Assembly: GCA_937967505.1 (NCBI GenBank)
Contig: CALCJM010000033.1
Span: forward strand, 1 to 64,000
Reading direction: 5' to 3'
Source: an uncultured Pirellulaceae bacterium
Lineage (GTDB): Bacteria > Planctomycetota > Planctomycetia > Pirellulales > Pirellulaceae
DNA length: 64,000 nt
The position numbers and the translations under genes were made by a program. The notes under the pieces are model-generated. The model did not search any database. It was not told the DNA's origin and worked only from the letters and a program-made list of their open reading frames with translations. Positions 1 to 64,000 of the stretch are shown here, piece by piece (position 1 is the stretch's first letter; every line of letters begins with the position of its first letter).

Positions 1-3000
1 GGTGATGCCACACTGACATCGACCGGCAACATGATCCTCGGTACAGCAACGGCCGGTAACGGTGCGGTGGCCATCGACTCTGGCGCTGACCTAAATGCGG
101 GTGGCATCGTTGGTAATTCAACCAACATCACCGCCGCGGGACTCACCACCATCGCCAACATTGACACCGATGGCCTAGCCATGCTGACCTCCGTCGGCGA
201 TGCGACAATCGGATCCGTCGAGGCGGGTGATGCGATGCTGGCCAGCACCACAGGCATCCTGACCGTTTCAGGCAATGTCGTCACCACCGGCAAGGCACAG
301 CTTGCTGCCGACGGCGGTCTGACACTACAAAATATCAATGCCGACGGGGACGTCGTGCTCGATTCGCCTAACAACATTTCTGTCGATTCGATTGATAGCG
401 CTTCGGCAACCCTCACCTCCGGTGGAACAACTGCGGTCAACGCAATCACCACCGTTGGTGCAACGTCGGTCAACGCCACCGGAAACGCCACGCTGGGAAC
501 GGTTACTGCCGGATCGGCGGATTTGAATTCAAACGCGCGGCTGACCACTTCAACGGTTTCCACCACAGAAAATGCCAGCTTGGCGGCGACTGACATTGTT
601 TCCGATTTCGTTGACGCCGGTGGAATCGCGGCCTTGACTGCCAGCGGAAACATTGATGCGTCAAACACTTCTGGAAGCTCAACACGACTGAGTGCCGGGG
701 GCGCTCTGGAGGCGATCCTGGTCAACGCTACCACAGGCAACGCGTCGTTAACTGCTACTGGAAACCTGTCCGTCAGAAGCGTCACGGCTTCCAATGGTGC
801 GGCAAATCTGGACACCGAAAGTGCGCTCACGGTCAGCAACATCGTTGCGGAAACTTCGAATATCAACGCCGATGGCCTGACCGGCATCAGTCGAATCGAA
901 ACGACCGGTTTGGCGATGTTGAACTCGGGCGGAGCAGCGACCATCAATACGGTTGTCGGTGGAGAAAGCATGTTCTCTTCGGATGCGACGCTGTTTATTT
1001 CCAACGACATTGACAACGATGGAAAAACCCAACTGTTCGGCAACCAAGGTTTGACTGTTCGGAATATTGGATCGACGGGGCCGGTGATTCTGGGATCCAA
1101 TGCTGATGTGAATACGCTGTCAATCACGGCACCGACCGTCGGGATCACTTCCGGTGGCGTGACCAATGTTGTCGGCACCATTACCACATCTGGTGTCGCG
1201 ACAGTTAACGCGAACGGCAACGCCAACTTACAGGACATCGTATCCGGATCAGCAGACCTCGCGTCTCAGGCAGCATTGACCGCGACCAGTGTCGTGGCCA
1301 ATACAGACAATGCCACTTTGTCTGCCGGGACCGATCTGGCGGTAACTTCTGTAGTGGCCAACAGCGGGAGTGCTGCCCTGTTCGCGACCAACATCACCAC
1401 GGGCACAGTCAGCGCTCAATCCAGCTTTCTCAATGCCCTTGGCAGTATTGATGCCGACTCTGTTGTCGCCACCGAAGGTAACGCCATTCTTTCTGCCCAG
1501 CAGACGATCGATGTGACGACCGTAAATGCGATGGTCAACGCATCGGTCACTGGTGTCGGGGATGTCAATGCAGGAACAGTCACCGCCACGACCGGGTTGG
1601 CCAGCCTGCGAAGTGATGCCCAACTGACCTCCGTTAACGTGACAGGTGCCGATGCAACTTTGGTCGCCGGCAGTGATCTGAACGCCGGCAACGTGATCTC
1701 CACTGTCGGCGATATTAACCTGACTGCCAGAAACCAACTGAATGCAGCAATGGTCATGGCACAGAATAACGCCAACCTGACGACAAGCACCGGCAACATC
1801 GTTACATCGCAGGATGTCATCACAAAAGCAGGTGTCGCAACACTGACCTCTGGTGCCAGCGTTGATATTGCCGGAATAGATGTTGTTGGGCTGACGATTG
1901 ATGCTGTCAACGACATCGAAGCCGGTGATGTGAGCGTCGTAGAGAATATTGAACTGACATCCCAAGGCAAGATTCTGACCGGAGACCTGATCGCCAGTGC
2001 GGTATCGCTGGACGCGAACACCACTCTGGAAACAGGAAACGTGACCGCGACAGTCGGGAACGTCGATCTCAAATCAGTCGCAGGACTGGTGGCGGGATCG
2101 GTTAATTCTGACAACGGCGACATCACGCTCGAATCGGGACAAACGATCGAAGCCGGAGTACTGGACGCAGCGAATGTCACTCTAACCAGCGGTGGAAATA
2201 CCAATATTGCAGCGGTGACCGCCAGTGCGACCGCAACCCTGACCTCCGCAGGCACTCTTGAGGTGCAAACGGTTGATGCCCAAACGGCCGTGCTTACGGC
2301 AAGTCAAAATATTACGCTGGACACAGTAGCCACTGTTGGCAACGCCACACTAAATGCCGGCGATGGCAACCTGAACGGAAACACAGTGACATCCACCACC
2401 GGAGCAATTGGGCTCAGCTCGCTTCAGCGCGTCAACATTACCGAGGCGATTGCTGCCGGAGATGTTACTTTTGAAGCGGGCAATCAGGTCAACACGGATC
2501 GCGCCGTATCCGAAACGGGATCCGTCAGGATCAATTCCAATAACAATCTGAGTGCGAAAGTGGTCGAAGCCGCAGTCGATGCGATATTGCTTGCCCCACG
2601 CAGTGACGTGTTCTCCAACTCGGTGACCGCAGGCCAATCAGCACAACTGACCGCAGGGGCTTACCTGTTCACACGCAATGTTGTGGCGCCTGATGTGACC
2701 ATGACCGCTGGCACCAATCAGGTTGCTCAGCGTGTGATCGCCGATACCGCCACTATTTCGGCCGCAAGAGACTTGGGGCTGAACGACATTCAGGCGGATC
2801 AATTGACGATCGAAGCCGGCGATGACATCTACGACACCCAGTGGCGTGACGGCAATCAGGTAAAAACAGATTCGCTGTTTATCCGAGCCGGCAACAACAA
2901 CGACGAGGGCACCTTTGGAGGGATTGTGCTGGAAACCGATGTTAACGCGCTGTCGGTCGAGATCATGGGCGAGGCCTTTGGTAACCTGACGATCCGCGAG

Positions 3001-4197
3001 GTCGATGATATCCAGCTGGGTAATATCGATGTCGGAAATGGCCGGATTAATATCAGTGCAGGTGGCAGCATCTCGGGCGGTAACATTCGCACCCGGGTTC
3101 AGAATGACCAAAATGATGTACGTTTGATGGCCACCGGTGATGCCAGTGATATTCGGGTAGACCGAATTGATGTTGGCAACGTCGGCGATGCCTTCCTGAT
3201 CGCTGACGATGATGTCGTCATCACCGGTGAAGGTAAGGAGGTAAAGGCTGACTATATTTTTGTCAGTGCCAAGAATCGATCGGTTGATGGCATCGATGGC
3301 ATCGCGTTATCGACAAATATCAAAACGGCAGATCTGGTGGTTGGTTTCAAAGCTGACGCGACCCAGAATCGCGGCGATATCGAAATCACAGATGTCAATG
3401 CCGTGAATCTGAATTTCGCCCGAACGCTCAATGGAAAAATCAATGCGACAGCCAATGGCAATCTTGTTGCAACCAACATCCAGTCGGAAGGCGTCAACGA
3501 AGCGGATGCCATTCGCCTGACGGCCGTTGGCAATGGAGCCGATGTGGTGACCGGACGCGTCGTCGTTCGCCAGCAAGCGGGTAGCATTGTTCTGACGGCT
3601 GACGACGATATCCGCGACAGCAATCCACAGGACAACCTGCGGACGATCGCCGACAACCTGACCATGGTCGCCAACAACAATCTTGACGATTCGTTCAACG
3701 GAATCAATACGCAAACACGCGTTAAATCGATCAATGCATCGGTGACCAGTGAGGCCATCCCCGACGGCAGCGGCGAAGGCTTCCGCGATGCCTTTATCTC
3801 GGTAGCCAACACGGGCCTGTTGAGGGTAAACAAGATCGACCTGACCAGTGGCCTGGTACGCGTGATCAACAACGGGTTCCTGACCGTTGACGACATTACC
3901 ATTGCTGGATCCTCCGGCGACAATCGTGTCTTGCTGAAAACCGAAGGTAACCGATCCGACATTGTCGTTGGCAAGGTCGATTCCGGAACACGTGGATCAG
4001 TCCAGATTGACTCCAGCGATGACATCTACGACACCGACCAGCGTGACAACCTGTTCGTGACAGGCGGATTCCTGTCTGCCACGTCGCGCAACGGTAGCGA
4101 TGACACCTTCGACGGGATTATCCTGAATGTGGATATTGATCGCTTCGTCGCTGATGCCCAGAAAGATGGCCGCCAGGTCATCCGCCAACGCGGCTAA
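1..4197 (+). CDS. C-terminal part of a giant repetitive beta-helix surface/adhesin-like protein (5' partial)
   Basis: The frame is open from base 1, ten codons before the first ATG at 31, so the true start lies outside the window. About 1,398 residues are visible. They are built almost only of short alternating hydrophobic/Gly-Asn-Thr-Ser strands of the type 'GNATLTAG..L....V', as in filamentous-haemagglutinin-like and other parallel beta-helix exoproteins. The composition is rich in A, T, N, D, G, V and S and has almost no Cys. The first half shows a ~245-residue duplication (compare bases ~139 and ~873). The last third carries four diverged blocks starting with a 'DDIYDT.RDN'-like motif near bases 2820, 3207, 3601 and 4018. 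No autotransporter barrel, LPXTG or PEP-CTERM tail is visible at the C-terminus. Probably an exported cell-surface or matrix protein; export route and ligand unknown. Confidence 0.75.
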   Translation, partial: GDATLTSTGNMILGTATAGNGAVAIDSGADLNAGGIVGNSTNITAAGLTTIANIDTDGLAMLTSVGDATIGSVEAGDAMLASTTGILTVSGNVVTTGKAQLAADGGLTLQNINADGDVVLDSPNNISVDSIDSASATLTSGGTTAVNAITTVGATSVNATGNATLGTVTAGSADLNSNARLTTSTVSTTENASLAATDIVSDFVDAGGIAALTASGNIDASNTSGSSTRLSAGGALEAILVNATTGNASLTATGNLSVRSVTASNGAANLDTESALTVSNIVAETSNINADGLTGISRIETTGLAMLNSGGAATINTVVGGESMFSSDATLFISNDIDNDGKTQLFGNQGLTVRNIGSTGPVILGSNADVNTLSITAPTVGITSGGVTNVVGTITTSGVATVNANGNANLQDIVSGSADLASQAALTATSVVANTDNATLSAGTDLAVTSVVANSGSAALFATNITTGTVSAQSSFLNALGSIDADSVVATEGNAILSAQQTIDVTTVNAMVNASVTGVGDVNAGTVTATTGLASLRSDAQLTSVNVTGADATLVAGSDLNAGNVISTVGDINLTARNQLNAAMVMAQNNANLTTSTGNIVTSQDVITKAGVATLTSGASVDIAGIDVVGLTIDAVNDIEAGDVSVVENIELTSQGKILTGDLIASAVSLDANTTLETGNVTATVGNVDLKSVAGLVAGSVNSDNGDITLESGQTIEAGVLDAANVTLTSGGNTNIAAVTASATATLTSAGTLEVQTVDAQTAVLTASQNITLDTVATVGNATLNAGDGNLNGNTVTSTTGAIGLSSLQRVNITEAIAAGDVTFEAGNQVNTDRAVSETGSVRINSNNNLSAKVVEAAVDAILLAPRSDVFSNSVTAGQSAQLTAGAYLFTRNVVAPDVTMTAGTNQVAQRVIADTATISAARDLGLNDIQADQLTIEAGDDIYDTQWRDGNQVKTDSLFIRAGNNNDEGTFGGIVLETDVNALSVEIMGEAFGNLTIREVDDIQLGNIDVGNGRINISAGGSISGGNIRTRVQNDQNDVRLMATGDASDIRVDRIDVGNVGDAFLIADDDVVITGEGKEVKADYIFVSAKNRSVDGIDGIALSTNIKTADLVVGFKADATQNRGDIEITDVNAVNLNFARTLNGKINATANGNLVATNIQSEGVNEADAIRLTAVGNGADVVTGRVVVRQQAGSIVLTADDDIRDSNPQDNLRTIADNLTMVANNNLDDSFNGINTQTRVKSINASVTSEAIPDGSGEGFRDAFISVANTGLLRVNKIDLTSGLVRVINNGFLTVDDITIAGSSGDNRVLLKTEGNRSDIVVGKVDSGTRGSVQIDSSDDIYDTDQRDNLFVTGGFLSATSRNGSDDTFDGIILNVDIDRFVADAQKDGRQVIRQRG

Positions 4198-4220
4198 CCG
4201 GTCTGTGCCTCGTCGCGGGC

Positions 4221-6128
4221 TCAAACGTCAATTTCACTGGCCTCTTCGGCGCGTTCCATGATAAACCGGAATCGCGCCGAAGCGTCCTTGCCCATCAGGT
4301 CGCTGATCACGCGATCAGTCTCCAGATGGTCATCAACTTCGACCTTCAGCAAACGGCGGGTTTCCGGATTTAAGGTCGTGTTCCACAGGACCTTGGCCGG
4401 CATTTCTCCCAGGCCTTTAAAACGTGTAATCTCCGGTTTGGCACGGCCGTTGGACGCCTTGAGGATCCTCTCGCGATCATCCTCATCGGCCGCCCAATGC
4501 GTTTCCTTGCCAATGTCGATTCGGTACAACGGCGGAACGGCAATGTACAATCGCCCCCCGGAAATCAATTGCGGCATATGGCGATAGAATAGCGTCAACA
4601 GCAGTGTCGTGATATGGTGACCGTCTGAATCCGCATCGGCCAGCAACACGATTTTTTCATATCGCAGACCTGAGATATTGAAACTCGTTCCTATCCCGCA
4701 GCCGATGGCCGAAATCATGTCCTGAATTTCCTTGTTTTCGGTGATCTTTTTCAGGGTCGCACTTTCGGTGTTCAGCACTTTTCCCCGCAGCGGTAAAATC
4801 GCCTGATAATTCCGGTCGCGTCCCTGTTTCGCACTGCCGCCTGCCGAATCGCCTTCCACAATAAATAACTCGCTGCGATTTCTTCCCGACGCCAGACAAT
4901 CGCTCAACTTACCGGGCAGCATATTGCGTTTGCCGCCGGTCTTACGCGAAATCGATGCCGACGCGGCGCGCGACGCAGCGCGAGCCCGGGCGGCGGCAAT
5001 AATACGCGCCACGATTCCGTCCGCTACCGAGCGATTGTTGTTCATCCATTGTTCAAACGCCGGGCGCAGCGCACCTTCGATCGCTGGCGTCACTTCGGGG
5101 TTGTTCAACCGGTCCTTGGTCTGTCCCTGAAATTGCGGTTCGGGAATAAACACCGATACGATCGCAATCATCCCCTCGCGAATATCCTCATGGGAAATTT
5201 TGATCCCGCGCGGCACCAGGCTATGAAGTTCAAAGTAGTTGCGGATGGCTTTGGTGATCGCACTGCGAAAACCATTTTCGTGAGTGCCGCCATTGCCGGT
5301 TGTGATGCCGTTGACATAAGAACGAATATGTTCGTCGGTGGATTCGGTCCAGTGCACGGCGAACTCGAACCGGTCCGTGTCGTCCTTGGAAAATGCGTAA
5401 GGTGGTTCGTGAATCGAACGCGCATCCCTTTCGCTGGTCACCTTTTTCAGATAGTCCAAAATGCCGTTTTCGTGATGAAACAACTCTTTGGTCTTCTTGA
5501 CATCATCCTGAAAGGTGACCTTGACCGCTTTGTGCAAAAAACTGGCCACTTCTAGGCGGTTGCGAATCGTTTTGGAATCAAAATCAACTTTGGGAAAGAT
5601 GGTCGGGTCCGGGCTGAAGGTGATCGACGTTCCCGTTCCACGTACGGCACCTTTGAGCTTTTGCAATTTTGTTTTGGGGATACCTTTGGCAAACTCCATT
5701 CGGTACTGAGCCCCTCCGCGTTTGACCACGGCGATCAGCGACTTGGAGAGTGCATTGACGACCGAGGCCCCCACGCCGTGCAGGCCGCCGGCGGTTTTGT
5801 AGTTATCGCCATCGAATTTTCCACCGGCATGCAGCACCGTCAGCACTGTTTCGAGAGCAGATTTTTTCGTCTTGGCGTGCTTGTCGACCGGAATTCCGCG
5901 CCCGTTATCCGACACCGTGACCGTACGGCCATCGGAATGAAGCTGCACCATGATGTCGGTGGCATGACCATTCATGGCTTCATCGACACAGTTATCCACA
6001 ATCTCCCAAACAAGATGGTGCAATCCCGCCATCCCCACACCGCCGATATACATACCGGGACGTTTTCGGACAGGATCCAGTCCCTCTAGGACGGTGATGT
6101 TTTCACTTTTATAGGTTGCAGCGCTCAT
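4221..6128 (-). CDS. parE: Type IIA DNA topoisomerase subunit B (topoisomerase IV ParE / GyrB family)
   Basis: ATPase subunit of a type IIA topoisomerase, 635 residues. The N-terminal GHKL ATPase has 'EIVDNCVDEAMNGHA' and 'DNGRGIPVD' and the lid 'GGLHGVGASVVNALS'. The transducer domain contains 'QTKDRLNN'. The Toprim domain has 'VEGDSAGGSAKQGRDR', 'LPLRGKVLN' and the metal-binding 'ADADSDGHH'. It ends with the 'RFKGLGEM' segment that contacts the A subunit. The length lacks the large insert of Gram-negative GyrB and is typical of ParE or short GyrB, so the Par/Gyr name is provisional. The likely partner subunit is encoded at 7952-10486 on the same strand, separated by an ammonium transporter gene. 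Confidence 0.93.
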   Translation of the reverse strand: MSAATYKSENITVLEGLDPVRKRPGMYIGGVGMAGLHHLVWEIVDNCVDEAMNGHATDIMVQLHSDGRTVTVSDNGRGIPVDKHAKTKKSALETVLTVLHAGGKFDGDNYKTAGGLHGVGASVVNALSKSLIAVVKRGGAQYRMEFAKGIPKTKLQKLKGAVRGTGTSITFSPDPTIFPKVDFDSKTIRNRLEVASFLHKAVKVTFQDDVKKTKELFHHENGILDYLKKVTSERDARSIHEPPYAFSKDDTDRFEFAVHWTESTDEHIRSYVNGITTGNGGTHENGFRSAITKAIRNYFELHSLVPRGIKISHEDIREGMIAIVSVFIPEPQFQGQTKDRLNNPEVTPAIEGALRPAFEQWMNNNRSVADGIVARIIAAARARAASRAASASISRKTGGKRNMLPGKLSDCLASGRNRSELFIVEGDSAGGSAKQGRDRNYQAILPLRGKVLNTESATLKKITENKEIQDMISAIGCGIGTSFNISGLRYEKIVLLADADSDGHHITTLLLTLFYRHMPQLISGGRLYIAVPPLYRIDIGKETHWAADEDDRERILKASNGRAKPEITRFKGLGEMPAKVLWNTTLNPETRRLLKVEVDDHLETDRVISDLMGKDASARFRFIMERAEEASEIDV

Positions 6129-6410
6129 GGTGTTATCTGATCAAGTTGAAATTATCTGGCAGTGCCGCAGTGGAACGGTGTCATGCTGGAACCGCCCCGC
6201 AACGAAATGATGCGAGCGGCATTTTACCGTGGTCGGCCATTTTCCAAAACGCCAACACTTTTTTCCCTGTTTTCCCCAGGGATAGGGCTCTGCGATGGTC
6301 TTTCTTTTTGCGCTCGATCACGAATTCTACAAGTTAAATATGTGCAAAAAGCAGGCCAGTGACACGCATGCCACTGGCTCGCAATTCTTCTGTTTTCGTC
6401 AATATTGGCC

Positions 6411-7829
6411 CTACAGAATGTAGCCACGCTCACCATGTTCACCCAAGTCAAGCCCCCGGGTTTCCACATCGTCGCTCACGCGCAGTCCCACAAGCGTTTT
6501 GACGATCAAGAGAATGACTACCGAAGCGATCACGGTATAGACGGCGGTAATTGCAGCCGCAGCGAACTGGACGCCCACTTGGCTTCCAATGGTCATGCCT
6601 TCGGCCAAGCCCACACCGCCCATCGATTTGGCGACGAACACCCCGCACAGGACGGTCCCCAAAAATCCGCCAACGCCATGAACGCCAAACACATCCAGCG
6701 AATCGTCGTAATGCAGTTTCAGTTTCAAAACCGTCGCGAAGTAAAAACACAGCATGGCCGACGCAGCCCCAATCGCCAACGCTCCGATTGGCCCAACCGA
6801 CCCCGAGGCAGGAGTGATCGCTGCCAGGCCCGCGATGGAACCTGTGGCTGCTCCCAGCACGCTTGGTTTCCCAAACTTCACCCACTCAATCACCATCCAC
6901 ACCAACGTCGCCACGGACGCCGACAAATGCGTCACGATCAGCGTCATGACCGCCGCTTCATTGGCGGCCAGCCCACTTCCCGCATTAAAACCAAACCACC
7001 CCATCCACAACATGCCGGTACCAACCAGCGTCAGCACGGTACTGTGAGGAGGATGTGCCTGATCGGGAAATCCTTTGCGGGGGCCAACCATAATACAGGC
7101 AACCAGCGCTGCGAAACCGGCGGTCACGTGGACAACGATCCCCCCCGCCAAATCCAGCACGCCCCAGGTTGCGAATAAACCGCCCCCCCAAGTCATGTGG
7201 CAAATTGGCAAATAGACAACAATCAACCAGATCGCCGAAAACAACAGCACCGCACTGAACTTCATACGTTCGGCAAACGCTCCAATGATCAGGGCCGGTG
7301 TAATAACGGCAAACGTCATTTGAAAGGCGGCCACCAACAGCTCCGGGATGGTGCCAATCACATTGCCCATCACATTGGCCAACCCCATCTTGTTACTGCC
7401 ACCGATAAATGAGCCAATCCCGATCACACCCGCGACTGGGTTACCCGAATCGTCCAGCGCAAAACTGTACCCAAACAGCACCCAGATAATTGACACGACT
7501 GCCGTAATAACCAGACAGTGCATCAACACTGACAGGATATTCTGCGACCGCACCAAGCCGCCGTAGAAAAGTGCCAAACCGGGAATCGTCATAAACAGGA
7601 CCAGAGCGGTGGCCGTCAAAATCCATGCCGTGTCTCCGCTGTCGATCTCCGCCACAGGCGCGGCGACCTGTGAAGTGGCGGCCGGGGCAGCGACAACCGG
7701 TGCACCCGGAGGATCATCGACTGCCGCCACGACATCGATACTGACGCTGCCACAGAGCAATAAAAAAAACAGCAAAATCCTGACTGTAGCGCAGCGGTAA
7801 CCGCTCAACGCATGCATGCGTAAATTCAT
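6411..7829 (-). CDS. amt: Ammonium transporter, Amt family
   Basis: 472 residues with an N-terminal signal peptide (hydrophobic stretch ~16-36) followed by about eleven membrane segments. The conserved entry region 'LFYGGLVR' (~88-94) is present. The twin pore histidines are His234 in 'GGIVVHVTAG' and His384 in 'DVFGVHGVGG', so the conduction path looks intact. Function: uptake of ammonium across the inner membrane. Amt genes usually sit beside a PII gene (glnK), but no PII reading frame is visible here; the gene stands between the two topoisomerase subunit genes. The short C-terminal tail after 'VGLRVSDDVETRGLD' is of the normal regulatory type. Confidence 0.96.
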   Translation of the reverse strand: MNLRMHALSGYRCATVRILLFFLLLCGSVSIDVVAAVDDPPGAPVVAAPAATSQVAAPVAEIDSGDTAWILTATALVLFMTIPGLALFYGGLVRSQNILSVLMHCLVITAVVSIIWVLFGYSFALDDSGNPVAGVIGIGSFIGGSNKMGLANVMGNVIGTIPELLVAAFQMTFAVITPALIIGAFAERMKFSAVLLFSAIWLIVVYLPICHMTWGGGLFATWGVLDLAGGIVVHVTAGFAALVACIMVGPRKGFPDQAHPPHSTVLTLVGTGMLWMGWFGFNAGSGLAANEAAVMTLIVTHLSASVATLVWMVIEWVKFGKPSVLGAATGSIAGLAAITPASGSVGPIGALAIGAASAMLCFYFATVLKLKLHYDDSLDVFGVHGVGGFLGTVLCGVFVAKSMGGVGLAEGMTIGSQVGVQFAAAAITAVYTVIASVVILLIVKTLVGLRVSDDVETRGLDLGEHGERGYIL

Positions 7830-7951
7830 TTGAATCTCACGTAGTAATGGTGGTTAATGTTGGTAACAGATGGTCAATCTGGAATTTGACTATACCAACG
7901 GTGGGACGAGATGCAATTACCTGTTGTCCACCATGCAACAGGAGCCCACCA

Positions 7952-10486
7952 TTACTTCTTCAATTCCGGCAACGGATCAGGGGCCGTCACCGGTGGCAGC
8001 ACGATTCGTGCGATTTTACCGTTCTTCTGGATCTCGTTACCCTTGCCACCACGCGCGGTCGTTTTGTATTTGACCGTCGAGATTGTTTTTTGCGCGCCGC
8101 GGTTGGTTTCCACCAACAACAAATCGCGCTCACCACGTGACGCCTTGAATCCCAACAGTCGATCGGTCTTGGCAAGCTTGATCAACATCACCCCCTTGCC
8201 TGCGCCGGAAAGGTAATTAACATCTTCGGCGGGACAAACCACCGCCCGGCAAGCTGCCGAGATGGCAAGGATCGTTTCATCGCCATCGATCGCTTCGACT
8301 CCCACGACCGAAGCGCCGGCACTACAGCGTGCAAATCGCCGCCCACTGCGGGTGGAAGGTTCTTTAAATCCGGCCAACGTGAACCGCAATGCGTACCCGT
8401 TGCTGGATGCTGCGAACCCGTGAACTTCTGGACAGACCTCCGGGTCTTTGGGGTCTTCGTTCATGTCGCCGATCGTACGAGGATCAAATGACATTGCCGT
8501 CACAATTTTTTCGCCGTCTTTCAGCTTAAACAGTTTCTGGATCGGTTCGCCAAACCCGGTCGATGCAGGAATATCAATCATGCGACACGTGTAACAGAAC
8601 CCCATCGACGAAAAGAACCCAACCGTCTCCCGGGTCGAACCGGCCAACACCGCCATCACCGTGTCCCCGTTACGCAGACGACTTTTGGCTGGGTCGTTGA
8701 TTTGCTTCTGTCGCTTCACCCATCCGTCTGTCGTAATCAGAATGTGACAGTCTTCGGCCACGATGAAATCTTCCGCCGAAATTTCGACCTCCTCTCCCAC
8801 GGCTTCGATGATCGTTCGTCGCTTACCTTCGGGACCGGCACAGAATTCCGACACCAGATGTTCGATCTCTGTGCGGACCAGTCCCCAACGCCCCGAGTTA
8901 TTGGTGTCGGTGGTATCTTCCTTGAGCAGTTTGCGGATCTCGCGGGCTCGTTTATTTTTGTGCTTTAGTTCGTCCTGAATCAGATTGATTTCTAGGCGTG
9001 CCAGACGATATAGCTTCAGTTCCAAAATCGCGTCGGTCTGCAACTCGTCCAGTCCGCCCTTGGCAGCCGGAAACCGCTTCATGATTTTTTCCGCTGCGTC
9101 CGCTTTGCCATCAGACTTCCGGATGATTTTGATGATGATATCCAGCGCGTCGAATACCTTGACAAAACCCTCCAGTAAATGAATGCGTTTCTCGAGAGCT
9201 GCCAGTTCATTTTCCAAGCGTCGGGTGATCACTTCCAGACGGAAATGCAGAAAATGCCAGAGGATCTCTTTCAGGCTCAACCGATTCGGCGCGCCAACCT
9301 CAGGGTTCTCTGTCGGCACCAGACAGGTCAGGTTCACGTTGAAATTGTTTTGCAAACGCGTGTTCTTGTACAGGTACGCCAACACTTTATCTGGATCGGC
9401 GTCGGCCTTCAGCGGTAAATCGATACGGATGTCTTCTGTAGAAACGTCTCGCACATCTTCCACCAACGGCAGTTTCCCGCTGTAAACCAGATCTGACATG
9501 CGTTCGACCAGTTCCGCTTTGTTCACCGCGTAGGGAACAGAAATGATCTGAATGACTTTCTTGCGTTTATCCTGCACGATTTTGTGGGTGGCGCGCACTT
9601 TTACGGTCCCCTGCCCCGTCGCGTACAGCTCGCGCAATTCCTGGTTGGTGCTGATGATTTGTCCGCCGGTGGGAAAATCAGGACCCTGAATCGCGTCTTT
9701 GGCAACCAGTTGATAGTCCTTGATCTCCGGATCTTTCAACAGCTTCAACAGCGCCCGACACACCTCCTTCAGGTTATGCGGGGGAATATTGGTCGCCATC
9801 CCGACCGCGATGCCCGTCGCACCATTGACCAGCAGATTCGGCATGCGGCTGGGCAAGACCACTGGCTCTTCACGGCTGCCATCGTAGTTGGCTTTGAAGG
9901 CCACTGTGCGGGTCGCCAGATCGGCAAGGATCTCACCAGCGATGCGCGTCATGCGACATTCGGTGTATCGCATCGCAGCAGCATTGTCACCATCGATTGA
10001 ACCGAAGTTCCCACTGCCGTCCACCAGTGGCATCCGCAAAGAGAACGACTGCGCCTGACGGACCAATGCCTCATAAATCGAACTGTCGCCGTGCGGGTGA
10101 TAGTTACCCATCACGTCACCGACGACCTTGGCACACTTGCGATGTTTGGCCGTATGAGACAGCGATTGCTGATTCATGGTGTACAGAATCCGCCGCTGGA
10201 CCGGTTTAAGCCCGTCTCGCACATCTGGCAACGCCCGGCTGGTGATGACCGACAGAGAGTAATTCAAATATCGGCTTTGTGCCGCCAGCCGTAGCGGCAC
10301 GCCCATGATTTGCGAACTCTCGTCACGATCATCATCAAATAACGAGTGCTCCGTCAGTCCGCCACCCTTGGCAGACTTTTTGGCGGACTTCTTCGTGGTT
10401 CTCTTAGTAGGTTTTTTACCGGATGCCTTACTGGCAGCAGATTTTGCGGATGACTTTTTTGCTGAACGACGTTTTGCCACGTCCAA
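7952..10486 (-). CDS. parC: Type IIA DNA topoisomerase subunit A (ParC/GyrA family) with histone-H1-like N-terminal tail
   Basis: 844 residues. Residues 1-43 are a Lys/Ala/Ser-rich tail ('KKSAKKSAK' type repeats), like histone H1-like bacterial proteins and absent from normal GyrA/ParC. The breakage-reunion domain starts near 60: '[19 protein letters not shown]', '[15 protein letters not shown]', and the catalytic tyrosine Tyr174 in 'AAAMRYTE'. A coiled coil follows, then a C-terminal pinwheel with 'DGWVKRQK'-type strands. A motif 'ARGGKG' near 811-816 resembles part of a GyrA box, so a gyrase assignment cannot be excluded. Partner of the B subunit at 4221-6128. Start: this ATG gives the full tail; a later start would remove it but no better ribosome site was seen. 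Confidence 0.92.
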
Positions 10487-10802
10487 TACCTTGGGATGTA
10501 GTTCTGGTGGGTGCTGTCAAAGGTCTGTTTTGGGCAAAGTATAGCAGTCAGGCAGGTTCGGTTACAGACGGTTTTCCCGGTTGTAGAACGGCCCTGGTGG
10601 CTTTGCCGGGGACAGATGCGAGATTGGCTGTGAGCGGTTTTTCAGTTGGGACGAAGATACCCCCATGCAGCGACCGGCGTTCAGGACGAACGGCCTGCGG
10701 CAGCTGCATTAACGGCCGGCAACCCTTTTGAGTTGCTGGAATGCCACCGAGCCCAGCGACCATTTTTCCAATGGGCCAATTCACAAGAGACGGAGTTCTT
10801 CA
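10487..10802. other. Intergenic region between topoisomerase A gene and a secreted protein gene
   Basis: Divergent spacer of about 316 bases. It must hold the promoters of the minus-strand topoisomerase gene and the plus-strand secreted protein. Open frames cross it, but they lack a start with a ribosome site and have no recognisable product. The only clear signal is GGAG eight bases before the ATG at 10803. Confidence 0.5.
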
Positions 10803-11414
10803 ATGTTCAACAAATTCTTCGCCGCCGCTGCTCTGATGGCCTGCGTCGCACTGGTGTCCAGTACCGCCCAAGCCCAAATTGGGGCGGGCAACTACCCCAA
10901 TCATCTCTTCGCCCAATACACCACTCAGGGCATGGGCGGATTGACCGCCGGCAAATACAACGCGCCTCACCCCGTGCCGGCACACGTCGGTCACAACTAC
11001 CGAACTTACGAACCGTTGATGCCGCACGAGATGATGTACGCCCATCAACGCAACTACTTCAATTACTACAACGACAACAGCTACTATGGTGGCGGCCCCT
11101 CATTGAACGTGACTTCTGTGCGTTGGCAAAATGGCTGCAGCGGCTTTCGTCCTCTACCGTACTCCAACAAATACCTGTCCAGGCTGCATTACGGATTGGC
11201 CAAACGAGCCTACTGTCTTAATGGCGACTGCCGGGGCGGCAGCGGCCAATTGCTGGGGAAACTCAAAGGCAGGTGCGCCAGTGGCCAATGTGATACCTAC
11301 GAAGTCGCTGGTGGCGACGTGGCAGCCGACAGTTATGAAGTCGGTGGGTACGAAGGCGAAATCATTTCTGACGCTGGCGGAGTCGAAGGTTGCTCTGCAT
11401 GTGCGGGTAACTAA
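10803..11414 (+). CDS. Small secreted hypothetical protein
   Basis: 203 residues from the ATG at 10803, chosen because it has a GGAG site eight bases upstream and begins a clean signal peptide ('MFNKFFAAAALMACVALVSS', cleavage after AQA). An upstream in-frame ATG at 10728 would add 25 polar residues before the signal and is unlikely. The mature part is rich in Tyr, Asn, Gly and His, has a Cys-containing C-terminal third (GCSG, CLNGDCRGG, GQCDTY, GCSACAGN) and repeated 'YEVGG' units. No family recognised. The next gene encodes a similar small secreted protein with Cys and aromatic-rich composition, so the pair may be related envelope proteins. Confidence 0.65.
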   Translation: MFNKFFAAAALMACVALVSSTAQAQIGAGNYPNHLFAQYTTQGMGGLTAGKYNAPHPVPAHVGHNYRTYEPLMPHEMMYAHQRNYFNYYNDNSYYGGGPSLNVTSVRWQNGCSGFRPLPYSNKYLSRLHYGLAKRAYCLNGDCRGGSGQLLGKLKGRCASGQCDTYEVAGGDVAADSYEVGGYEGEIISDAGGVEGCSACAGN

Positions 11415-11496
11415 GCTGGAGTCTGCCACCTGAACGCAGATCCGTTCTGTGGCGATTCGGCCTTGAGCAACAATTTACTTCAACAGGACGATTACA

Positions 11497-12132
11497 ATGA
11501 AACAGAATATTTTTGCTGCCCTCATGGTGGCAGTGCTCTGCATGAACATCAGCAGCGCTCAGGCTCAGGACTGTGGCCAGTGCGAAGCCGTTGCTGTCAC
11601 GGGAAATGCCTGTGCTGGTGGCGGTTGTGGTGGAAAGGTAAAACGCGCCGCCAGTGTCCCCGTCAGAGCCACCAGAGCAGCACTTGGCGTGGCCGGTGGC
11701 AATAGCAGTGCCGTCTACGACGGCGATGGGCGCGTTCAACCGCAAACGCGGTTTGTCAATCCGCAGGCCACAGTGATTTACGGCGCACGGGATCAATTCA
11801 GCCCCGCCCCACTGTATTCGCACAGCTCCGCAGGCGCGCAAGCCGGTTTTGTGCACGCTTGGAACCAAAGCCAACAGAACGCCAACAGCTGGCACGGTGG
11901 TTACAACTCATGGCGCTACCAGCAACCCACCGCGTTGGTGGTGCCTCCAACAGCCTCCTACCAGTCCACTTACTCGTGGGGAGTGGGACAAACTCGATCC
12001 ACGCCAATCCATCACCAATTTGGCCGCGGCGGAGGCTCTTTCGGCGGCGACGCCGGTGGATATCAGAACAGACCCTATTTCCCTTGGAATACCAATCAGT
12101 TCGGATACTACCCGGTACGTGCCAACTGGTAA
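11497..12132 (+). CDS. Small secreted hypothetical protein, Gly/Gln/aromatic-rich
   Basis: 211 residues. Signal peptide 'MKQNIFAALMVAVLCMNISS' with cleavage after AQA; AGGA about nine bases upstream of the ATG. A Cys-rich stretch (CGQCEAV...CAGGGCGG) follows the signal. The remainder is low-complexity with many Q, N, S, Y and W. Ends 'FGYYPVRANW'. A strong terminator lies 54 bases downstream. No known family; by composition an envelope or extracellular protein. It follows another small secreted protein by 82 bases on the same strand and may be co-transcribed. Confidence 0.65.
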   Translation: MKQNIFAALMVAVLCMNISSAQAQDCGQCEAVAVTGNACAGGGCGGKVKRAASVPVRATRAALGVAGGNSSAVYDGDGRVQPQTRFVNPQATVIYGARDQFSPAPLYSHSSAGAQAGFVHAWNQSQQNANSWHGGYNSWRYQQPTALVVPPTASYQSTYSWGVGQTRSTPIHHQFGRGGGSFGGDAGGYQNRPYFPWNTNQFGYYPVRANW

Positions 12133-12183
12133 ATCAACCGGCTGCAACCCAACCGGAACAATGCCCAGCGGGCACAACGCAAA

Positions 12184-12214
12184 AGGCCGCTCAATCGCTT
12201 GAGCGGCTTTTTTT
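12184..12214 (+). terminator. Rho-independent terminator
   Basis: Stem GCCGCTCAA (12186-12194) pairs perfectly with TTGAGCGGC (12199-12207) around a 4-base loop and runs into seven T (12208-12214). It ends the plus-strand transcript of the two small secreted protein genes. Confidence 0.9.
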
Positions 12215-13088
12215 CTGCGCCAAGCCCGACAATTGCAGCAGCTTCTCTCTTTCTGATGGATGTATCATAACAAAACATTGACGAAAGCGATTTCAGAGTT
12301 TCGTCGCGCCCGACGAAGTAAGAGTTCCGTGGAATACGCTGGTAAAAAATATGATTGCATGCAATAGTTTCAAGAATGTGGGTCGCCAGCAACCCAATCG
12401 CCGTCAACACAATCGCCTTGAATCCGCCAAATCAAGCTTGGGAACTGGTCAGGCGCTCACGTAACACGTCGATCAAGCATGAACTGCTGACAGCGTGAAT
12501 GACCATCTTGATGATGGCAAGCAAGATCTCAAAGGCGACAGAGAGTATCATGATGGTTTCGTAAAATTCAGCAAACGACTTAGTCGTCGGTTTCGTCACG
12601 TTGCGAAGGCTGCCAGCCTTCTTGGTTCGAATTTGAAGGCTGGCAGCCTTCACAACGGGCGGGCCAATAACTTAGATATTTGCCATGTTACCCCGAAAGC
12701 TTTATCCGTGGATAAGCTAGAACCAACTGTTGGCTTCGGTTGTGACGCACGCAAAAAGTGAGTGGACTGTAAAAAGCACAATCAACGGCAAATTGTTACA
12801 ACTTTGATCACACTGCCATCGGACTGACAGCGCGTTAAAGTCGCTGTCAACAAGCGAAGTTTTTTCTTCTTCTGCCGCTCGACAGCCCATGCTTGCTGGC
12901 GTCTGAGAAAACGGACGGTAAATATCTCTCGTAAACGCCTTGGTAAGCGCTGCGGTGCATGCAAAAAAATGGTTCGCGCAAAATCAGCAAAAATTACCGG
13001 CTGTCAACCTATCCCAATTGGCACCGCGTCTGCGTTTCTCTCCGACATCAAGTCTTTCCCACTCTGCGACCATCCTTGGAGAAGCCAG
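12215..13088. other. Long spacer with no convincing gene; contains one inverted repeat
   Basis: Roughly 870 bases. Open frames on both strands are short, lack ribosome sites and show no recognisable protein. A minus-strand frame at 12432-12653 has a hydrophobic stretch but no credible start. The one structured object is the inverted repeat at 12600-12656, listed separately. Confidence 0.5.
12600..12656. repeat. 22-bp inverted repeat (hairpin)
   Basis: Bases 12600-12621 and 12635-12656 are reverse complements over 22 bp with one mismatch, separated by 13 bases. Each arm is itself near-palindromic (GAAGGCTGCCAGCCTTC). There is no T-run, so it is not a standard terminator; it is more like a REP-type element. 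Confidence 0.7.
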
Positions 13089-13196
13089 ATGTTTTTAAGT
13101 CAAATCCTGCTGATCATTGGTGCTATTTTGACTGTTGGTTTTTTGGCCACTGCCTGTCTGAAGGTTCCTCAAAACCGCCCCATCACCGGATGCTAA
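13089..13196 (+). CDS. Possible 35-residue membrane peptide
   Basis: ATG at 13089 preceded by GGAG about ten bases upstream. The product is one hydrophobic segment ('FLSQILLIIGAILTVGFLAT') followed by a short polar tail ending 'RPITGC'. It overlaps the end of the convergent DUF1080 gene by four bases. Too short for family assignment and it may be spurious; listed because start, ribosome site and membrane segment agree. Confidence 0.3.
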   Translation: MFLSQILLIIGAILTVGFLATACLKVPQNRPITGC

Positions 13197-14005
13197 TTTT
13201 CATCGCCAAAGTCGCCAACTTTCCAGCGGTACTCTTGGGGAAGCTGGGGTTGTTGAGCGCTCACGTTTTCCCGCACCCAGATATTTCGGTAGCGCACCGC
13301 ATCTTTGTGAAACTGGAGATAGATCGCCGTCTTTTCAGGATGCGGTTCGTACGTGGGCGGTTTGTTGTACAGCGTGCGCCCCTTCAGTTCGACATGGTTC
13401 TGAATCACGACGCCGTTGAGCAGCACCGTGAAATAGGCCGGTCGCACCAATTCGCCATACGCCCCAAATTTGGGTGCGTCGTAGATAATGTCGTACGACT
13501 GCCACTGTCCCGGCTTGCGGCACGGATTGACAATTGGCGGACTTTGCTTGTACAGCGCTCCACATTGTCCATCAAAGTAAGTAGGGTTCTCCCAGGAATC
13601 AAGAACCTGCACTTCGTACCCGTTACCGAAGAAGACGCCACTATTGCCACGCCCCTGCCCTTCACCTTCAATTTCGTCTGGAGCGGCAAATTCGAGATGC
13701 AGTTGGCAACTGCCAAACTTCTGCCTAGTACCGATTCCTTTTTTCTGCGCCGTTGCCACACCGTCGGCAACCTTCCACGCTTCACCGCCACTCCACTGGT
13801 CAAGGTTGCTGCCGTCAAACAGGACAATCGCGTCGGACGGCGGCGCGCCATTGATCCCCGGTTCGACTTTCGGTGGCTCCGTCCAGACCACCTGACTTTT
13901 CCATTCCTCTACCAACCACGCGCCGGCAATAACCGGCAACGCCATGACCAGACACACGGCCATCACTGATGGGCGAAACAATTTCACTTTCGACAACAAT
14001 TTCAA
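13193..14005 (-). CDS. Secreted DUF1080 (3-keto-disaccharide hydrolase / LamG-like) protein
   Basis: 270 residues with an N-terminal signal anchor (~14-30, 'VMAVCLVMALPVIAGAWLV'). The rest is one DUF1080 domain: 'DAIVLFDGSNLDQWSGG' near 58-74, 'GNSGVFFGNGYEVQVLDS' in the middle and the final strand 'YRNIWVRE'. This family is greatly expanded in planctomycetes. It has a concanavalin/LamG-like beta-sandwich and is annotated as 3-keto-glycoside hydrolase or carbohydrate-binding, so a role in sugar processing outside the cytoplasm is likely. It stands alone, convergent with nothing of known function. Confidence 0.9.
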   Translation of the reverse strand: MKLLSKVKLFRPSVMAVCLVMALPVIAGAWLVEEWKSQVVWTEPPKVEPGINGAPPSDAIVLFDGSNLDQWSGGEAWKVADGVATAQKKGIGTRQKFGSCQLHLEFAAPDEIEGEGQGRGNSGVFFGNGYEVQVLDSWENPTYFDGQCGALYKQSPPIVNPCRKPGQWQSYDIIYDAPKFGAYGELVRPAYFTVLLNGVVIQNHVELKGRTLYNKPPTYEPHPEKTAIYLQFHKDAVRYRNIWVRENVSAQQPQLPQEYRWKVGDFGDEN

Positions 14006-14112
14006 AACGAACCTCAGTCAATTGGGGATTTAAGGGGCAATAACGTTCGTATTATAAACCACCGCCACTCCCGCGCGGGGTATGTAAAATACTGCAAATT
14101 GGCCACACCCTA

Positions 14113-16974
14113 CTAATGATTTACCGTTCGCAGTGTACGCAGCAGGCGATCAAGCTGGTCACTCCACGATGAATCCTCCCAACCGTATACTGACCGGGTA
14201 TACCGCAGCAGTTTTTTGGCCGGCGCGCGTTCACCGCCCAATGCCAGCTGGCGGGCTACCTCCAAACGAGCCTCATACCAGTTTTCTGATGCCGGTGTCA
14301 GGGATTTCGCCAACCTTCGCCACACCTTCAACGCATCCTTCTGCCGGGCTTCGATGTGCGACAACGATCGGGCAAACTCCATTTGAATCAGCAGGTCACC
14401 ACGAAAACGTTGCGCCAACGGCTCCAACAACGAAACCGCCTCTTTCGGCTGCCCCGACTTGCGCAACAGGCTTCCCCACTGAAACTTCCACCGGTCTGAC
14501 TGTTTCGCCGACAGCGGTAGCCGATTGGCGATCCGAATAACCTCCAGCCCAAAAGTTTGTAATGCACGTTGCTGTGCCGTGAGAGTCACGGATGCCGCGC
14601 GGTTGGCCTCGTTGCCGGCAATCAGCGCTTCCCGATTCGCGACCACACGAAATAAACGCCGGCACAGCACTTCATCCGGCTCACTGCGCGACAACAATTT
14701 GATCGCTGCGTCCGTATCCGATTGCCCCACCGTCCGATCCGGCAGGACCATCAGTAAACTGGCCCACGCCAACAGTGTTTTCTCCTCCCGCGATTTGACC
14801 GACAGGTGATCCTCGCCAGTGGCAAAACGTTGCCGAAAATCTGCCACCCACGCGGCCAACGTTACCAGCGAATTGGCAACCCCCTCTGGCGATTCCAGCC
14901 CTATTTCCACCGCTAGAGACACCAGCGGCGCAGCGCGATCGATTCGATTGGAATCGCTCCACCGGCCAGACGGCTCACTTCCGCTCAATTGATCATACCG
15001 CGCCCGCAACCGTGCCCTGACCTCACGTACAACCGCCCGCAGATCCGCACTGCCGGGATTCACGTTACCGCGATCTGGGCTGGCGGAATTTGCCAAACGG
15101 CGAACCTCAAAAAACAATGCCCGCAACTGCGATAGCGCTTCAGGAAACGAATCACTCCCGGTTTCGATCACGTCAAATGCACCTAATGCACCTGTAAAAT
15201 TGCGTTGTCCGACGTATTCGGCCATCAACCACAATGCCGCCTGATTTTTGGTAGGGCTGTTTGGCCAAGAATCAAGATGCTGTTTTAGCGCTTCGGTCAG
15301 GCGACCAGGTTTTCCAGTCTCTCCGGTATCCTGTTGGGCAACCTGCGCAACATCCTTTGCCCGCGCGCGAGCCATGTTCCAAACGCCCCGGAGGTTAGTT
15401 GCCGCCGCGAGTGGATCGTCGGCATGGGAGGCCGCCACCGATATCAATCGCCGGGCCGCCTCCATGTGACGCGACTGCTGTTCCAGAATCTGACTGGCGC
15501 GAATCTGCAGTTTGATAATTTCCGTTGCCATACGAGTTTGCCCGATTGCCCGGTCGTATGCTTTGAGCGCGTCTTCGGGCGCTCCGTTACGTTGTGCCTG
15601 CAGCGCGGTCTGGATCAAAATCTCCACCGCCGCACTACGCGCGGGCTCCGTTGCAGGTTGCAGTCGGGTTTGCGGTCGATTTCGTGATGACGATAACGGC
15701 GAGGTATTCGAACGCAATGCGATGTTTGGATTACCGTCACCGGTGGCTCGAATCAGCGTCAAGCCGGCTTGGCGTCCCCACCATGCACCGTGTCGCACCT
15801 GAACTGCCTGTTTCATTTGTGCCGCACTCCGGATCCAAAAACGTTGCTGTTGCGGATCGGTCGCCAGTTTCGAAAGCGTCACAGCGGCCCTGATTCGCGC
15901 CAACTCCAGTGCTGGCCACTGGCGCGTTTCGGCCACATTGTGATTCTCCAGATGATCCTTTAATTTTTTTTGATCGCCAGTCGTGATGGCCAACAGCAAC
16001 TGCTGTTCGATCAGTTGCGGCAAAATTGCCGCTGGAGGATCCGTCTCGAGCAGTATCGACAGCAGCCGCACCACTTGATCGGTACGTCCCAGCTTCAACA
16101 GACACTCCAACTGGCTAACTTTTGATTGCCACCAAATCAGCCGGGAGGGAATCACACTATCCTGCACTTCCTGTAGCCGTTTAAGCACATCGTTCAGGGC
16201 GCTTCGCCATGCCACTGTATCACGATCCCGATAGCCCGCCGCGATTTGAAGTTGGCAGAGTGCAATTTGGTAGCGCACATTGCTTTTGAGAGTCAATAAT
16301 TCCTGCGGTGTGATTTCGCCATCTTTCACCGATTTCGTACGCTGCTCCGGCAGCAGTCTCTCAATCTCCCGTTCCACATCGGTGAAAACTCTTTTCGCCG
16401 CGCGGCACTGCTCCAGCATGGCTTCCGTGCGCGAGGGGATTTGGTCTACCGCCACCATTTGAGCCTCGATCGTGCGAGCGATTCGATTGGCCCGGCCCAA
16501 GTGTGCCAGCCCGGTCTGGACAGAAACCAGAATTTGTCCCGGATGGCGGGGAAATTGTTTTTTAAACTCTTCGCCCGTCCGCCAGACGGACCGCCAGGCC
16601 TGGTCGGATCGCCCCTGGTCAGCGGCCAGTGCGATCGAGGTGCGGATCAGCACCAATTGCACGGTCAAGGCCGTCTGATCGGCGATGGTGATGTCCTGAT
16701 CGTTCAGCATCCTCAGGCAGTGTGATTCAGCCACCCCATAGATTCGCCGCCTTATTAATCCGTTGACGTACGTCTTTTCACGATCGTCGAACAACCGCAC
16801 TGGGGAATTATCAGAGGATTGTTCCGGGGACAGCACAGATGATTGCGAGCAACACTCCGTAGGTGCAGCCATGCCACACAACAGACTGGTGCACATCATC
16901 CCGACAACGACCCAATATCGTTGGCGCTGCCGGGACGAACGAGATGTGATTGCCAACCCAAAAAACAACGCCAA
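14113..16974 (-). CDS. Large TPR-like helical repeat protein, secreted or envelope, last gene of the ExbB/ExbD operon
   Basis: 953 residues, mostly alpha-helical with degenerate tetratricopeptide-like repeats, e.g. 'GAPEDALKAYDRAIGQ' near the middle and 'SGQPKEAVSLLEPLAQRFRG' and 'EARQKDALKVWRRLA' near the C-terminus. The N-terminus has a hydrophobic segment ('VVVGMMCTSLLCGMAAP') consistent with export or membrane anchoring. It follows the second ExbD gene by about 60 bases on the same strand, and a second TPR-like protein heads the operon. In planctomycetes such proteins commonly accompany ExbB/ExbD and may couple the proton-driven motor to envelope substrates; this is inference. Exact start uncertain. 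Confidence 0.75.
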   Translation of the reverse strand: MALFFGLAITSRSSRQRQRYWVVVGMMCTSLLCGMAAPTECCSQSSVLSPEQSSDNSPVRLFDDREKTYVNGLIRRRIYGVAESHCLRMLNDQDITIADQTALTVQLVLIRTSIALAADQGRSDQAWRSVWRTGEEFKKQFPRHPGQILVSVQTGLAHLGRANRIARTIEAQMVAVDQIPSRTEAMLEQCRAAKRVFTDVEREIERLLPEQRTKSVKDGEITPQELLTLKSNVRYQIALCQLQIAAGYRDRDTVAWRSALNDVLKRLQEVQDSVIPSRLIWWQSKVSQLECLLKLGRTDQVVRLLSILLETDPPAAILPQLIEQQLLLAITTGDQKKLKDHLENHNVAETRQWPALELARIRAAVTLSKLATDPQQQRFWIRSAAQMKQAVQVRHGAWWGRQAGLTLIRATGDGNPNIALRSNTSPLSSSRNRPQTRLQPATEPARSAAVEILIQTALQAQRNGAPEDALKAYDRAIGQTRMATEIIKLQIRASQILEQQSRHMEAARRLISVAASHADDPLAAATNLRGVWNMARARAKDVAQVAQQDTGETGKPGRLTEALKQHLDSWPNSPTKNQAALWLMAEYVGQRNFTGALGAFDVIETGSDSFPEALSQLRALFFEVRRLANSASPDRGNVNPGSADLRAVVREVRARLRARYDQLSGSEPSGRWSDSNRIDRAAPLVSLAVEIGLESPEGVANSLVTLAAWVADFRQRFATGEDHLSVKSREEKTLLAWASLLMVLPDRTVGQSDTDAAIKLLSRSEPDEVLCRRLFRVVANREALIAGNEANRAASVTLTAQQRALQTFGLEVIRIANRLPLSAKQSDRWKFQWGSLLRKSGQPKEAVSLLEPLAQRFRGDLLIQMEFARSLSHIEARQKDALKVWRRLAKSLTPASENWYEARLEVARQLALGGERAPAKKLLRYTRSVYGWEDSSWSDQLDRLLRTLRTVNH

Positions 16975-17034
16975 CTCCCCGGGAAACTGTCCGAATTCTG
17001 AATCTCAACCAACCCCACCTACCCCCCCAACCTT

Positions 17035-17496
17035 CTACCGCGTTCCATTGACCGCAAAACTGACGCTGGTAAAACCGGTCAGCTTCGCCGCGTCATAGGT
17101 CTGGATCACAAATTCCAACGGCACATTGGAGGCCGGATGGACGATCACCGTTGCCCCCGGATCGACACGTGCAATTGACGCCAGTCGGCGTTCTACCGCA
17201 CCGGCATCGGCCAACGGCTGGTCATTCATTGTCCATTGAGCCGTTGCTTTTGTTTCGTCAAAACTGACCGAAATTACGATGTCCTCAAGATCTTTTTCAG
17301 GCGGCGGATCGAGCGTGCTATCTGCCGTTCCCATTTGCGAGGACAGTTGGCCTGGTAGAATCTGTTCGGCAATCTGAAAGCTGGCGGTCCATACAAAAAA
17401 CACCAGCAGCAAAAACACGACATCGATCATCGGAGTCATCGCCGCATCAATATCGACATCTCCGCGCCCTTTCAGATTAACATGTGGCGTTTTCAT
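17035..17496 (-). CDS. ExbD/TolR family biopolymer transport protein (second copy)
   Basis: 153 residues from the ATG at 17496. This start overlaps the stop of the preceding exbD gene in an ATGA arrangement, which implies translational coupling; a longer frame from 17580 would run inside that gene. Single N-terminal membrane helix with the conserved 'MTPMIDVVFLLLVFFVWTASF', including the Asp that carries protons through the ExbB/TolQ channel. The periplasmic domain has the ExbD/TolR-type end ('VIQTYDAAKLTGFTSVSFAV'). Works with the ExbB protein encoded two genes upstream to energise envelope processes. Confidence 0.93.
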   Translation of the reverse strand: MKTPHVNLKGRGDVDIDAAMTPMIDVVFLLLVFFVWTASFQIAEQILPGQLSSQMGTADSTLDPPPEKDLEDIVISVSFDETKATAQWTMNDQPLADAGAVERRLASIARVDPGATVIVHPASNVPLEFVIQTYDAAKLTGFTSVSFAVNGTR

Positions 17497-17915
17497 CGCG
17501 ACTCCCGGTAGACCGCCCACCTGACATCCCAGATCCCCGCCCGTGTACAGGCGATCATGACGGGTTCTGCGGTGGACCATGTCGCAGCACGGCTACCGCG
17601 AATCCGCACCTCGACTTCGCCACCCTCCTTTTCTTTCACCCTCGCAAACTGTTCAGCCAGCCGGTCAGCGGCAATGGGCCGACCAGCCAACGAATAACTC
17701 CCGTCCGCGTTGATGTTGATCGTCAGACGGGGTTTATCGCTTAAGGAATCATCGGCAGCCGAAACCGCGTGGGGAAGTTCCAGTTCAACCTGTGTTTCCT
17801 GTTTGGCCAAGTGACTACTGACCAGAAAAAAAATGATCAGCAAAAACACGACATCGATCATCGGCGTCATATTGAAGCCCAATTTCTGGTACGGTTTGTA
17901 ACGCGGAATCTGCAT
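17493..17915 (-). CDS. ExbD/TolR family biopolymer transport protein (first copy)
   Basis: 140 residues. Short cytoplasmic N-terminus, then the signature membrane helix 'GFNMTPMIDVVFLLIIFFLV' with the essential proton-carrying Asp, then a periplasmic domain ('ELELPHAVSA', 'INADGSYSLAGRPI'). Its ATG abuts the stop codon of exbB upstream, and its stop overlaps the start of a second exbD. Two different ExbD proteins per ExbB is frequent in this phylum and suggests a heteromeric stator. Confidence 0.93.
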   Translation of the reverse strand: MQIPRYKPYQKLGFNMTPMIDVVFLLIIFFLVSSHLAKQETQVELELPHAVSAADDSLSDKPRLTININADGSYSLAGRPIAADRLAEQFARVKEKEGGEVEVRIRGSRAATWSTAEPVMIACTRAGIWDVRWAVYRESR

Positions 17916-18728
17916 CTATGATGACGCTCCATTGCGTTTGGGACGTCGGCGCAGCGGTGCAAAGACATGCTGGGTCACATAAGCCGCTTCGGCGACAAAC
18001 TGGTCAATTCGATTGCGAAAAACAGCAAACGCGCCGATCGAGGGAATCGCCACGATCAACCCGCCGACCGTCGTCACCAGTGCCTGATAGATGCCTTCGG
18101 CCAATTGCGGCGCTGACGCGGTTCCCTGGGTAGAGGCCACATTTTGGAATGCCATAATCATCCCGATCACCGTTCCCAACAGGCCGATCATCGGTGCAAT
18201 ATTTCCGATCACCGACAGGTATTCTATTTTTCGAAACAGACGCGCCGACTGTTCAGCCAGTGCGTCCTCGAGAGATTTTTCGACAGCGCTCCAACCAAAC
18301 TCCAGCTCCGCAATCCCGTGCATAAGCACAAACGCAAGGAAGCTGGGTTTCTCTTTGCAGGCTTGCTGCGCTCCCCGAATGTCGCCGGTAATCAAACTTT
18401 GCCGCACAATATCCGCCAGCCCGTCGGGAATCAAATCCGATCGACGGATGGTTAGAAAATGATCGACTATCAGATATGCCGAATAGACCGACAACAGCAA
18501 CAGCAACACAATGATGATGACCCCGGGCGTACCTCCAGAGAACAGGATTTGAAAAAAACCGCTGGGCGCACTTTCAGAAACATCGGCGTTAACGGTCACC
18601 TCTTGTGCCAGAATCAGCCGCTGCGACACAGCGCAGTAAAAAACAGAATACATAGGGATCTTCAAAACAGGAATGGTCAGGCATCGTGGTTGAAACAGAG
18701 CCGCACGGACGGAACAGTATTCCCCCAA
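17916..18728 (-). CDS. exbB: MotA/TolQ/ExbB proton channel family protein
   Basis: 270 residues. An N-terminal hydrophobic region and a periplasmic stretch precede the first channel helix ('GVIIIVLLLLLSVYSAYLIV', ~90-110). A cytoplasmic loop with many charged residues follows. The conserved TolQ/ExbB core is 'IEYLSVIGNIAPMIGLLGTV' with 'GMIMAFQNVA', and the last helix is 'GIYQALVTTVGGLIVAIPSI'. It forms the inner-membrane channel that uses proton-motive force with the ExbD proteins downstream. The first ~25 residues before 'MYSVFYCAV' may not be translated. The stop abuts the ExbD start. Confidence 0.93.
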   Translation of the reverse strand: MGEYCSVRAALFQPRCLTIPVLKIPMYSVFYCAVSQRLILAQEVTVNADVSESAPSGFFQILFSGGTPGVIIIVLLLLLSVYSAYLIVDHFLTIRRSDLIPDGLADIVRQSLITGDIRGAQQACKEKPSFLAFVLMHGIAELEFGWSAVEKSLEDALAEQSARLFRKIEYLSVIGNIAPMIGLLGTVIGMIMAFQNVASTQGTASAPQLAEGIYQALVTTVGGLIVAIPSIGAFAVFRNRIDQFVAEAAYVTQHVFAPLRRRPKRNGASS

Positions 18729-18734
18729 ACTACG

Positions 18735-19820
18735 TTACGGTTGCGTTGCGGAATTGGTCATGGCCGGCAATTGCGCCCAGGGGGATTGAGGCCAGTTCGA
18801 TTTCAGTTCTGCCTCCAGTGATGCGGCGACCTCGTGATTCCCCTTATTGTGCATTAAAACAGCGGACCGGTACAACGCCGGTGCCGCGATAATCTGCCGG
18901 TTGGGATACAAAATCACGATTCGCATGAAATCCCCAATGGCATCATCAATCATCGCGACATTTGCTTCCGCGCGCTGGGCCAGCGCGATAGCATACAACG
19001 GGCCGGCACGTGCTGCGACGGGCATCCGCTCCAGCCGACGACGCCAGAGTGCAATTCGTTTCGGGGCAACAGGTTGAATCGCAGTGGCTTGCTGCCGCCA
19101 CAATTGCCCCACCGCTAGGGCAGCGATCGTGGGATCGAGGTCGGCTGCCAGTTGCTCAAGTACCGGTCGCGCATCCTGCGGGTGTGAGGCCATCAACCAG
19201 GCAGCGGCCACCAGAGAGACCGCGGCTCCGTCGCTGCCCGCCTGCCCACCCAATTGAAGCCACTTCCGCACCCGACCGACATCGGGAAGGCCGTCGGTTG
19301 ATTGAGCCAACCTAGAGACCTCCCACGGCAACGGAGACAAATGTAAAAATCGACTTTGCGGATCAAGCGCCACCAGACGAAAAAAAGACTCGGCAGCTCC
19401 CGTGTACTGTCCAAGTAACTCTTGCACGGATGTCAATTTGGCCAGCACGATCACCTGCGCCCATGGTCTGCTTTCCTGTTGAAGTGATTTCTTCAACAGC
19501 CCGACTGCATCGGTCAGGTTGGCCCGGCCATCGGCGTCCACCTTCTGTAGTGCGACGTTGTAGTCCGGCGGCCACGTTGTTTCAACAGAGTCAATTTGGT
19601 CGTTGTCAATCTCCCGAATGCGCCCCGATCGAGCCAGTTTTAATTTCAGCGACAGGCCCGACCAATCGACAATCTGACCGGCGCGCTCGCGGGTGGTGCC
19701 ATCAGACTTTCGTTCCCGCACGACATCCTGCGGAAGCGCCACCGACGCCGGGAATATTAACCCAACGAAAATCCACACCATGGCAAGGACCGGAACGGAT
19801 TGTGTTGCGTGTCGCGGCAT
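18735..19820 (-). CDS. Secreted helical-repeat (TPR-like) protein, first gene of the ExbB/ExbD operon
   Basis: 361 residues from the ATG at 19820, which begins a signal peptide ('SVPVLAMVWIFVGLIFPASV'); the longer frame to 20084 adds 88 residues of non-signal sequence and is unlikely. Residues ~35-80 form a small beta domain ('AGQIVDWSGLSLKLKLA', '..IREIDNDQIDSVET') resembling an SH3-like/Sm-like fold seen before TPR regions in planctomycete proteins. The remainder is helical with TPR-like units ('LGQYTGAAESFFRLVALDPQ'). It ends six bases before the ExbB gene. Likely periplasmic partner of the ExbB/ExbD motor; function not established. Confidence 0.75.
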   Translation of the reverse strand: MPRHATQSVPVLAMVWIFVGLIFPASVALPQDVVRERKSDGTTRERAGQIVDWSGLSLKLKLARSGRIREIDNDQIDSVETTWPPDYNVALQKVDADGRANLTDAVGLLKKSLQQESRPWAQVIVLAKLTSVQELLGQYTGAAESFFRLVALDPQSRFLHLSPLPWEVSRLAQSTDGLPDVGRVRKWLQLGGQAGSDGAAVSLVAAAWLMASHPQDARPVLEQLAADLDPTIAALAVGQLWRQQATAIQPVAPKRIALWRRRLERMPVAARAGPLYAIALAQRAEANVAMIDDAIGDFMRIVILYPNRQIIAAPALYRSAVLMHNKGNHEVAASLEAELKSNWPQSPWAQLPAMTNSATQP

Positions 19821-20126
19821 TGAAACCTGTCGGTCGCTGGAACGGTTAAGGACGGGGGCGCACTCCCTGCCGGCACGAGTCTCGTGACGGGGTAATATGC
19901 GGGGTTCGGCCGGGTTGAAATGATTTACCGGACGTGATCCAGATGCGATCCTACCAAAATGCTGGCACTTCCATGAACCTGAATTCCTTCGACGAAAGTC
20001 GTAAAAACAGGGCAAATGCTGGCAAAAAATAATTTTCCACGATTTAAACCGCCATGTGACCAGAGGTGTCACAGTGTCGGCCAATGATTGTCACAGATAA
20101 ATGAAATCCCGTTTCAGGAAACTGTC
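19821..20126. other. Divergent intergenic region
   Basis: About 306 bases between the minus-strand ExbB/ExbD operon and the plus-strand gene at 20127. It should hold both promoters; no operator or riboswitch was recognised. Confidence 0.45.
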
Positions 20127-20441
20127 ATGATCAAACCTGTCAACCGCCACAGCCTTTCTTCCTCACAACCTCGTCGCGGTCTGCAAAAGATTTCCGAGGT
20201 CATTCCCCGGCTGATCCAGCAGTATCAACTGCAAGCCGAAATCACGCGCGAGCGTCAGGAAGAAGCCGAAGCAAAACAGGCGGCCATGATGGATGCCGCG
20301 ATGATACGGCAAGCCAAGGCTGCCCTGTTTGAGGACGAGGCAGAAGTCTGGGAGCAGGAGCCGATCCGGTTACCGGCGATCGCTGGCGAACCGCCTACCG
20401 ATTCCTCGGCTACCGGTGTCCAACAATTCTTCGGCTGGTAA
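20127..20441 (+). CDS. Small coiled-coil hypothetical protein
   Basis: 104 residues from the ATG at 20127, which has AGGAAA about eight bases upstream; a TTG-started frame from 20088 is possible but has no ribosome site. Residues ~20-70 are strongly charged and helical, rich in Glu, Gln, Ala and Arg, and predicted to be a coiled coil ('ITRERQEEAEAKQAAMMDAA'). No Cys, no membrane segment, no known domain. It is divergent from the ExbB operon. A palindromic ~100-bp repeat starts 41 bases after its stop. Confidence 0.6.
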   Translation: MIKPVNRHSLSSSQPRRGLQKISEVIPRLIQQYQLQAEITRERQEEAEAKQAAMMDAAMIRQAKAALFEDEAEVWEQEPIRLPAIAGEPPTDSSATGVQQFFGW

Positions 20442-20481
20442 ATTCTCGTACCGCACCAGACGAAAGGTGACACCAAGACAA

Positions 20482-20577
20482 TGGGCAGTTAGGAATTTAC
20501 CATCCGTTGGCGACGCTGCCAGCGTCGGAGCGCAGCTGGCAGCATCGCCAACGGTAAGCTTCCAACTGCCAATCGCC
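20482..20577 (+). repeat. Palindromic interspersed element, copy 1 of 4
   Basis: Core CCGTTGGCGACGCTGCCAGC pairs with GCTGGCAGCATCGCCAACGG across a short GC-rich loop. Outer arms GGGCAGTTAGG and CAACTGCCAATCGCC are also complementary, though the far-left end is degraded. About 90% identical to copies at 57703 and 63837 and in the same orientation. It lies between two convergent genes. Confidence 0.9.
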
Positions 20578-20685
20578 CAAATGAAGCAATCGCCCCGGGT
20601 TGCACCGTGCCCCCCCGAGGAATGGTTCGTTGACCGCGTCCACACTTTAAAGAAATCTGCTGTGTGGAGGCACGCGGCATGGGGC

Positions 20686-22197
20686 CTACTTTGGAGCAGG
20701 TAGTCCGCCGCTGGATTGAGCATTCCTCTGCAACAACTTTTTGGCTTCGGAGCGGAACAGAAACAGGCCTTTGGCTTTGACGATATTTTCCAGAATTGCC
20801 TGTGCCTGATCTTTCTGCCCGGTCTCCGACAGCAGATAGCAAATGATAAAAGTTACTTCCGCATTCAGGTTCGGCTGTTTGACTACCTTGGACAGAATCG
20901 TCTTGGCCGCATCCATCTGCCCGGACTTCATCAACACGTAGGCCAACGAACTCACAGCAACCACATTACCGGATTTGGCTTGAGCGATCTGGCGAGCCAA
21001 ATTGACGGCCGTATCCTGCTTCTCTTTCTTGGGACTATGCGCCAATGACAACGCGTACAGATTGGCGTAATCAAAATTGACCGGATTATCAGCCGCCAAT
21101 CGCTTGAAATGACTTTCCGCCATCGCAAATGCGCCCTGGGCAAACGCCACCTTGCCACGCAGTTCGCGCGAGGCGTTAGTGTCGCCGTTGATTTCCTCGA
21201 GGGCCTTGATCGCTATTAGTGTTGCCGGAAAGTCCTCCTGGTTGATCGACCACTGTGCCAACGCGTACTGAATTTTCCCGTCACCCGCGCGCTCACCGGC
21301 GGTGCGTTTCAACAGTGTGCCGGCTTCTTGGGCTTTTCCTTTGCGCTGCAACCAAGACGCCAACGTGACTTCGGCGGGTTGCGCGTCTTCGCCTTTCCGC
21401 TGTTCGTCCAGTTGCCGAAGAAACCCGAGGGCCTGCTCCAGTTCGTTTGACTCGAATGCAACTTCAGCGTTGGCGACCAATGTCTGCGGGGTTCCGGGAG
21501 CGATTTTATCCAGTTCAGCCACCGCAGCCCTGGCTTCGTCAATCTTTCCACGCCCCTTGGCCACCTGATACTTAACGTCGTAGTAACGATGCTTGAAGTG
21601 ATCCAGCTGTATTTTGCTGAACGCGTTATTGCTGTTCTGGACCGTCATCAACGCCTTGTCCGCAAGTGCATCGGCGTCTGTGATTCGGTTTTGGCCCAGC
21701 GCCAAACGGGCAAACGAAAAATAAATATCCGGGTAGTCGCCGTCAGAAATCGCTGCCGCCTCTAGGAGTCGTTTCCCCGAATTGTTGTCACCAACGGCAT
21801 AAGCCATCGCCGCCAACAGCAGTTCCTTCGGAGGTACGCGTTGATCTGCGGATCGGAGTTTTTCCAGCGCGCTTTGTGCCTCTTTCAGTTTCCGGTTGGA
21901 AAACATGGCCACGACATCCTTCAGTGATGTCTCCAATGGCGAACTGGGTTCGACCTCGCCGGGGATCATTTGCTTAAGTTCCTTCAGCAAATTCGTGCGG
22001 GCCTTTTGGGCGGCATCGTTGTCCTGCCCGCCGCTGGTGGATTGTGCGGCGGCCGTTGAGGCCTGCCCGGGAGGGGTTTGAGAAAAACAGACATCGGACG
22101 TTGCGGCTACGGCTCCCACAAATCCGAGGGTTGCCATCAAAAGCCAACCCGAAATCGACCGTGAGAATGACCAGATTTTATAGAATTGAAAAGACAA
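20686..22197 (-). CDS. Secreted TPR protein
   Basis: 503 residues. Signal peptide near 15-40 ('WLLMATLGFVGAVAATSDVC'), then a Gln/Ser/Ala-rich linker, then an array of about ten TPR-like helical pairs, e.g. 'YAVGDNNSGKRLLEAAAISD', 'ALGQNRITDADALADKALM' and 'LMKSGQMDAAKTILSKVVKQ'. TPR arrays are protein-binding scaffolds; partner unknown. Located 56 bases upstream of nothing obvious on its own strand except metF, which is transcribed in the same direction and could head the same transcript. Confidence 0.8.
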   Translation of the reverse strand: MSFQFYKIWSFSRSISGWLLMATLGFVGAVAATSDVCFSQTPPGQASTAAAQSTSGGQDNDAAQKARTNLLKELKQMIPGEVEPSSPLETSLKDVVAMFSNRKLKEAQSALEKLRSADQRVPPKELLLAAMAYAVGDNNSGKRLLEAAAISDGDYPDIYFSFARLALGQNRITDADALADKALMTVQNSNNAFSKIQLDHFKHRYYDVKYQVAKGRGKIDEARAAVAELDKIAPGTPQTLVANAEVAFESNELEQALGFLRQLDEQRKGEDAQPAEVTLASWLQRKGKAQEAGTLLKRTAGERAGDGKIQYALAQWSINQEDFPATLIAIKALEEINGDTNASRELRGKVAFAQGAFAMAESHFKRLAADNPVNFDYANLYALSLAHSPKKEKQDTAVNLARQIAQAKSGNVVAVSSLAYVLMKSGQMDAAKTILSKVVKQPNLNAEVTFIICYLLSETGQKDQAQAILENIVKAKGLFLFRSEAKKLLQRNAQSSGGLPAPK

Positions 22198-22253
22198 ATG
22201 ACTGCTCCTGTAAGCGTTCGTTGATGCGGCGATGATTGGAAAAACAGACGGAT

Positions 22254-23129
22254 TCAGGACACGGTGTTCGTATTCAATGCGTCAAGAATATCCGTCGTGG
22301 CTCTGGATTTATTTAACACGTAGAAATGAATTCCCTCGACACCGCGACTGATCAGATCACCTGTTTGTTCGACCGCCAATTCAATGCCTGCCTTGTACTG
22401 GTCTTCCACCAGATCGCTGGAGGATAGTGCATCAGAGAATTTCTTCGGTAGTTTCGAACCGCACAGCGACGTGATCCGTTCGATCTGTTTGAGGCTGGTG
22501 ACAGGCAGCACCCCCGGGACAATCGGCACGTTGATGTTACGGGCCTGACACTTATCGCGGAAACGATAGAAGTCCTCGTTGTCGTAGAACAGTTGAGTGA
22601 CGATCGCGTCGGAGCCTGCATCGACCTTGCGTTTTAGATTGTCCAGATCTATCTCGGGACTTACGGCATCCTTGTGGGTCTCGGGGTATCCGGCAACCAG
22701 CACACCGAAGTGAGCGAACTCTGCCCGAATCAGCTCCACCAATTCGTTGGCGTACTGCAATCCACCTTCGGCTTGGGTGAATTCGGTTTCGCCCTTGGGC
22801 GGATCGCCCCGCAGCGCGACAATGTAATCCACGCCCTGTTCAGTGGCCGTTTGGAGATACTCGCGCAGGTTATCCTTGCTACTGCCGACCAATGTCAGGT
22901 GCGAGGCGACGGGCACGTTGAACTGCCGTTTGACCTTGTCGATGATTTCCAGCGTCTTGCCACGCGTGGATCCGCCTGCGCCGTAGGTACAGGTAATGAA
23001 CTCCGGAGAAAATTTCATCAGCCGTGCAACGTGTTCGTACAGGCTGGTCTCACCCGCTTCCGTTTTTGGAGGAAACAGTTCAAAAGAAATCGTCAGTTTG
23101 TCTTGATTGAAAAAGTCTTTTAGGGACAT
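22254..23129 (-). CDS. metF: 5,10-methylenetetrahydrofolate reductase
   Basis: 291 residues, full length for bacterial MetF, a flavin-dependent TIM barrel that reduces 5,10-methylene-THF to 5-methyl-THF for methionine synthesis. Visible motifs: 'SFELFPPKTEAGE' with the catalytic Glu near the N-terminus, 'FITCTYGAGGSTRGKT', 'HLTLVGSSKDNL', 'ALRGDPPKGE', 'AGYPETHKDAVS', 'QLFYDNEDFYRF' and 'VPGVLPVTSLKQI'. All main FAD- and folate-contact regions are present. Start ATG at 23129. No methionine riboswitch was recognised in the 220 bases upstream. Confidence 0.97.
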   Translation of the reverse strand: MSLKDFFNQDKLTISFELFPPKTEAGETSLYEHVARLMKFSPEFITCTYGAGGSTRGKTLEIIDKVKRQFNVPVASHLTLVGSSKDNLREYLQTATEQGVDYIVALRGDPPKGETEFTQAEGGLQYANELVELIRAEFAHFGVLVAGYPETHKDAVSPEIDLDNLKRKVDAGSDAIVTQLFYDNEDFYRFRDKCQARNINVPIVPGVLPVTSLKQIERITSLCGSKLPKKFSDALSSSDLVEDQYKAGIELAVEQTGDLISRGVEGIHFYVLNKSRATTDILDALNTNTVS

Positions 23130-23348
23130 TGGGTAGAATTCCAGTTAATGGTTGGCCGGGCTGAAGGCTGATTGAGAACTTGATTGAGGGCGACCAAATT
23201 ACGGGCAACAGGACGCGCCACAAACACCCGGCGGGGTTTATTCTAATGAGCGCACCGGCTTTCAACAGGGCGTAGACGTGGCAAACTGGCCACGGAAGTG
23301 AAATTTAACCGGTTGAGCGCCGTCAATCGGTATCACTGACGGGGATTG

Positions 23349-24653
23349 TCAGAACTCCAACTGATCAGCCGTCAGTCCATCGGGACGCTGACCAGCCGTT
23401 TGCGTGAACATGTCACGAATCAATTGGGAATCACAGTCGCGCTGTTCGACATTTCGTCGACCAAACATCCGTCGCTGGGTGGTGACAATGACTTCCGGAG
23501 GCAGCAATCCCATTTGATTGATCGACCGGGCGTAATTGACGAACGAGGGTACATTTGTCGTCGCCATTCCATACACCATGCTTCCCACACCAATCAGTTT
23601 ACCGGTGAAAATGCTGGTGTTGATTGCTGTTTTTGCATAATCACCAATCAGGCAACCCACGAACTGCATTCCAGTGGCAATTTTCTGCTCTTGGGCACCA
23701 AACGCCCGCATGTTGACCGTCCCGTAGGTATTTTTCAAATCACTGTTACAGGTACCCGCACCAAGATTAATCCAACTGCCGACATAACTGTGCCCCAGAA
23801 ACCCATAGTGCTGCTTGTTGCTCCATGGCTCCATAACGACTCCTTCGATCTCCCCACCTATCTTGCAAGTGTGGCCGATCGACACGGCGTCCTTGATTGA
23901 ACTATGTGCGCTGACCTTTGATCCGGGTCCCAGATAAACCGGGCCGCGCAAATAAGTAAACGGACCAATCGAGCAACCATCGTCAATCACCACCGGACCG
24001 CCGCTGCAATCGAACACCGTGCTCTCGGGAATCGATGGCGGTGATTTTTTGGACAGAAAAACTCCATCGGCGAACTGCCGGTAGTCGCCGCTGGTTAAAC
24101 GAAATTCCAGATTCTCGTTGCAACAATCCATGTGCGCCGCCACGATGTGGTGAGGGTCGTCCAACATCATGAAACCCGATTCGGCTTGCCGGATTGGCAA
24201 ATCTGTCACTGCCTGGGATTCAACCAAGCGGGCAGCGAACTGCCCCACCGCTTGGTCTGCCTGATCAGCGGCAGCACATAGCGTACCGGTTTTGATAACC
24301 AGTGCAGCGGTCGCTGCGGTCGCTTCACTCGCAGCCGCAACCGGTGAATCGGGTAACCGATGAGCTTTCACGAAATCATTCAGTAACGCAAAATTGGAAA
24401 ACGTGGGGGCCAACCGGGCGTTGACGATCAGTGTCGTGTCTTCATGGTCATCAATCCCGCATGCCAGTGCCGGGAAATCCAGTGCCACAACTTGAACAAG
24501 AAACGGACGCACATGCGCCGTCAGCGCGCCTTCGATCCGGGTTAGCCAGTCGATCAGACGGTAACTTCCGCAGGTGATCGCCCAGGCGGGACGGGAGGTT
24601 GATGCCGGTGCCAAACGACCAACCCGAGTGTCCTCAACAACAAGAATATTCAT
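23349..24653 (-). CDS. Alternative GlmU family protein (putative UDP-GlcNAc diphosphorylase / acetyltransferase)
   Basis: 434 residues. The N-terminal ~180 residues look like a shortened nucleotidyltransferase region ('GSYRLIDWL', 'TLIVNARLAP'). The C-terminal part is a left-handed beta-helix of hexapeptide repeats ('VVIDDGCSIGPFTYLRGPVY', 'VSIGHTCKIGGEIEG', 'TGKLIGVGSMVYG') with 'GHSYVGSWINLGAGTCNSDL'. This matches the alternative bacterial GlmU family (TIGR03991-like) found in Bacteroidetes and planctomycetes. It probably supplies UDP-GlcNAc or a related activated sugar for envelope polysaccharide. Recognition is by pattern memory, so the exact substrate is uncertain. Confidence 0.82.
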   Translation of the reverse strand: MNILVVEDTRVGRLAPASTSRPAWAITCGSYRLIDWLTRIEGALTAHVRPFLVQVVALDFPALACGIDDHEDTTLIVNARLAPTFSNFALLNDFVKAHRLPDSPVAAASEATAATAALVIKTGTLCAAADQADQAVGQFAARLVESQAVTDLPIRQAESGFMMLDDPHHIVAAHMDCCNENLEFRLTSGDYRQFADGVFLSKKSPPSIPESTVFDCSGGPVVIDDGCSIGPFTYLRGPVYLGPGSKVSAHSSIKDAVSIGHTCKIGGEIEGVVMEPWSNKQHYGFLGHSYVGSWINLGAGTCNSDLKNTYGTVNMRAFGAQEQKIATGMQFVGCLIGDYAKTAINTSIFTGKLIGVGSMVYGMATTNVPSFVNYARSINQMGLLPPEVIVTTQRRMFGRRNVEQRDCDSQLIRDMFTQTAGQRPDGLTADQLEF

Positions 24654-24853
24654 AATCGGATGGTCAACAGATCAACAACAGAACAACAGAAGGTGAAAAC
24701 TTAATTGCAATCACCTACCCCGAAATCGTGCGCCCGCAATCGCGCACCCGCAATCGCGCGGACAACTCTTCGGCAAACCTGAAACATACAGCGTCATGTC
24801 ACCCGGTCATAAGGCGGCCTGCGACATAAAAATCGGGCTTCACAAGTATAAAC

Positions 24854-24890
24854 AAAAAAACAGAGCCAGCCCATTGCTGGACCGACTCTG
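24854..24890 (-). terminator. Rho-independent terminator of the OmpH/Skp gene
   Basis: On the minus strand, CAGAGTCGG and CCAGC pair with GCTGG and CTCTG around a short loop, and the hairpin runs into seven T (the A-run at 24854-24860). It lies 34 bases after the Skp-like gene's stop. Confidence 0.75.
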
Positions 24891-24924
24891 CTTTCTGGAG
24901 ATTATTCTCAATATGCCCGGGGCT

Positions 24925-25530
24925 CTAACGACGGGTCGCTCCGCCGGAATTGGCGGTGGCACTACTCATCTGGTTAATGACCATGCTGGTCAGGTCCAGT
25001 TTTTCCTGGTAGACGATTGCGCGATTGACGCCTTTGATCACTTCACCACGATTGGTCGGATCAACTTCCTGACTGTCGAACCGCAGCACCAACGAAATCC
25101 CATGCTGAGCCGAAAGTGACTTCAGGACGGTTTGCATTTGCTGGTAGGTTTCATAGTAAACGTTGGCTTCTTTGGAGAGCAAATCCATTTCCGCCTGACG
25201 GGCCTGGGTGCGCAGGCCAGCCTGTTTCTGTTCAAGTGCAGCTTCCATCTGGTTGCGTTCGGGCGAACCAACTTCGAACTCATTAAGCCCTAGCGCTTCC
25301 TGCTTGATGGCCTCCTGCTTTTGCTGAATTTGAGCTTTCAATTGGTCGGCTGTCGATTTGATGGACTGCATCTTCGAATCGAAGGCGCGGTTTTCCTTGA
25401 AAACCTTGGCCACATCCAGCACCGCGACGATGCCTGACTTTTCCTGAGCCGACGCACTGTTGGCTAACGGAGCGATAGTTGCGACGGCGACTGCTGCCAT
25501 CAAAAGCGATTTTAAAACTGAAGTTTTCAT
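24925..25530 (-). CDS. Periplasmic chaperone of the OmpH/Skp family
   Basis: 201 residues. Signal peptide 'MKTSVLKSLLMAAVAVATIA' with cleavage after ASA. The start of the mature protein ('GIVAVLDVAKVFKENRAF') is the typical OmpH strand. A long charged coiled coil follows (~45-140, 'IQQKQEAIKQEA', 'EAALEQKQAGLRTQARQAEM'), and the sequence ends with the conserved 'ISLVLRFDSQEVDPTN'. Skp proteins form trimeric jellyfish-shaped holdases for outer membrane proteins; presence here fits the two-membrane envelope of planctomycetes. Not next to bamA or lpxD, its usual neighbours. Confidence 0.9.
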   Translation of the reverse strand: MKTSVLKSLLMAAVAVATIAPLANSASAQEKSGIVAVLDVAKVFKENRAFDSKMQSIKSTADQLKAQIQQKQEAIKQEALGLNEFEVGSPERNQMEAALEQKQAGLRTQARQAEMDLLSKEANVYYETYQQMQTVLKSLSAQHGISLVLRFDSQEVDPTNRGEVIKGVNRAIVYQEKLDLTSMVINQMSSATANSGGATRR

Positions 25531-26186
25531 TACTCGTCCTCCCTGACGGAATCAAATAATTCTCTTTTGCCAACGAAATCGAATCCGTGATGAAGCCGGC
25601 AATGGATATGGGGTTTGACTGGTTGTTTGGTCTTTGCCGTAGGGTTTGGATAACGGCAACAATAAAAATTTGGTTGCAGGACCGGTGCCAATGACGACCC
25701 ATGAACTAAATCATGGCCGTGAGAGATCCTGTTTTCCTGATTCCTTGCCGGAATTTAACCGGAAGCTTTTTTCCGGCTCCGACAGCACACGCTTCCGGAA
25801 CGCAAGTTCGCAAAAACATAGGAACATTTTTCAACTCGCTTTGTAAAGATTACGCCAACAGCTGACAATGCAGATATCTCCTGCCATCAAAAAACGTTCG
25901 CGCATGTGCTAGCATCTTGCACTGGGCAACGGCCACCACTGGCCAAACACGACATCCCAACAAACAGGCTTGCAACGCCCCGATTGAAAGATAGCCGCCA
26001 TTGTTTTTACCTTGGTCAAGGCGGCGGGCACCGGGTAAGCGCACCGCGACAATGACCGGGGAAGCCAATCAGCATATACCGGAACAAGCATTTCTTCTTT
26101 AATAAATGAGCCAGTTTTAAACCATCTCGCATCATCGGAAAAATCTTACGCCAACGCTCGGTTTGGGTAGACTCAGACGCACCTCC
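25531..26186. other. Long divergent intergenic region with no gene
   Basis: About 650 bases between skp (minus) and a membrane protein gene (plus). Open frames are short and overlap on both strands, and none has a start with a ribosome site. No hairpin or repeat was seen. Confidence 0.5.
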
Positions 26187-27704
26187 ATGTTAAACAAGCC
26201 AACAACCACCCCCTCGCCCACGAACGCCGGAGGGGCTTTCCGGCAGCGTTGGGCGACGGGACAGATTGGGAACGAAAACTATCTGTTTCTGCTAATTTGC
26301 ACGCTCGCACAACTGGCGACGATATGGATCACATGGCCATTATGGGAGGTCCGGCAATCGCCGATCAATTTACCATGGATCGCCAGCGCGCCGCAGATCC
26401 CGTTCGGCCTGTTGATGATTGTCAGCCTGATGGGCGTTTTGATTTCCCCCCGAGAATTTGGATTGGGGATCCACCTGGCGGTCTTGGGGACTGCGATCTG
26501 CGCCGACCAATTCCGCTGCCAGCCGCAGGTTCTGTGGGTGGCCGTTTTGATGATCGCCTGTGTCTGGGATCGCACCAAACCGTTTTGCGTCTGGGCACTG
26601 GTAGCGCTGTGGCTGTGGGCGGGCATCCACAAATCGGTTTCTGCGGAGTGGTTTGGTGGAAACACGCTGCAACTGTTGAACCAGGCAGGCATCGCCCCTG
26701 CCATGGACTGGTGCTTTGGGTTTGCCCTGCTGGTCACCGTCAGTGAGCTTGCCCAAGGGATTTGGGCTATCTTACGCCCGCGCGGCGCTGCGATCACCTG
26801 CGTGTTGCTTCATTTTGGAATCGCGGGTTTCATGTTGTACATCCAGTGGAACCTGAGCGTGGTGCCGTGGAACCTGTGCACAGGAATCGTCGGGGCGTGG
26901 CTGATGTCCCGGACGGCCACGCGCAAACACATGCTGGCAGTGCCCGCATTGGCTGCCGGGACCGGCTATCGTTGGCTTGCGCGAAGTGTGATTGCCGCCC
27001 TTTTGATTCTGCCGGCCGGATTTTACACGGGGCACGTCCGACACTGCTTTGCACATGCGTTGTATTCTGGCGGGTTACCGTTGGCCTGTATCTCGAAGTT
27101 AGACGGAACGGTTGAAGAGCTGGAAGGCTGGGACATCGTGCACGTGCCGTTTCCACACGTGCACAGCGCGTTTCTTCAGTACTTTCGCCTGACCGGTGCT
27201 CCCGGGGAAAAACTACACATCCGCGAAATGCTTCCGTGGCTGAGCAGTCGCTACTATCGACTGGACGATCGGGGATTGCCGCGCGAGATTTCACAGCAAG
27301 CATTTTTCGACACAACCGCCACCGGTGACATTTCCGGAATAGCGCTTGACGACCGGGTTGCGATTTTTGAACTGATCAAAAACGGAGCATCCATGAAGCG
27401 ACGAACGGCCGATTCGATGATCTTTGCGATCAGTTTCAAACCGGAGTATTTCAATCCGGGACTGCTGGAACTTGTGTCCGGTCTACCCAATGTCGAAGAG
27501 ATCCAGTTGCAAGGGTGTGATGTTCGGAACGATGATTTGAAAAAGATGGCCGACCTGAAAAAACTGGAGGGCATTGGTTTGAACAAGACACCGATCACGG
27601 TCGCAGGACTGGAGCATCTGGCAAAGCTGAAACGGCTGAACCTGATTGAGTACAAGGGGCAGCTTTATGATTCAATCCGACAAATCATGGCAGCGGGCGA
27701 TTAA
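26187..27704 (+). CDS. Multi-pass membrane protein (HTTM/VKGC-like) with a leucine-rich-repeat-like tail
   Basis: 505 residues from the ATG at 26187; a non-ATG start at 26163 is possible. Residues ~35-300 contain about eight hydrophobic helices ('YLFLLICTLAQLATIWI', 'ICVLLHFGIAGFMLYI'-like segments). The stretch 'WLWAGIHKSVSAEWFGG' resembles the 'AG..K....W..G' signature of HTTM / vitamin-K carboxylase-like membrane proteins. The last ~90 residues form leucine-rich repeats of the planctomycete kind ('DLKKMADLKKLEGIGLNKTP', 'GLEHLAKLKRLNLIEY'). The combination suggests a membrane enzyme with a peptide-binding tail; the HTTM link is inferred from one motif. Confidence 0.7.
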   Translation: MLNKPTTTPSPTNAGGAFRQRWATGQIGNENYLFLLICTLAQLATIWITWPLWEVRQSPINLPWIASAPQIPFGLLMIVSLMGVLISPREFGLGIHLAVLGTAICADQFRCQPQVLWVAVLMIACVWDRTKPFCVWALVALWLWAGIHKSVSAEWFGGNTLQLLNQAGIAPAMDWCFGFALLVTVSELAQGIWAILRPRGAAITCVLLHFGIAGFMLYIQWNLSVVPWNLCTGIVGAWLMSRTATRKHMLAVPALAAGTGYRWLARSVIAALLILPAGFYTGHVRHCFAHALYSGGLPLACISKLDGTVEELEGWDIVHVPFPHVHSAFLQYFRLTGAPGEKLHIREMLPWLSSRYYRLDDRGLPREISQQAFFDTTATGDISGIALDDRVAIFELIKNGASMKRRTADSMIFAISFKPEYFNPGLLELVSGLPNVEEIQLQGCDVRNDDLKKMADLKKLEGIGLNKTPITVAGLEHLAKLKRLNLIEYKGQLYDSIRQIMAAGD

Positions 27705-28018
27705 GTCCGGCAGTGCACATCAGCGGACACCTCGTCTCCGCCGGTGGCACACTGACCGCAGGGCGTTTGTTCTCACAGTGGTATCCCAATTCACCACATT
27801 ATCCCGAAACAGGCAATCTTGCGTGGACGCGGCAAGCACAGGTGTGAACGTTTGAACCACGGAGAGCGCGGAGGTTCACAGAGTGCCGAATTGGTCGTAA
27901 ATCCCCGGCGGGAATCGCTCTAGGTGGAAAAATGATTCGTACCGTATAATGCCGCCTCCGGGACGTGGCACGCACTGGTGCCCGGCAGTTTGAACCAATG
28001 GAAAATGGAGTTTCCACC

Positions 28019-28918
28019 ATGCGCAAGATCGCTGTGATCAATCAAAAAGGGGGCGTTGGCAAAACGACCACCGCCGTTAATCTGAGCGCCGCGCTGGCCG
28101 AACAGGGCAAGCGCGTCTGGTTGATCGATCTTGACCCGCAGGCTCATGCATCGCTGCATCTGGGATTCGGCATGCAGGAGGAATACATGTCCGTCTATGA
28201 TGTGTTGACCGACCAGACCGCACTGGCCGATGTTTGCCACCAGGTTGAGGACAACCTCTGGTTGACGCCCTCGCACATCGATCTGGCCGCCGCAGAAATG
28301 GAACTTTCCGGAGCCGTTGGGCGCGAGATTATTCTGCGCGACAAAATGGCTGATATGCATCAGGATTTTGACTACATCATTTTTGACTGCCCTCCCTCCT
28401 TGGGCGTCCTGACGCTCAACGCGCTGACCACCGCTGACGAAATCTACCTGCCTCTACAGCCACACTTCCTAGCATTGCACGGGTTGAGCAAATTGCTGCG
28501 GACGATTGAACTGGTCGCGCGTCGACTGAACTCGAACTTGCGACTGACCAGTTTAATCTATTGCCTGTTCGACACCGGCACGAGACTGGCCAACGAAATC
28601 GTGGGCGATGTCGAATACTTTTTTGCACAGCATCAGGGAACCAGTTCGATCTGGGCGGAAGTGAACAGCTTCGACACACGCATTCGTCGTAATATTCGAC
28701 TGGCCGAAGCACCAAGTTACGGTCAGTCCATTTTTCAATATGCGGGGGACTCCAATGGTGCTCAAGACTATCGCAGTCTGGCCATGGAAGTCATGAAGCA
28801 GACAGAACAAATATCCGCCCGGCAAGCTGAATCGGCAGAAAATATTGCTGCCGATGCTCATGAGGTGGTTGCCGGTGATGTGGACGACGACCAGCCCTGG
28901 TTGTACCACAGTCGCTAA
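28019..28918 (+). CDS. ParA/MinD-family partitioning ATPase (orphan)
   Basis: 299 residues from the ATG at 28019, which has GGAG upstream and places 'MRKIAVINQKGGVGKTTTAV' at the N-terminus. The deviant Walker A 'KGGVGKTT' (residues 10-17), 'LIDLDPQAHAS' (Walker A') and 'DYIIFDCPPSLGVLTLNAL' (Walker B) are intact. The C-terminal ~35 residues are acidic and outside the fold. ParA proteins pattern DNA or large complexes on the nucleoid. No ParB gene or parS-like site was seen next to it, so it may position another cargo. Confidence 0.93.
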   Translation: MRKIAVINQKGGVGKTTTAVNLSAALAEQGKRVWLIDLDPQAHASLHLGFGMQEEYMSVYDVLTDQTALADVCHQVEDNLWLTPSHIDLAAAEMELSGAVGREIILRDKMADMHQDFDYIIFDCPPSLGVLTLNALTTADEIYLPLQPHFLALHGLSKLLRTIELVARRLNSNLRLTSLIYCLFDTGTRLANEIVGDVEYFFAQHQGTSSIWAEVNSFDTRIRRNIRLAEAPSYGQSIFQYAGDSNGAQDYRSLAMEVMKQTEQISARQAESAENIAADAHEVVAGDVDDDQPWLYHSR

Positions 28919-29240
28919 CCTAGACGAGTTCTTTCTGTGATCGGGTCGGTGTCATCAAGAAGATGCGCGACGCACTCCCGTCGCTGCGCGTCTTTGGCCA
29001 TGGGTGCAGCTCTGTTACGTTGAATTGCAATGAATCTCGTCCGTTTTTTTCGATTCTGGCGAAAAAACGGGTTCGGCGGGCTGGTGACAATGTACGCTTT
29101 TATCAACGGGCGCAATCGCAGGTATTTGGCATATTGCAAGCTGTTGCGTTCACTGAGCTGAATACAATAGGAACTCTTGTTGATCGTTTTCATGATGCCT
29201 TACCAATCACTCCATACATCTTCTCCACGCCGGAACACCC
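28919..29240. other. Intergenic region between parA and a glycosyltransferase gene
   Basis: 322 bases. One hairpin at 29041-29070 with an AT-rich stem is present (listed separately). No gene is supported. Confidence 0.5.
29041..29070. terminator. AT-rich hairpin, possible terminator after parA
   Basis: CCGTTTTTTTCG pairs with CGAAAAAACGG (one extra T) around a 7-base loop. The T and A runs are inside the stem, so in either direction a run of T is transcribed; a bidirectional terminator is possible but not certain. Confidence 0.4.
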
Positions 29241-30296
29241 ATGTCTGAAGTTACTGTGTTGATGACTGTCTTTAACGGGATGCCTTATCTCGAACAGGCC
29301 GTCGAATCAATTTTGTGCCAGACGCTGTCTGACTTTGAATTTATCATCGTAGATGATGGCTCGACCGACGGAACACCCGCCTATCTCCGCACATTGAAGG
29401 ACCCGCGCGTCTCGGTGATCCGACAGGACAATGGTGGCACCGCTGCGGCGGCCAATCACGGTTTGAAAAGTGTCACGACGCGCTACGTTGCCCGCATGGA
29501 TGCCGACGATATCGCGTTGCCCACACGACTGGCTAAACAACTGGCATTTCTGCAGCAACATCCCAACGTTGGAATTCTTGGTAGCCAAATCGTGCCTGTC
29601 GGCGACGCGGGTTCCGGTAATTCGCTGTCCTTGCCCTGCACACACGAGAAACTATTCCCGGCCATGATGAAAGGGAAGCACGGCTTGGCTCACAGTTCTG
29701 TCATGATCGATGCCGACCGATTGAAATCAATCGGCGGCTACTGGTCGTTACGGCTGATTGATGACTGGGACATGATGCTGCGGATGGGGGAGATTTCACA
29801 TCTGGCAAATCTGGACGAAGTCCTGCTGCACTATCGCGTTCATTCCGGATCACTCAACGGCACCAGCATGATGCGAATGCATCGCTCCATTGCCTACGCC
29901 ATCGACCGCGCCGAACGCCGCCAATCCAATCGACAGCCCATTTCTTACGAAAGCTTCGTTCAAGAACTGGACAGTGCTCCACTTTTCAGGCGACTGTCCG
30001 AACGCTTGCACATCTTTGCCCTCGCACAGTATCGTTTGGCGGTGGCTGACCAGTGCGGTGGAAAGAAAATCGCCGGCGCGGTGCGGCTGGGCTTCGCGGC
30101 TCTTTGTTCGCCGCAACGCACGGTTGAACGCATCATGCGCATGTTGCGTTCGGCTGGTCCGGCCAGGACAAACGTGCAAAACCCGTTGGCCGGTTCAACA
30201 TCGTTGGACGAACCGGATCCTGCCACGACTCAATCGTTCCCGGTTCCTCAGCCTGTGGTTGTGGAAACACGGACCCAATCAGGATCGCCGGGCTAA
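29241..30296 (+). CDS. Glycosyltransferase family 2
   Basis: 351 residues. GT-A fold: 'VTVLMTVFNGMPYLEQAVES' at the N-terminus, 'IIVDDGSTDGT' (38-45) for the nucleotide, the metal-binding 'MDADD' (86-90) and 'RLIDDWDMMLRMG' carrying the acidic catalytic position. The C-terminal ~100 residues are variable and end in a Pro/Thr/Ser-rich tail. Likely adds sugars to an envelope polysaccharide or lipid. It is a single gene not flanked by other polysaccharide genes, so the acceptor cannot be guessed. Its stop overlaps the end of convergent sufE by three bases. Confidence 0.93.
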   Translation: MSEVTVLMTVFNGMPYLEQAVESILCQTLSDFEFIIVDDGSTDGTPAYLRTLKDPRVSVIRQDNGGTAAAANHGLKSVTTRYVARMDADDIALPTRLAKQLAFLQQHPNVGILGSQIVPVGDAGSGNSLSLPCTHEKLFPAMMKGKHGLAHSSVMIDADRLKSIGGYWSLRLIDDWDMMLRMGEISHLANLDEVLLHYRVHSGSLNGTSMMRMHRSIAYAIDRAERRQSNRQPISYESFVQELDSAPLFRRLSERLHIFALAQYRLAVADQCGGKKIAGAVRLGFAALCSPQRTVERIMRMLRSAGPARTNVQNPLAGSTSLDEPDPATTQSFPVPQPVVVETRTQSGSPG

Positions 30297-30712
30297 ATCG
30301 AGGCGGCAATCATTTTCAAACGCTTGATCATCGAAAACAGGCCGTTGCGGCGCTGAGGGCTCAGGTGTTGGTCGAGTCCCAACTTTTTCAGATATTCCAA
30401 AACGTCGCTCTCGGCGATCTCACTGGCCGTTTTGCCGTGATAGAAGGCCAACAGTAACACAATCAGCCCTTTGACAATGATTGAATCGCTGTCCGCCAGC
30501 ACCGTCATCGGTGCGTCCTTGTCAGCGGCATCGGCCATCATCCACACGGTGCTCATACACCCTTCAACGATGTAGTCTTTCGTCTGAAAATCCGCCGGCA
30601 TCGCCGGCAACTCGCGGCCCAGATCGATCATAAAATCGTAACGTTCATCCCACTCTTGCAGGTCATCAAAGGTTTCAAACAATTCGTCTATCGAAGGCGG
30701 AAATTCAGACAT
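30293..30712 (-). CDS. sufE: SufE-family sulfur acceptor for Fe-S cluster assembly
   Basis: 139 residues, the normal length. SufE accepts persulfide sulfur from the cysteine desulfurase SufS and stimulates it. The N-terminal 'LFETFDDLQEWDERYDFMID' and the acceptor cysteine Cys52 in 'VEGCMSTVWM' are present, with 'SDSIIVKGLIVLLLAFYHGK' and a C-terminal 'LSPQRRNGLFSMIKRLK'. No other suf gene is nearby. Converges with the GT2 gene. Confidence 0.95.
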   Translation of the reverse strand: MSEFPPSIDELFETFDDLQEWDERYDFMIDLGRELPAMPADFQTKDYIVEGCMSTVWMMADAADKDAPMTVLADSDSIIVKGLIVLLLAFYHGKTASEIAESDVLEYLKKLGLDQHLSPQRRNGLFSMIKRLKMIAASI

Positions 30713-30874
30713 TCGGGTTTTGGATGGTCGTCAGAAATATCAGGGGCGGAATCAACTTTCATCCGGTTTTACTGGCAAACATCCAGAAGCAAAACAGACA
30801 AAGCCGCCCACGGGCGCGAAACCGGCAAAATACTGCTCCCCCATCTCCGTCAACGACCCAATACCACTCTGATA

Positions 30875-31381
30875 TCAGTCACCAACACCAATGTCCTGAT
30901 TGCATAACTGCATGATCAATTCCATCTCGTCCTGTTCGTGACGGGCCAACGCAATGCAAAATGTTTCGAAGTCCGACCTCACAGTGTCCAAATTGATGTC
31001 ATCTGCCGATTCGCGATAGACAATACGTTCCGCCAAATCAATCACTCGGCCCAGATCCAGATAAAGCGTCTCGTGCTCGCGCGTTTTCGCTTTGGCCTTG
31101 CGGGTGACAATCGGATTATCGATGACTTCTTGGCGGAAGTAGCCGTAAAACTCCTCCAGCGTAAAATACGTTTCCAGCTGGTCACGCAAATCACTCAACC
31201 ATTGCACCACCAGGCGGGGTGCAGGATCAGGTTTTTGATTCAACCAGTAATAGGTTCGGTTGAGCGTACTGCGGAAATCAAAATCAGTTTTGATTTCGTC
31301 CATGAACGCAGCATTAATCGTCATCCCGGCGGCAATCGCGCCGCTTTGCCGATACTCTTTTTCTGTAAGCCATGTACTCAT
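30875..31381 (-). CDS. Hemerythrin-like four-helix protein, iron ligands partly lost
   Basis: 168 residues from the ATG at 31381; a longer frame from 31456 adds 25 residues with no ribosome site. The layout matches hemerythrin-like HHE domains: 'WLSDLRDQLETYFTLEEFYGYF', then 'REHETLYLDLGRVIDLAE', then 'ALARHEQDEMELIMQLCNQD'. In active members the first segment carries His where this protein has Gln and Tyr (RDQLETYF), while the EHE and RHEQDE ligands remain. It may bind one metal or have become structural. The family link is by motif spacing, so it is tentative. Confidence 0.6.
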   Translation of the reverse strand: MSTWLTEKEYRQSGAIAAGMTINAAFMDEIKTDFDFRSTLNRTYYWLNQKPDPAPRLVVQWLSDLRDQLETYFTLEEFYGYFRQEVIDNPIVTRKAKAKTREHETLYLDLGRVIDLAERIVYRESADDINLDTVRSDFETFCIALARHEQDEMELIMQLCNQDIGVGD

Positions 31382-31532
31382 CTTTGCGCCTCGCCCTGAT
31401 ACAATGAAATAGAGCCGTAAAACTAAAACATAACGCTCCCATGCGTTGCCGTCCAATTTTTTCTTCTTGGGTCAACAACGCAAGCAACCTAAACTTCTGC
31501 TGTCAATCAACATCGCGTCTCCCTATAAGCCA

Positions 31533-32081
31533 ATGCGAAAACACGGCCCTTGGACGATAAAAGAAACGAATCTGGTTTATCAGGACCCGTATGTCGCCCT
31601 GCATGTGGATCAGGTGATTCGGCCCGATGGAAACGCTGGCCAACACGTGGTCGTACAGATTAAGCCGGGCGTTTGCGTGATCGCGTTGGACACTCACCAC
31701 AATGTTCACCTGACACGCGAGTTTCACTATGCGGTGGGTCGCGAATCGGTCGAAGGAGTTAGCGGCGGAATTGAACCTGGCGAAGATCCGCTGTTGTGTG
31801 CTCAACGCGAACTTCAGGAGGAGCTGGGCCTGCATGCTGGACATTGGCAATCTCTGATGACCGTCGATCCGTTTACGACCATCATGGCTTCGCCGACCCA
31901 ACTGTATCTGGCAACAGAATTGACACCCGTGCCAAATAATCTGGAAGGCACCGAGACGATCACAACGGTCGTATTGCCGCTTGATTTAGCGATTCGACAG
32001 GTTGAAACCGGTGCGATCACTCACGCTCCTACCTGTGTGGCATTGATGCTGGTGGACCGTCGGGTCAGCAGGAATGCATAG
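31533..32081 (+). CDS. Nudix hydrolase, ADP-ribose pyrophosphatase-like
   Basis: 182 residues from the ATG at 31533; the frame extends 29 codons upstream without a good start. The Nudix box is complete at 78-100 ('GGIEPGEDPLLCAQRELQEE' then LGL), with the REXXEE metal-binding core. An upstream strand 'CVIALDTHHNVHLTREFHYA' matches ADP-ribose/NDP-sugar hydrolases of the NudF type. Likely clears ADP-ribose or nucleotide sugars in the cytoplasm. Overlaps by 17 bases with the end of the convergent RND pump gene. Confidence 0.9.
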   Translation: MRKHGPWTIKETNLVYQDPYVALHVDQVIRPDGNAGQHVVVQIKPGVCVIALDTHHNVHLTREFHYAVGRESVEGVSGGIEPGEDPLLCAQRELQEELGLHAGHWQSLMTVDPFTTIMASPTQLYLATELTPVPNNLEGTETITTVVLPLDLAIRQVETGAITHAPTCVALMLVDRRVSRNA

Positions 32082-35000
32082 TCGATTGCCGATAGAACAA
32101 CAGGTACAGCGACGGCACCAAAAATAACGCCATCAATGTCGCACCAGCCACGCCCGCCGCAATCGTGACCGCCAGCGGTGGCCAGAAACCGCCACCCGAA
32201 AGAATCAATGGCGTGAAACCGGCGATCGTCGTCAGAGTTGTGGCCACGATGTGACGGGTGCAGCCACTGACCGTTGCCACCAAATTGCTTCGATCCATCC
32301 TTTCGGGAACCGCTGCGGTGGGCCCTGACGTGGTTGACGGCGCGTTGTGATGGTGTTCGGTAATCGCTGCCAATACCACGATCGAATCATTGATCGCCAC
32401 ACCGACCAGCCCCATCGTGCCAACGATCGCCATAAAGCCAAGCGGATATCCGGACATCGCCAGTGCGAGGCCGGCCAAACCGATCGACAGCGCTCCCACA
32501 ACCACGACGATCAACGCCTGCCGAAACGATCCCAACGAACCAACCAGCGTCAACACCATCAATGCCAGCAACAGCGGCGCGTTGGCGATCAACTGGTTGA
32601 CGGCGTGGCTGCGCTGTGCGGATTCGCCACCCAGCGTAAGGCTGTACCCCGAGGGCAAATGGAACCCTGAACTGGCCAATCGTCGCTTGAATTGGGCAAC
32701 AACGCTTGATGGCAGCACGCCCGGGCGTGTATAAGCCATGACCTCGTTGGCGCGTGTCCCGTCCAGCCGCACGATCGCGCCAACATCACCCTCAAGCGAC
32801 ATGTTCGTCAGCGCGGACAGCGGTGTTCCGGATTTCGGCGGCGAAGTCCTAGCGGCAACAGGCATCCCGCCCTGCCCTGCCCCGGTATTTGGCCCTGTGT
32901 TGGTTCTCCAGGACCTGCCGTAAACCTGCATCGACCCCAGTCGTGCGAAATTGGCCGATGGAGATTCGGCATCAGCCACCTTGACCCGGACGGGCATTTC
33001 CAGGTCGCCATCAAACGCCGTGCCTGCTGAAACACCGGCCAATGCCTGATACAGTTGGCCCGCGATCGATGCCCGGTTCAATCCGGCCTCGGATGCTTGC
33101 TGCGGATCAACGGCAAGGGTCAGCTTGGGAATCGTCTCTTCCAGATCCGAACGTGTATGCGTCACATCGGACAATCCGGCCAGGGCCAGCCGAAGCTGGC
33201 TTCCCAGCTCGCGCAGCACATCCAGATCCGGTCCCTGCAACTGAATTTCCACCGGTGCGTCAAAAGGCGGACCTTGTTGGAGCTGGCGTACAATGGTGCG
33301 GGCCGGTGGAAAATCCTGATCCAGCCGGCGCTGCAATCGATCGACAATTTCGGTAGGGTCCTGTCCTAAATTCAGATCAACGATGGCTTGAGCATAAAAC
33401 GGCGTGCCGCGTCGGCGTGGAACAACGTTGTAATAAAATGTCGGAGCGCTGCGACCGACAAACCAGTACGCCGCGCTCACACCGGCGTCGGCCACAACTT
33501 TGTCTTGCATGGCCAACACCGTGTCGCGCGTTTTCTCCAAACCACTGCCGGCGGCAAGTTCCACTTCAATTTGAATCTGCCGTCGGTCAGAGGCCGGGAA
33601 AAACTGCTCCGGAAGCTGCATGGCAAACCCAAACCCGGCAGCCGGCAACAACACCGCCACCAAAATTCCCAACACCGGAAATCGAAACACCACCCTCAGC
33701 AACCACTGATAGATGTTCGTGAGCCACGGAAGCTCGAGCCCCTCCTCCGCCGCCCACTGGCCGTCGCCGTGCGGCTGCAGGAATGCGAACAGTGCGGGGA
33801 TGACTGTCATCGCCAACAAAAAAGAGGCGGATATCGCCAGAATAACGCTGATTGCAATCGTTCCTACAAATTCACCCGCAGGCCCGGGCAAAATTGCAAT
33901 CGGCAAAAACGCCAGCGCCGTGGTCAATGTCGATCCTGACAGCGGTACTTTCAAATGAGCGATACTGGCAGATACGGCTGCCTGAACGGTGCTGCCCTGC
34001 GCCTGCCGCAGGCGGATGTCCTCCACCATCACAATCGCATTGTCAATCAACAGCCCCAGCGCCACGATCAGCCCCGTGACGGACATTTGATGCAGTGGAA
34101 TGTCCATCACGCGCATCGCCACCAGCACCATTGACGCCGACAGCGGCACGGCCAGCCCCACCACCACCATGCTCCGCCAGCCCATCAATAACCACACGAC
34201 CCCGACGACCACCACTGTTCCCAGCAACAGATTACCCATCAGGGTTTCCAGCCGCGCTGAAATATGTCGCTGTTGTAAAAAGACGGGAGCGATCGAAACT
34301 TCAGCGCGATAGGTATTTTGAAAATCATCCAGCACCCCCTCGAGTGCCGCCGTCCAAGCGGGCATCGAACTGGCCTGATTGACAAACGCCCCCAACACAA
34401 TTGCCTCACGCCCATTCACGATCGCCAGATCTTGACGCGGCTGTTTCATCGCGCGTTGCACGGTGCCCATTTCATTGATTGCGACCGATTGCCCCGTCCC
34501 GTCAGTGATTAAGATGCTCCCCAGCGCGCTTTCGGTGGCCCGTGCATCGGGCAGGTCAATCAAAATCGCCGAATCGCGGCTCTGTAAACTACCGGCGGGC
34601 TGCGTGACAAAATTGGCGGATACCTGATCAGCAATTTTTTGCACCGTCAACCCGGACGCGCGCAGCACCTGCGGCGGTACCTCAATTAAAAACTCTTCCC
34701 GCGCGTCGCCGAAGACTTCCACCTGTTCTGTCCCCGACAGGCCATTGATACGATCTTTCAGTTGTCGCGCGATTCGGCTGACCAGCGCGTCGGATGGCGG
34801 CGCTGATGCATGCCACTGCACCGCGATGATCGCCGCATAGGCCTTCAGTGGAAAGACCTCCAGTTCCGGATCCAGACAGCCCGGTGGCAGATCGGTCCGG
34901 GCGTCGTCGATCGATTTGGCCACACGCTCCCAAACGGCCGCCACCTCATTCACGTCATCACGCAGTTCAATCACCAGATTCGAAATGCCCTGCCGACTGT

Positions 35001-35244
35001 TGGAACGTACCTGCCTGATCTCAAATATGTTTTGCAAGTGCTGTTCCAGCCGACTGGAAACAAACGCTTCGACACGGCCCGCATCAGCCCCTGGAAACGG
35101 TGTGCTGACCACACCCACACGCTTGCGCAGCACCGGATCCTCAAGCGCCGGGATCACCAACGCCGAAGATACTCCCCCGATAAAGATCACACAAATCACC
35201 AGCAATAACATGCGTGGGTTCTGTTTCAACAGTTGAGCCATCAT
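32065..35244 (-). CDS. RND-family efflux transporter (AcrB/MexB-like inner membrane pump)
   Basis: 1059 residues, normal for the family, with two repeats of six membrane helices and large periplasmic loops. Motifs: first helix 'NPRMLLLVICVIFIGGV', porter start 'PFPGADAGRVEAFVSSRLEQ', helix-4 region 'GLIVALGLLIDNAIVMVEDI' with the proton-relay Asp, and the partner region 'GTMGLVGVAINDSIVVLAAI'. Its ATG overlaps the stop of the adaptor gene (ATGA), so the two are translated together. No outer membrane channel (TolC) gene is in the pair. Substrate unknown; the loops do not show heavy-metal motifs. Confidence 0.95.
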   Translation of the reverse strand: MMAQLLKQNPRMLLLVICVIFIGGVSSALVIPALEDPVLRKRVGVVSTPFPGADAGRVEAFVSSRLEQHLQNIFEIRQVRSNSRQGISNLVIELRDDVNEVAAVWERVAKSIDDARTDLPPGCLDPELEVFPLKAYAAIIAVQWHASAPPSDALVSRIARQLKDRINGLSGTEQVEVFGDAREEFLIEVPPQVLRASGLTVQKIADQVSANFVTQPAGSLQSRDSAILIDLPDARATESALGSILITDGTGQSVAINEMGTVQRAMKQPRQDLAIVNGREAIVLGAFVNQASSMPAWTAALEGVLDDFQNTYRAEVSIAPVFLQQRHISARLETLMGNLLLGTVVVVGVVWLLMGWRSMVVVGLAVPLSASMVLVAMRVMDIPLHQMSVTGLIVALGLLIDNAIVMVEDIRLRQAQGSTVQAAVSASIAHLKVPLSGSTLTTALAFLPIAILPGPAGEFVGTIAISVILAISASFLLAMTVIPALFAFLQPHGDGQWAAEEGLELPWLTNIYQWLLRVVFRFPVLGILVAVLLPAAGFGFAMQLPEQFFPASDRRQIQIEVELAAGSGLEKTRDTVLAMQDKVVADAGVSAAYWFVGRSAPTFYYNVVPRRRGTPFYAQAIVDLNLGQDPTEIVDRLQRRLDQDFPPARTIVRQLQQGPPFDAPVEIQLQGPDLDVLRELGSQLRLALAGLSDVTHTRSDLEETIPKLTLAVDPQQASEAGLNRASIAGQLYQALAGVSAGTAFDGDLEMPVRVKVADAESPSANFARLGSMQVYGRSWRTNTGPNTGAGQGGMPVAARTSPPKSGTPLSALTNMSLEGDVGAIVRLDGTRANEVMAYTRPGVLPSSVVAQFKRRLASSGFHLPSGYSLTLGGESAQRSHAVNQLIANAPLLLALMVLTLVGSLGSFRQALIVVVVGALSIGLAGLALAMSGYPLGFMAIVGTMGLVGVAINDSIVVLAAITEHHHNAPSTTSGPTAAVPERMDRSNLVATVSGCTRHIVATTLTTIAGFTPLILSGGGFWPPLAVTIAAGVAGATLMALFLVPSLYLLFYRQSTMHSC

Positions 35245-36371
35245 GGGGCCGGTTCCCCTTTGACAGGTGGCAGGGACGGCAGAGACTTGGTCGGGGCCAA
35301 CTGAATCGGACGGGACAAATCACCGGTGCCAGCGGCTGGAATGACGCTTTGGCCCGGGACAACGCGATGGGTTCCATCAGCAATCACCAGATCGCCTTCG
35401 GTCAGTGCACCGCGTACATAGGCCGTATCGTTTTCTACATGGATGACCTCGATCGTTCGCAGTGCGGCAATCGTCTGGTCGCCACGATTTTCCAGCACCA
35501 TGGTTGACCACAAACCACCGGCACGTTTCTGCATCGCCGACAGGGGCAACCAAAACCCCGTCACTTCCCGGAAACTGTCGAAACTGACTTTGACAATACT
35601 GCCCAAGGAATAATCCGCCGCAGACAGATCACTGGTGATTTCCAACTGCACTTTGCGGGTGCGTGTTGACTGATCCACCACTGGCGCAATGGATTTGATC
35701 AGCGCCTCTGCGGCGCGATTGTCTTCCATCACAACTTCCAACCGCCGTCCCGGGAACTGAGCGCGAGCCGTTTTTGCCGCAATACTGACTTCGACCGTTG
35801 GAGTTGAATCGCTGACCACTTCCGCCAACGGCTGCCCTGTGGCAGCCAGCTGTCCCGGAAAAGCACTCAGCCGCGAAAGTGCACCGGAGAATGGAGCAAT
35901 CAGAGTCGAACTTTCTATTCGTGCGTCAAGTTCAGCCAGTTGGCTTTCTAGGTCGGCCACACGCGCTGTCGGTTGTTGTCCATTGCGAGCCGAATCCAAC
36001 GCATTGGAGACTTGCTTCCGCTGGTTTTCCAATCCGACGATGTCGAATTGCGCAATGACCTCGCCAGCCTTTACCCTCTGACCCGACGTTTTGGAAACAA
36101 GCACCACTTTTCCGGATCGCCCAAACCCTAACCTGGCTGTCTGTCCCGGCTGAAGCGTCCCGTAATAGGTTGCCACTTCGTTGTATTGACCGGTTTGGGC
36201 AATCCGCACAACGTTGACCACGCGCGGCGGTGGTTCTACGTTCCCTTTTCCCGGACCTGCCGTCTGGTCATGGCATCCGGTCGCCACCGGCAACAGCGCC
36301 ATACTCCCCATCAATAAACATCGATGCAGTCGATAAGCCCAGTGGTCCATTTTTTCAAACAATGCTTGCAT
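35241..36371 (-). CDS. RND efflux periplasmic adaptor (membrane fusion protein), probable lipoprotein
   Basis: 376 residues from the ATG at 36371; 36350 is another candidate. The N-terminus has a hydrophobic stretch ending 'LPVATGCHDQ', a likely lipobox. Barrel/lipoyl segments follow: 'YYGTLQPGQTARLGFGRSGK' and 'SGQRVKAGEVIAQFD' in the first half, a short helical hairpin ('ENQRKQVSNALDSARNGQQP'...'DLESQLAELDARIESSTLIA'), then 'PFSGALSRLSAFPGQLAATG' and a beta-barrel with 'ALTEGDLVIADGTHRVVPGQ'. It links the pump encoded next to it with an outer membrane channel. Confidence 0.93.
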   Translation of the reverse strand: MQALFEKMDHWAYRLHRCLLMGSMALLPVATGCHDQTAGPGKGNVEPPPRVVNVVRIAQTGQYNEVATYYGTLQPGQTARLGFGRSGKVVLVSKTSGQRVKAGEVIAQFDIVGLENQRKQVSNALDSARNGQQPTARVADLESQLAELDARIESSTLIAPFSGALSRLSAFPGQLAATGQPLAEVVSDSTPTVEVSIAAKTARAQFPGRRLEVVMEDNRAAEALIKSIAPVVDQSTRTRKVQLEITSDLSAADYSLGSIVKVSFDSFREVTGFWLPLSAMQKRAGGLWSTMVLENRGDQTIAALRTIEVIHVENDTAYVRGALTEGDLVIADGTHRVVPGQSVIPAAGTGDLSRPIQLAPTKSLPSLPPVKGEPAP

Positions 36372-36765
36372 CAGGGTCGGTAGAGGATTTTGGTACGCGG
36401 GACTCGGACCTATACGGAATATCGACACCTAGGGTCGGGCCAAAATTTCAATTTTATGGGCTCGATCTGAATCGGGCACAGGCAAAATCGTGACTGTTCC
36501 AGTTTCTCGCATCGGCCGAGGCTGACTTTACCGATTGGAGAAGCGTTGTGTCGTTCGATTTAGATTGCCGTTCTCCTCTCGTAATCAGGGCCAGGGAAAG
36601 ACAATTCTCACAGGGTGCAGTTAAAAAGAGGGAGATCACGGAAGCCCGGGTTGCGTTTCCGGGCAATTTCTGAACTTTTATCATTTCCCAAGTTCAAATC
36701 GCAGGAGAATCCAGGATAATTTGGAGCACCTTGATTTCTCAACTCTGATTCAGCAGGTTCATGCG
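36372..36765. other. Divergent intergenic region upstream of the efflux operon and a beta-helix protein
   Basis: Just under 400 bases, expected to hold two divergent promoters. No regulator gene, palindromic operator or repeat was recognised. Confidence 0.45.
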
Positions 36766-38022
36766 ATGCTCCCCAAATTTCTACGATCCCGTTTTCTGTT
36801 GTGTGCGTTATTTGCATTTCTTTCCGTTGGTTTTTGGCAATCACGCAGTGCTGTTGCAGAAACTTTCTATGTCAGCGTCACCGGCGACGATGAAAATCCC
36901 GGCACCAGAGCGCAGCCTTGGCGGTCGGTTTCCGAATCGGCCTTACGTCTCACGGCGGGAGACCGACTGTTGATTTTTCCGGGTTCCTATCTGAATGAAG
37001 GAGAGATTTTGGTCAGGAAGGTCGAACCCGAAACATTTGAGTACTTCCCGTTGGAAGGCTCCAAAAGTGAAACGACCTACATTGGATCGGCCACTTGGGT
37101 TCGCCCAAGAATCTACGGCAGCATCGATATCCGCGGCAGTCACATCAACGTGGAAAATTTGACCGTGCTTGGTGACCGGGAAACTCCCAATGCCGGCATT
37201 AGTGCATTCGAAAGTCACAACATCGCCATCAAAAACTGCATCGTAGCCTATCATGGGGGAGGTGGAATTCAGTTTGTTCTTTCCGATCTGGTGACGGCTG
37301 TTAATAACCGCAGTTATTTCAATGCGGCCACCAATCCCGATCAACACAGTGGCATCTCCTCTTTCCAACCGGTTGTCCGAACCGATACCGGGGAACAGTA
37401 CGGCGTCGTATTTGCCCAGAATATTTGCTTCGGCAACCGTACCGAAGTGCCCAACTCTCAAGGAAGCATCACCGACGGCAACGGAATTATTCTCGATGAT
37501 CACAACTACACTCAATTCAACGGACAGCTTGCCGATGTGATCGCGGGCACATCCGACCCGCAGTCTTCCTCGGGAGATCCGGAACTTGATCTTGATGCGG
37601 AGGGCAACCCGCTGCCTTACAGGCGTCGATCGGTGGTCAGCGGGAACGTTTGTGTCAAAAACGGCGGGCGCGGGATTCACGTCTTCCTTTCCGACAATGC
37701 GGTGCTTTGGCGCAACCTGTGTATTACCAACCTCAGGTCACAAGGCGTCCAGGACACTCTCCCGCGCGATGAAACCGGCAATCCATTTTTTCTGTTTGGA
37801 GAAATAAACGTGGCAGATTCGACCCGCATTGACGTTCTGGGCAATACCGCTGCTGCCAATCAAGCAGAAACTGCGGCGGCGGCAGAACATCTTTTCGATC
37901 TACAAGGCCAAGCCACAACCAACCGCTGGCAGTCAAACAGATTCTTCAACTTCTTTCCCAACGGGCCGATTGTCAGTGTCGCCAACGCCCCCGATTCCGA
38001 ACTGTTGCTGCTGGATAAATAG
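36766..38022 (+). CDS. Secreted right-handed parallel beta-helix protein
   Basis: 418 residues from the ATG at 36766, which begins a signal peptide ('LCALFAFLSVGFWQSRSAVA', cut before ETFYVS); an earlier ATG at 36721 adds non-signal residues. The mature start 'YVSVTGDDENPGTRAQPWRS' is the DUF1565/pectate-lyase-like opening of many secreted beta-helix proteins. Helix rungs follow with Asn/Gly turns ('INVENLTVLGDRE', 'HNIAIKNCIVAYHGGGGIQF'). A polysaccharide lyase or binding role is possible, but no catalytic Lys/Arg set could be confirmed. Expected to act outside the cell or in the periplasm. Confidence 0.8.
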   Translation: MLPKFLRSRFLLCALFAFLSVGFWQSRSAVAETFYVSVTGDDENPGTRAQPWRSVSESALRLTAGDRLLIFPGSYLNEGEILVRKVEPETFEYFPLEGSKSETTYIGSATWVRPRIYGSIDIRGSHINVENLTVLGDRETPNAGISAFESHNIAIKNCIVAYHGGGGIQFVLSDLVTAVNNRSYFNAATNPDQHSGISSFQPVVRTDTGEQYGVVFAQNICFGNRTEVPNSQGSITDGNGIILDDHNYTQFNGQLADVIAGTSDPQSSSGDPELDLDAEGNPLPYRRRSVVSGNVCVKNGGRGIHVFLSDNAVLWRNLCITNLRSQGVQDTLPRDETGNPFFLFGEINVADSTRIDVLGNTAAANQAETAAAAEHLFDLQGQATTNRWQSNRFFNFFPNGPIVSVANAPDSELLLLDK

Positions 38023-38239
38023 ACGCCGATAGCGCCGGCGAAAGTAACGTTAGCCAGCGGTTGACCCCAGTCGGGACGCCCAAACGGCGGGCGGCGGACA
38101 TCCCGGGGTGTGACGTTCTGTCTATTGCGGGCCACCGAGTCGCTTTTGTTGTGGATTTTCCGTAGCGGATCTACGAAGATTGGGATAACGTTCACCCTAT
38201 CAACTTCGAACCGGTTCTCCACGACTTGCCGCTCGTTCT

Positions 38240-39964
38240 ATGTCAACTGCCCACCCTGCCGCTCACCCCCTCCGCACACTTACTATCAGCGGCGGGGTGC
38301 TTGATCTCAATGCGCTCCATCAGATCAGCACTGGGGCCGCCAGGCTATCGATCACCAGCGACCCAAACGTCGCCTCGCAAATGAAGGCTGCCTGCCGGGC
38401 GGTTGACCGGGCAACCGACGAAGGCTGGTCGGTCTACGGTGTGACGACAGGGTTTGGCGGTATGGCGGATGTGCCGGTACCCTACGACATGGCGGCCGCC
38501 TCACAAAATAATTTGCTTTCTTTTCTGGCAACCGGCATCGGCGATCCCGTTGACCGACGACACGTGCGCGCGGCGATGGCGCTACGCGCCAATGTGCTGC
38601 TGCGTGGTCATTCAGGAGTACGGTTGGAACTGGTCGACCGACTGGTTAAATTTCTCAACGCCGACGCGATTCCGGTGGTCCGTGCCCTAGGCTCGATTGG
38701 TGCCAGTGGTGACCTGGTTCCACTGGCTTCGATTGCGCGGGCGATCACGGGCCACGCGACAGGCCAGGCCGTTTGCGTTGACGGCCGCTACATCGACAAC
38801 GCGTGCGCGCTGAAGCAACTGGATTTGGAACCGATTCAACTACGGTCCAAAGAGGGCCTGGCCCTGGTCAACGGGACTTCATTTTCAGCTGCCATCGCCG
38901 CCAATTGCGTCAACGAATCCAGGCAACTTATGGCGCTGACGTTGAACGTCAATGCAATTATGATGGCGGCTTTAAACGTTCAACAACAGCCCTTCGAACC
39001 CTTTGTCCACGAACTGAAACCGCATCCGGGCCAGCAATGGACCGCTCAGATAATGATGCGGTTGTTGAATGAGGGAGCCCGCTCAAAAAATCCGGATCGG
39101 CAACCGGATCACAATGGCCATCCGGAGACCAACGGCAGCTCCACCAACGGCAAACCTCAGAGCAGGGTCCAGGACCGCTACGCGTTGCGATGCTTCCCCC
39201 AGTACTTCGGATCCATCGTGGAAAACCTGGCACGCATTGGCCAGACGGTGACCACTGAAATGAATGGTGTGTCAGACAACCCGCTGGTCGATAGCCGACA
39301 CAATACATTCTTTCAAAGCGGCAATTTTCTGGGCCAGTATATCTCCCGGACGATGGATGACTTACGCACCGACATCGGAATGATGGCCAAGCATTTAGAT
39401 GTGCAAATCGCCACTCTGGTGGCCCCCGAATTCAGCCGTGGCCTGCCGCCCTCCCTGCAAGGCAACTCCGCATTGCCCTTCAATATGGGCCTGAAGGGAC
39501 TCCAGATCACTGGAAATTCGATCATGCCAATGCTTTCCTGGTACGGCAATCCGATCGCCAGTCACTATCCGACTCACGCCGAACAGTTCAACCAAAACAT
39601 TAACGGGCTTAGTTGGGGCAGCGCTAATTTGGCGTGGGATTCCATTGGCCTGTTTCAAAAATACCTGGCAACCGCGTTAATATTCGCTGCACAGGCCATC
39701 GACTTACGAGCAAAGCAAACCCTAGGCCATTTTGATGGCAGGCAATTATTGAGCAACATGACCGTTGCCGTCTACCAGCACGTTTATAATTTAACCGGGC
39801 AAGCCCCCGGTGCACGCAGACCGTTGGTGTTTGATGATGGAGATCAAAGCCTGGAATACTGGCTGGCAGATTTAGTCGGAGAGCTGGAAGACGGCAACAA
39901 AATCGCGGCGAGCATACTGCCGATAACAGAATCATTCGAGGCAACATTTTTGGCACATTCATAA
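38240..39964 (+). CDS. Aromatic amino acid ammonia-lyase (PAL-like, MIO-dependent)
   Basis: 574 residues. The self-made MIO electrophile comes from A155-S156-G157 in 'GSIGASGDLVPL'. The active-site tyrosine loop 'YGVTTGFGG' is at ~61-69; 'NGTSFSAAIAA', 'VQDRYALRCFPQ' and 'NGVSDNPLVD' are all present. The selectivity pair after 'NNLLS' is Phe95-Leu96, as in phenylalanine lyases; Tyr lyases have His-Leu and His lyases Ser-His, so L-Phe to trans-cinnamate is the best guess. A ~30-residue hydrophilic insert (~280-310, NGHPETNGSSTNG) interrupts the core. Aminomutase activity (beta-Phe) remains possible. First gene of the PKS cluster, 74 bases before the ligase. Confidence 0.93.
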   Translation: MSTAHPAAHPLRTLTISGGVLDLNALHQISTGAARLSITSDPNVASQMKAACRAVDRATDEGWSVYGVTTGFGGMADVPVPYDMAAASQNNLLSFLATGIGDPVDRRHVRAAMALRANVLLRGHSGVRLELVDRLVKFLNADAIPVVRALGSIGASGDLVPLASIARAITGHATGQAVCVDGRYIDNACALKQLDLEPIQLRSKEGLALVNGTSFSAAIAANCVNESRQLMALTLNVNAIMMAALNVQQQPFEPFVHELKPHPGQQWTAQIMMRLLNEGARSKNPDRQPDHNGHPETNGSSTNGKPQSRVQDRYALRCFPQYFGSIVENLARIGQTVTTEMNGVSDNPLVDSRHNTFFQSGNFLGQYISRTMDDLRTDIGMMAKHLDVQIATLVAPEFSRGLPPSLQGNSALPFNMGLKGLQITGNSIMPMLSWYGNPIASHYPTHAEQFNQNINGLSWGSANLAWDSIGLFQKYLATALIFAAQAIDLRAKQTLGHFDGRQLLSNMTVAVYQHVYNLTGQAPGARRPLVFDDGDQSLEYWLADLVGELEDGNKIAASILPITESFEATFLAHS

Positions 39965-40037
39965 TGCAGGCGTCCCGCTGGCCAATCGAATGTCGCCTGT
40001 CAGGAGCCGGCACTGCGATTCCCCCACAAATGACACA

Positions 40038-42119
40038 ATGAATATCTGCGAACACATTGACGCAACAGCGCGAATTTTCCCCCACAAACCGGCAATTATT
40101 TTTGAGGGAAATCGGTTTTCCTATGCGCAGATTCAACAACTGTCAGTCGGCGCATCGCGGGCACTCGAAGCGGTCGGCGTCGCTCCCGGAGACCGGGTGG
40201 CAATTCAACTGGGCAACGTGCCGGCATTTGCAGTCTGGTACTACGCAATCTTGCGCGTCGGCGGCATCGCGGTTTCGCTCAGCACGCGTCTGGCGACGGA
40301 CGAAATTGATTTCATGATGACTGACTGCGGTGCTACCGTCCTGATTGCCCCCGACAGCCAGCCCATTTCCTCTCAAGACCTCCCCCAGATTGTTAAAAAG
40401 ACGTTTTTCGTTTCCGATGATGCCAGCACATCCAACGGTAACCCACTCGATTCTACAGGTGCAGCACCGCCGATCCCTGACCGGACGGCCGACAGGTTTC
40501 ACGACGCGTCACCGGATGACGCTGCGTTGATCCTGTACACCTCCGGCACCACAGGATTTGCCAAAGGCGCAACACTGTCCCATCAAAACGTTCGATCCAA
40601 CGTTTGCGCATTCAATCATCTGTGCGGGCAAACGTTAGAGTCTGTCGTTCTTCTAACCGTTCCGCTGTTTCATTGCTTTGGCCAAAACGCATTGCTGAAT
40701 TCCTGCTTCCATGCCGGCAGCACAATTGTCCTGCAACGAAAATTTGATCCGGCCCAATCCCGACGCCTGATCATTGAACATCAGGTAAATCAGCTGTATG
40801 GTGTTCCCGCCATGTTCCAGATGCTGACCGAATGCTGCACGCCGACCGATCTGACCCGCGTTAACTACTGCTTTTCGGCAGCGACCACGTTGCCCATTCA
40901 GGTCGCCGACGCGTGGCGGAAAAAGTATTCGATGCCGATTTACGAAGGCTATGGGTTGACCGAAACCTCTCCGTTTGCCAGCTACAACCACCGGTTGAAG
41001 TTTGTCCCCGGGTCGATCGGGGCCCCCATTGATGGCTGCGAAATGAAAATTGTTGATACCGAAACAGGTGTTGACTGCCCCAATGGAACTCTCGGCCAGA
41101 TCGCAATTCGCGGCCCCAATGTGATGCTGGGCTACTGGAACCAACCTGAGGAAACCTCAACAGCAATCCGCGACGGTTGGTTTTATTCGGGCGACATTGG
41201 GCGCCGGGACAACCAAGGGTACTTCTATATTGTGGATCGCGTCAAAGACATGATCTCGGTGGGCGGGCTGAAAGTCTTTCCCGCAGAAGTTGAACGTGTC
41301 CTGCTTGATTTGGAAATCGTTTCCGAAGCAGCGGTTGTGGGCATCGCCGGCGGCGTACTGGGCGAACAGGTCGTTGCCTGGATAGTGATCGACCAGGATG
41401 CAGCCGCAGGGAAGAGTGAAAGCGATATTTTGGCCAACGTGAAGGAGCATGCGCGTGAGCATCTGGCCAACTATAAAACGCCCAAACACGTTTGGTCGAT
41501 CGCAGCGCTGCCTCGCAATCCTGCGGGCAAGGTCCTGAAAAAAGTACTGCGTGAGCAATCGCCTAGTGTTGCAATGGAAAGTATTGAATCCGATCCGGAA
41601 AACCCCGCAGGGGTGTCGATGGAAGTCATTCAAGCGCTTCGCACGACTGTCGCTCCGCAACTGCGTGAGAAACTGTCTTCTGCATATGCGTCGGAAGCGC
41701 AGCGCGCGACGCAAACCTATCTACAAAATGTGATCCAAAACATCACAGGGGACACCGCTCCGCCAGCCCTAGAGGACAAATTATTGGACGCCGGCCTGGA
41801 TTCGTTGATGCTGGTCGAACTGAGTCATCAGTTGCAGGCGGAAGTGGGTTCCGAGGTCAGTATTTCTGCGACGCTGGTATTTGATTATCCACGTGTGGTC
41901 GATTTGGCTGCGTTTCTGGTTTCCGCGATTCAGGAGTCCAATTCCAGTTCAGAAGCCAATTCGGTAGACGCGCTCGCTCGCGTGCGTGCGAATCAATTTG
42001 ATGCGGCTCAGGCAGAAATAGACCATGGCCTACGGGCGGTTAACCGCAGTGCAACCGAAATCGCAGCCATGTCCGAAGAAGAAGTACTGGAAGAATTGAT
42101 ACGCGAATTGGAAGAGTGA
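40038..42119 (+). CDS. Acyl-activating enzyme fused to an acyl carrier domain
   Basis: 693 residues from the ATG at 40038, where 'MNICEHIDATARIFPHKPAI' aligns with the usual ligase start; 39990 is an alternative. Residues 1-510 are a class I adenylate-forming ligase: 'LILYTSGTTGFAKGA' (P-loop, ~165-180), 'YEGYGLTETSP' and 'YYSGD'-type 'GWFYSGDIGRR', with the catalytic Lys498 in 'NPAGKVLKK'. A linker leads to a carrier domain (~560-650) with Ser589 in 'DAGLDSLMLVEL' as the phosphopantetheine site. It should adenylate an acid, most likely the cinnamate from the lyase upstream, and load it on its own carrier, priming the PKS downstream. Confidence 0.93.
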   Translation: MNICEHIDATARIFPHKPAIIFEGNRFSYAQIQQLSVGASRALEAVGVAPGDRVAIQLGNVPAFAVWYYAILRVGGIAVSLSTRLATDEIDFMMTDCGATVLIAPDSQPISSQDLPQIVKKTFFVSDDASTSNGNPLDSTGAAPPIPDRTADRFHDASPDDAALILYTSGTTGFAKGATLSHQNVRSNVCAFNHLCGQTLESVVLLTVPLFHCFGQNALLNSCFHAGSTIVLQRKFDPAQSRRLIIEHQVNQLYGVPAMFQMLTECCTPTDLTRVNYCFSAATTLPIQVADAWRKKYSMPIYEGYGLTETSPFASYNHRLKFVPGSIGAPIDGCEMKIVDTETGVDCPNGTLGQIAIRGPNVMLGYWNQPEETSTAIRDGWFYSGDIGRRDNQGYFYIVDRVKDMISVGGLKVFPAEVERVLLDLEIVSEAAVVGIAGGVLGEQVVAWIVIDQDAAAGKSESDILANVKEHAREHLANYKTPKHVWSIAALPRNPAGKVLKKVLREQSPSVAMESIESDPENPAGVSMEVIQALRTTVAPQLREKLSSAYASEAQRATQTYLQNVIQNITGDTAPPALEDKLLDAGLDSLMLVELSHQLQAEVGSEVSISATLVFDYPRVVDLAAFLVSAIQESNSSSEANSVDALARVRANQFDAAQAEIDHGLRAVNRSATEIAAMSEEEVLEELIRELEE

Positions 42120-42137
42120 CAAAACATAACGACCGTC

Positions 42138-42213
42138 GTCCGTTGGCGACGCTGCCAGCGTCGGAGCGAAGCTGGCAGCATCGTCAACGGTAAACTCTCA
42201 ACTGCCCATCGCC
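42138..42213 (+). repeat. Palindromic interspersed element, copy 2 of 4
   Basis: Central palindrome and right arm are as in the other copies, but the left outer arm is missing (no GGCGACTGGCAGTT). Lies between the ligase and PKS genes, so its hairpin would be in any transcript joining them. Confidence 0.88.
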
Positions 42214-42281
42214 TAACAGCGTTTCGGCGGGACCCCATTTGAAAGTCCATCGCACGAACAAAAACCGACTGACCAAATAAT

Positions 42282-45200
42282 ATGAACACACCCCCGACGA
42301 CTCAACTTTCCCCCAACCAGCGCGCCTTGCTGAAAATTCGCGACCTCAAGCAGCAGGTCGAGGAACTAAAATCGCGCGATGGACGTTCGGCATTCGGTGG
42401 AGAAATCGCGATCGTATCGATGGCGTGCCGGTTCCCGCGCCGCGCCAACACCCCGGAAGCATTTTGGGAATCGTTGATCAACCAAACGAATGAAGTTGGG
42501 CCAATCCCCGACAACCGCTGGGATCTGGACGCATTCCACGATGACGACCCAGAAGTCCCCGGAAAAATGTACGCGCGGCAGGGCGTATTTCTGGACCAGA
42601 TCGACATGATGGATCCTGAATTTTTTGGTATCTCCCCGCGCGAGGCGACGTGGGTCGATCCTCAACAACGTCTTTTGATGGAAGTCGGCTACGAAGCACT
42701 CGAACGCGCCGGCTGGCAGGCCGATCGAATCGCCGAATCGACAGGCGTGTTTGTTGGCTGGATGCACAACGACTATCAAAATGAGGCCAGCGATTCATTT
42801 TTGAATCTCAACCCGTACATCGCCACCGGAGCAGCCGGCAGTTTTCTCTGTGGACGGCTGGCGTATTATCTTGGCTTGCAAGGCCCCAGCATCGCGATCG
42901 ACACCGCCTGTTCATCGTCGCTGGTAGCAATTCATCTGGCCTGTCAAAGCCTGCAACAGGGGGATTGTGACCAGGCACTCGTCGGCGGCGTCAACGCAAT
43001 CTGTTCGCCGACGACCAATATCCTGACCTGTAAACTAAAAGCCCTCTCACCCAGCGGCCATTCGCGCGCGTTTGACGCTGCGGCCGATGGCTACTTGCGC
43101 GGCGAAGGCTGCGGTGTGGTGACGCTCAAGCGTCTGGAGGATGCGCGGCGCGATGGTGATCCCGTATTAGGCGTGATCCGCGGTTCGGCCGTCGGGCACA
43201 ACGGATTCAGCAGCGGACTGACCGCCCCCAATCCAACCGCCCAGGAAAAAGTCATCCGTGCGGCACTCGCCCGCGCCAGCGTGTCGCCAGAACAGGTCGG
43301 CTATCTGGAAGCCCATGGCACCGGCACCGAACTGGGCGATCCCATCGAAATGCAGGCCGCAGCGGCGGCGTTGGCAGGCAATCGCTCCGCAGATCATCCC
43401 TTGCTGATCGGTTCAGTGAAAACCAACATCGGCCACCTGGAAGCGGCCGCAGGCATGGCAGGGTTAATCAAAGTCCTGCTGGCGATGCAAAACGACTCCA
43501 TTCCCGGCCAGCTGAATTTTGAAACGCCCAACCCACATATCCCGTGGGATCAGATCGCGGTCAAGGTCCTGACCGAACAAACACCATGGCCCGAGGACCG
43601 GCAAAAGATCGCGGGAGTCAGCGCGTTCGGGATGAGCGGCACCAATGCTCATTTGATCATAGCAGCACCGACACCAACGGATGCCGTGTCAGCGCCGGCC
43701 AACCACCAACCCCACTTGATCACCGTCAGCGGCAAGTCCGACGAATCGGTTCGACAGTTGGCGGGCGACTACGCGCGACACATCGCCGACGCATCCGATC
43801 CATCCATTGCCAATATTGCATTTACCACAACCTGCGGCCGCAACCATCACGAACATCGCGGTGCGATCGTGGCCAACAACGTGAATGAAGCCATCGAACG
43901 TTTAAGGGCGCTGGAGCGCTCGGCGACTGACGATCGGGTGTTTTCAGCACACCATCGGCGGGCACCCAAACTTGCATGGCAATTCACCGGCCAAGGGTCA
44001 CAGTACTTGGCGATGGGCAAGGGCCTGTACGATACGTGGCCGGTATTTCGGGACGCGATCGATCAGTGCGACACTTGGCTACAGCCACAACGGGAACAAT
44101 CGTTGCTGGAAGTCATGTTTGCAGACAACCAGTCGAACATTCACCTGACCCAGTGGACACAACCGGCAATTTTTGCGGTGCAAATGGGGTTGGCAAAACT
44201 CTTGACCCACTGGGGGGTGAACCCCGATGTGGTTTTGGGACACAGTGTTGGCCAATATGCGGCAGCCTGCACGGCGGGCGTGATGTCTTGGGAAGACGGA
44301 CTGTTCCTGATCAGCCACCGCGGTCGCTTGATCGGCGAATTACCTGCCGGTGGACAGATGATGGCCGTGTTCGCACCAATCGAAGCCGTCAACGCCACCA
44401 TCCATTCGATGCCCGAACTTTCCCTAGCCGCAGATAACATTTCGCATATCGCCATCAGCGGCCCCGCCGCCGCAATCGAAGCGGCCGAAACGAGTTTTGC
44501 CACCCAATCCATCCGGACCAAGATTCTGAAAACGTCGCACGCATTTCACAGCAGCCTGATGGAACCGGCGCTGGGGCCATTTGCGGAAATTGCCAATACC
44601 ATCAAATTTACAGCACCCACGTTACCGATGATTTGCAATGTCACCGGTGACGTGTTGGCTCCTGACACAGTTTTGGATGGTCAATACTGGGCCAACCATA
44701 TCCGTCACAGTGTGCAGTACTCGAACAGTGTCGAAACCGCCGCCAAAATGGGTTGCGAGGTATTGTTGGAACTGGGGCCGCACGCTGTGCTGACGCAGAT
44801 GGTAAATACCAAATGGAAAAACCCACAAACGCATTCGGCCGCCTGCCTACAGCGCGGCACGCGCGACACCCCGCACGATGACAACGAATCGCTTCTCGCG
44901 GCGATCGGCAAACTGTACTCCTGCGGCACAAGGGTTGATTTCCACGCGATTCACGACCGCAAACATCACCAACCGGTTGTGCTGCCAACCTATCCGTTTG
45001 AACGTCGGCGTTTTTGGGGGCCGGACAAACCACGTGCCGCCCACGCAGCCCACCATACGGCGCATCCGCTTCTGGGCAGTACGATCTCCCTGGCCGGCAG
45101 CCAGTACGAACAACGTTTTGAAAGCCACGTGGAATCTGACAGCCCGGTGTGGCTGCCGGATCACGAGGTAATGGGGCAGGCCGTCATGCCGGGTGCCGCA

Positions 45201-48200
45201 TTTGTGGAGATGGCATTACATGCCGTCAAATCGGACACCGGATTCGGACCAATTACAGACATTCAATTCGAACAGCCGCTCAGCCCCACCGCGCGCACCG
45301 CATTACAAACCGTCGTGCGAACGCAAGGCGATAAAAGCAACGCCCGGCGTCTCATGGAAACCTATTCCACAACCGGAGAAAACAACGCCTGGTCACGACA
45401 CTTTTCCGCAACATTGGCAGCCCCGGACAGTGAAACTGTCACTCGCCCGGAGGCAATCGACATCCATCAACTGAAATCCGAATTTCAAAACCAGAACCGG
45501 AATACGAACGGGCCGGATGCCGATTCGTTCTACGCCGCCATGGCGGAACTGGGTTTGAACTATGGCGGTGCGTTCCGGACGATCGATTCGATTTGGACAT
45601 CCGAATCTGGCGTGCTGTCGCAGCTTTCCGGTAAGTCTGACGTGCGCGGGTACACGATCGCTCCGCCGCTGCTCGACGGAGCGATCCACAGCCTCGCCGT
45701 TGGACTGATCGGTAGCGATGACGGCAATCTATTTTTGCCGGTCGGGATCAAGAGCGCTCAATTTTACAGTGCGGCTGGTTCGGAAATCTGGTGTCGGGCC
45801 AAATGGACCCAACCGGACGGCGACGTGCGGACAGCCGATTTAACGTTATTTGACAGCACCGGAAACGTCATCGCTCAAATCGAACAACTGACCGTCCGCC
45901 AGGTAAACCGGGCAGCCCTGCGAAAAATGGGCAACAGCGGCAGTGAACGATTGCTGTTTGAGATGCAGTGGCAGCCCTACCGTTTACCAGCGCCAAATTC
46001 CCACAAGCGGCGCTGGATGCTGGTCTGTCAGAACGACAACAGTAACGCGCGGTCCCCTGAAGACCTGCTGCAATCGGTGGCCAAAAAACTGAAGCAGGCC
46101 GGTCATGAGGTGGTTTGTGTCACGCTTAATGATGCTGCTGCCATAAACATTGACGATGACCCAGTTTCCATCAGCGCTTCACCAGCCGATTGGCAATCGT
46201 TTTTTGAAACCGTGGGTAAGGAAGATGCCCGGTTTGTGCCCGACGGTATCCTGTGGTGCGTTGCCGATGATCGTAACAGCTACCTGACCGATGTCGCACC
46301 CACGCGCGGGCATGTGGAAGGTGCTTTGAATTTGATCCGCGTGTTGTCAGCCAACGGTGTCCACCGCCTAGAGTGTGGACTGCAATGGGCCACCGTTGGT
46401 GGCGCTACGTCCGCGATACCCGGCCACGGTTCCATCAATGTTGCCCAAGCCAAATACGCCGGCCTTGCGCGAGTCATCGGAGCAGAACAACCAGAGCTGC
46501 GCTGCCGCTTGATTGATCTGGAAGACGATCCGGATGCCGATGCCGATCAAAAACTGGATCAGAGCCAGAAGCTGTTTGATTTTCTCACCACCGAAACGAC
46601 GGAGAGTCAATTTGCGGTTCGCGATGGTGAGTTTTTGGTGCCGCGACTGAAACCGGTTCAACTTGGACGGGCTCCTGAGGCGTTTAAGGTTGATTCCGCC
46701 GGCGGCTATCTGATTACCGGTGGGCTTGGCGCACTTGGTCGGCAAGCAGGAAAATGGCTGGCCGACAAAGGTGCCGGGCAAGTCGTATTGGTTTCGCGCA
46801 GAACCCCTGATGAAGCAACGCAGTCGTTTCTGGACCAGATCAGCGCCGGCGGGTGCAACGTCACAGTCATCAGCGCCGATTTGGGTCGGCACGAAGACGT
46901 ACAAAATCTGCTGGCGCGTTTCGGCGATGACCTGATGCCACTCAAAGGCGTCATTCATGCGGCCGGTGTGCTGGACGATGGTCTGATTGCCGATCAGTCG
47001 TGGGATCGGTTCGAAAGCGTGCTGGCACCTAAAATCATCGGTGCCAGCTTGCTCCATGATGGCACCCGTGACCTGGATCTTGATTTCTTTGTGCTGTATT
47101 CGTCGGCTGCGTCGGTATTGGGTTCACCGGGCCAGAGTAACTACGCGATGGCCAATGCGTATCTGGATGCATTGGCCTGGCATCGCCGCAGCATGGGACT
47201 GCCGGGGCTGTCCATTAATTGGGGCCCGTGGACCGACGGGATGGCCGACGATCCGCGCATCCTTAAACGCATGGCGATGCAGGGGATCGCTCCGCTGGGC
47301 AGTGACGAGGCACACGATGCGTTGGAAAAAATGATCGTCGGTGGACTGTCTCAGGCATTGGTCATGGACGTTGACTGGCGACGAATGCAAATGGGGCTTG
47401 GCGGCGAAAGCCCCAGCCTGCTGGAGGGGCTGGTTCCCTCCCGCAAACGTTCCAGCCACGGCGACAGCGCGTTTGTTTCGAAACTCAGGAAACTCAAGGG
47501 CCCCGCACGGCGTGAATTGCTTGGTTCAACAGTGGAGAACCTACTTCAGGAAATCCTCTCCACCGACGGTGCACCCGAGACCGATCGGCCGCTGATCGAA
47601 ATGGGACTCGACTCGTTGATGGCAGTCGAATTTGGTACCGAGCTGCAAATGCTGCTGGGAGATTCGTTCTCCATTGCACCAACAATGCTGTTCGACCATC
47701 CGACCATTGATGCGATCACCGATCACGTCCTAGAATTGGTGGAACAGGGCGACGCTGACGAGACATCCGCTGCCACAACAATACCATCGACGGATATTGA
47801 CGACGCCGATGCCAAACACCACCACCGCACGGTGGAAGACATCGCCATCATCGGACTGAGCTGCCGTTTCCCGGGCGCTCGAAACGTGGATGAGTTCTGG
47901 GATAATTTACTCGGCGGTGTCGATTCAGTTTGCGATATTCCACCTGACCGTTGGGACATTGATAAATTTTACTCCGCCGATCCCCAGCCCGGCAAAATGG
48001 TCTCGCGCAGTGGCGGGTTCATTGACGACATCGGTGATTTCGATGCGGATTTTTTTAACGTATCGGCGACTGAGGCGTGCTGGATTGATCCTCAACACCG
48101 GATGCTGTTGGAGCACAGCTATCGGGCGATCGAACACGCCGGGATCTGCCCTCAACCGCTGGCCGACAATAAAGTGGGCGTGTTCATGGGCATCATGGGG

Positions 48201-50357
48201 CAAGATTACGCATTTCTGCCCAAACTGGACAATCCTGAAATCGTCGCCGCTTTCCAAGGAGCGGGCCTGTCGCATTCGGCCGGGGTCGGACGGATCAGTT
48301 ATCACTTTGGCTTCGAAGGCCCCAGCGTGGCCGTCGATACCGCCAGCAGCAGTGCGCTGGTTGCGCTGTATCAGGCGATGCGCAGTCTTCAGGAAGGCGC
48401 TTGCAATATGGCACTCGCTGGCGGCGTCAATGCAATTCTTGCCCCGGTAAATTCTTTGTTGATGTCCAAAGCGGGTCTGTTGTCGCCGCAGGGACGCTGC
48501 AAGTCTTTTTCCGCCAATGCAGATGGTTTTGGTCGCGGCGAAGGCTGTGGTGTGGTGGTTTTAAAACGGCTAAGTGATGCTCAGGCGGCGGGCGATCGAA
48601 TTTTGGCGGTCGTCAAAGGCGGCGCGGTCAGCCACAACGGATTCAGTGGCGGGATCACCGCGCCCAGCGGCAAGGCACAAGCGCGAGTCATTACCGATGC
48701 GTTGGCTGATGCCCGGGTCGCCCCCAATCAGGTCCAGTACCTGGAAGCACACGGGACGGGTACCGAATACGGCGACCCAATGGAACTCGCCGCCGCCGCG
48801 TCAGTCTACGGAACAGGACGCAGTGCCGACAATCCGCTGCTGGTGGGTTCAGTCAAAGCCAACATCAGTCACCTTGAGGCAGCCGGCGGTATATCAGGGC
48901 TGATCAAAACCGTGATGGCGCTGCACTCGGGAACGCTTCCGCAACAGCTACATTTTGAGCAACCCAGCCCACACATCCCTTGGGATCGTATGCCGATCAA
49001 AATCGTCAAACAACAGCAGCAATGGCCCGAGTGCGAAACGCGCTTCGCTGGTGTGACAGCGCTGGGACTGGTGGGAACCAACGCACATATCGTGTTGGCT
49101 TCGGCACCGGCAACAGATCAACCGGAACTGAATCAACCGCAGGATCCAACTGACCAAACGGCAATGGAACTGGATTCCGCGAACACTGTATCCAGTCACC
49201 TGCTGGTGTTAAGTGGCAGGGACAGCGCGGGGCTCGCTCGTGTGATCGATCGATTTGAAATATTTTTACAAACCTCTGCCGCGCCACCATTGGCTGACAT
49301 CTGCTTTAGTGCGGCCGTCGGTCGTCGTCATTTCGACCAACGCATCGCGGTGGTCGCCTCGGACAGCCAGGATGCCGCCCGAAAAATCCGCGCGGCCGCA
49401 GCAAACCGGGCCAACGCTCCGCACACCTACCACAAAAATCCTAAAGTGACCTTTTGGTTTGACGGAGCTTCAGCCGGTTCGATGCGCGCGTTGGTGGAAC
49501 TCCATCAACAGCAACCAGTCGTGCGCGCGTTGGTTGACGAACTGGATCAACGGTTGAGTGAATTTTGGGCATCCACAGAATGGAAAAAACATGCGGGTGA
49601 GGACGCCGACATGCTGCTGTTGATCGACCGGATCAAAAGCTTCGATCCAAACCGGCCGGATAGCATTGACCAGCTGGATAGCGCGGCGACACGGTTTGCG
49701 TTGCAGGCCGCACTGGTCAAACTTTGGCACGCCTGGGGCGTCGAACCGGACGGCGTCGCCGGAACGGGGGTTGGGCAATATCTGGCCGCTTGTTCCGCAG
49801 GCGGATTATGTTTTTTGGACGGTATGACACTGGTCACCGCCCGGGAGATTGTGCTGAAGCACCCGGGAGACCGTTCATCGGAATTACTGGACCAGTTCGA
49901 AGCTTACGCAGATCAGTTGAATTACTATCCTCCCAATCGCGCGTTGGTTTGTAGCACCAGCGGCACCGAGGTTCCCGTTTACAAGTCACTCGGCGGCAGT
50001 TATTGGCGGGACCATTGCTCGCACGGCGATGGAAAAACAGATATTAAAGGAACTCTGGCGGCAATCGAAGAATTGGAGAGCCATTTTGTCCTAGTGGTTT
50101 CACCGACTGCTGATAAAGCAAGGGGGTTGGAAGGCAATTTGGCTTCGGGTGCGACAATTCTCCACAGCGCTGGTGACTGCGGATCTGTACACAATGATAT
50201 TCTGGAAATCGCAATGCGGCTATATTGTGGAGGAGTGTCCCTCGAGTTCAACAAACTGTTCGCACACCAAACAGACCGGGTCAAAAAAGTTCCGCTACCG
50301 GGCTACCCGTTTGAAAAGAAACGTTACTGGATCACAGAGGTCTCCGATCATATTTAA
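42282..50357 (+). CDS. Type I polyketide synthase: KS-AT-DH-KR-ACP followed by inactive KS-AT
   Basis: 2691 residues. A coiled-coil docking-like start (~8-35) is followed by KS1 (~42-455) with Cys210, His345 and His385. AT1 (~564-890) has Ser655 in GHSVG and 'HAFHS', the malonyl-type signature. DH (~928-1210) has His961 in 'DHEVMGQAVMPG' and Asp1132 in 'LLDGAIHS'. KR (~1320-1690) has 'GGLGALG', Tyr1621 and an LDD motif (B-type). ACP has Ser1778 in 'MGLDSLMAVEF'. KS2 (~1854-2290) keeps His2157 and His2197 but has Ser2022 in place of Cys ('DTASSSA'). AT2 (~2390-2690) has 'GTGVG' in place of GHSVG and lacks the HAFH subdomain. No ER or thioesterase is present. The active module would make conjugated polyenes from malonyl units; no release enzyme is visible. 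Confidence 0.96.
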   Translation: MNTPPTTQLSPNQRALLKIRDLKQQVEELKSRDGRSAFGGEIAIVSMACRFPRRANTPEAFWESLINQTNEVGPIPDNRWDLDAFHDDDPEVPGKMYARQGVFLDQIDMMDPEFFGISPREATWVDPQQRLLMEVGYEALERAGWQADRIAESTGVFVGWMHNDYQNEASDSFLNLNPYIATGAAGSFLCGRLAYYLGLQGPSIAIDTACSSSLVAIHLACQSLQQGDCDQALVGGVNAICSPTTNILTCKLKALSPSGHSRAFDAAADGYLRGEGCGVVTLKRLEDARRDGDPVLGVIRGSAVGHNGFSSGLTAPNPTAQEKVIRAALARASVSPEQVGYLEAHGTGTELGDPIEMQAAAAALAGNRSADHPLLIGSVKTNIGHLEAAAGMAGLIKVLLAMQNDSIPGQLNFETPNPHIPWDQIAVKVLTEQTPWPEDRQKIAGVSAFGMSGTNAHLIIAAPTPTDAVSAPANHQPHLITVSGKSDESVRQLAGDYARHIADASDPSIANIAFTTTCGRNHHEHRGAIVANNVNEAIERLRALERSATDDRVFSAHHRRAPKLAWQFTGQGSQYLAMGKGLYDTWPVFRDAIDQCDTWLQPQREQSLLEVMFADNQSNIHLTQWTQPAIFAVQMGLAKLLTHWGVNPDVVLGHSVGQYAAACTAGVMSWEDGLFLISHRGRLIGELPAGGQMMAVFAPIEAVNATIHSMPELSLAADNISHIAISGPAAAIEAAETSFATQSIRTKILKTSHAFHSSLMEPALGPFAEIANTIKFTAPTLPMICNVTGDVLAPDTVLDGQYWANHIRHSVQYSNSVETAAKMGCEVLLELGPHAVLTQMVNTKWKNPQTHSAACLQRGTRDTPHDDNESLLAAIGKLYSCGTRVDFHAIHDRKHHQPVVLPTYPFERRRFWGPDKPRAAHAAHHTAHPLLGSTISLAGSQYEQRFESHVESDSPVWLPDHEVMGQAVMPGAAFVEMALHAVKSDTGFGPITDIQFEQPLSPTARTALQTVVRTQGDKSNARRLMETYSTTGENNAWSRHFSATLAAPDSETVTRPEAIDIHQLKSEFQNQNRNTNGPDADSFYAAMAELGLNYGGAFRTIDSIWTSESGVLSQLSGKSDVRGYTIAPPLLDGAIHSLAVGLIGSDDGNLFLPVGIKSAQFYSAAGSEIWCRAKWTQPDGDVRTADLTLFDSTGNVIAQIEQLTVRQVNRAALRKMGNSGSERLLFEMQWQPYRLPAPNSHKRRWMLVCQNDNSNARSPEDLLQSVAKKLKQAGHEVVCVTLNDAAAINIDDDPVSISASPADWQSFFETVGKEDARFVPDGILWCVADDRNSYLTDVAPTRGHVEGALNLIRVLSANGVHRLECGLQWATVGGATSAIPGHGSINVAQAKYAGLARVIGAEQPELRCRLIDLEDDPDADADQKLDQSQKLFDFLTTETTESQFAVRDGEFLVPRLKPVQLGRAPEAFKVDSAGGYLITGGLGALGRQAGKWLADKGAGQVVLVSRRTPDEATQSFLDQISAGGCNVTVISADLGRHEDVQNLLARFGDDLMPLKGVIHAAGVLDDGLIADQSWDRFESVLAPKIIGASLLHDGTRDLDLDFFVLYSSAASVLGSPGQSNYAMANAYLDALAWHRRSMGLPGLSINWGPWTDGMADDPRILKRMAMQGIAPLGSDEAHDALEKMIVGGLSQALVMDVDWRRMQMGLGGESPSLLEGLVPSRKRSSHGDSAFVSKLRKLKGPARRELLGSTVENLLQEILSTDGAPETDRPLIEMGLDSLMAVEFGTELQMLLGDSFSIAPTMLFDHPTIDAITDHVLELVEQGDADETSAATTIPSTDIDDADAKHHHRTVEDIAIIGLSCRFPGARNVDEFWDNLLGGVDSVCDIPPDRWDIDKFYSADPQPGKMVSRSGGFIDDIGDFDADFFNVSATEACWIDPQHRMLLEHSYRAIEHAGICPQPLADNKVGVFMGIMGQDYAFLPKLDNPEIVAAFQGAGLSHSAGVGRISYHFGFEGPSVAVDTASSSALVALYQAMRSLQEGACNMALAGGVNAILAPVNSLLMSKAGLLSPQGRCKSFSANADGFGRGEGCGVVVLKRLSDAQAAGDRILAVVKGGAVSHNGFSGGITAPSGKAQARVITDALADARVAPNQVQYLEAHGTGTEYGDPMELAAAASVYGTGRSADNPLLVGSVKANISHLEAAGGISGLIKTVMALHSGTLPQQLHFEQPSPHIPWDRMPIKIVKQQQQWPECETRFAGVTALGLVGTNAHIVLASAPATDQPELNQPQDPTDQTAMELDSANTVSSHLLVLSGRDSAGLARVIDRFEIFLQTSAAPPLADICFSAAVGRRHFDQRIAVVASDSQDAARKIRAAAANRANAPHTYHKNPKVTFWFDGASAGSMRALVELHQQQPVVRALVDELDQRLSEFWASTEWKKHAGEDADMLLLIDRIKSFDPNRPDSIDQLDSAATRFALQAALVKLWHAWGVEPDGVAGTGVGQYLAACSAGGLCFLDGMTLVTAREIVLKHPGDRSSELLDQFEAYADQLNYYPPNRALVCSTSGTEVPVYKSLGGSYWRDHCSHGDGKTDIKGTLAAIEELESHFVLVVSPTADKARGLEGNLASGATILHSAGDCGSVHNDILEIAMRLYCGGVSLEFNKLFAHQTDRVKKVPLPGYPFEKKRYWITEVSDHI

Positions 50358-50417
50358 TCGTAAAAGCAAAGCCGTTACCAATTGAAAATGGACCTCCAAG
50401 TCCGCTCAACAACAATA

Positions 50418-50524
50418 AAAACGTAGCTACCGTCGCCAGACGATGGGAACGAAGGGAAAGACTTCACCCCAAGCAACCTCTTCCCCGACACCATCCACGC
50501 TCTGGCGAGCGTAGCCACATTGCC
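50418..50524 (+). repeat. 107-bp palindromic element, copy A
   Basis: Ends ACGTAGCTACCGTCGCCAGA and TCTGGCGAGCGTAGCCAC are imperfect inverted repeats. Nearly identical to a second copy 75 bases downstream in the same orientation, differing at under ten positions. Lies just after the PKS stop. Confidence 0.9.
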
Positions 50525-50599
50525 ACAGCAATCCCAAACAAAACTCCAGTTCCAAACAATCAACAACTCACTTTATTCTTACGAGATAAACCACGCATC

Positions 50600-50706
50600 A
50601 AAACGTAGCTACCGTCGCCAGACGGTGGGAACGAAGGGAAAGAATTTACCCCAAGCAACCGCTTTCCCAACACCATCCACGCTCTGGCGAGCGTAGCCAC
50701 GTTGCC
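50600..50706 (+). repeat. 107-bp palindromic element, copy B
   Basis: Direct copy of the element at 50418-50524, same length, with the same inverted ends. It ends 24 bases before the ATG of the first flavoenzyme gene, so it covers the region where that gene's promoter or leader would be. The unique 75-base spacer between the copies shows no gene. Confidence 0.9.
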
Positions 50707-50730
50707 GCATAACCTTGCTCCGATGGACAC

Positions 50731-52368
50731 ATGATTGCAAAAAACAACCAATACGATGTCGCGATACTCGGCGGAGGTCTGGCCGGGCTAACGTTGGCCC
50801 GTCAACTATTGCTGAAACATCCGAAACTACGGATCGCGGTCATCGAAAAACGCAGTTTCCCGGTCAACGAAACGACGCACAAGGTTGGTGAATCTACCGT
50901 TGAAATCGGGGCACATTACTTCGGTGAGGAATTGCGACTGAAAAAGCATCTGATTGACCAACAACTACCCAAATTTGGCTTGAGATTCTTTTTCAAATCT
51001 CCGCGACAGACGATGGCCGAAGGCACCGAGGTCGGCGGCAGCGAATTTTTTGCTGCCCCCAGCTACCAGGTTGATCGCGGTCGATTGGAAAACTACCTGG
51101 CCGATCATGCAGCCCAAACAGGTGCCACTATTCTATCAGCCTGCCGGGTCAGGGAAATTAAACTGACGACTGCTGATACTGACGGCGCACAGCCCCCCCA
51201 CACCATCACCTACCACCACAACGGCAGCCTACAAACACTGAACAGTCGGTGGGTGATCGATGCCAGCGGTCGCGCCAGTTTTCTCAAACGCAAGCTGGAC
51301 CTGGCCGAAGATCTCCAGCACGACATTAACGCCGCCTGGTTCCGCATCAATACCAACATCCAGATTGACCAATGGTGCGATGACGCCGACTGGCAATCGG
51401 CGATCGGAAAAGTGGCGCGGCGGTGGCTGAGCACGAATCATCTGATGGGCGAAGGGTATTGGGTATGGCTGATTCCATTGGCGACCGGTTCGACCAGCAT
51501 CGGGATCGTCGCGGATCCGGAGATTCATCCCCTACAGGATTTTAACAGTTTCGAAAAATCGATGCGTTGGCTGACCAAGCACGAACCCGAATGTGCTGCG
51601 GCGATCGAACCGCACCGGGCGGGTATGCAGGATTTTCTGGCAGTGCGAAAAATCTCGCGCGGCACCAAACAGGTATTTTCCTCCAATCGATGGGGGCTGA
51701 CCGGTGAAGCGGCGGCGTTGCTGGATCCGTTTTACTCGCCCGGCAGTGACTTCATCGCCATCGGTAACACGATGATCGCCAAACTGATCGAAGAAGACCT
51801 TGCCGGCAAACCGGTCGGGCAACTGGCACCGACGCTGCAGAGCGTTTTTTTGACGCTATTTCAGAACAACCTGCTAACCTATCGCGATCAATATCCGATC
51901 TTCGGCAACCCGCGGATCATGGCGTTGAAGTTCGTTTGGGATTACGCAATCTACTGGGGTTTCCCGGCGCTGCTGTACTTCAATGAAAAATTGACCGATC
52001 CGTCATTCATCCAGTCACTGTCCAAAGGCATCGAGGAAATGCGGGACATGAACCTGAAGATGCAGGAGTTCTTCCGCCACTGGTACAACATTGAAAAAAC
52101 CGACCACGCCGACGCCGCGTTTGTGGACCAGAACGAAATTGAAATCATGACCCGTCTGAACCGGGAATTGAAAGAAAGACTTGGCGACGCCGATTTACGC
52201 AAACGCTTCTTTGGCAATGTACAGATCTGTCGCGATTTGATGTGCGAAATCACGCAACGCGTCGCCCGCTATCAACCGGAACTAAAGCCCGGACTGTCTG
52301 ACATGATGTCCGATACCACTCCGGAGAAGAATCACTTGTGCGGAATTTTTTCAGCATTGAAGATATAA
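50731..52368 (+). CDS. FAD-dependent oxidoreductase of the flavin halogenase superfamily (first paralog)
   Basis: 545 residues. Rossmann fold start '[20 protein letters not shown]' (9-28) binds FAD. '[11 protein letters not shown]' corresponds to the GES region of flavin halogenases. 'PKFGLRFFF' has a Lys placed like the catalytic halogenase lysine (K.G..F). '[14 protein letters not shown]' matches the halogenase WxWxIP hallmark, and '[14 protein letters not shown]' is the late FAD contact. A true halogenase or a related epoxidase/hydroxylase cannot be separated by eye. It is followed one base later by a paralog, and both follow the PKS on the same strand; probably late tailoring of the aryl-polyketide. 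No flavin reductase gene is nearby. Confidence 0.88.
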
Positions 52369-52369
52369 C

Positions 52370-54043
52370 ATGAAACATGATCAAACCGATGTCACGATCC
52401 TCGGCGGTGGCCTTGCCGGGCTGTCCTTGGCACTGCAAATCCGCCAACGTTTGCCCGCATCGCACATCACGGTTCTGGAAAAACGCGTGCATCCGGTGCA
52501 GGAAGCGGCACACAAGGTCGGTGAATCCACCGTCGAAGTGGCAGCGCACTACTTTTCAAAAGTGCTGGGTCTGAAAGAACACATTCTTAACGACCAACTT
52601 CCCAAACTGGGCCTGCGTTTTTTTTTCCCCGCCGGTGACAATACAAAAATCGAAAACCGTTTGGAATTGGGAGGGAAACGCTATGCGCCCGCCCCCAGCT
52701 ACCAGTTGGACCGGGGCAGGTTTGAAAACTACCTGGCCGATCGCTGCCTGAGTGTCGGGATTGATTTTCTCGATGCGGCGAAGATTGATAAAATCCGGTT
52801 GGGAAAATCAGGGCAAATGCACGAGGTAGATTTTAAGTGGGAAGGCAAACCGGAAACCATTCACAGCCGGTGGGTGGTCGATGCCAGTGGCCGCCGTGCG
52901 TTTTTGAAGCGGCAACTGGGACTGAAAAAAGAATCACCGCACATCGCCAACGCGGCGTGGTTCCGCATTGGCAAACACATCAAAATCGATCAGTGGTCCG
53001 ACGACCCGCACTGGCAATTGGGCCACGACGGGAAATTGGCGCGCTGGTACAGCACCAATCACCTGATGGGCCAGGGCTACTGGGTGTGGCTGATTCCTCT
53101 GGCGTCAGGTTCCACGTCGCTGGGGATCGTCGCGGCAGAGGAATTTCATGGCCTGTCCGATTTCAATTCAATGGAAAAGGCCATCACCTGGTTGGAGCAG
53201 CATGAACCTCAGTGTGCCGATGCCGTCAAAGCCAGCCGCGATTGCATCCAGGACTTCCGCGCAATCAAACATTACGCGGTGGAAAGCAAACAGGTATTCT
53301 CCGGCCAGCGATGGGGGATTACCGGTGAGGCAGGTTTTTTCCACGATCCATTCTATTCTCCGGGCAGCGACTTTATCGCGTTCTCCAACACCTTTCTGAC
53401 GGATCTGATCCAGCGCGATCTGGCAGGCAAGGGGTTTCGCCTCCGGGCATTTTCTTATGACAAAATCTTCAAGAAATTCTTCTACGGAACATCGACGGCC
53501 TACCTGAATCAGTACCGTGTGTTTGGCAATCCGGTAGTGATGCCGGTGAAAATTCTATGGGACTATATGATGTACTGGTCCATCACAGGCAATATTTTCA
53601 TGCACGACCAAATCTGCCATCAGACGATGTACCTGCGGAACATGACGAAGCTCTCGCGGCTGGGGAAGCTGAACCACTTTATGCAGGATTTTTTCAGCAA
53701 GTGGCATGATGCCACCGCATGTTCAAACGAACCCGGCGGGGTGGGCGGATGTATCGACATTTCGCAGATCCCAATCGTGCGAGAGTCCAACTCACGCTTG
53801 TTGGAACAAATGAGTAACGGGGATTTTGCACAGAATTTCGCCAACAGCGTGGCACAACTGGAAACCTTGTGCGTCGAGATCGTCAAACATTCAGGCTTGA
53901 ATATCTCGCCGCCAGTTCGTTCTTCAGGAAAGGCGTCCATTCGCCACCACGCGTTCGCACATATTTTTGCAGCCTGCCGTCCATCACATTCCACCACCGA
54001 AGAAGGTATACCTGATTCCAAGCGCGCTCTTTCGGCAGGTTGA
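52370..54043 (+). CDS. FAD-dependent oxidoreductase of the flavin halogenase superfamily (second paralog)
   Basis: 557 residues, closely similar to the previous gene along its whole length. Motifs: '[20 protein letters not shown]', '[15 protein letters not shown]', 'PKLGLRFFF', '[20 protein letters not shown]' and '[14 protein letters not shown]'. The last ~60 residues are extra and variable (ending 'DSKRALSAG'). Its ATG follows the stop of the first paralog by one base, so both are in one transcript. The WxWxIP motif and candidate lysine are kept in both, so neither looks dead; they may act on different sites or make a heterodimer. Last recognisable gene of the cluster. Confidence 0.88.
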
Positions 54044-54165
54044 GGCAAACAGGAGTGGAAGCGGTTGATCGCATCTGTATCGGTTACAATAAAGTGGTGC
54101 ATGGCGGTATGCCGAACGCTTCCCTCACCCAGATCATTTCAACACACTCCCGGGCAATCACAGCG

Positions 54166-55230
54166 ATGCGAAGTATCCCTCGACAATTCATTGAACGCTT
54201 GATTGTTTCGGTCGCACTGTTGGTTTTACCCGCTGGCGGAATCGCCAGCGCCGTCGCCCAACAGTCCACGCAGTCCGACCCCCCAGCGCAGCAGCCTTAT
54301 CTTGGCGTCTCCAAGGTCAAAGTATTTGACTACGAGGGCTGTATTGAGCTGAAGAATGAGACGACGCGTGTGGTACTAGGGCATCATCGCGGCGGGCGCG
54401 TATTGAAATACGAATTGAATGGCCGCGACGCACTCTATCTGGCCGATGAATCAGGATGGAAAGCGCACTTGGCAGGGCTGAAAAGCCAATTGACCGCCGG
54501 GCGGTTTGATTTGGGGCCTGAACATCTGCAAGTGCGCGGAAACACGATCTGGCAAGATGCATGGACGGTCGCCCCAACCGGAGACCGGCAGGCAACCATG
54601 ACCAGCCAAGTCGATCCCGCATCCGGATTACAGGTCACCCGCACCTTCAGGCTGGCCGGGGAATCATCGCGGTTGACCGTCACCCAAACGGTTTTCAACC
54701 GTGGTAAACAGCGCGTCCGCCAGTGCTATTGGAGCCGGACATTTGCCAATCACGGCGGAACAGCGATCATTCCCTGCGCGCCTTCGAAAACCCGGTTACC
54801 GAAGATGTACTATCTTGCCCCCAACCTCAAATCGATCAACATCTATCCGGAAGAAGAGGCCGTCCGGCGAGAGGGAGATTTTCTGATCGTCGATCGCCCT
54901 CCATCGACGCCGAAAATGGGGTTTGATGCCGTCAAAGGCTGGGTGGCGTACCAGACCAGAGATGACCTGCTGTTCGTGAAGCGCTTTGAGGTGTCCGAAA
55001 CTAGGAACTACGGCGAACCAACGGGGATCAATCTGTCGATCTGGTATCCTCCCAAAGCAATGATACCTTGCTGCGAGGTGGAACCCATCGGCCCCATGCA
55101 GGATCTTGCCCCCGGCGAGCAAGCGTCCTACAGCGTGGATTGGTGGCTGCTGAACAGCGCGTGGCCAGGCGAAGGGAAAGTCGATCCCGTGGAAGTTGAG
55201 ACGATGGTTCAAAAGCAGTGTTTGCGATAG
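54166..55230 (+). CDS. Secreted beta-sandwich protein, DUF4380-like
   Basis: 354 residues from the ATG at 54166, which starts a signal peptide ('LIVSVALLVLPAGGIASAVA', cut before QQST). The longer frame from 54040 overlaps the previous gene by four bases and has no signal at its start. The mature domain is all-beta: 'CIELKNETTRVVLGHHRGGR', 'YELNGRDALYL', 'HLQVRGNTIWQDAW', 'LTVTQTVFNRGKQRVRQCYW'. It has the look of the galactose-mutarotase-like DUF4380 group, so it may bind or modify a sugar. Possibly not part of the PKS cluster although it follows it. Confidence 0.7.
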   Translation: MRSIPRQFIERLIVSVALLVLPAGGIASAVAQQSTQSDPPAQQPYLGVSKVKVFDYEGCIELKNETTRVVLGHHRGGRVLKYELNGRDALYLADESGWKAHLAGLKSQLTAGRFDLGPEHLQVRGNTIWQDAWTVAPTGDRQATMTSQVDPASGLQVTRTFRLAGESSRLTVTQTVFNRGKQRVRQCYWSRTFANHGGTAIIPCAPSKTRLPKMYYLAPNLKSINIYPEEEAVRREGDFLIVDRPPSTPKMGFDAVKGWVAYQTRDDLLFVKRFEVSETRNYGEPTGINLSIWYPPKAMIPCCEVEPIGPMQDLAPGEQASYSVDWWLLNSAWPGEGKVDPVEVETMVQKQCLR

Positions 55231-55300
55231 CACCGGGACAGTGCATGGTGAGTCGGTCGTCTCCGGGAGAGAGACGACTACTCATCGTTCGCGCACTCCG

Positions 55301-57529
55301 TCAAGCCAAATACCCGGATGCGATTGTTTCGAAGTCGAATGGTGTGATTCCCTCATCAACGGCGAACAGGGAATCTGCCTCCTCAATCCTGTCGCATGCT
55401 TCCCCACGGGCTTGCACATGCAGCGAAAACAGATCAAACAAATTTGGTTTCGTCATGCTTTCAATCCCGGCACCGTAGTGCTGCATACCGCGCATGTTGC
55501 CTTCGATATTGACGTTGTGGCATGGCATCGACTTCAACGCCAGGTCAGCCCAAATTGCAGCCCGGCCCTTCAGATCGATCAACATCGGGATTGAGATGCG
55601 GTGGTTGGCTGCCAAATCAATCCTGTCCCGAACCGTGGCAGGCTCAAACACTTCACCCGACTGGGGCTTATCGCGGGACATCCACCCCACGTAACACTCC
55701 GGCAGGTCACAATATGGGTGGCGGGTGAATGACATCACTGAACAGACTACATAGCGAGCACCGGCCTTTCGAAGTTTATCGAGATCAATATCAATAAACT
55801 CACTGGCCCCATTGGGGGCCGATGTAATGTCACCACTGTGACAACAGCCCAGCTTCGTGGCCTTGAGATTGGTGTAAGAAATATGGTTCAGGTATCTCCA
55901 GCTGGCATCAAAGATCGTCGCCGACAGGTCAAGGTCAACGCGTCCGGTATCCTGGCTATTTACTTTGCCCTCTTTCCACCAAAGAAAAAATCGTACCACA
56001 TTGGCGTCAGGTAAAGGCAATCGCGATCCGCGCGCTACCGTCCGCAGCGACTTGCTGGCCGAGCGCCGGGAAAATGGAACGGTGAAGTTCTGCAGATCCT
56101 CCGACACAAAACACTTGCCCAACGAAGGAAGTGCGGAGAATCGCTCGACAAGTGCCGCCTTTGCCAATTCCACGACTCGTTCCGCCATTGCGGGTGCGAG
56201 CCATGATTTCGCCAGTGGAACGCGCATCAGCCTTGAAATCTGCCCTTTGGGAAACACCGTACGCATCGGTTGCAACATCGGAGTATGCTTGTGCGCACTG
56301 GCCGGTTTCATCAGCGACCGAACAGCTTTTTCGAAGAACGGTAGGGATTGCTTTTCAGGCGTGTCTTTGAGCCGTCGCGGACTCTGATCATAAGCGCGTT
56401 GTTTGAAGTGGGCGATCAACTGAAGTAAGACAGGCGTCGAAACGTCGCCGGCGACTTTCGCAAAACAGTCTAACACCCGGTCGGCTTTGTCGGGCCCCTC
56501 ACGTAATAGATGATCCAACCGCCGCGCCAGTTCGCCCGGGCGCTGACACAGTAACACCGCCGTTTTGGCCGTGTCGCCCTCACGCAGAAGCTGTTCGACT
56601 TTCGAATTGAAGGTGACCGGTTTTTCATTCCTGCGCAGTCGTTGGATTGCCGCCAACGCCAGCGGGAACTGTTTGCCATACTCACCAGGATGCAGGCGTT
56701 CAGCTAGGCGAATCCACTTGCCGCGATGGCGGTGCAGATCTTCATCAGGCCGAGTGACTTTGTCCAGCAACCCCAGCAAAACGCGGCGATGATTTCTAGA
56801 AAAGGAAACAAATCGCGTCGATGCGGCAAGGCTCGTGTCGCCGCCAGAAATTTCCGTTGCCAATCGCAGCACATCGGTCGCTGTCTTGAGGAATCGGCCA
56901 AGCAGCGGCGCGGGATTTTCGACGCGCTCCAGCAAGAACTTGCAGACTACCGATTGTATTTCTTTGAAGGGAATCGATTCAGGCAGCACTTCCTCGATGT
57001 GGTCGCGACATGCTTCCAGCAAACCTCGCAAATCACTTTGATCGGACTTCGACAGCGATGTGTTCGACGCAATCAAGCCCCGACATACACTCTGAATCGT
57101 ATTTTCATCAGCCAACTGCAGAACCTTCAAGTTCTCTGCAATTACCAGCGCGTTACGCGGCCGTTTGTTGTAGTGCGGAAGAATCCCCTCACCAATCACG
57201 TCGCCGTAATAGTGAAGAAGCGCGTTTAAATACAGCTCTGCTTCCGACGCTTCCATCACCTGAGCAGGAAAGTTGGGGTACATCGGAAGATACCTTACAT
57301 CTCCACCCACCATTTTCAACAAATGCGGCAGCAGTGATTCTGCGAGCCCAAGTAGCTCGTCGGGCGTCCACGTCTGTAGGCGTTCGATAACATCCGCAGA
57401 AAATGTGAAACCAACCGACTCCAGATTCTTGCTCAGCGCAGCGACAAACTCGGGACGCGCACTTCTGTTTTGACCGGGAACAAACACTTTCAGTGTCCGC
57501 CGCAAGACAATTCTTTGAACCGAATTCAT
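55301..57529 (-). CDS. Large helical protein with C-terminal TerD-like domain (MXAN_6230/SCO0854-like)
   Basis: 742 residues. Residues 1-500 are helical, with recognisable blocks 'LAERLHPGEYGKQFPLALAA', 'CQRPGELARRLDHLLREG', 'AGDVSTPVLLQLIAHFKQR' and 'RGSRLPLPD..VVRFFLWWKEG'. From ~545 a TerD-like beta domain follows: 'RVDLDLSATIFDASW', 'HSGDITSAP', 'SEFIDIDLDKLRKAGARYVV', 'CYVGWMSRDKPQSGEVFEPA'. This matches by memory the MXAN_6230/SCO0854 family, linked to Ter/stress systems; no RING finger is seen here. Function unproven. A permuted tRNA-like RNA gene lies directly upstream on the same strand, 25 bases from its start codon, which suggests a ribonucleoprotein (inference). Confidence 0.75.
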   Translation of the reverse strand: MNSVQRIVLRRTLKVFVPGQNRSARPEFVAALSKNLESVGFTFSADVIERLQTWTPDELLGLAESLLPHLLKMVGGDVRYLPMYPNFPAQVMEASEAELYLNALLHYYGDVIGEGILPHYNKRPRNALVIAENLKVLQLADENTIQSVCRGLIASNTSLSKSDQSDLRGLLEACRDHIEEVLPESIPFKEIQSVVCKFLLERVENPAPLLGRFLKTATDVLRLATEISGGDTSLAASTRFVSFSRNHRRVLLGLLDKVTRPDEDLHRHRGKWIRLAERLHPGEYGKQFPLALAAIQRLRRNEKPVTFNSKVEQLLREGDTAKTAVLLCQRPGELARRLDHLLREGPDKADRVLDCFAKVAGDVSTPVLLQLIAHFKQRAYDQSPRRLKDTPEKQSLPFFEKAVRSLMKPASAHKHTPMLQPMRTVFPKGQISRLMRVPLAKSWLAPAMAERVVELAKAALVERFSALPSLGKCFVSEDLQNFTVPFSRRSASKSLRTVARGSRLPLPDANVVRFFLWWKEGKVNSQDTGRVDLDLSATIFDASWRYLNHISYTNLKATKLGCCHSGDITSAPNGASEFIDIDLDKLRKAGARYVVCSVMSFTRHPYCDLPECYVGWMSRDKPQSGEVFEPATVRDRIDLAANHRISIPMLIDLKGRAAIWADLALKSMPCHNVNIEGNMRGMQHYGAGIESMTKPNLFDLFSLHVQARGEACDRIEEADSLFAVDEGITPFDFETIASGYLA

Positions 57530-57553
57530 GTATCCGTAACAGTCCCCATGAAG

Positions 57554-57691
57554 AAAAAAAGTGGTGGAGATTGGGAGCGCTGAAATACCAATGCTCTGCC
57601 AACTGAGCTACCCTTTCCGGGGAAAGAGGTGGGACTCGAACCCACGACCCTTGGTTCCAGGTTTAGAAGGAAGCACTCTCATAGCCACCAC
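57554..57691 (-). ncRNA. Circularly permuted tRNA-like RNA, resembling a YrlA-type Y RNA
   Basis: Read on the minus strand: outer helix GTGGTGG, then GAGAGTGCT, a 16-base bulge side, ACCAA, GGGTC, T-arm GTGGG-TTCGAGT-CCCAC, CTCTTTC, linker CCCG, GAAAGGG, TA, D-arm GCTC-AGTTGGCA-GAGC, A, TTGGT, ATTTC, AGCGCTCCC, AATCT, CCACCAC and seven T. So the tRNA 3' half (57622-57655) precedes the 5' half (57587-57617). The acceptor halves pair over 7 bp (one G-U), the anticodon-stem halves over 5 of 5, and the outer arms over 7 of 7 plus 8 of 9. T-loop and D-loop are canonical. No second D-arm or T-arm exists on either side, so it is not two normal tRNAs. Bacterial YrlA RNAs have such tRNA-mimic domains closed by an outer stem; that match is inference. 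No anticodon can be assigned. Confidence 0.75.
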
Positions 57692-57702
57692 GTGTTTTGT
57701 AA

Positions 57703-57803
57703 GGCGACTGGCAGTTGGGAATTTACCATCCGTTGGCGACGCTGCCAGCGTCGGAGCGAAGCTGGCAGCATCCCCAACGGCAAGCTTTCAACTGCCAATC
57801 GCC
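57703..57803 (+). repeat. Palindromic interspersed element, copy 3 of 4 (complete)
   Basis: 101 bp. Terminal arms GGCGACTGGCAGTTG and CAACTGCCAATCGCC are inverted repeats with one mismatch; the inner arms CCGTTGGCGACGCTGCCAGC and GCTGGCAGCATCCCCAACGG also pair. It begins 11 bases beyond the 5' end of the tRNA-like RNA gene. Confidence 0.93.
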
Positions 57804-58148
57804 TAAAATTTACCTTCGACACCTCACAAGCAAGCTGTACCAAACGCTGGTCAATAGACACCGTGGCGTATTATAGGTTCATCTTCGAGAGGCACAAACC
57901 GAGAAAAACCCCGGGAACCCAAAACCCAGTTGAACGACCAATTCAAGCTCACCAAATGTGCGAAGTCTTTTCTGCAAGTGGTTCCTCTGCGAAGCGATGT
58001 AAAACGATTGGATCCTCCAACCAACGAAAAAGCGGATGCAGATGGGCTCGCAAGCGCTCCATGAATTTGTGCCCGGAAATTCCCGACTGGCTTGCCGATT
58101 GGCGTCCTGTCGCGGTATCATGTTGGCGTTCTATCGACAGGGATATTC

Positions 58149-59903
58149 ATGGCCATCACCGATTCAATGCACGGAAAAATTCATCAGGGCGACTGCATCG
58201 TCGGCCTGAAGACAATCCCCGCCGGCACGGTTGATCTGGCCTTCGCCGATCCACCATTCAATATCGGATTTAAATACGACCAGTACGATGATACGCTCGA
58301 AGATGACCAGTATCTTCAGTGGTCGCACGACTGGATGACCCAGATCTTTCGTGTGCTCAAGGACAACGGCACCTTCTGGCTGGCCATCGGTGACGAATAC
58401 GCCGCCGAACTAAAAGTGGCCGCGAAAAAAATTGGCTTCCATTGCCGCAGTTGGGTGATCTGGTACTACACCTTCGGCGTCAACTGCAAGAAAAAATTCA
58501 CGCGCTCACACGCACACCTGTTTCATTTCGTGAAAGACGAAAAAGATTTCGTCTTCAATCATCTGGACATGGACCTGCGTGTGCCCTCGGCACGGCGGTT
58601 GATCTACAACGACGCCCGCGCCAATCCGATTGGCCGAATGCCGGACGATACATGGATCCTCCGCCCACAGGAACTGGTCAACGGGTTCGAACCCGACGAG
58701 GATACCTGGCATTTCCCGCGCGTCGCCGGAACCTTCAAGGAGCGCGCCGGTTTCCATGGCTGTCAGATGCCTGAACAACTGCTGGGACGCATCATCCGTA
58801 CCTGTTCGGTAGAAAACGATCTGGTCATTGATCCGTTTTCAGGTAGCTCAACCACCGTCGCGGTTGCCAAAAAGTTGGGCCGACGGTTTTTCTCATTCGA
58901 ACTGTCCGAAGAATACGTCCGCTTGGGAACAGAGCGACTGGACCGAATCTCGGTTGGCGATCCCTTGGACGGGGCAGAAGAACCCTCAATGAGTGGATTG
59001 CTGAAAAAGGAAAAACAAACTAAAAAATCGACAAAGCAAGAACACAAACAACCGGCGACTCTGTTCGCCAACGAGAACAAAATTCACGACATGATCGCCG
59101 CCGAAGAAGACGGTATCATCGAAGCGTTTGCCAACGCCAACCGTGGCTATCCGATCGATCGTCTGGTGGCAGACCCGATTTTGAACGAGGATTTCCAGTT
59201 GGCATGCGAACGGTTGTCAATTCCGGGTACGCCGGCCGAACGTAATCGGTTTTTATTTCGCGTCCGCAAAGCTGGCCGATTGAAGTCTGCGGGCGTGAAC
59301 ACGCAAACCAAAACGCGGATTGGCTGGAAGGACATTGAACCCTTTGTGTTTGCCAGCGAGATCGCGTGGCGGCAAGTCACCAACAGGTATCGCATGGGAC
59401 TGGACGAGATGTTTTGCGACCCGCGTATTGCGGCGCAGTTTGACAAAATTGCCGCTGATTTCTCACCCGGTTTCACCGCCCTGGAGTATCGCTGGGCGGC
59501 GCTGCGGATTCGCAAAGAAGGTCACAACGGGCTGAATCGGACCGGGCTCCAATCCACAAATAAATTTGGCATCTCCCAACTGAACAGGGCCGGAATCAAA
59601 GACGCGACGCCCATCGCCCTTGCGGATTTGAGTTTTGACAAAATTGAACAGGGGCCCGGTGTTTATCTGATTCGCCAAAGCGATGCGACTGCGTTATACG
59701 CAGGTGAAACCGACCAGCTGGCGTCGCGCATTTGTCGTACCTTTGAAGCAGGTCCACGCGATTTGTGGCTACAGCGTTGTGCTGATCTGGAGATCTTCAT
59801 TCTGCCGCTGGAATCGGTTGCCGACTACCGGTTCGCCCGTCAAAGCCTGCTGTTGAAATGGCACCGTCCGCAGTGGAACTACGTCGATCACCTCAAAGCT
59901 TGA
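58149..59903 (+). CDS. Beta-class DNA methyltransferase fused to a GIY-YIG-like domain
   Basis: 584 residues from the ATG at 58149, preceded by AGGG. Motif IV 'AFADPPFNIGF' (34-37 DPPF) comes before motif I 'IDPFSGSSTTVAVA' (228-235), the beta-class order of N6-adenine/N4-cytosine methyltransferases (PF01555). Middle part (~290-490) unrecognised, opening with a Lys-rich linker. The last ~80 residues, 'GPGVYLIRQSDATALYAGET' followed by 'LASRICRTF', look like a GIY-YIG fold with YAG for YIG; nuclease activity is unproven. No separate restriction enzyme or specificity gene is next to it. Could be an orphan methyltransferase, a one-protein restriction-modification system or a phage-defence enzyme. 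Confidence 0.88.
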   Translation: MAITDSMHGKIHQGDCIVGLKTIPAGTVDLAFADPPFNIGFKYDQYDDTLEDDQYLQWSHDWMTQIFRVLKDNGTFWLAIGDEYAAELKVAAKKIGFHCRSWVIWYYTFGVNCKKKFTRSHAHLFHFVKDEKDFVFNHLDMDLRVPSARRLIYNDARANPIGRMPDDTWILRPQELVNGFEPDEDTWHFPRVAGTFKERAGFHGCQMPEQLLGRIIRTCSVENDLVIDPFSGSSTTVAVAKKLGRRFFSFELSEEYVRLGTERLDRISVGDPLDGAEEPSMSGLLKKEKQTKKSTKQEHKQPATLFANENKIHDMIAAEEDGIIEAFANANRGYPIDRLVADPILNEDFQLACERLSIPGTPAERNRFLFRVRKAGRLKSAGVNTQTKTRIGWKDIEPFVFASEIAWRQVTNRYRMGLDEMFCDPRIAAQFDKIAADFSPGFTALEYRWAALRIRKEGHNGLNRTGLQSTNKFGISQLNRAGIKDATPIALADLSFDKIEQGPGVYLIRQSDATALYAGETDQLASRICRTFEAGPRDLWLQRCADLEIFILPLESVADYRFARQSLLLKWHRPQWNYVDHLKA

Positions 59904-59943
59904 GCAGGCTGGATGGTCCATTGCCAGTCCGCCAATCAAATGC

Positions 59944-62900
59944 TCAATCGAAGATCAACAGACTGTCCCGTACCGGCGTCCGGTTGAGCAGATTCATCAT
60001 CGAAACATCCCCCCCTTCGTTGTCGCTTGGGTAGTCGCTTGTGTAATCACTTTGGTCGCTCACGTCGATCCCCGGCACATGCCAGAACTCTTCATGGTCC
60101 CATCGTCTGCGACGTAGTCCGATCGACCAACACACTGGCGCTCCGATCGCGCGTCGCACTTCATCATCCACGGTAAATTTCGATTCAGCGCCCTGCTCTG
60201 CCTGGCCCCAAATTGCCGACAGCGGTATCGCTGCTTCCACCGTCCAGTGTTTCGCACTCTCCTGACACTCGACAAACCACGTCGGATTCCAGTCAGTCAT
60301 TCCATTGATGCCTTCGGCGGCCCAACCACGGTAGTCGATTGCGAAACGGAATCGGGTTTGTCCATCCCGGTCGATATCCAGTTCAATTTCCACGCGATCG
60401 CGCCCAATCAGGTCAGGATCGCGCGTCCGTACACCTTTCCCCGGACGGTATTTCTCATCCTGTAATTTCGACAGCGTCGCCAACACGTACAGGAACTGAT
60501 CATCGCGCGCAAACATGAGTGCATCGGTCAACTCACCAGCGGCAGGTGTGTCAAAAGAAACCAGCTTGATCTGCGATTCAGCCTTCGTGTCCCGGGCGTG
60601 AGGCAACCGATAAATTGCGTTGAATTGGTATGCCTGTTTCCAGACCGCATCGTCGGCGATACCGTCCAGTTTAGGACGCACCGAGGCCCGCACGCAGCGC
60701 ACTGAATGCCGGTCAAGCCGCTGGAGGTGAGTCAGGCCATTGCCAGTTACAGGCTGACCACTGACGGGCCGATCGTTGACAGACTGAAGTACGGCAGCCT
60801 CCTGACGAATCCACCGCTGTAGCAATTCAGGTGTGCCATTTGGATCGCGCGTAAGACGCTGCTGAAGACTCTCAAGTCGCAGCCCCGGTTCCATCGACAG
60901 TTGTGACAACCGCAAATCCAACAACTGACATGTCGGCGACGCAGCCAGATCCGCATCCTGACTTTTAATCCGATTAAGAAACTTGACGGCCAGTTGGCGG
61001 CGCTGCTCCAGCCATTGGTCCAGTCTAAATTCAGCCCGGATCCGCTGTAACGCATCCTTCAATAGTCGCGCATCTGTTGCCAGATCCGTCGGCACGGTTG
61101 CCGTTACAACATTGGCACCCAACTGTTCATCTACCTCGGCAGCCAGTCGCACCAGTTCATCCAGATCGGAGTCGCCGGACAAGCGCGCGTCACCTTGCCG
61201 CTGTAGCCGCGATCGTCGGGCAGCTTCGGTCTGTTTTTTCAGTTGCTCGGGGTCAGGTGCCTGCCACGACAGTCGCCTGTCGCCATTGCCGATGTGGTCA
61301 GTCTGGACCTGCGTCAGTTCAGCGCCCGCATCGGTTGCCCGGGTTATCAAATCGCCAGATTGTGATGACTGATTTTTGGTTCGCTCGATTGCTGCAGCTC
61401 TGGCGTCAAAGAAAGCTTTAAGATTAAATTCCTCTGATGCAAAATAGGTTGCCAACCACAGCCTGGCCACCGGCGCATAAGCATGTTCGGACCAACGAGT
61501 GGAAAGCAGTTGTAGCGTGCGGCTGGTCATCTCGGGATCGCCCGAACGAAAATATTCGTCGGCCAATTCCATAATCCAGTTGCCCGCCTGCTGCCGATCG
61601 ACCGACAGGGTCAGCGTAAGCAAATCGTTCTGCCAGTGGCTGATTGATTTTCCATCGTGAATATCGGCCTTGAGCAGACGTTGGAACATCTGTCGTTTCT
61701 GACTGCCACGTTCGATGATGGCCAATCCAGTCGATGTTCGGCTCTTGCGTGTCCGTCCGGTAACCTGGCCAATCCCCTTCAGTAACGAAGGTTCCCTGAC
61801 AGGAATGGCGGTGGTGGACTGTCCCCCGTCACCGCGTCCAATCAACCGCACCATCCGCCAACTGCGTGTCAAACGACGGTGTTGCTCACGCAGGCTCAGT
61901 CCCAGCAATGACCGGCTGATCATGACGCGATCGGCAATCGTCTGGCCCTCCAACGGCAGAAGTTTGTCACCACCAAGAACAATACCGCCACCGGGGTCTG
62001 CGATCGCCAGACGTTTCACCTGCCATGGTGGCAAATTCAAATCCGTTTGAGCGCCGTGCAGCACGCGCGTGTCCGCTGCCGCATAAACGGCCTGAGTGAC
62101 CAGTTTTTCATCAACACCAACAAGCGCTACACACTGCGGGCGACACTGCCGGATATGTTTAACCATGCGTTGAAGTAGCTGCATCCGAGCAGCCGCCGGA
62201 TCAATTTTTTTCGGCAGGCCGACTGCCAACCAGGTTGCGTTGCCACATCGCCCGGCCGATTGACGGGCGTGCAGCGCAAACGAACCGGACGATAAGTGAT
62301 CATTGGCTGCCAGCAGCATCGTGCCGCATAGCAGATTATTCTCACAGGCCAAATCGGCCAACAGATTCAGCGGCACGTCCGCTACAGTCGCACAAATATT
62401 CAGTACGTCCAGTTTTCGATGCCTGCCGCGCCGCACCTCCCAGGTCCGACCTCCATCAACGGTAGATAGAATCACGCCCAGGTCACCGACGGCATATCCC
62501 GTCTGATCATCGACAAATGCGATACGCTGGATCCCGGTCGTCACGGGTGTTTTGTGAAACGCGACCGCGGAGGTTTGTCGATCGATAGAAACCAAACAGC
62601 TGCCCGGTCGACCAGCCGCCCAGATTTTATTTTTGGTTACCGCCATCGTTTCGAAATCAATCAACGGCAATGTTTGCCGCTGGCGGTTGGCATCGTTGCC
62701 TTCCTTGACCTCCAGTTTTGCCGGTCGAAAGGAAAGCCCATCATCGGTGCTGCGGAAGATGGCTCCGCGCTGGCCAACGGCCCACGCATTTTTTTTATCG
62801 ACAATGGCGACATCGGTAAAATATTGCCGTCGGTCACTCAAGATTGCGGCACGATCCATTTCAGCAGGATTACCACCAATGGAAAATCCAATTCCACCAC

Positions 62901-63666
62901 TACTGGAGACGGCGATAGTATTAGTACCCCTTCGTGTCGCCCGCCGCCATGACTTTTGTGGCGTTTCCGGTGCATCGCTGGACCAAGAGTTCCCTCCATC
63001 GTGAGTAAACCAGATCCCACTGCGAAATTTGTGACCGCAGCTGCCAACAGCCCAGCCACTACGGAGGCTGGTGAAACGAATTTGGTGGAATGCCGGAGCG
63101 GCCGTGTTATGCAACACTTTCCAGCTGACTCCCCCATCGCTGGTGCGGAGGACCACTGACTGGGTGCGCTCTAAATAGGGGACCGCATAACCTCCACATG
63201 CCCAGCCATGTTGTTGATCAAGGAAGAAAATACCGGTTAATTGACAGGTAAATCTTGAATTGCCCGCGCTGCCCGTTGGGGCTGATTTGATCACTTGCCG
63301 GTTGCTGACGCCGCGCAGTTTTTCGGCCAGCGACAGATTGCCGTTGCTGCCACTGTTGGCAATCACGGTTTGGTTTAATTGTGCGATCGTTTTCCAGTTC
63401 TCACCGCCGTCAGTGGTGCGGAGGATGGTGCCATGATCACCAGCAGCCCAACCGGTCTGCCGGTCAATAAAACAGACATCGTTGAGCGCCGCGTCGGACT
63501 GCCACGACGCCGGTAGCGGTTCATCCAGCAGCCCTTCGGCACTGACGCGCTCGCAACAGCTACAGCCCATACCCCAGATCAGCCCAATCAGTAACGTGGC
63601 AACGAAGCGCGAAACCGCGGGCGATTGCCGAGTGAAAGCGGCCTGGTCAGGTGAAGGAATTTCCAT
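59944..63666 (-). CDS. Giant secreted protein: BNR/Ycf48-like propeller, helical middle, CBM9-like C-terminus
   Basis: 1240 residues. The N-terminus has a hydrophobic segment ('FVATLLIGLIWGMGCSCCER') for export, perhaps as a lipoprotein. Residues ~50-420 are repeats of the Ycf48/BNR type: 'TGWAAGDHGTILRTTDGGEN', 'GWAVGSCGHKFRSGIWFTHD', 'NAWAVGQRGAIFRSTDDG', 'TGYAVGDLGVILSTVDGGRT', a probable beta-propeller. The middle (~430-1000) is mixed and helical with no known domain. The last ~170 residues resemble a family 9 carbohydrate-binding module ('DDAVWKQAYQFN', 'RVEIELDIDRDGQTRFRFAI', 'HWTVEAAIPLSAIWG'). Probably a surface or periplasmic protein that binds glycans; function unknown. Confidence 0.82.
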   Translation of the reverse strand: MEIPSPDQAAFTRQSPAVSRFVATLLIGLIWGMGCSCCERVSAEGLLDEPLPASWQSDAALNDVCFIDRQTGWAAGDHGTILRTTDGGENWKTIAQLNQTVIANSGSNGNLSLAEKLRGVSNRQVIKSAPTGSAGNSRFTCQLTGIFFLDQQHGWACGGYAVPYLERTQSVVLRTSDGGVSWKVLHNTAAPAFHQIRFTSLRSGWAVGSCGHKFRSGIWFTHDGGNSWSSDAPETPQKSWRRATRRGTNTIAVSSSGGIGFSIGGNPAEMDRAAILSDRRQYFTDVAIVDKKNAWAVGQRGAIFRSTDDGLSFRPAKLEVKEGNDANRQRQTLPLIDFETMAVTKNKIWAAGRPGSCLVSIDRQTSAVAFHKTPVTTGIQRIAFVDDQTGYAVGDLGVILSTVDGGRTWEVRRGRHRKLDVLNICATVADVPLNLLADLACENNLLCGTMLLAANDHLSSGSFALHARQSAGRCGNATWLAVGLPKKIDPAAARMQLLQRMVKHIRQCRPQCVALVGVDEKLVTQAVYAAADTRVLHGAQTDLNLPPWQVKRLAIADPGGGIVLGGDKLLPLEGQTIADRVMISRSLLGLSLREQHRRLTRSWRMVRLIGRGDGGQSTTAIPVREPSLLKGIGQVTGRTRKSRTSTGLAIIERGSQKRQMFQRLLKADIHDGKSISHWQNDLLTLTLSVDRQQAGNWIMELADEYFRSGDPEMTSRTLQLLSTRWSEHAYAPVARLWLATYFASEEFNLKAFFDARAAAIERTKNQSSQSGDLITRATDAGAELTQVQTDHIGNGDRRLSWQAPDPEQLKKQTEAARRSRLQRQGDARLSGDSDLDELVRLAAEVDEQLGANVVTATVPTDLATDARLLKDALQRIRAEFRLDQWLEQRRQLAVKFLNRIKSQDADLAASPTCQLLDLRLSQLSMEPGLRLESLQQRLTRDPNGTPELLQRWIRQEAAVLQSVNDRPVSGQPVTGNGLTHLQRLDRHSVRCVRASVRPKLDGIADDAVWKQAYQFNAIYRLPHARDTKAESQIKLVSFDTPAAGELTDALMFARDDQFLYVLATLSKLQDEKYRPGKGVRTRDPDLIGRDRVEIELDIDRDGQTRFRFAIDYRGWAAEGINGMTDWNPTWFVECQESAKHWTVEAAIPLSAIWGQAEQGAESKFTVDDEVRRAIGAPVCWSIGLRRRRWDHEEFWHVPGIDVSDQSDYTSDYPSDNEGGDVSMMNLLNRTPVRDSLLIFD

Positions 63667-64000
63667 GTCGGTGGTTGCCTGAGAAATTACGCTGGATATC
63701 GCCCTGACGGTAGCAAAATCACCCCCATGCAGCCATAGACGACTTTGCTAGCGAGCGCGTGAGACGAGGTTGCAAACGAATCTCCAGTTACCAAATTCAT
63801 TCCTGTAACCTTCAACGGCGAGGACTGAAGGCATAGGGCGACTGGCAGTTAGGAATTTACCATCCGTTGGCGACGCTGCCAGCGTCGGAGCGAAGCTGGC
63901 AGCATCGCCAACGGTGAGCTTTCAACTACCAATCGCCTTACGACAGTTTCAGCCCCAAACGGGTCGGGCAAGGGTAGCAACGAGCTGATACAATAGGAGC
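63667..64000. other. Terminal intergenic region with a palindromic repeat
   Basis: Upstream of the giant minus-strand gene. Holds repeat copy 4 at 63837-63937 and otherwise no supported gene up to the end of the window. Confidence 0.5.
63837..63937 (+). repeat. Palindromic interspersed element, copy 4 of 4 (complete)
   Basis: 101 bp, same orientation as the other three. Terminal arms GGCGACTGGCAGTTA and CAACTACCAATCGCC pair with few mismatches; the core is identical to copy 1 except for a few bases. Confidence 0.93.

What the first reader, a model, noticed from the sequence alone, without database searches (positions are those of the whole stretch)
57554..57691. A circularly permuted tRNA-like RNA gene in a bacterium
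Seen directly: on the minus strand a T-arm/acceptor-3' half is followed, after a 4-base CCCG linker, by an acceptor-5'/D-arm half. The split halves pair with each other: acceptor 7 bp with one G-U, anticodon-stem position 5 of 5. The outer ends form a long interrupted helix running into seven T. T- and D-loops are canonical. Established: permuted tRNA genes are known from some algae and archaea, and YrlA-type bacterial Y RNAs carry tRNA-mimic domains. Inference: this is either a Y-RNA-like tether RNA or a permuted tRNA precursor. The linker (CCC then G before G1) would allow RNase P cleavage to leave a near-complete CCA end.
Basis: partly seen in the sequence, partly recalled or inferred. Interest (0 to 1): 0.9.

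Follow-up and report, generated by a model that had tools for sequence, protein, structure and literature searches.

The report
tRNA-mimic partner RNA of Ro60-like protein
A small bacterial RNA that imitates a tRNA sits beside a poorly known gene, and its conserved base accompanies nearly every complete copy of that gene examined in bacteria and phages, pointing to an apparently undescribed RNA-protein machine that resembles the Ro60-Y RNA particle.

Summary
In detail: on the minus strand a T-arm and acceptor-3' half are joined by CCCG to an acceptor-5' and D-arm half, closed by a long outer helix and seven T. It is not a permuted tRNA: no anticodon loop, no CCA in the linker, no tRNA call.

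The head has the YrlA (bacterial Y RNA) topology, but 40 bits is below Rfam's threshold, and the neighbour is not Ro60. The outer helix is a separate conserved module, the foot: GGCUAU, an 8-bp helix, a UUCCUUC bulge, CUUUCC. It lies beside nearly every complete copy of the downstream gene (MXAN_6230/SCO0854-like) that I examined: 80 of 80 kept named loci, the same 22 of 39 whole genomes as the gene, 12 of 14 phage/plasmid loci, 71 of 80 viral contigs; 0 of 11 TROVE loci. It covaries strongly; short forms had no Rfam match where scanned. Most copies lack the tRNA head.

The predicted protein has a TerD domain and a helical part whose two best PDB matches are both Ro60. I read this as a second Y-RNP-like system: foot holds protein, tRNA-mimic head recruits or decoys a tRNA-binding factor. 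Binding is inferred; a cis-regulatory role is the main rival.

The parts
57554..57691 (-). whole noncoding RNA: foot plus tRNA-mimic head, ending in seven T
   Evidence: R2, built with this RNA, 140.2 bits
57561..57567 (-). foot helix H1, 3' arm CCACCAC (pairs with 57691-57685)
   Evidence: H1 (6 pairs) 89.4% of cells paired in 11 RNAs, 94.4% in 75 short forms
57685..57691 (-). foot helix H1, 5' arm GTGGTGG
57681..57684 (-). conserved internal loop CTAT (opposite AATCT 57572-57568)
   Evidence: CTAT in 71 of 75 distinct short forms
57673..57680 (-). foot helix H2, 5' arm GAGAGTGC (pairs with GCGCTCCC 57580-57573; 7 of 8 here)
   Evidence: H2 97.7% paired, 96.5%
57573..57580 (-). foot helix H2, 3' arm GCGCTCCC
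57666..57672 (-). conserved bulge TTCCTTC followed by TA: signature of the foot
   Evidence: TTCCTTC in 73 of 75 distinct short forms
57651..57655 (-). anticodon-stem-like helix, 5' arm ACCAA (pairs with TTGGT 57591-57587)
   Evidence: 81.8% of cells paired, 4 of 5 pairs with changes on both sides
57587..57591 (-). anticodon-stem-like helix, 3' arm TTGGT
57629..57645 (-). T-arm, loop TTCGAGT
   Evidence: 100% of cells paired
57622..57628 (-). acceptor-like helix, first strand CTCTTTC
   Evidence: 94.8% paired, 7 of 7 pairs with changes on both sides
57618..57621 (-). linker CCCG closing the acceptor-like helix (no CCA)
57611..57617 (-). acceptor-like helix, second strand GAAAGGG
57593..57608 (-). 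D-arm GCTC-AGTTGGCA-GAGC
   Evidence: 95.5% paired
55301..57529 (-). 742-aa protein, MXAN_6230/SCO0854-like: helical part with Ro60-like predicted fold (about 144-470) and TerD-like domain (about 508-684); proposed partner of the RNA
   Evidence: NF041916 488.6 bits, below its 600 cut-off; TerD fold Z 17.3, Ro60 Z 11.6 and 9.9; helical part alone Ro60 Z 10.9 and 10.4

Best explanation
The window encodes a small noncoding RNA of about 138 nt made of two modules. The foot (helix H1, internal loop CUAU against five bases, 8-bp helix H2, bulge UUCCUUC) is the docking site for the protein of the next gene, a Ro60-like helical ring fused to a TerD-type domain. The head is a closed, circularly permuted mimic of a tRNA (T, acceptor and D arms). 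As in the Ro60-Y RNA-PNPase particle, the head would recruit, gate or decoy a factor that recognises tRNA (PNPase, a tRNA-modifying enzyme or a tRNA nuclease), so the RNP acts in quality control, decay or repair of structured RNA; phage copies would serve the phage in the same trade. Shown: the RNA's structure by covariation, the constancy of the foot, its linkage to this gene in bacteria, plasmids and phages, and its absence from the TROVE loci tested. Predicted: the protein fold. Inferred: binding, the role of the head, the biological task.
For: Foot covariation on 75 distinct short forms: 94.7% of cells paired against 70.1% shuffled and 38-47% when slid; score 0.667 against 0.176 +/- 0.011. 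Head plus foot, 11 RNAs: 26 of 35 pairs with changes on both sides. Linkage: 80 of 80 kept named loci (best 80 of 523 found); 10 of 12 genomes with a family match in the phylum sample of 392; in 39 whole genomes of the order of a Brevibacillus, RNA in 22 and gene in the same 22, RNA within about 2 kb; 12 of 14 phage/plasmid loci; 71 of 80 viral contigs, all 177 hits on the gene's strand. Control: 0 of 11 TROVE loci with this foot at E<=10, though 9 of the 11 show permuted tRNA heads by pattern, 8 of them on the Ro-type foot. Fold: after six chains that match the TerD part, the two Ro60 entries are next of 970; with the helical part alone they are the best two of 948. Context: the gene lies among tRNA genes in phages RcXuper, RpAliso and Weasels2, beside or one gene from a nucleotidyltransferase in the first two; three genes lie between it and rtcR on a Variovorax plasmid. 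Known parallel: the YrlA foot holds Rsr, its tRNA-like domain binds PNPase (PMC8394870, passages; PMC7790460, passages).
Against: No binding or expression data. No sequence similarity to TROVE: hhalign probability 0.1%, no TROVE hit in Pfam even at E 10. Foldseek on the helical part gives no significant PDB match and no Ro60 in its top 50; Z of 10-11 for a helical repeat can be a common arrangement (tool note). Most feet in the named set (133 of 146) have no tRNA head, so the head cannot be the general function. 72 of 80 named loci have the RNA only upstream, as a cis element would. RtcB is not adjacent in general and the neighbours tested show no shared operon. Phages WXIN and SCTP-2 have the gene but no RNA found, and 9 of 80 viral contigs no R1 hit (R2 adds 3 of these). 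The model R2, which includes the head, also matches most TROVE loci (up to 70.7 bits). One covariation measure, the number of pairs with a change on both sides, is no higher than in shuffles for the short forms (11 against 10.5).
Confidence: 0.68

Rival explanations
1. The foot is a cis-acting leader: the protein binds hairpins in its own mRNA and controls its own synthesis (attenuation or translation); the tRNA head makes the leader respond to tRNA-binding factors. No separate RNP is needed.
For: 72 of 80 named loci have feet only upstream; the nearest one ends 11-250 nt before the start of the protein match; a T5 run follows 26 of 147 feet against 200 of 8000 background 13-mers, some directly before the gene. 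All 142 R1 hits in the named loci are on the gene's strand. In the window 24 nt separate the T7 run from the ATG.
Against: 5 of 80 named loci have feet only downstream and 3 both; about 52 of 177 hits in viral contigs start past the gene's end (my hand count); some copies in the Brevibacillus order lie almost 2 kb upstream; up to 5 copies per locus. A tRNA mimic is unusual for a leader (recalled).
Confidence: 0.2
2. It is a YrlA-type Y RNA serving a genuine Ro60 encoded elsewhere in the genome, and the neighbour is incidental.
For: Rfam YrlA match; the genome has one TROVE match on another contig.
Against: That TROVE frame has an in-frame stop and its own two Y RNAs with the Ro-type foot; the window's foot follows the SCO0854-like gene, not TROVE.
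Confidence: 0.06
3. Circularly permuted tRNA gene, cut by RNase P in the linker to make a functional tRNA.
For: Full acceptor, T and D arms; 11 of 60 distinct heads in held loci encode N-CCA after the acceptor strand (6 of 29 put with this foot, 3 of 17 with the Ro foot, 2 of 14 unclassified).
Against: No anticodon loop; the stem opens into a conserved foot; linker here is CCCG, several relatives have UUCG caps; ARAGORN finds nothing here.
Confidence: 0.02
4. Scrambled tRNA debris or the junction of tandem tRNA genes.
For: Tandem tRNAs do mimic the pattern (L198).
Against: No tRNA in the window; six helices covary across phyla.
Confidence: 0.01

Closest known systems
YrlA, bacterial Y RNA (Rfam RF02553), with Ro60/Rsr and PNPase
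   Same: Permuted tRNA-like head with T, acceptor and D arms closed by a small loop; two-helix foot made by the RNA's ends; gene beside a ring-fold candidate
   Different: Foot has another consensus (CUAU loop, UUCCUUC bulge instead of GAAUGC/GACUGC and UACAU); below Rfam's threshold; adjacent protein is not TROVE by sequence and carries TerD; most copies have no tRNA head
Ro60/Rsr protein (2nvo, 9l5y; Pfam TROVE)
   Same: Predicted helical part superposes on the helical part of both (Z 10.4 and 10.9, 248 and 244 residues)
   Different: No detectable sequence similarity; TerD-type domain where Ro60 has a von Willebrand A domain (recalled); about 140 N-terminal residues extra
MXAN_6230/SCO0854 family RING domain-containing protein (NCBIfam NF041916)
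   Same: Same family by profile over most of its length; the two members over the cut-off also have the RNA just upstream
   Different: 742 aa against 842 positions, below the curated cut-off; positions after 755 of the model not matched
TerD domain proteins (tellurite resistance, Pfam PF02342)
   Same: C-terminal domain has the TerD fold (Z 17.3 to 3ibz)
   Different: Fused to a long helical part; weak by sequence (17.7 bits, cut-off 25.3)
Circularly permuted tRNA genes of algae and archaea (recalled)
   Same: Order of halves
   Different: No anticodon, no CCA here, linker is a cap rather than a processed spacer

Membership tests
YrlA / bacterial Y RNA | permuted tRNA-like domain (T, acceptor, D arms) | tested here: met
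YrlA / bacterial Y RNA | Rfam RF02553 gathering score 69 | tested here: not met
   40.4 bits
YrlA / bacterial Y RNA | encoded near a Ro60/TROVE gene | tested here: not met
   the five neighbouring proteins scanned hold no TROVE; the only TROVE match is on another contig
YrlA / bacterial Y RNA | Ro-type foot as found at TROVE loci | tested here: not met
   different consensus; model R1 finds 0 of 11 TROVE loci
YrlA / bacterial Y RNA | binds a Ro protein and PNPase | not testable with these tools
   needs biochemistry
Ro60 / TROVE protein | Pfam TROVE by sequence | tested here: not met
   no hit at E<=10; hhalign probability 0.1%
Ro60 / TROVE protein | Ro60 helical-ring fold | tested here: inconclusive
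   best two of 948 chains for the helical part, Z 10.9 and 10.4, next 8.2 over 107 residues; Foldseek not significant
MXAN_6230/SCO0854 family (NF041916) | curated score 600 | tested here: not met
   488.6 bits, E 3.5e-146: a relative, not a full member
TerD domain | TerD fold | tested here: met
   predicted model, Z 17.3, 158 aligned, 2.7 A to 3ibz
TerD domain | Pfam gathering score 25.3 | tested here: not met
   17.7 bits
permuted tRNA gene | complete tRNA with anticodon loop and CCA or CCA-ready end | tested here: not met
tmRNA | tmRNA covariance match over its length | tested here: not met
   only 18 positions, 14.8 bits against 47

The most novel reading that the evidence does not exclude
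There is a second Y-RNP system in bacteria and phages, parallel to Ro60-Y RNA: a Ro60-like ring whose von Willebrand domain is replaced by TerD, with its own class of foot RNA, onto which tRNA-mimic heads are swapped in some lineages. The heads come from junctions of tandem tRNA genes (some keep an encoded N-CCA), and phages carry the system inside their tRNA clusters as a decoy or repair device against host tRNA nucleases.
Probability: 0.45. Interest if true: 0.93.

Novelty: new variant of a known kind. Interest (0 to 1): 0.85.

Why it matters
It gives a family of proteins known only by domain names an RNA partner to test. It ties TerD, a domain of unclear biochemistry (recalled), to RNA, and offers an RNA whose short form was not matched in Rfam 15 in the loci scanned, with clear covariation, present in cultivable Paenibacillus and Brevibacillus and in phages. 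It also makes the modular idea of Y RNAs (protein-binding foot, exchangeable effector head) testable by comparing two feet that carry the same head.

Tried and rejected
Permuted tRNA precursor and tRNA debris: rejected for this RNA as above.

RtcB as a fixed neighbour: RtcB is present in 20 of 23 gene-bearing genomes but on other contigs or far away, with one about 6 kb off in G440 (most of these are drafts). Pfam on 10 flanking proteins from 9 loci showed no shared operon; 3 of the 10 had no family. Defence models: no PADLOC hit for the protein.

Sequence kinship with TROVE: none by hhalign (low diversity, Neff 2.8) and no Ro60 among solved structures by profile. Foldseek alone does not support Ro60. 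Vertebrate Ro60 entries are not in the rows listed; that shows nothing either way.

Head-only matches of model R2 (106 of 199 genomes of the phylum have an R2 match, many head-only) are not counted as Y-like RNAs, because tandem tRNAs satisfy the pattern (L198). The first version of the pattern script found nothing because of a wrong D-arm rule; the first foot register was off by one, replaced. The pairing score used there is weak by itself (93 of 4800 random anchors reach 15): the motif and the independent searches carry the case. R1 was built from named loci and L038, R2 from named loci, the window, L033 and L038, so and the matching rows of 73 and 95 are circular; one search is partly so, since some Brevibacillus loci were in R1 and A2. 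The other loci, are independent. Related genomes and near-copy viral contigs make the counts less independent than they look.

Literature: the listings of searches of open-access PMC text showed no paper that links this protein family to an RNA; SCO0854 and MXAN_6230 give 0 papers. Key Y RNA papers were not held, so prior description in subscription journals is not excluded.

Full report
THE OBSERVATION. Reading the minus strand: outer helix GTGGTGG/CCACCAC, an anticodon-stem-like helix ACCAA/TTGGT, T-arm with loop TTCGAGT, a 7-bp acceptor-like helix with one G-U, linker CCCG, D-arm with loop AGTTGGCA, then T7. ARAGORN finds no tRNA in the window. Rfam gives YrlA at 40.4 bits, E 1.5e-6 for a 5-kb stretch, below its gathering score of 69. 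The YrlA model has the same order of helices, so the permuted tRNA is the known YrlA topology. Minimum free energy alone is unremarkable (z -1.89). The promoter scan found none for it, and the terminator scan did not list its T run, probably because the loop is too large for that scan.

THE NEIGHBOUR. The gene that starts 24 nt after the T run (55301-57529, minus) encodes 742 aa. It matches NCBIfam NF041916, MXAN_6230/SCO0854 family RING domain-containing protein, at 488.6 bits (cut-off 600) and TerD weakly (17.7 bits, cut-off 25.3). It is not TROVE: no hit at E<=10. The other neighbour, on the plus strand, is an adenine methyltransferase. A relative at 67% identity lies in a genome of the same genus (G011) and in a record named Pirellulaceae (L046); the two contigs have equal length, so I take them to be the same.

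THE FOOT IS A SEPARATE, WIDESPREAD RNA MODULE. G011 has two such RNAs upstream of its copy of the gene, and two other genomes of the phylum have them downstream (G228, G104). All 80 kept loci hold the foot near the gene: 147 feet, 72 loci upstream only, 5 downstream only, 3 both; 1 copy in 23 loci, 2 in 49, 3 in 7, 5 in 1. All 142 R1 hits in them are on the gene's strand. In most, the foot carries a short apical loop in place of the tRNA head. With a stricter score 146 feet passed, in 81 of 83 sequences (the 80 loci, the window, L033, L038): 133 short and 13 long, 11 of the long ones with the tRNA head. The consensus is H1, CTAT against five bases such as GCTTT, 8-bp H2, bulge TTCCTTC, then TA opposite TA. 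Rfam scans up to E 1 gave no match at the short feet of L031, L032, L034, L037, L039, L041, L050, L099 and L113; tRNA-headed forms match YrlA at 24-43 bits, in a few rows over the whole model.

COVARIATION. On 75 distinct short forms aligned by MAFFT, 94.7% of cells pair, against 70.1% +/- 0.8 after shuffling and 38-47% when one side is slid; covariation score 0.667 against 0.176 +/- 0.011; the bare number of pairs with a change on both sides (11) is not above shuffles (10.5). H2 has 7 of 8 and H1 4 of 6 pairs with changes on both sides; the TA/TA step does not covary. On 11 tRNA-headed RNAs 26 of 35 pairs show changes on both sides (shuffled 15.1), score 0.684 against 0.199 +/- 0.022; cells paired by helix: H1 89, H2 98, anticodon-like 82, T 100, acceptor 95, D 96%. 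The short forms were first selected by a pairing score, which inflates the percentage paired; the slide control and the searches below do not depend on that.

LINKAGE OF FOOT AND GENE. A covariance model of the short foot (R1) was used. In the phylum sample of 392 genomes 12 had a family match; R1 finds the RNA beside the gene in 10, including the two members over the family cut-off (36.4 bits each), and not in G052, where the gene is in pieces at contig ends, nor G343, whose match is 20 bits (a 16-bit hit in G052 is not counted; the window itself scores 21.6 and L033 19.7 bits because the head is an insertion in this model). None of 11 TROVE loci scored at E<=10. In 40 relatives R1 hits at E<=0.1 occur in two genomes only, the two with the full gene; G011 also has two 33-nt hits at E 0.06 elsewhere, and G013, with a C-terminal remnant of the gene, has none. 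In 12 gene-bearing genomes 21 of 22 hits lie at the gene (coordinates compared). In 39 genomes of the order of a Brevibacillus the RNA and the gene were sought separately: each in 22, the same 22, RNA within about 2 kb. In one of these (G450) the gene has five stops and the RNA is kept. Relatedness, and the presence of some of these loci in the models, make the counts less independent than they look.

PHAGES AND PLASMIDS. tblastn finds the gene in 11 phage records and 30 plasmid records. I fetched 14 loci, 8 phage and 6 plasmid: 12 have the RNA, 9 by R1 and 3 more by R2 (L201, L204, L213), not phages WXIN and SCTP-2. tRNA-headed forms occur in Rhodobacter phage RcXuper, Ruegeria phage RpAliso and Rhodococcus phage Weasels2. 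These three have tRNA genes nearby; RpAliso has a tRNA nucleotidyltransferase directly after the gene, RcXuper a nucleotidyl transferase one gene on, XacN1 a nucleotidyltransferase of unstated kind with two genes between. On a Variovorax plasmid three genes lie between the gene and rtcR. Of 95 viral contigs with the gene, 80 were kept: R1 finds the RNA in 71 at E<=0.01, and R2 adds three more; all 177 R1 hits are on the gene's strand, about 52 of them past its end (counted by hand, and some contigs are near-copies). R2 at 55 bits or more marks 17 contigs as tRNA-headed, 14 of them confirmed by the pattern. TROVE proteins with a tRNA-like partner are already known in some jumbo phages (PMC7824862, passages read).

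TWO FEET, ONE HEAD. Among 11 TROVE loci (10 fetched plus the own genome's), 9 show a permuted tRNA head by pattern, not L139 and L145 (L145 has R2 hits up to 38.5 bits). Eight of the nine have feet with GAATGC or GACTGC on the 5' side and TCGTC, TTGTC or CGTCA on the 3' side; L138 has a third kind. R2 itself matches most TROVE loci, up to 70.7 bits, because the head is shared; at the SCO0854-like loci it scores 98-146 bits, on rows used to build it. So the same head rides on at least two feet, and each foot follows its own protein. In a quick tree of 57 proteins the presence of the tRNA head needs 5 changes, at least 3 forced by well-supported branches, against a shuffled mean of 9.3 (0 of 500 as low). 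The careful tree was not finished, and several phage branches are long.

THE PROTEIN FOLD. AlphaFold2 with 38 sequences gives mean pLDDT 83, pTM 0.79. The C-terminal part is TerD (3ibz, Z 17.3). After six chains that match this part, the next best are Ro60 of Thermus phage phiLo (Z 11.6, 308 aligned) and Rsr of Deinococcus (Z 9.9, 309), then Z 6.0. Residues 1-470 folded alone (pLDDT 87) give the same two first: Z 10.9 (244 aligned, 3.7 A) and 10.4 (248, 4.9 A), then 8.2 over 107 residues. I had noted this idea, from the RNA and the look of the protein, before any fold search. But the tool warns that helical repeats can reach Z 13 by arrangement alone, Foldseek gives no significant match, and sequence profiles show no kinship with TROVE. 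In the viral library the three significant matches are phage proteins; one has the length of SCTP-2's member of this family (844 aa) and one is named tellurium resistant like.

MECHANISM. Established for YrlA: the basal stem holds Rsr, the tRNA-like domain binds PNPase and is modified by tRNA enzymes (PMC8394870, passages read); the Rsr-Y RNA operon of Salmonella answers to damaged tRNAs, and its authors suggest that the tRNA-like domain could act as a competitive inhibitor of an anticodon nuclease (PMC7790460, passages read). By analogy the foot docks on the helical ring of the SCO0854-like protein and the head, where present, brings in a tRNA-binding factor. In most named loci the short apical loop replaces it, so the basic complex would be protein plus foot. 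The position just upstream of the gene and the terminator-like T runs in a minority (26 of 147) allow an added role in autoregulation.

LIMITS. No expression, binding or genetic data. The own genome is a draft (88.9% complete).

Noticed in passing
window 57705-57806: A long nested inverted repeat (TTGGCAGTTG...CAACTGCCAG) lies between the RNA and the methyltransferase gene; Rfam gives only weak microRNA hits there, below their thresholds.
   Followed up: no
L044 7031-7766 (G000:C65): The genome's only TROVE match is weak and has an in-frame stop; two Y RNAs of the Ro-foot type lie next to it.
   Followed up: partly
L138 3396-3537, L187 3078-3217 (genome G104): tRNA-headed RNAs with a third kind of foot (GGTCAAGA...AGTTxCTTCGA); L138 sits beside a divergent TROVE protein, L187 has no TROVE or SCO0854-like gene in the stretch.
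   Followed up: partly
linkers of 60 distinct heads in held loci: 11 of 60 heads encode N-CCA right after the acceptor strand, against about 1 in 64 by chance: 6 of 29 that the script put with this foot (all six phage or viral), 3 of 17 Ro type, 2 of 14 unclassified. The 29 include two of the third foot kind (L127, L187) and one doubtful head (L246). Suggests descent from real tRNA genes.
   Followed up: partly
L198 1685-1796: Two tandem copies of one tRNA gene satisfy the permuted-tRNA pattern at their junction: a possible source of such heads and a trap for head-only searches.
   Followed up: partly
L201, L203, L204, L207, L213: The SCO0854-like gene lies among phage tRNA genes or near a nucleotidyltransferase, and three genes from rtcR on a Variovorax plasmid.
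   Followed up: partly
G450:C37 39060-41162: A genome of the Brevibacillus order with five stops in the gene still keeps the RNA.
   Followed up: no
window 58092-59903: CcrM-like adenine methyltransferase with a C-terminal stretch that weakly matches UvrC and DEDD-exonuclease models.
   Followed up: no
L186 2050-2187 (G104:C937): A tRNA-headed RNA with this foot (99.5 bits) and no partner gene in the 6 kb fetched of a 6.9-kb contig.
   Followed up: partly
G011:C79 36290-36322 and 36839-36871: Two identical-scoring 33-nt matches to the foot model (E 0.06) away from the gene.
   Followed up: no
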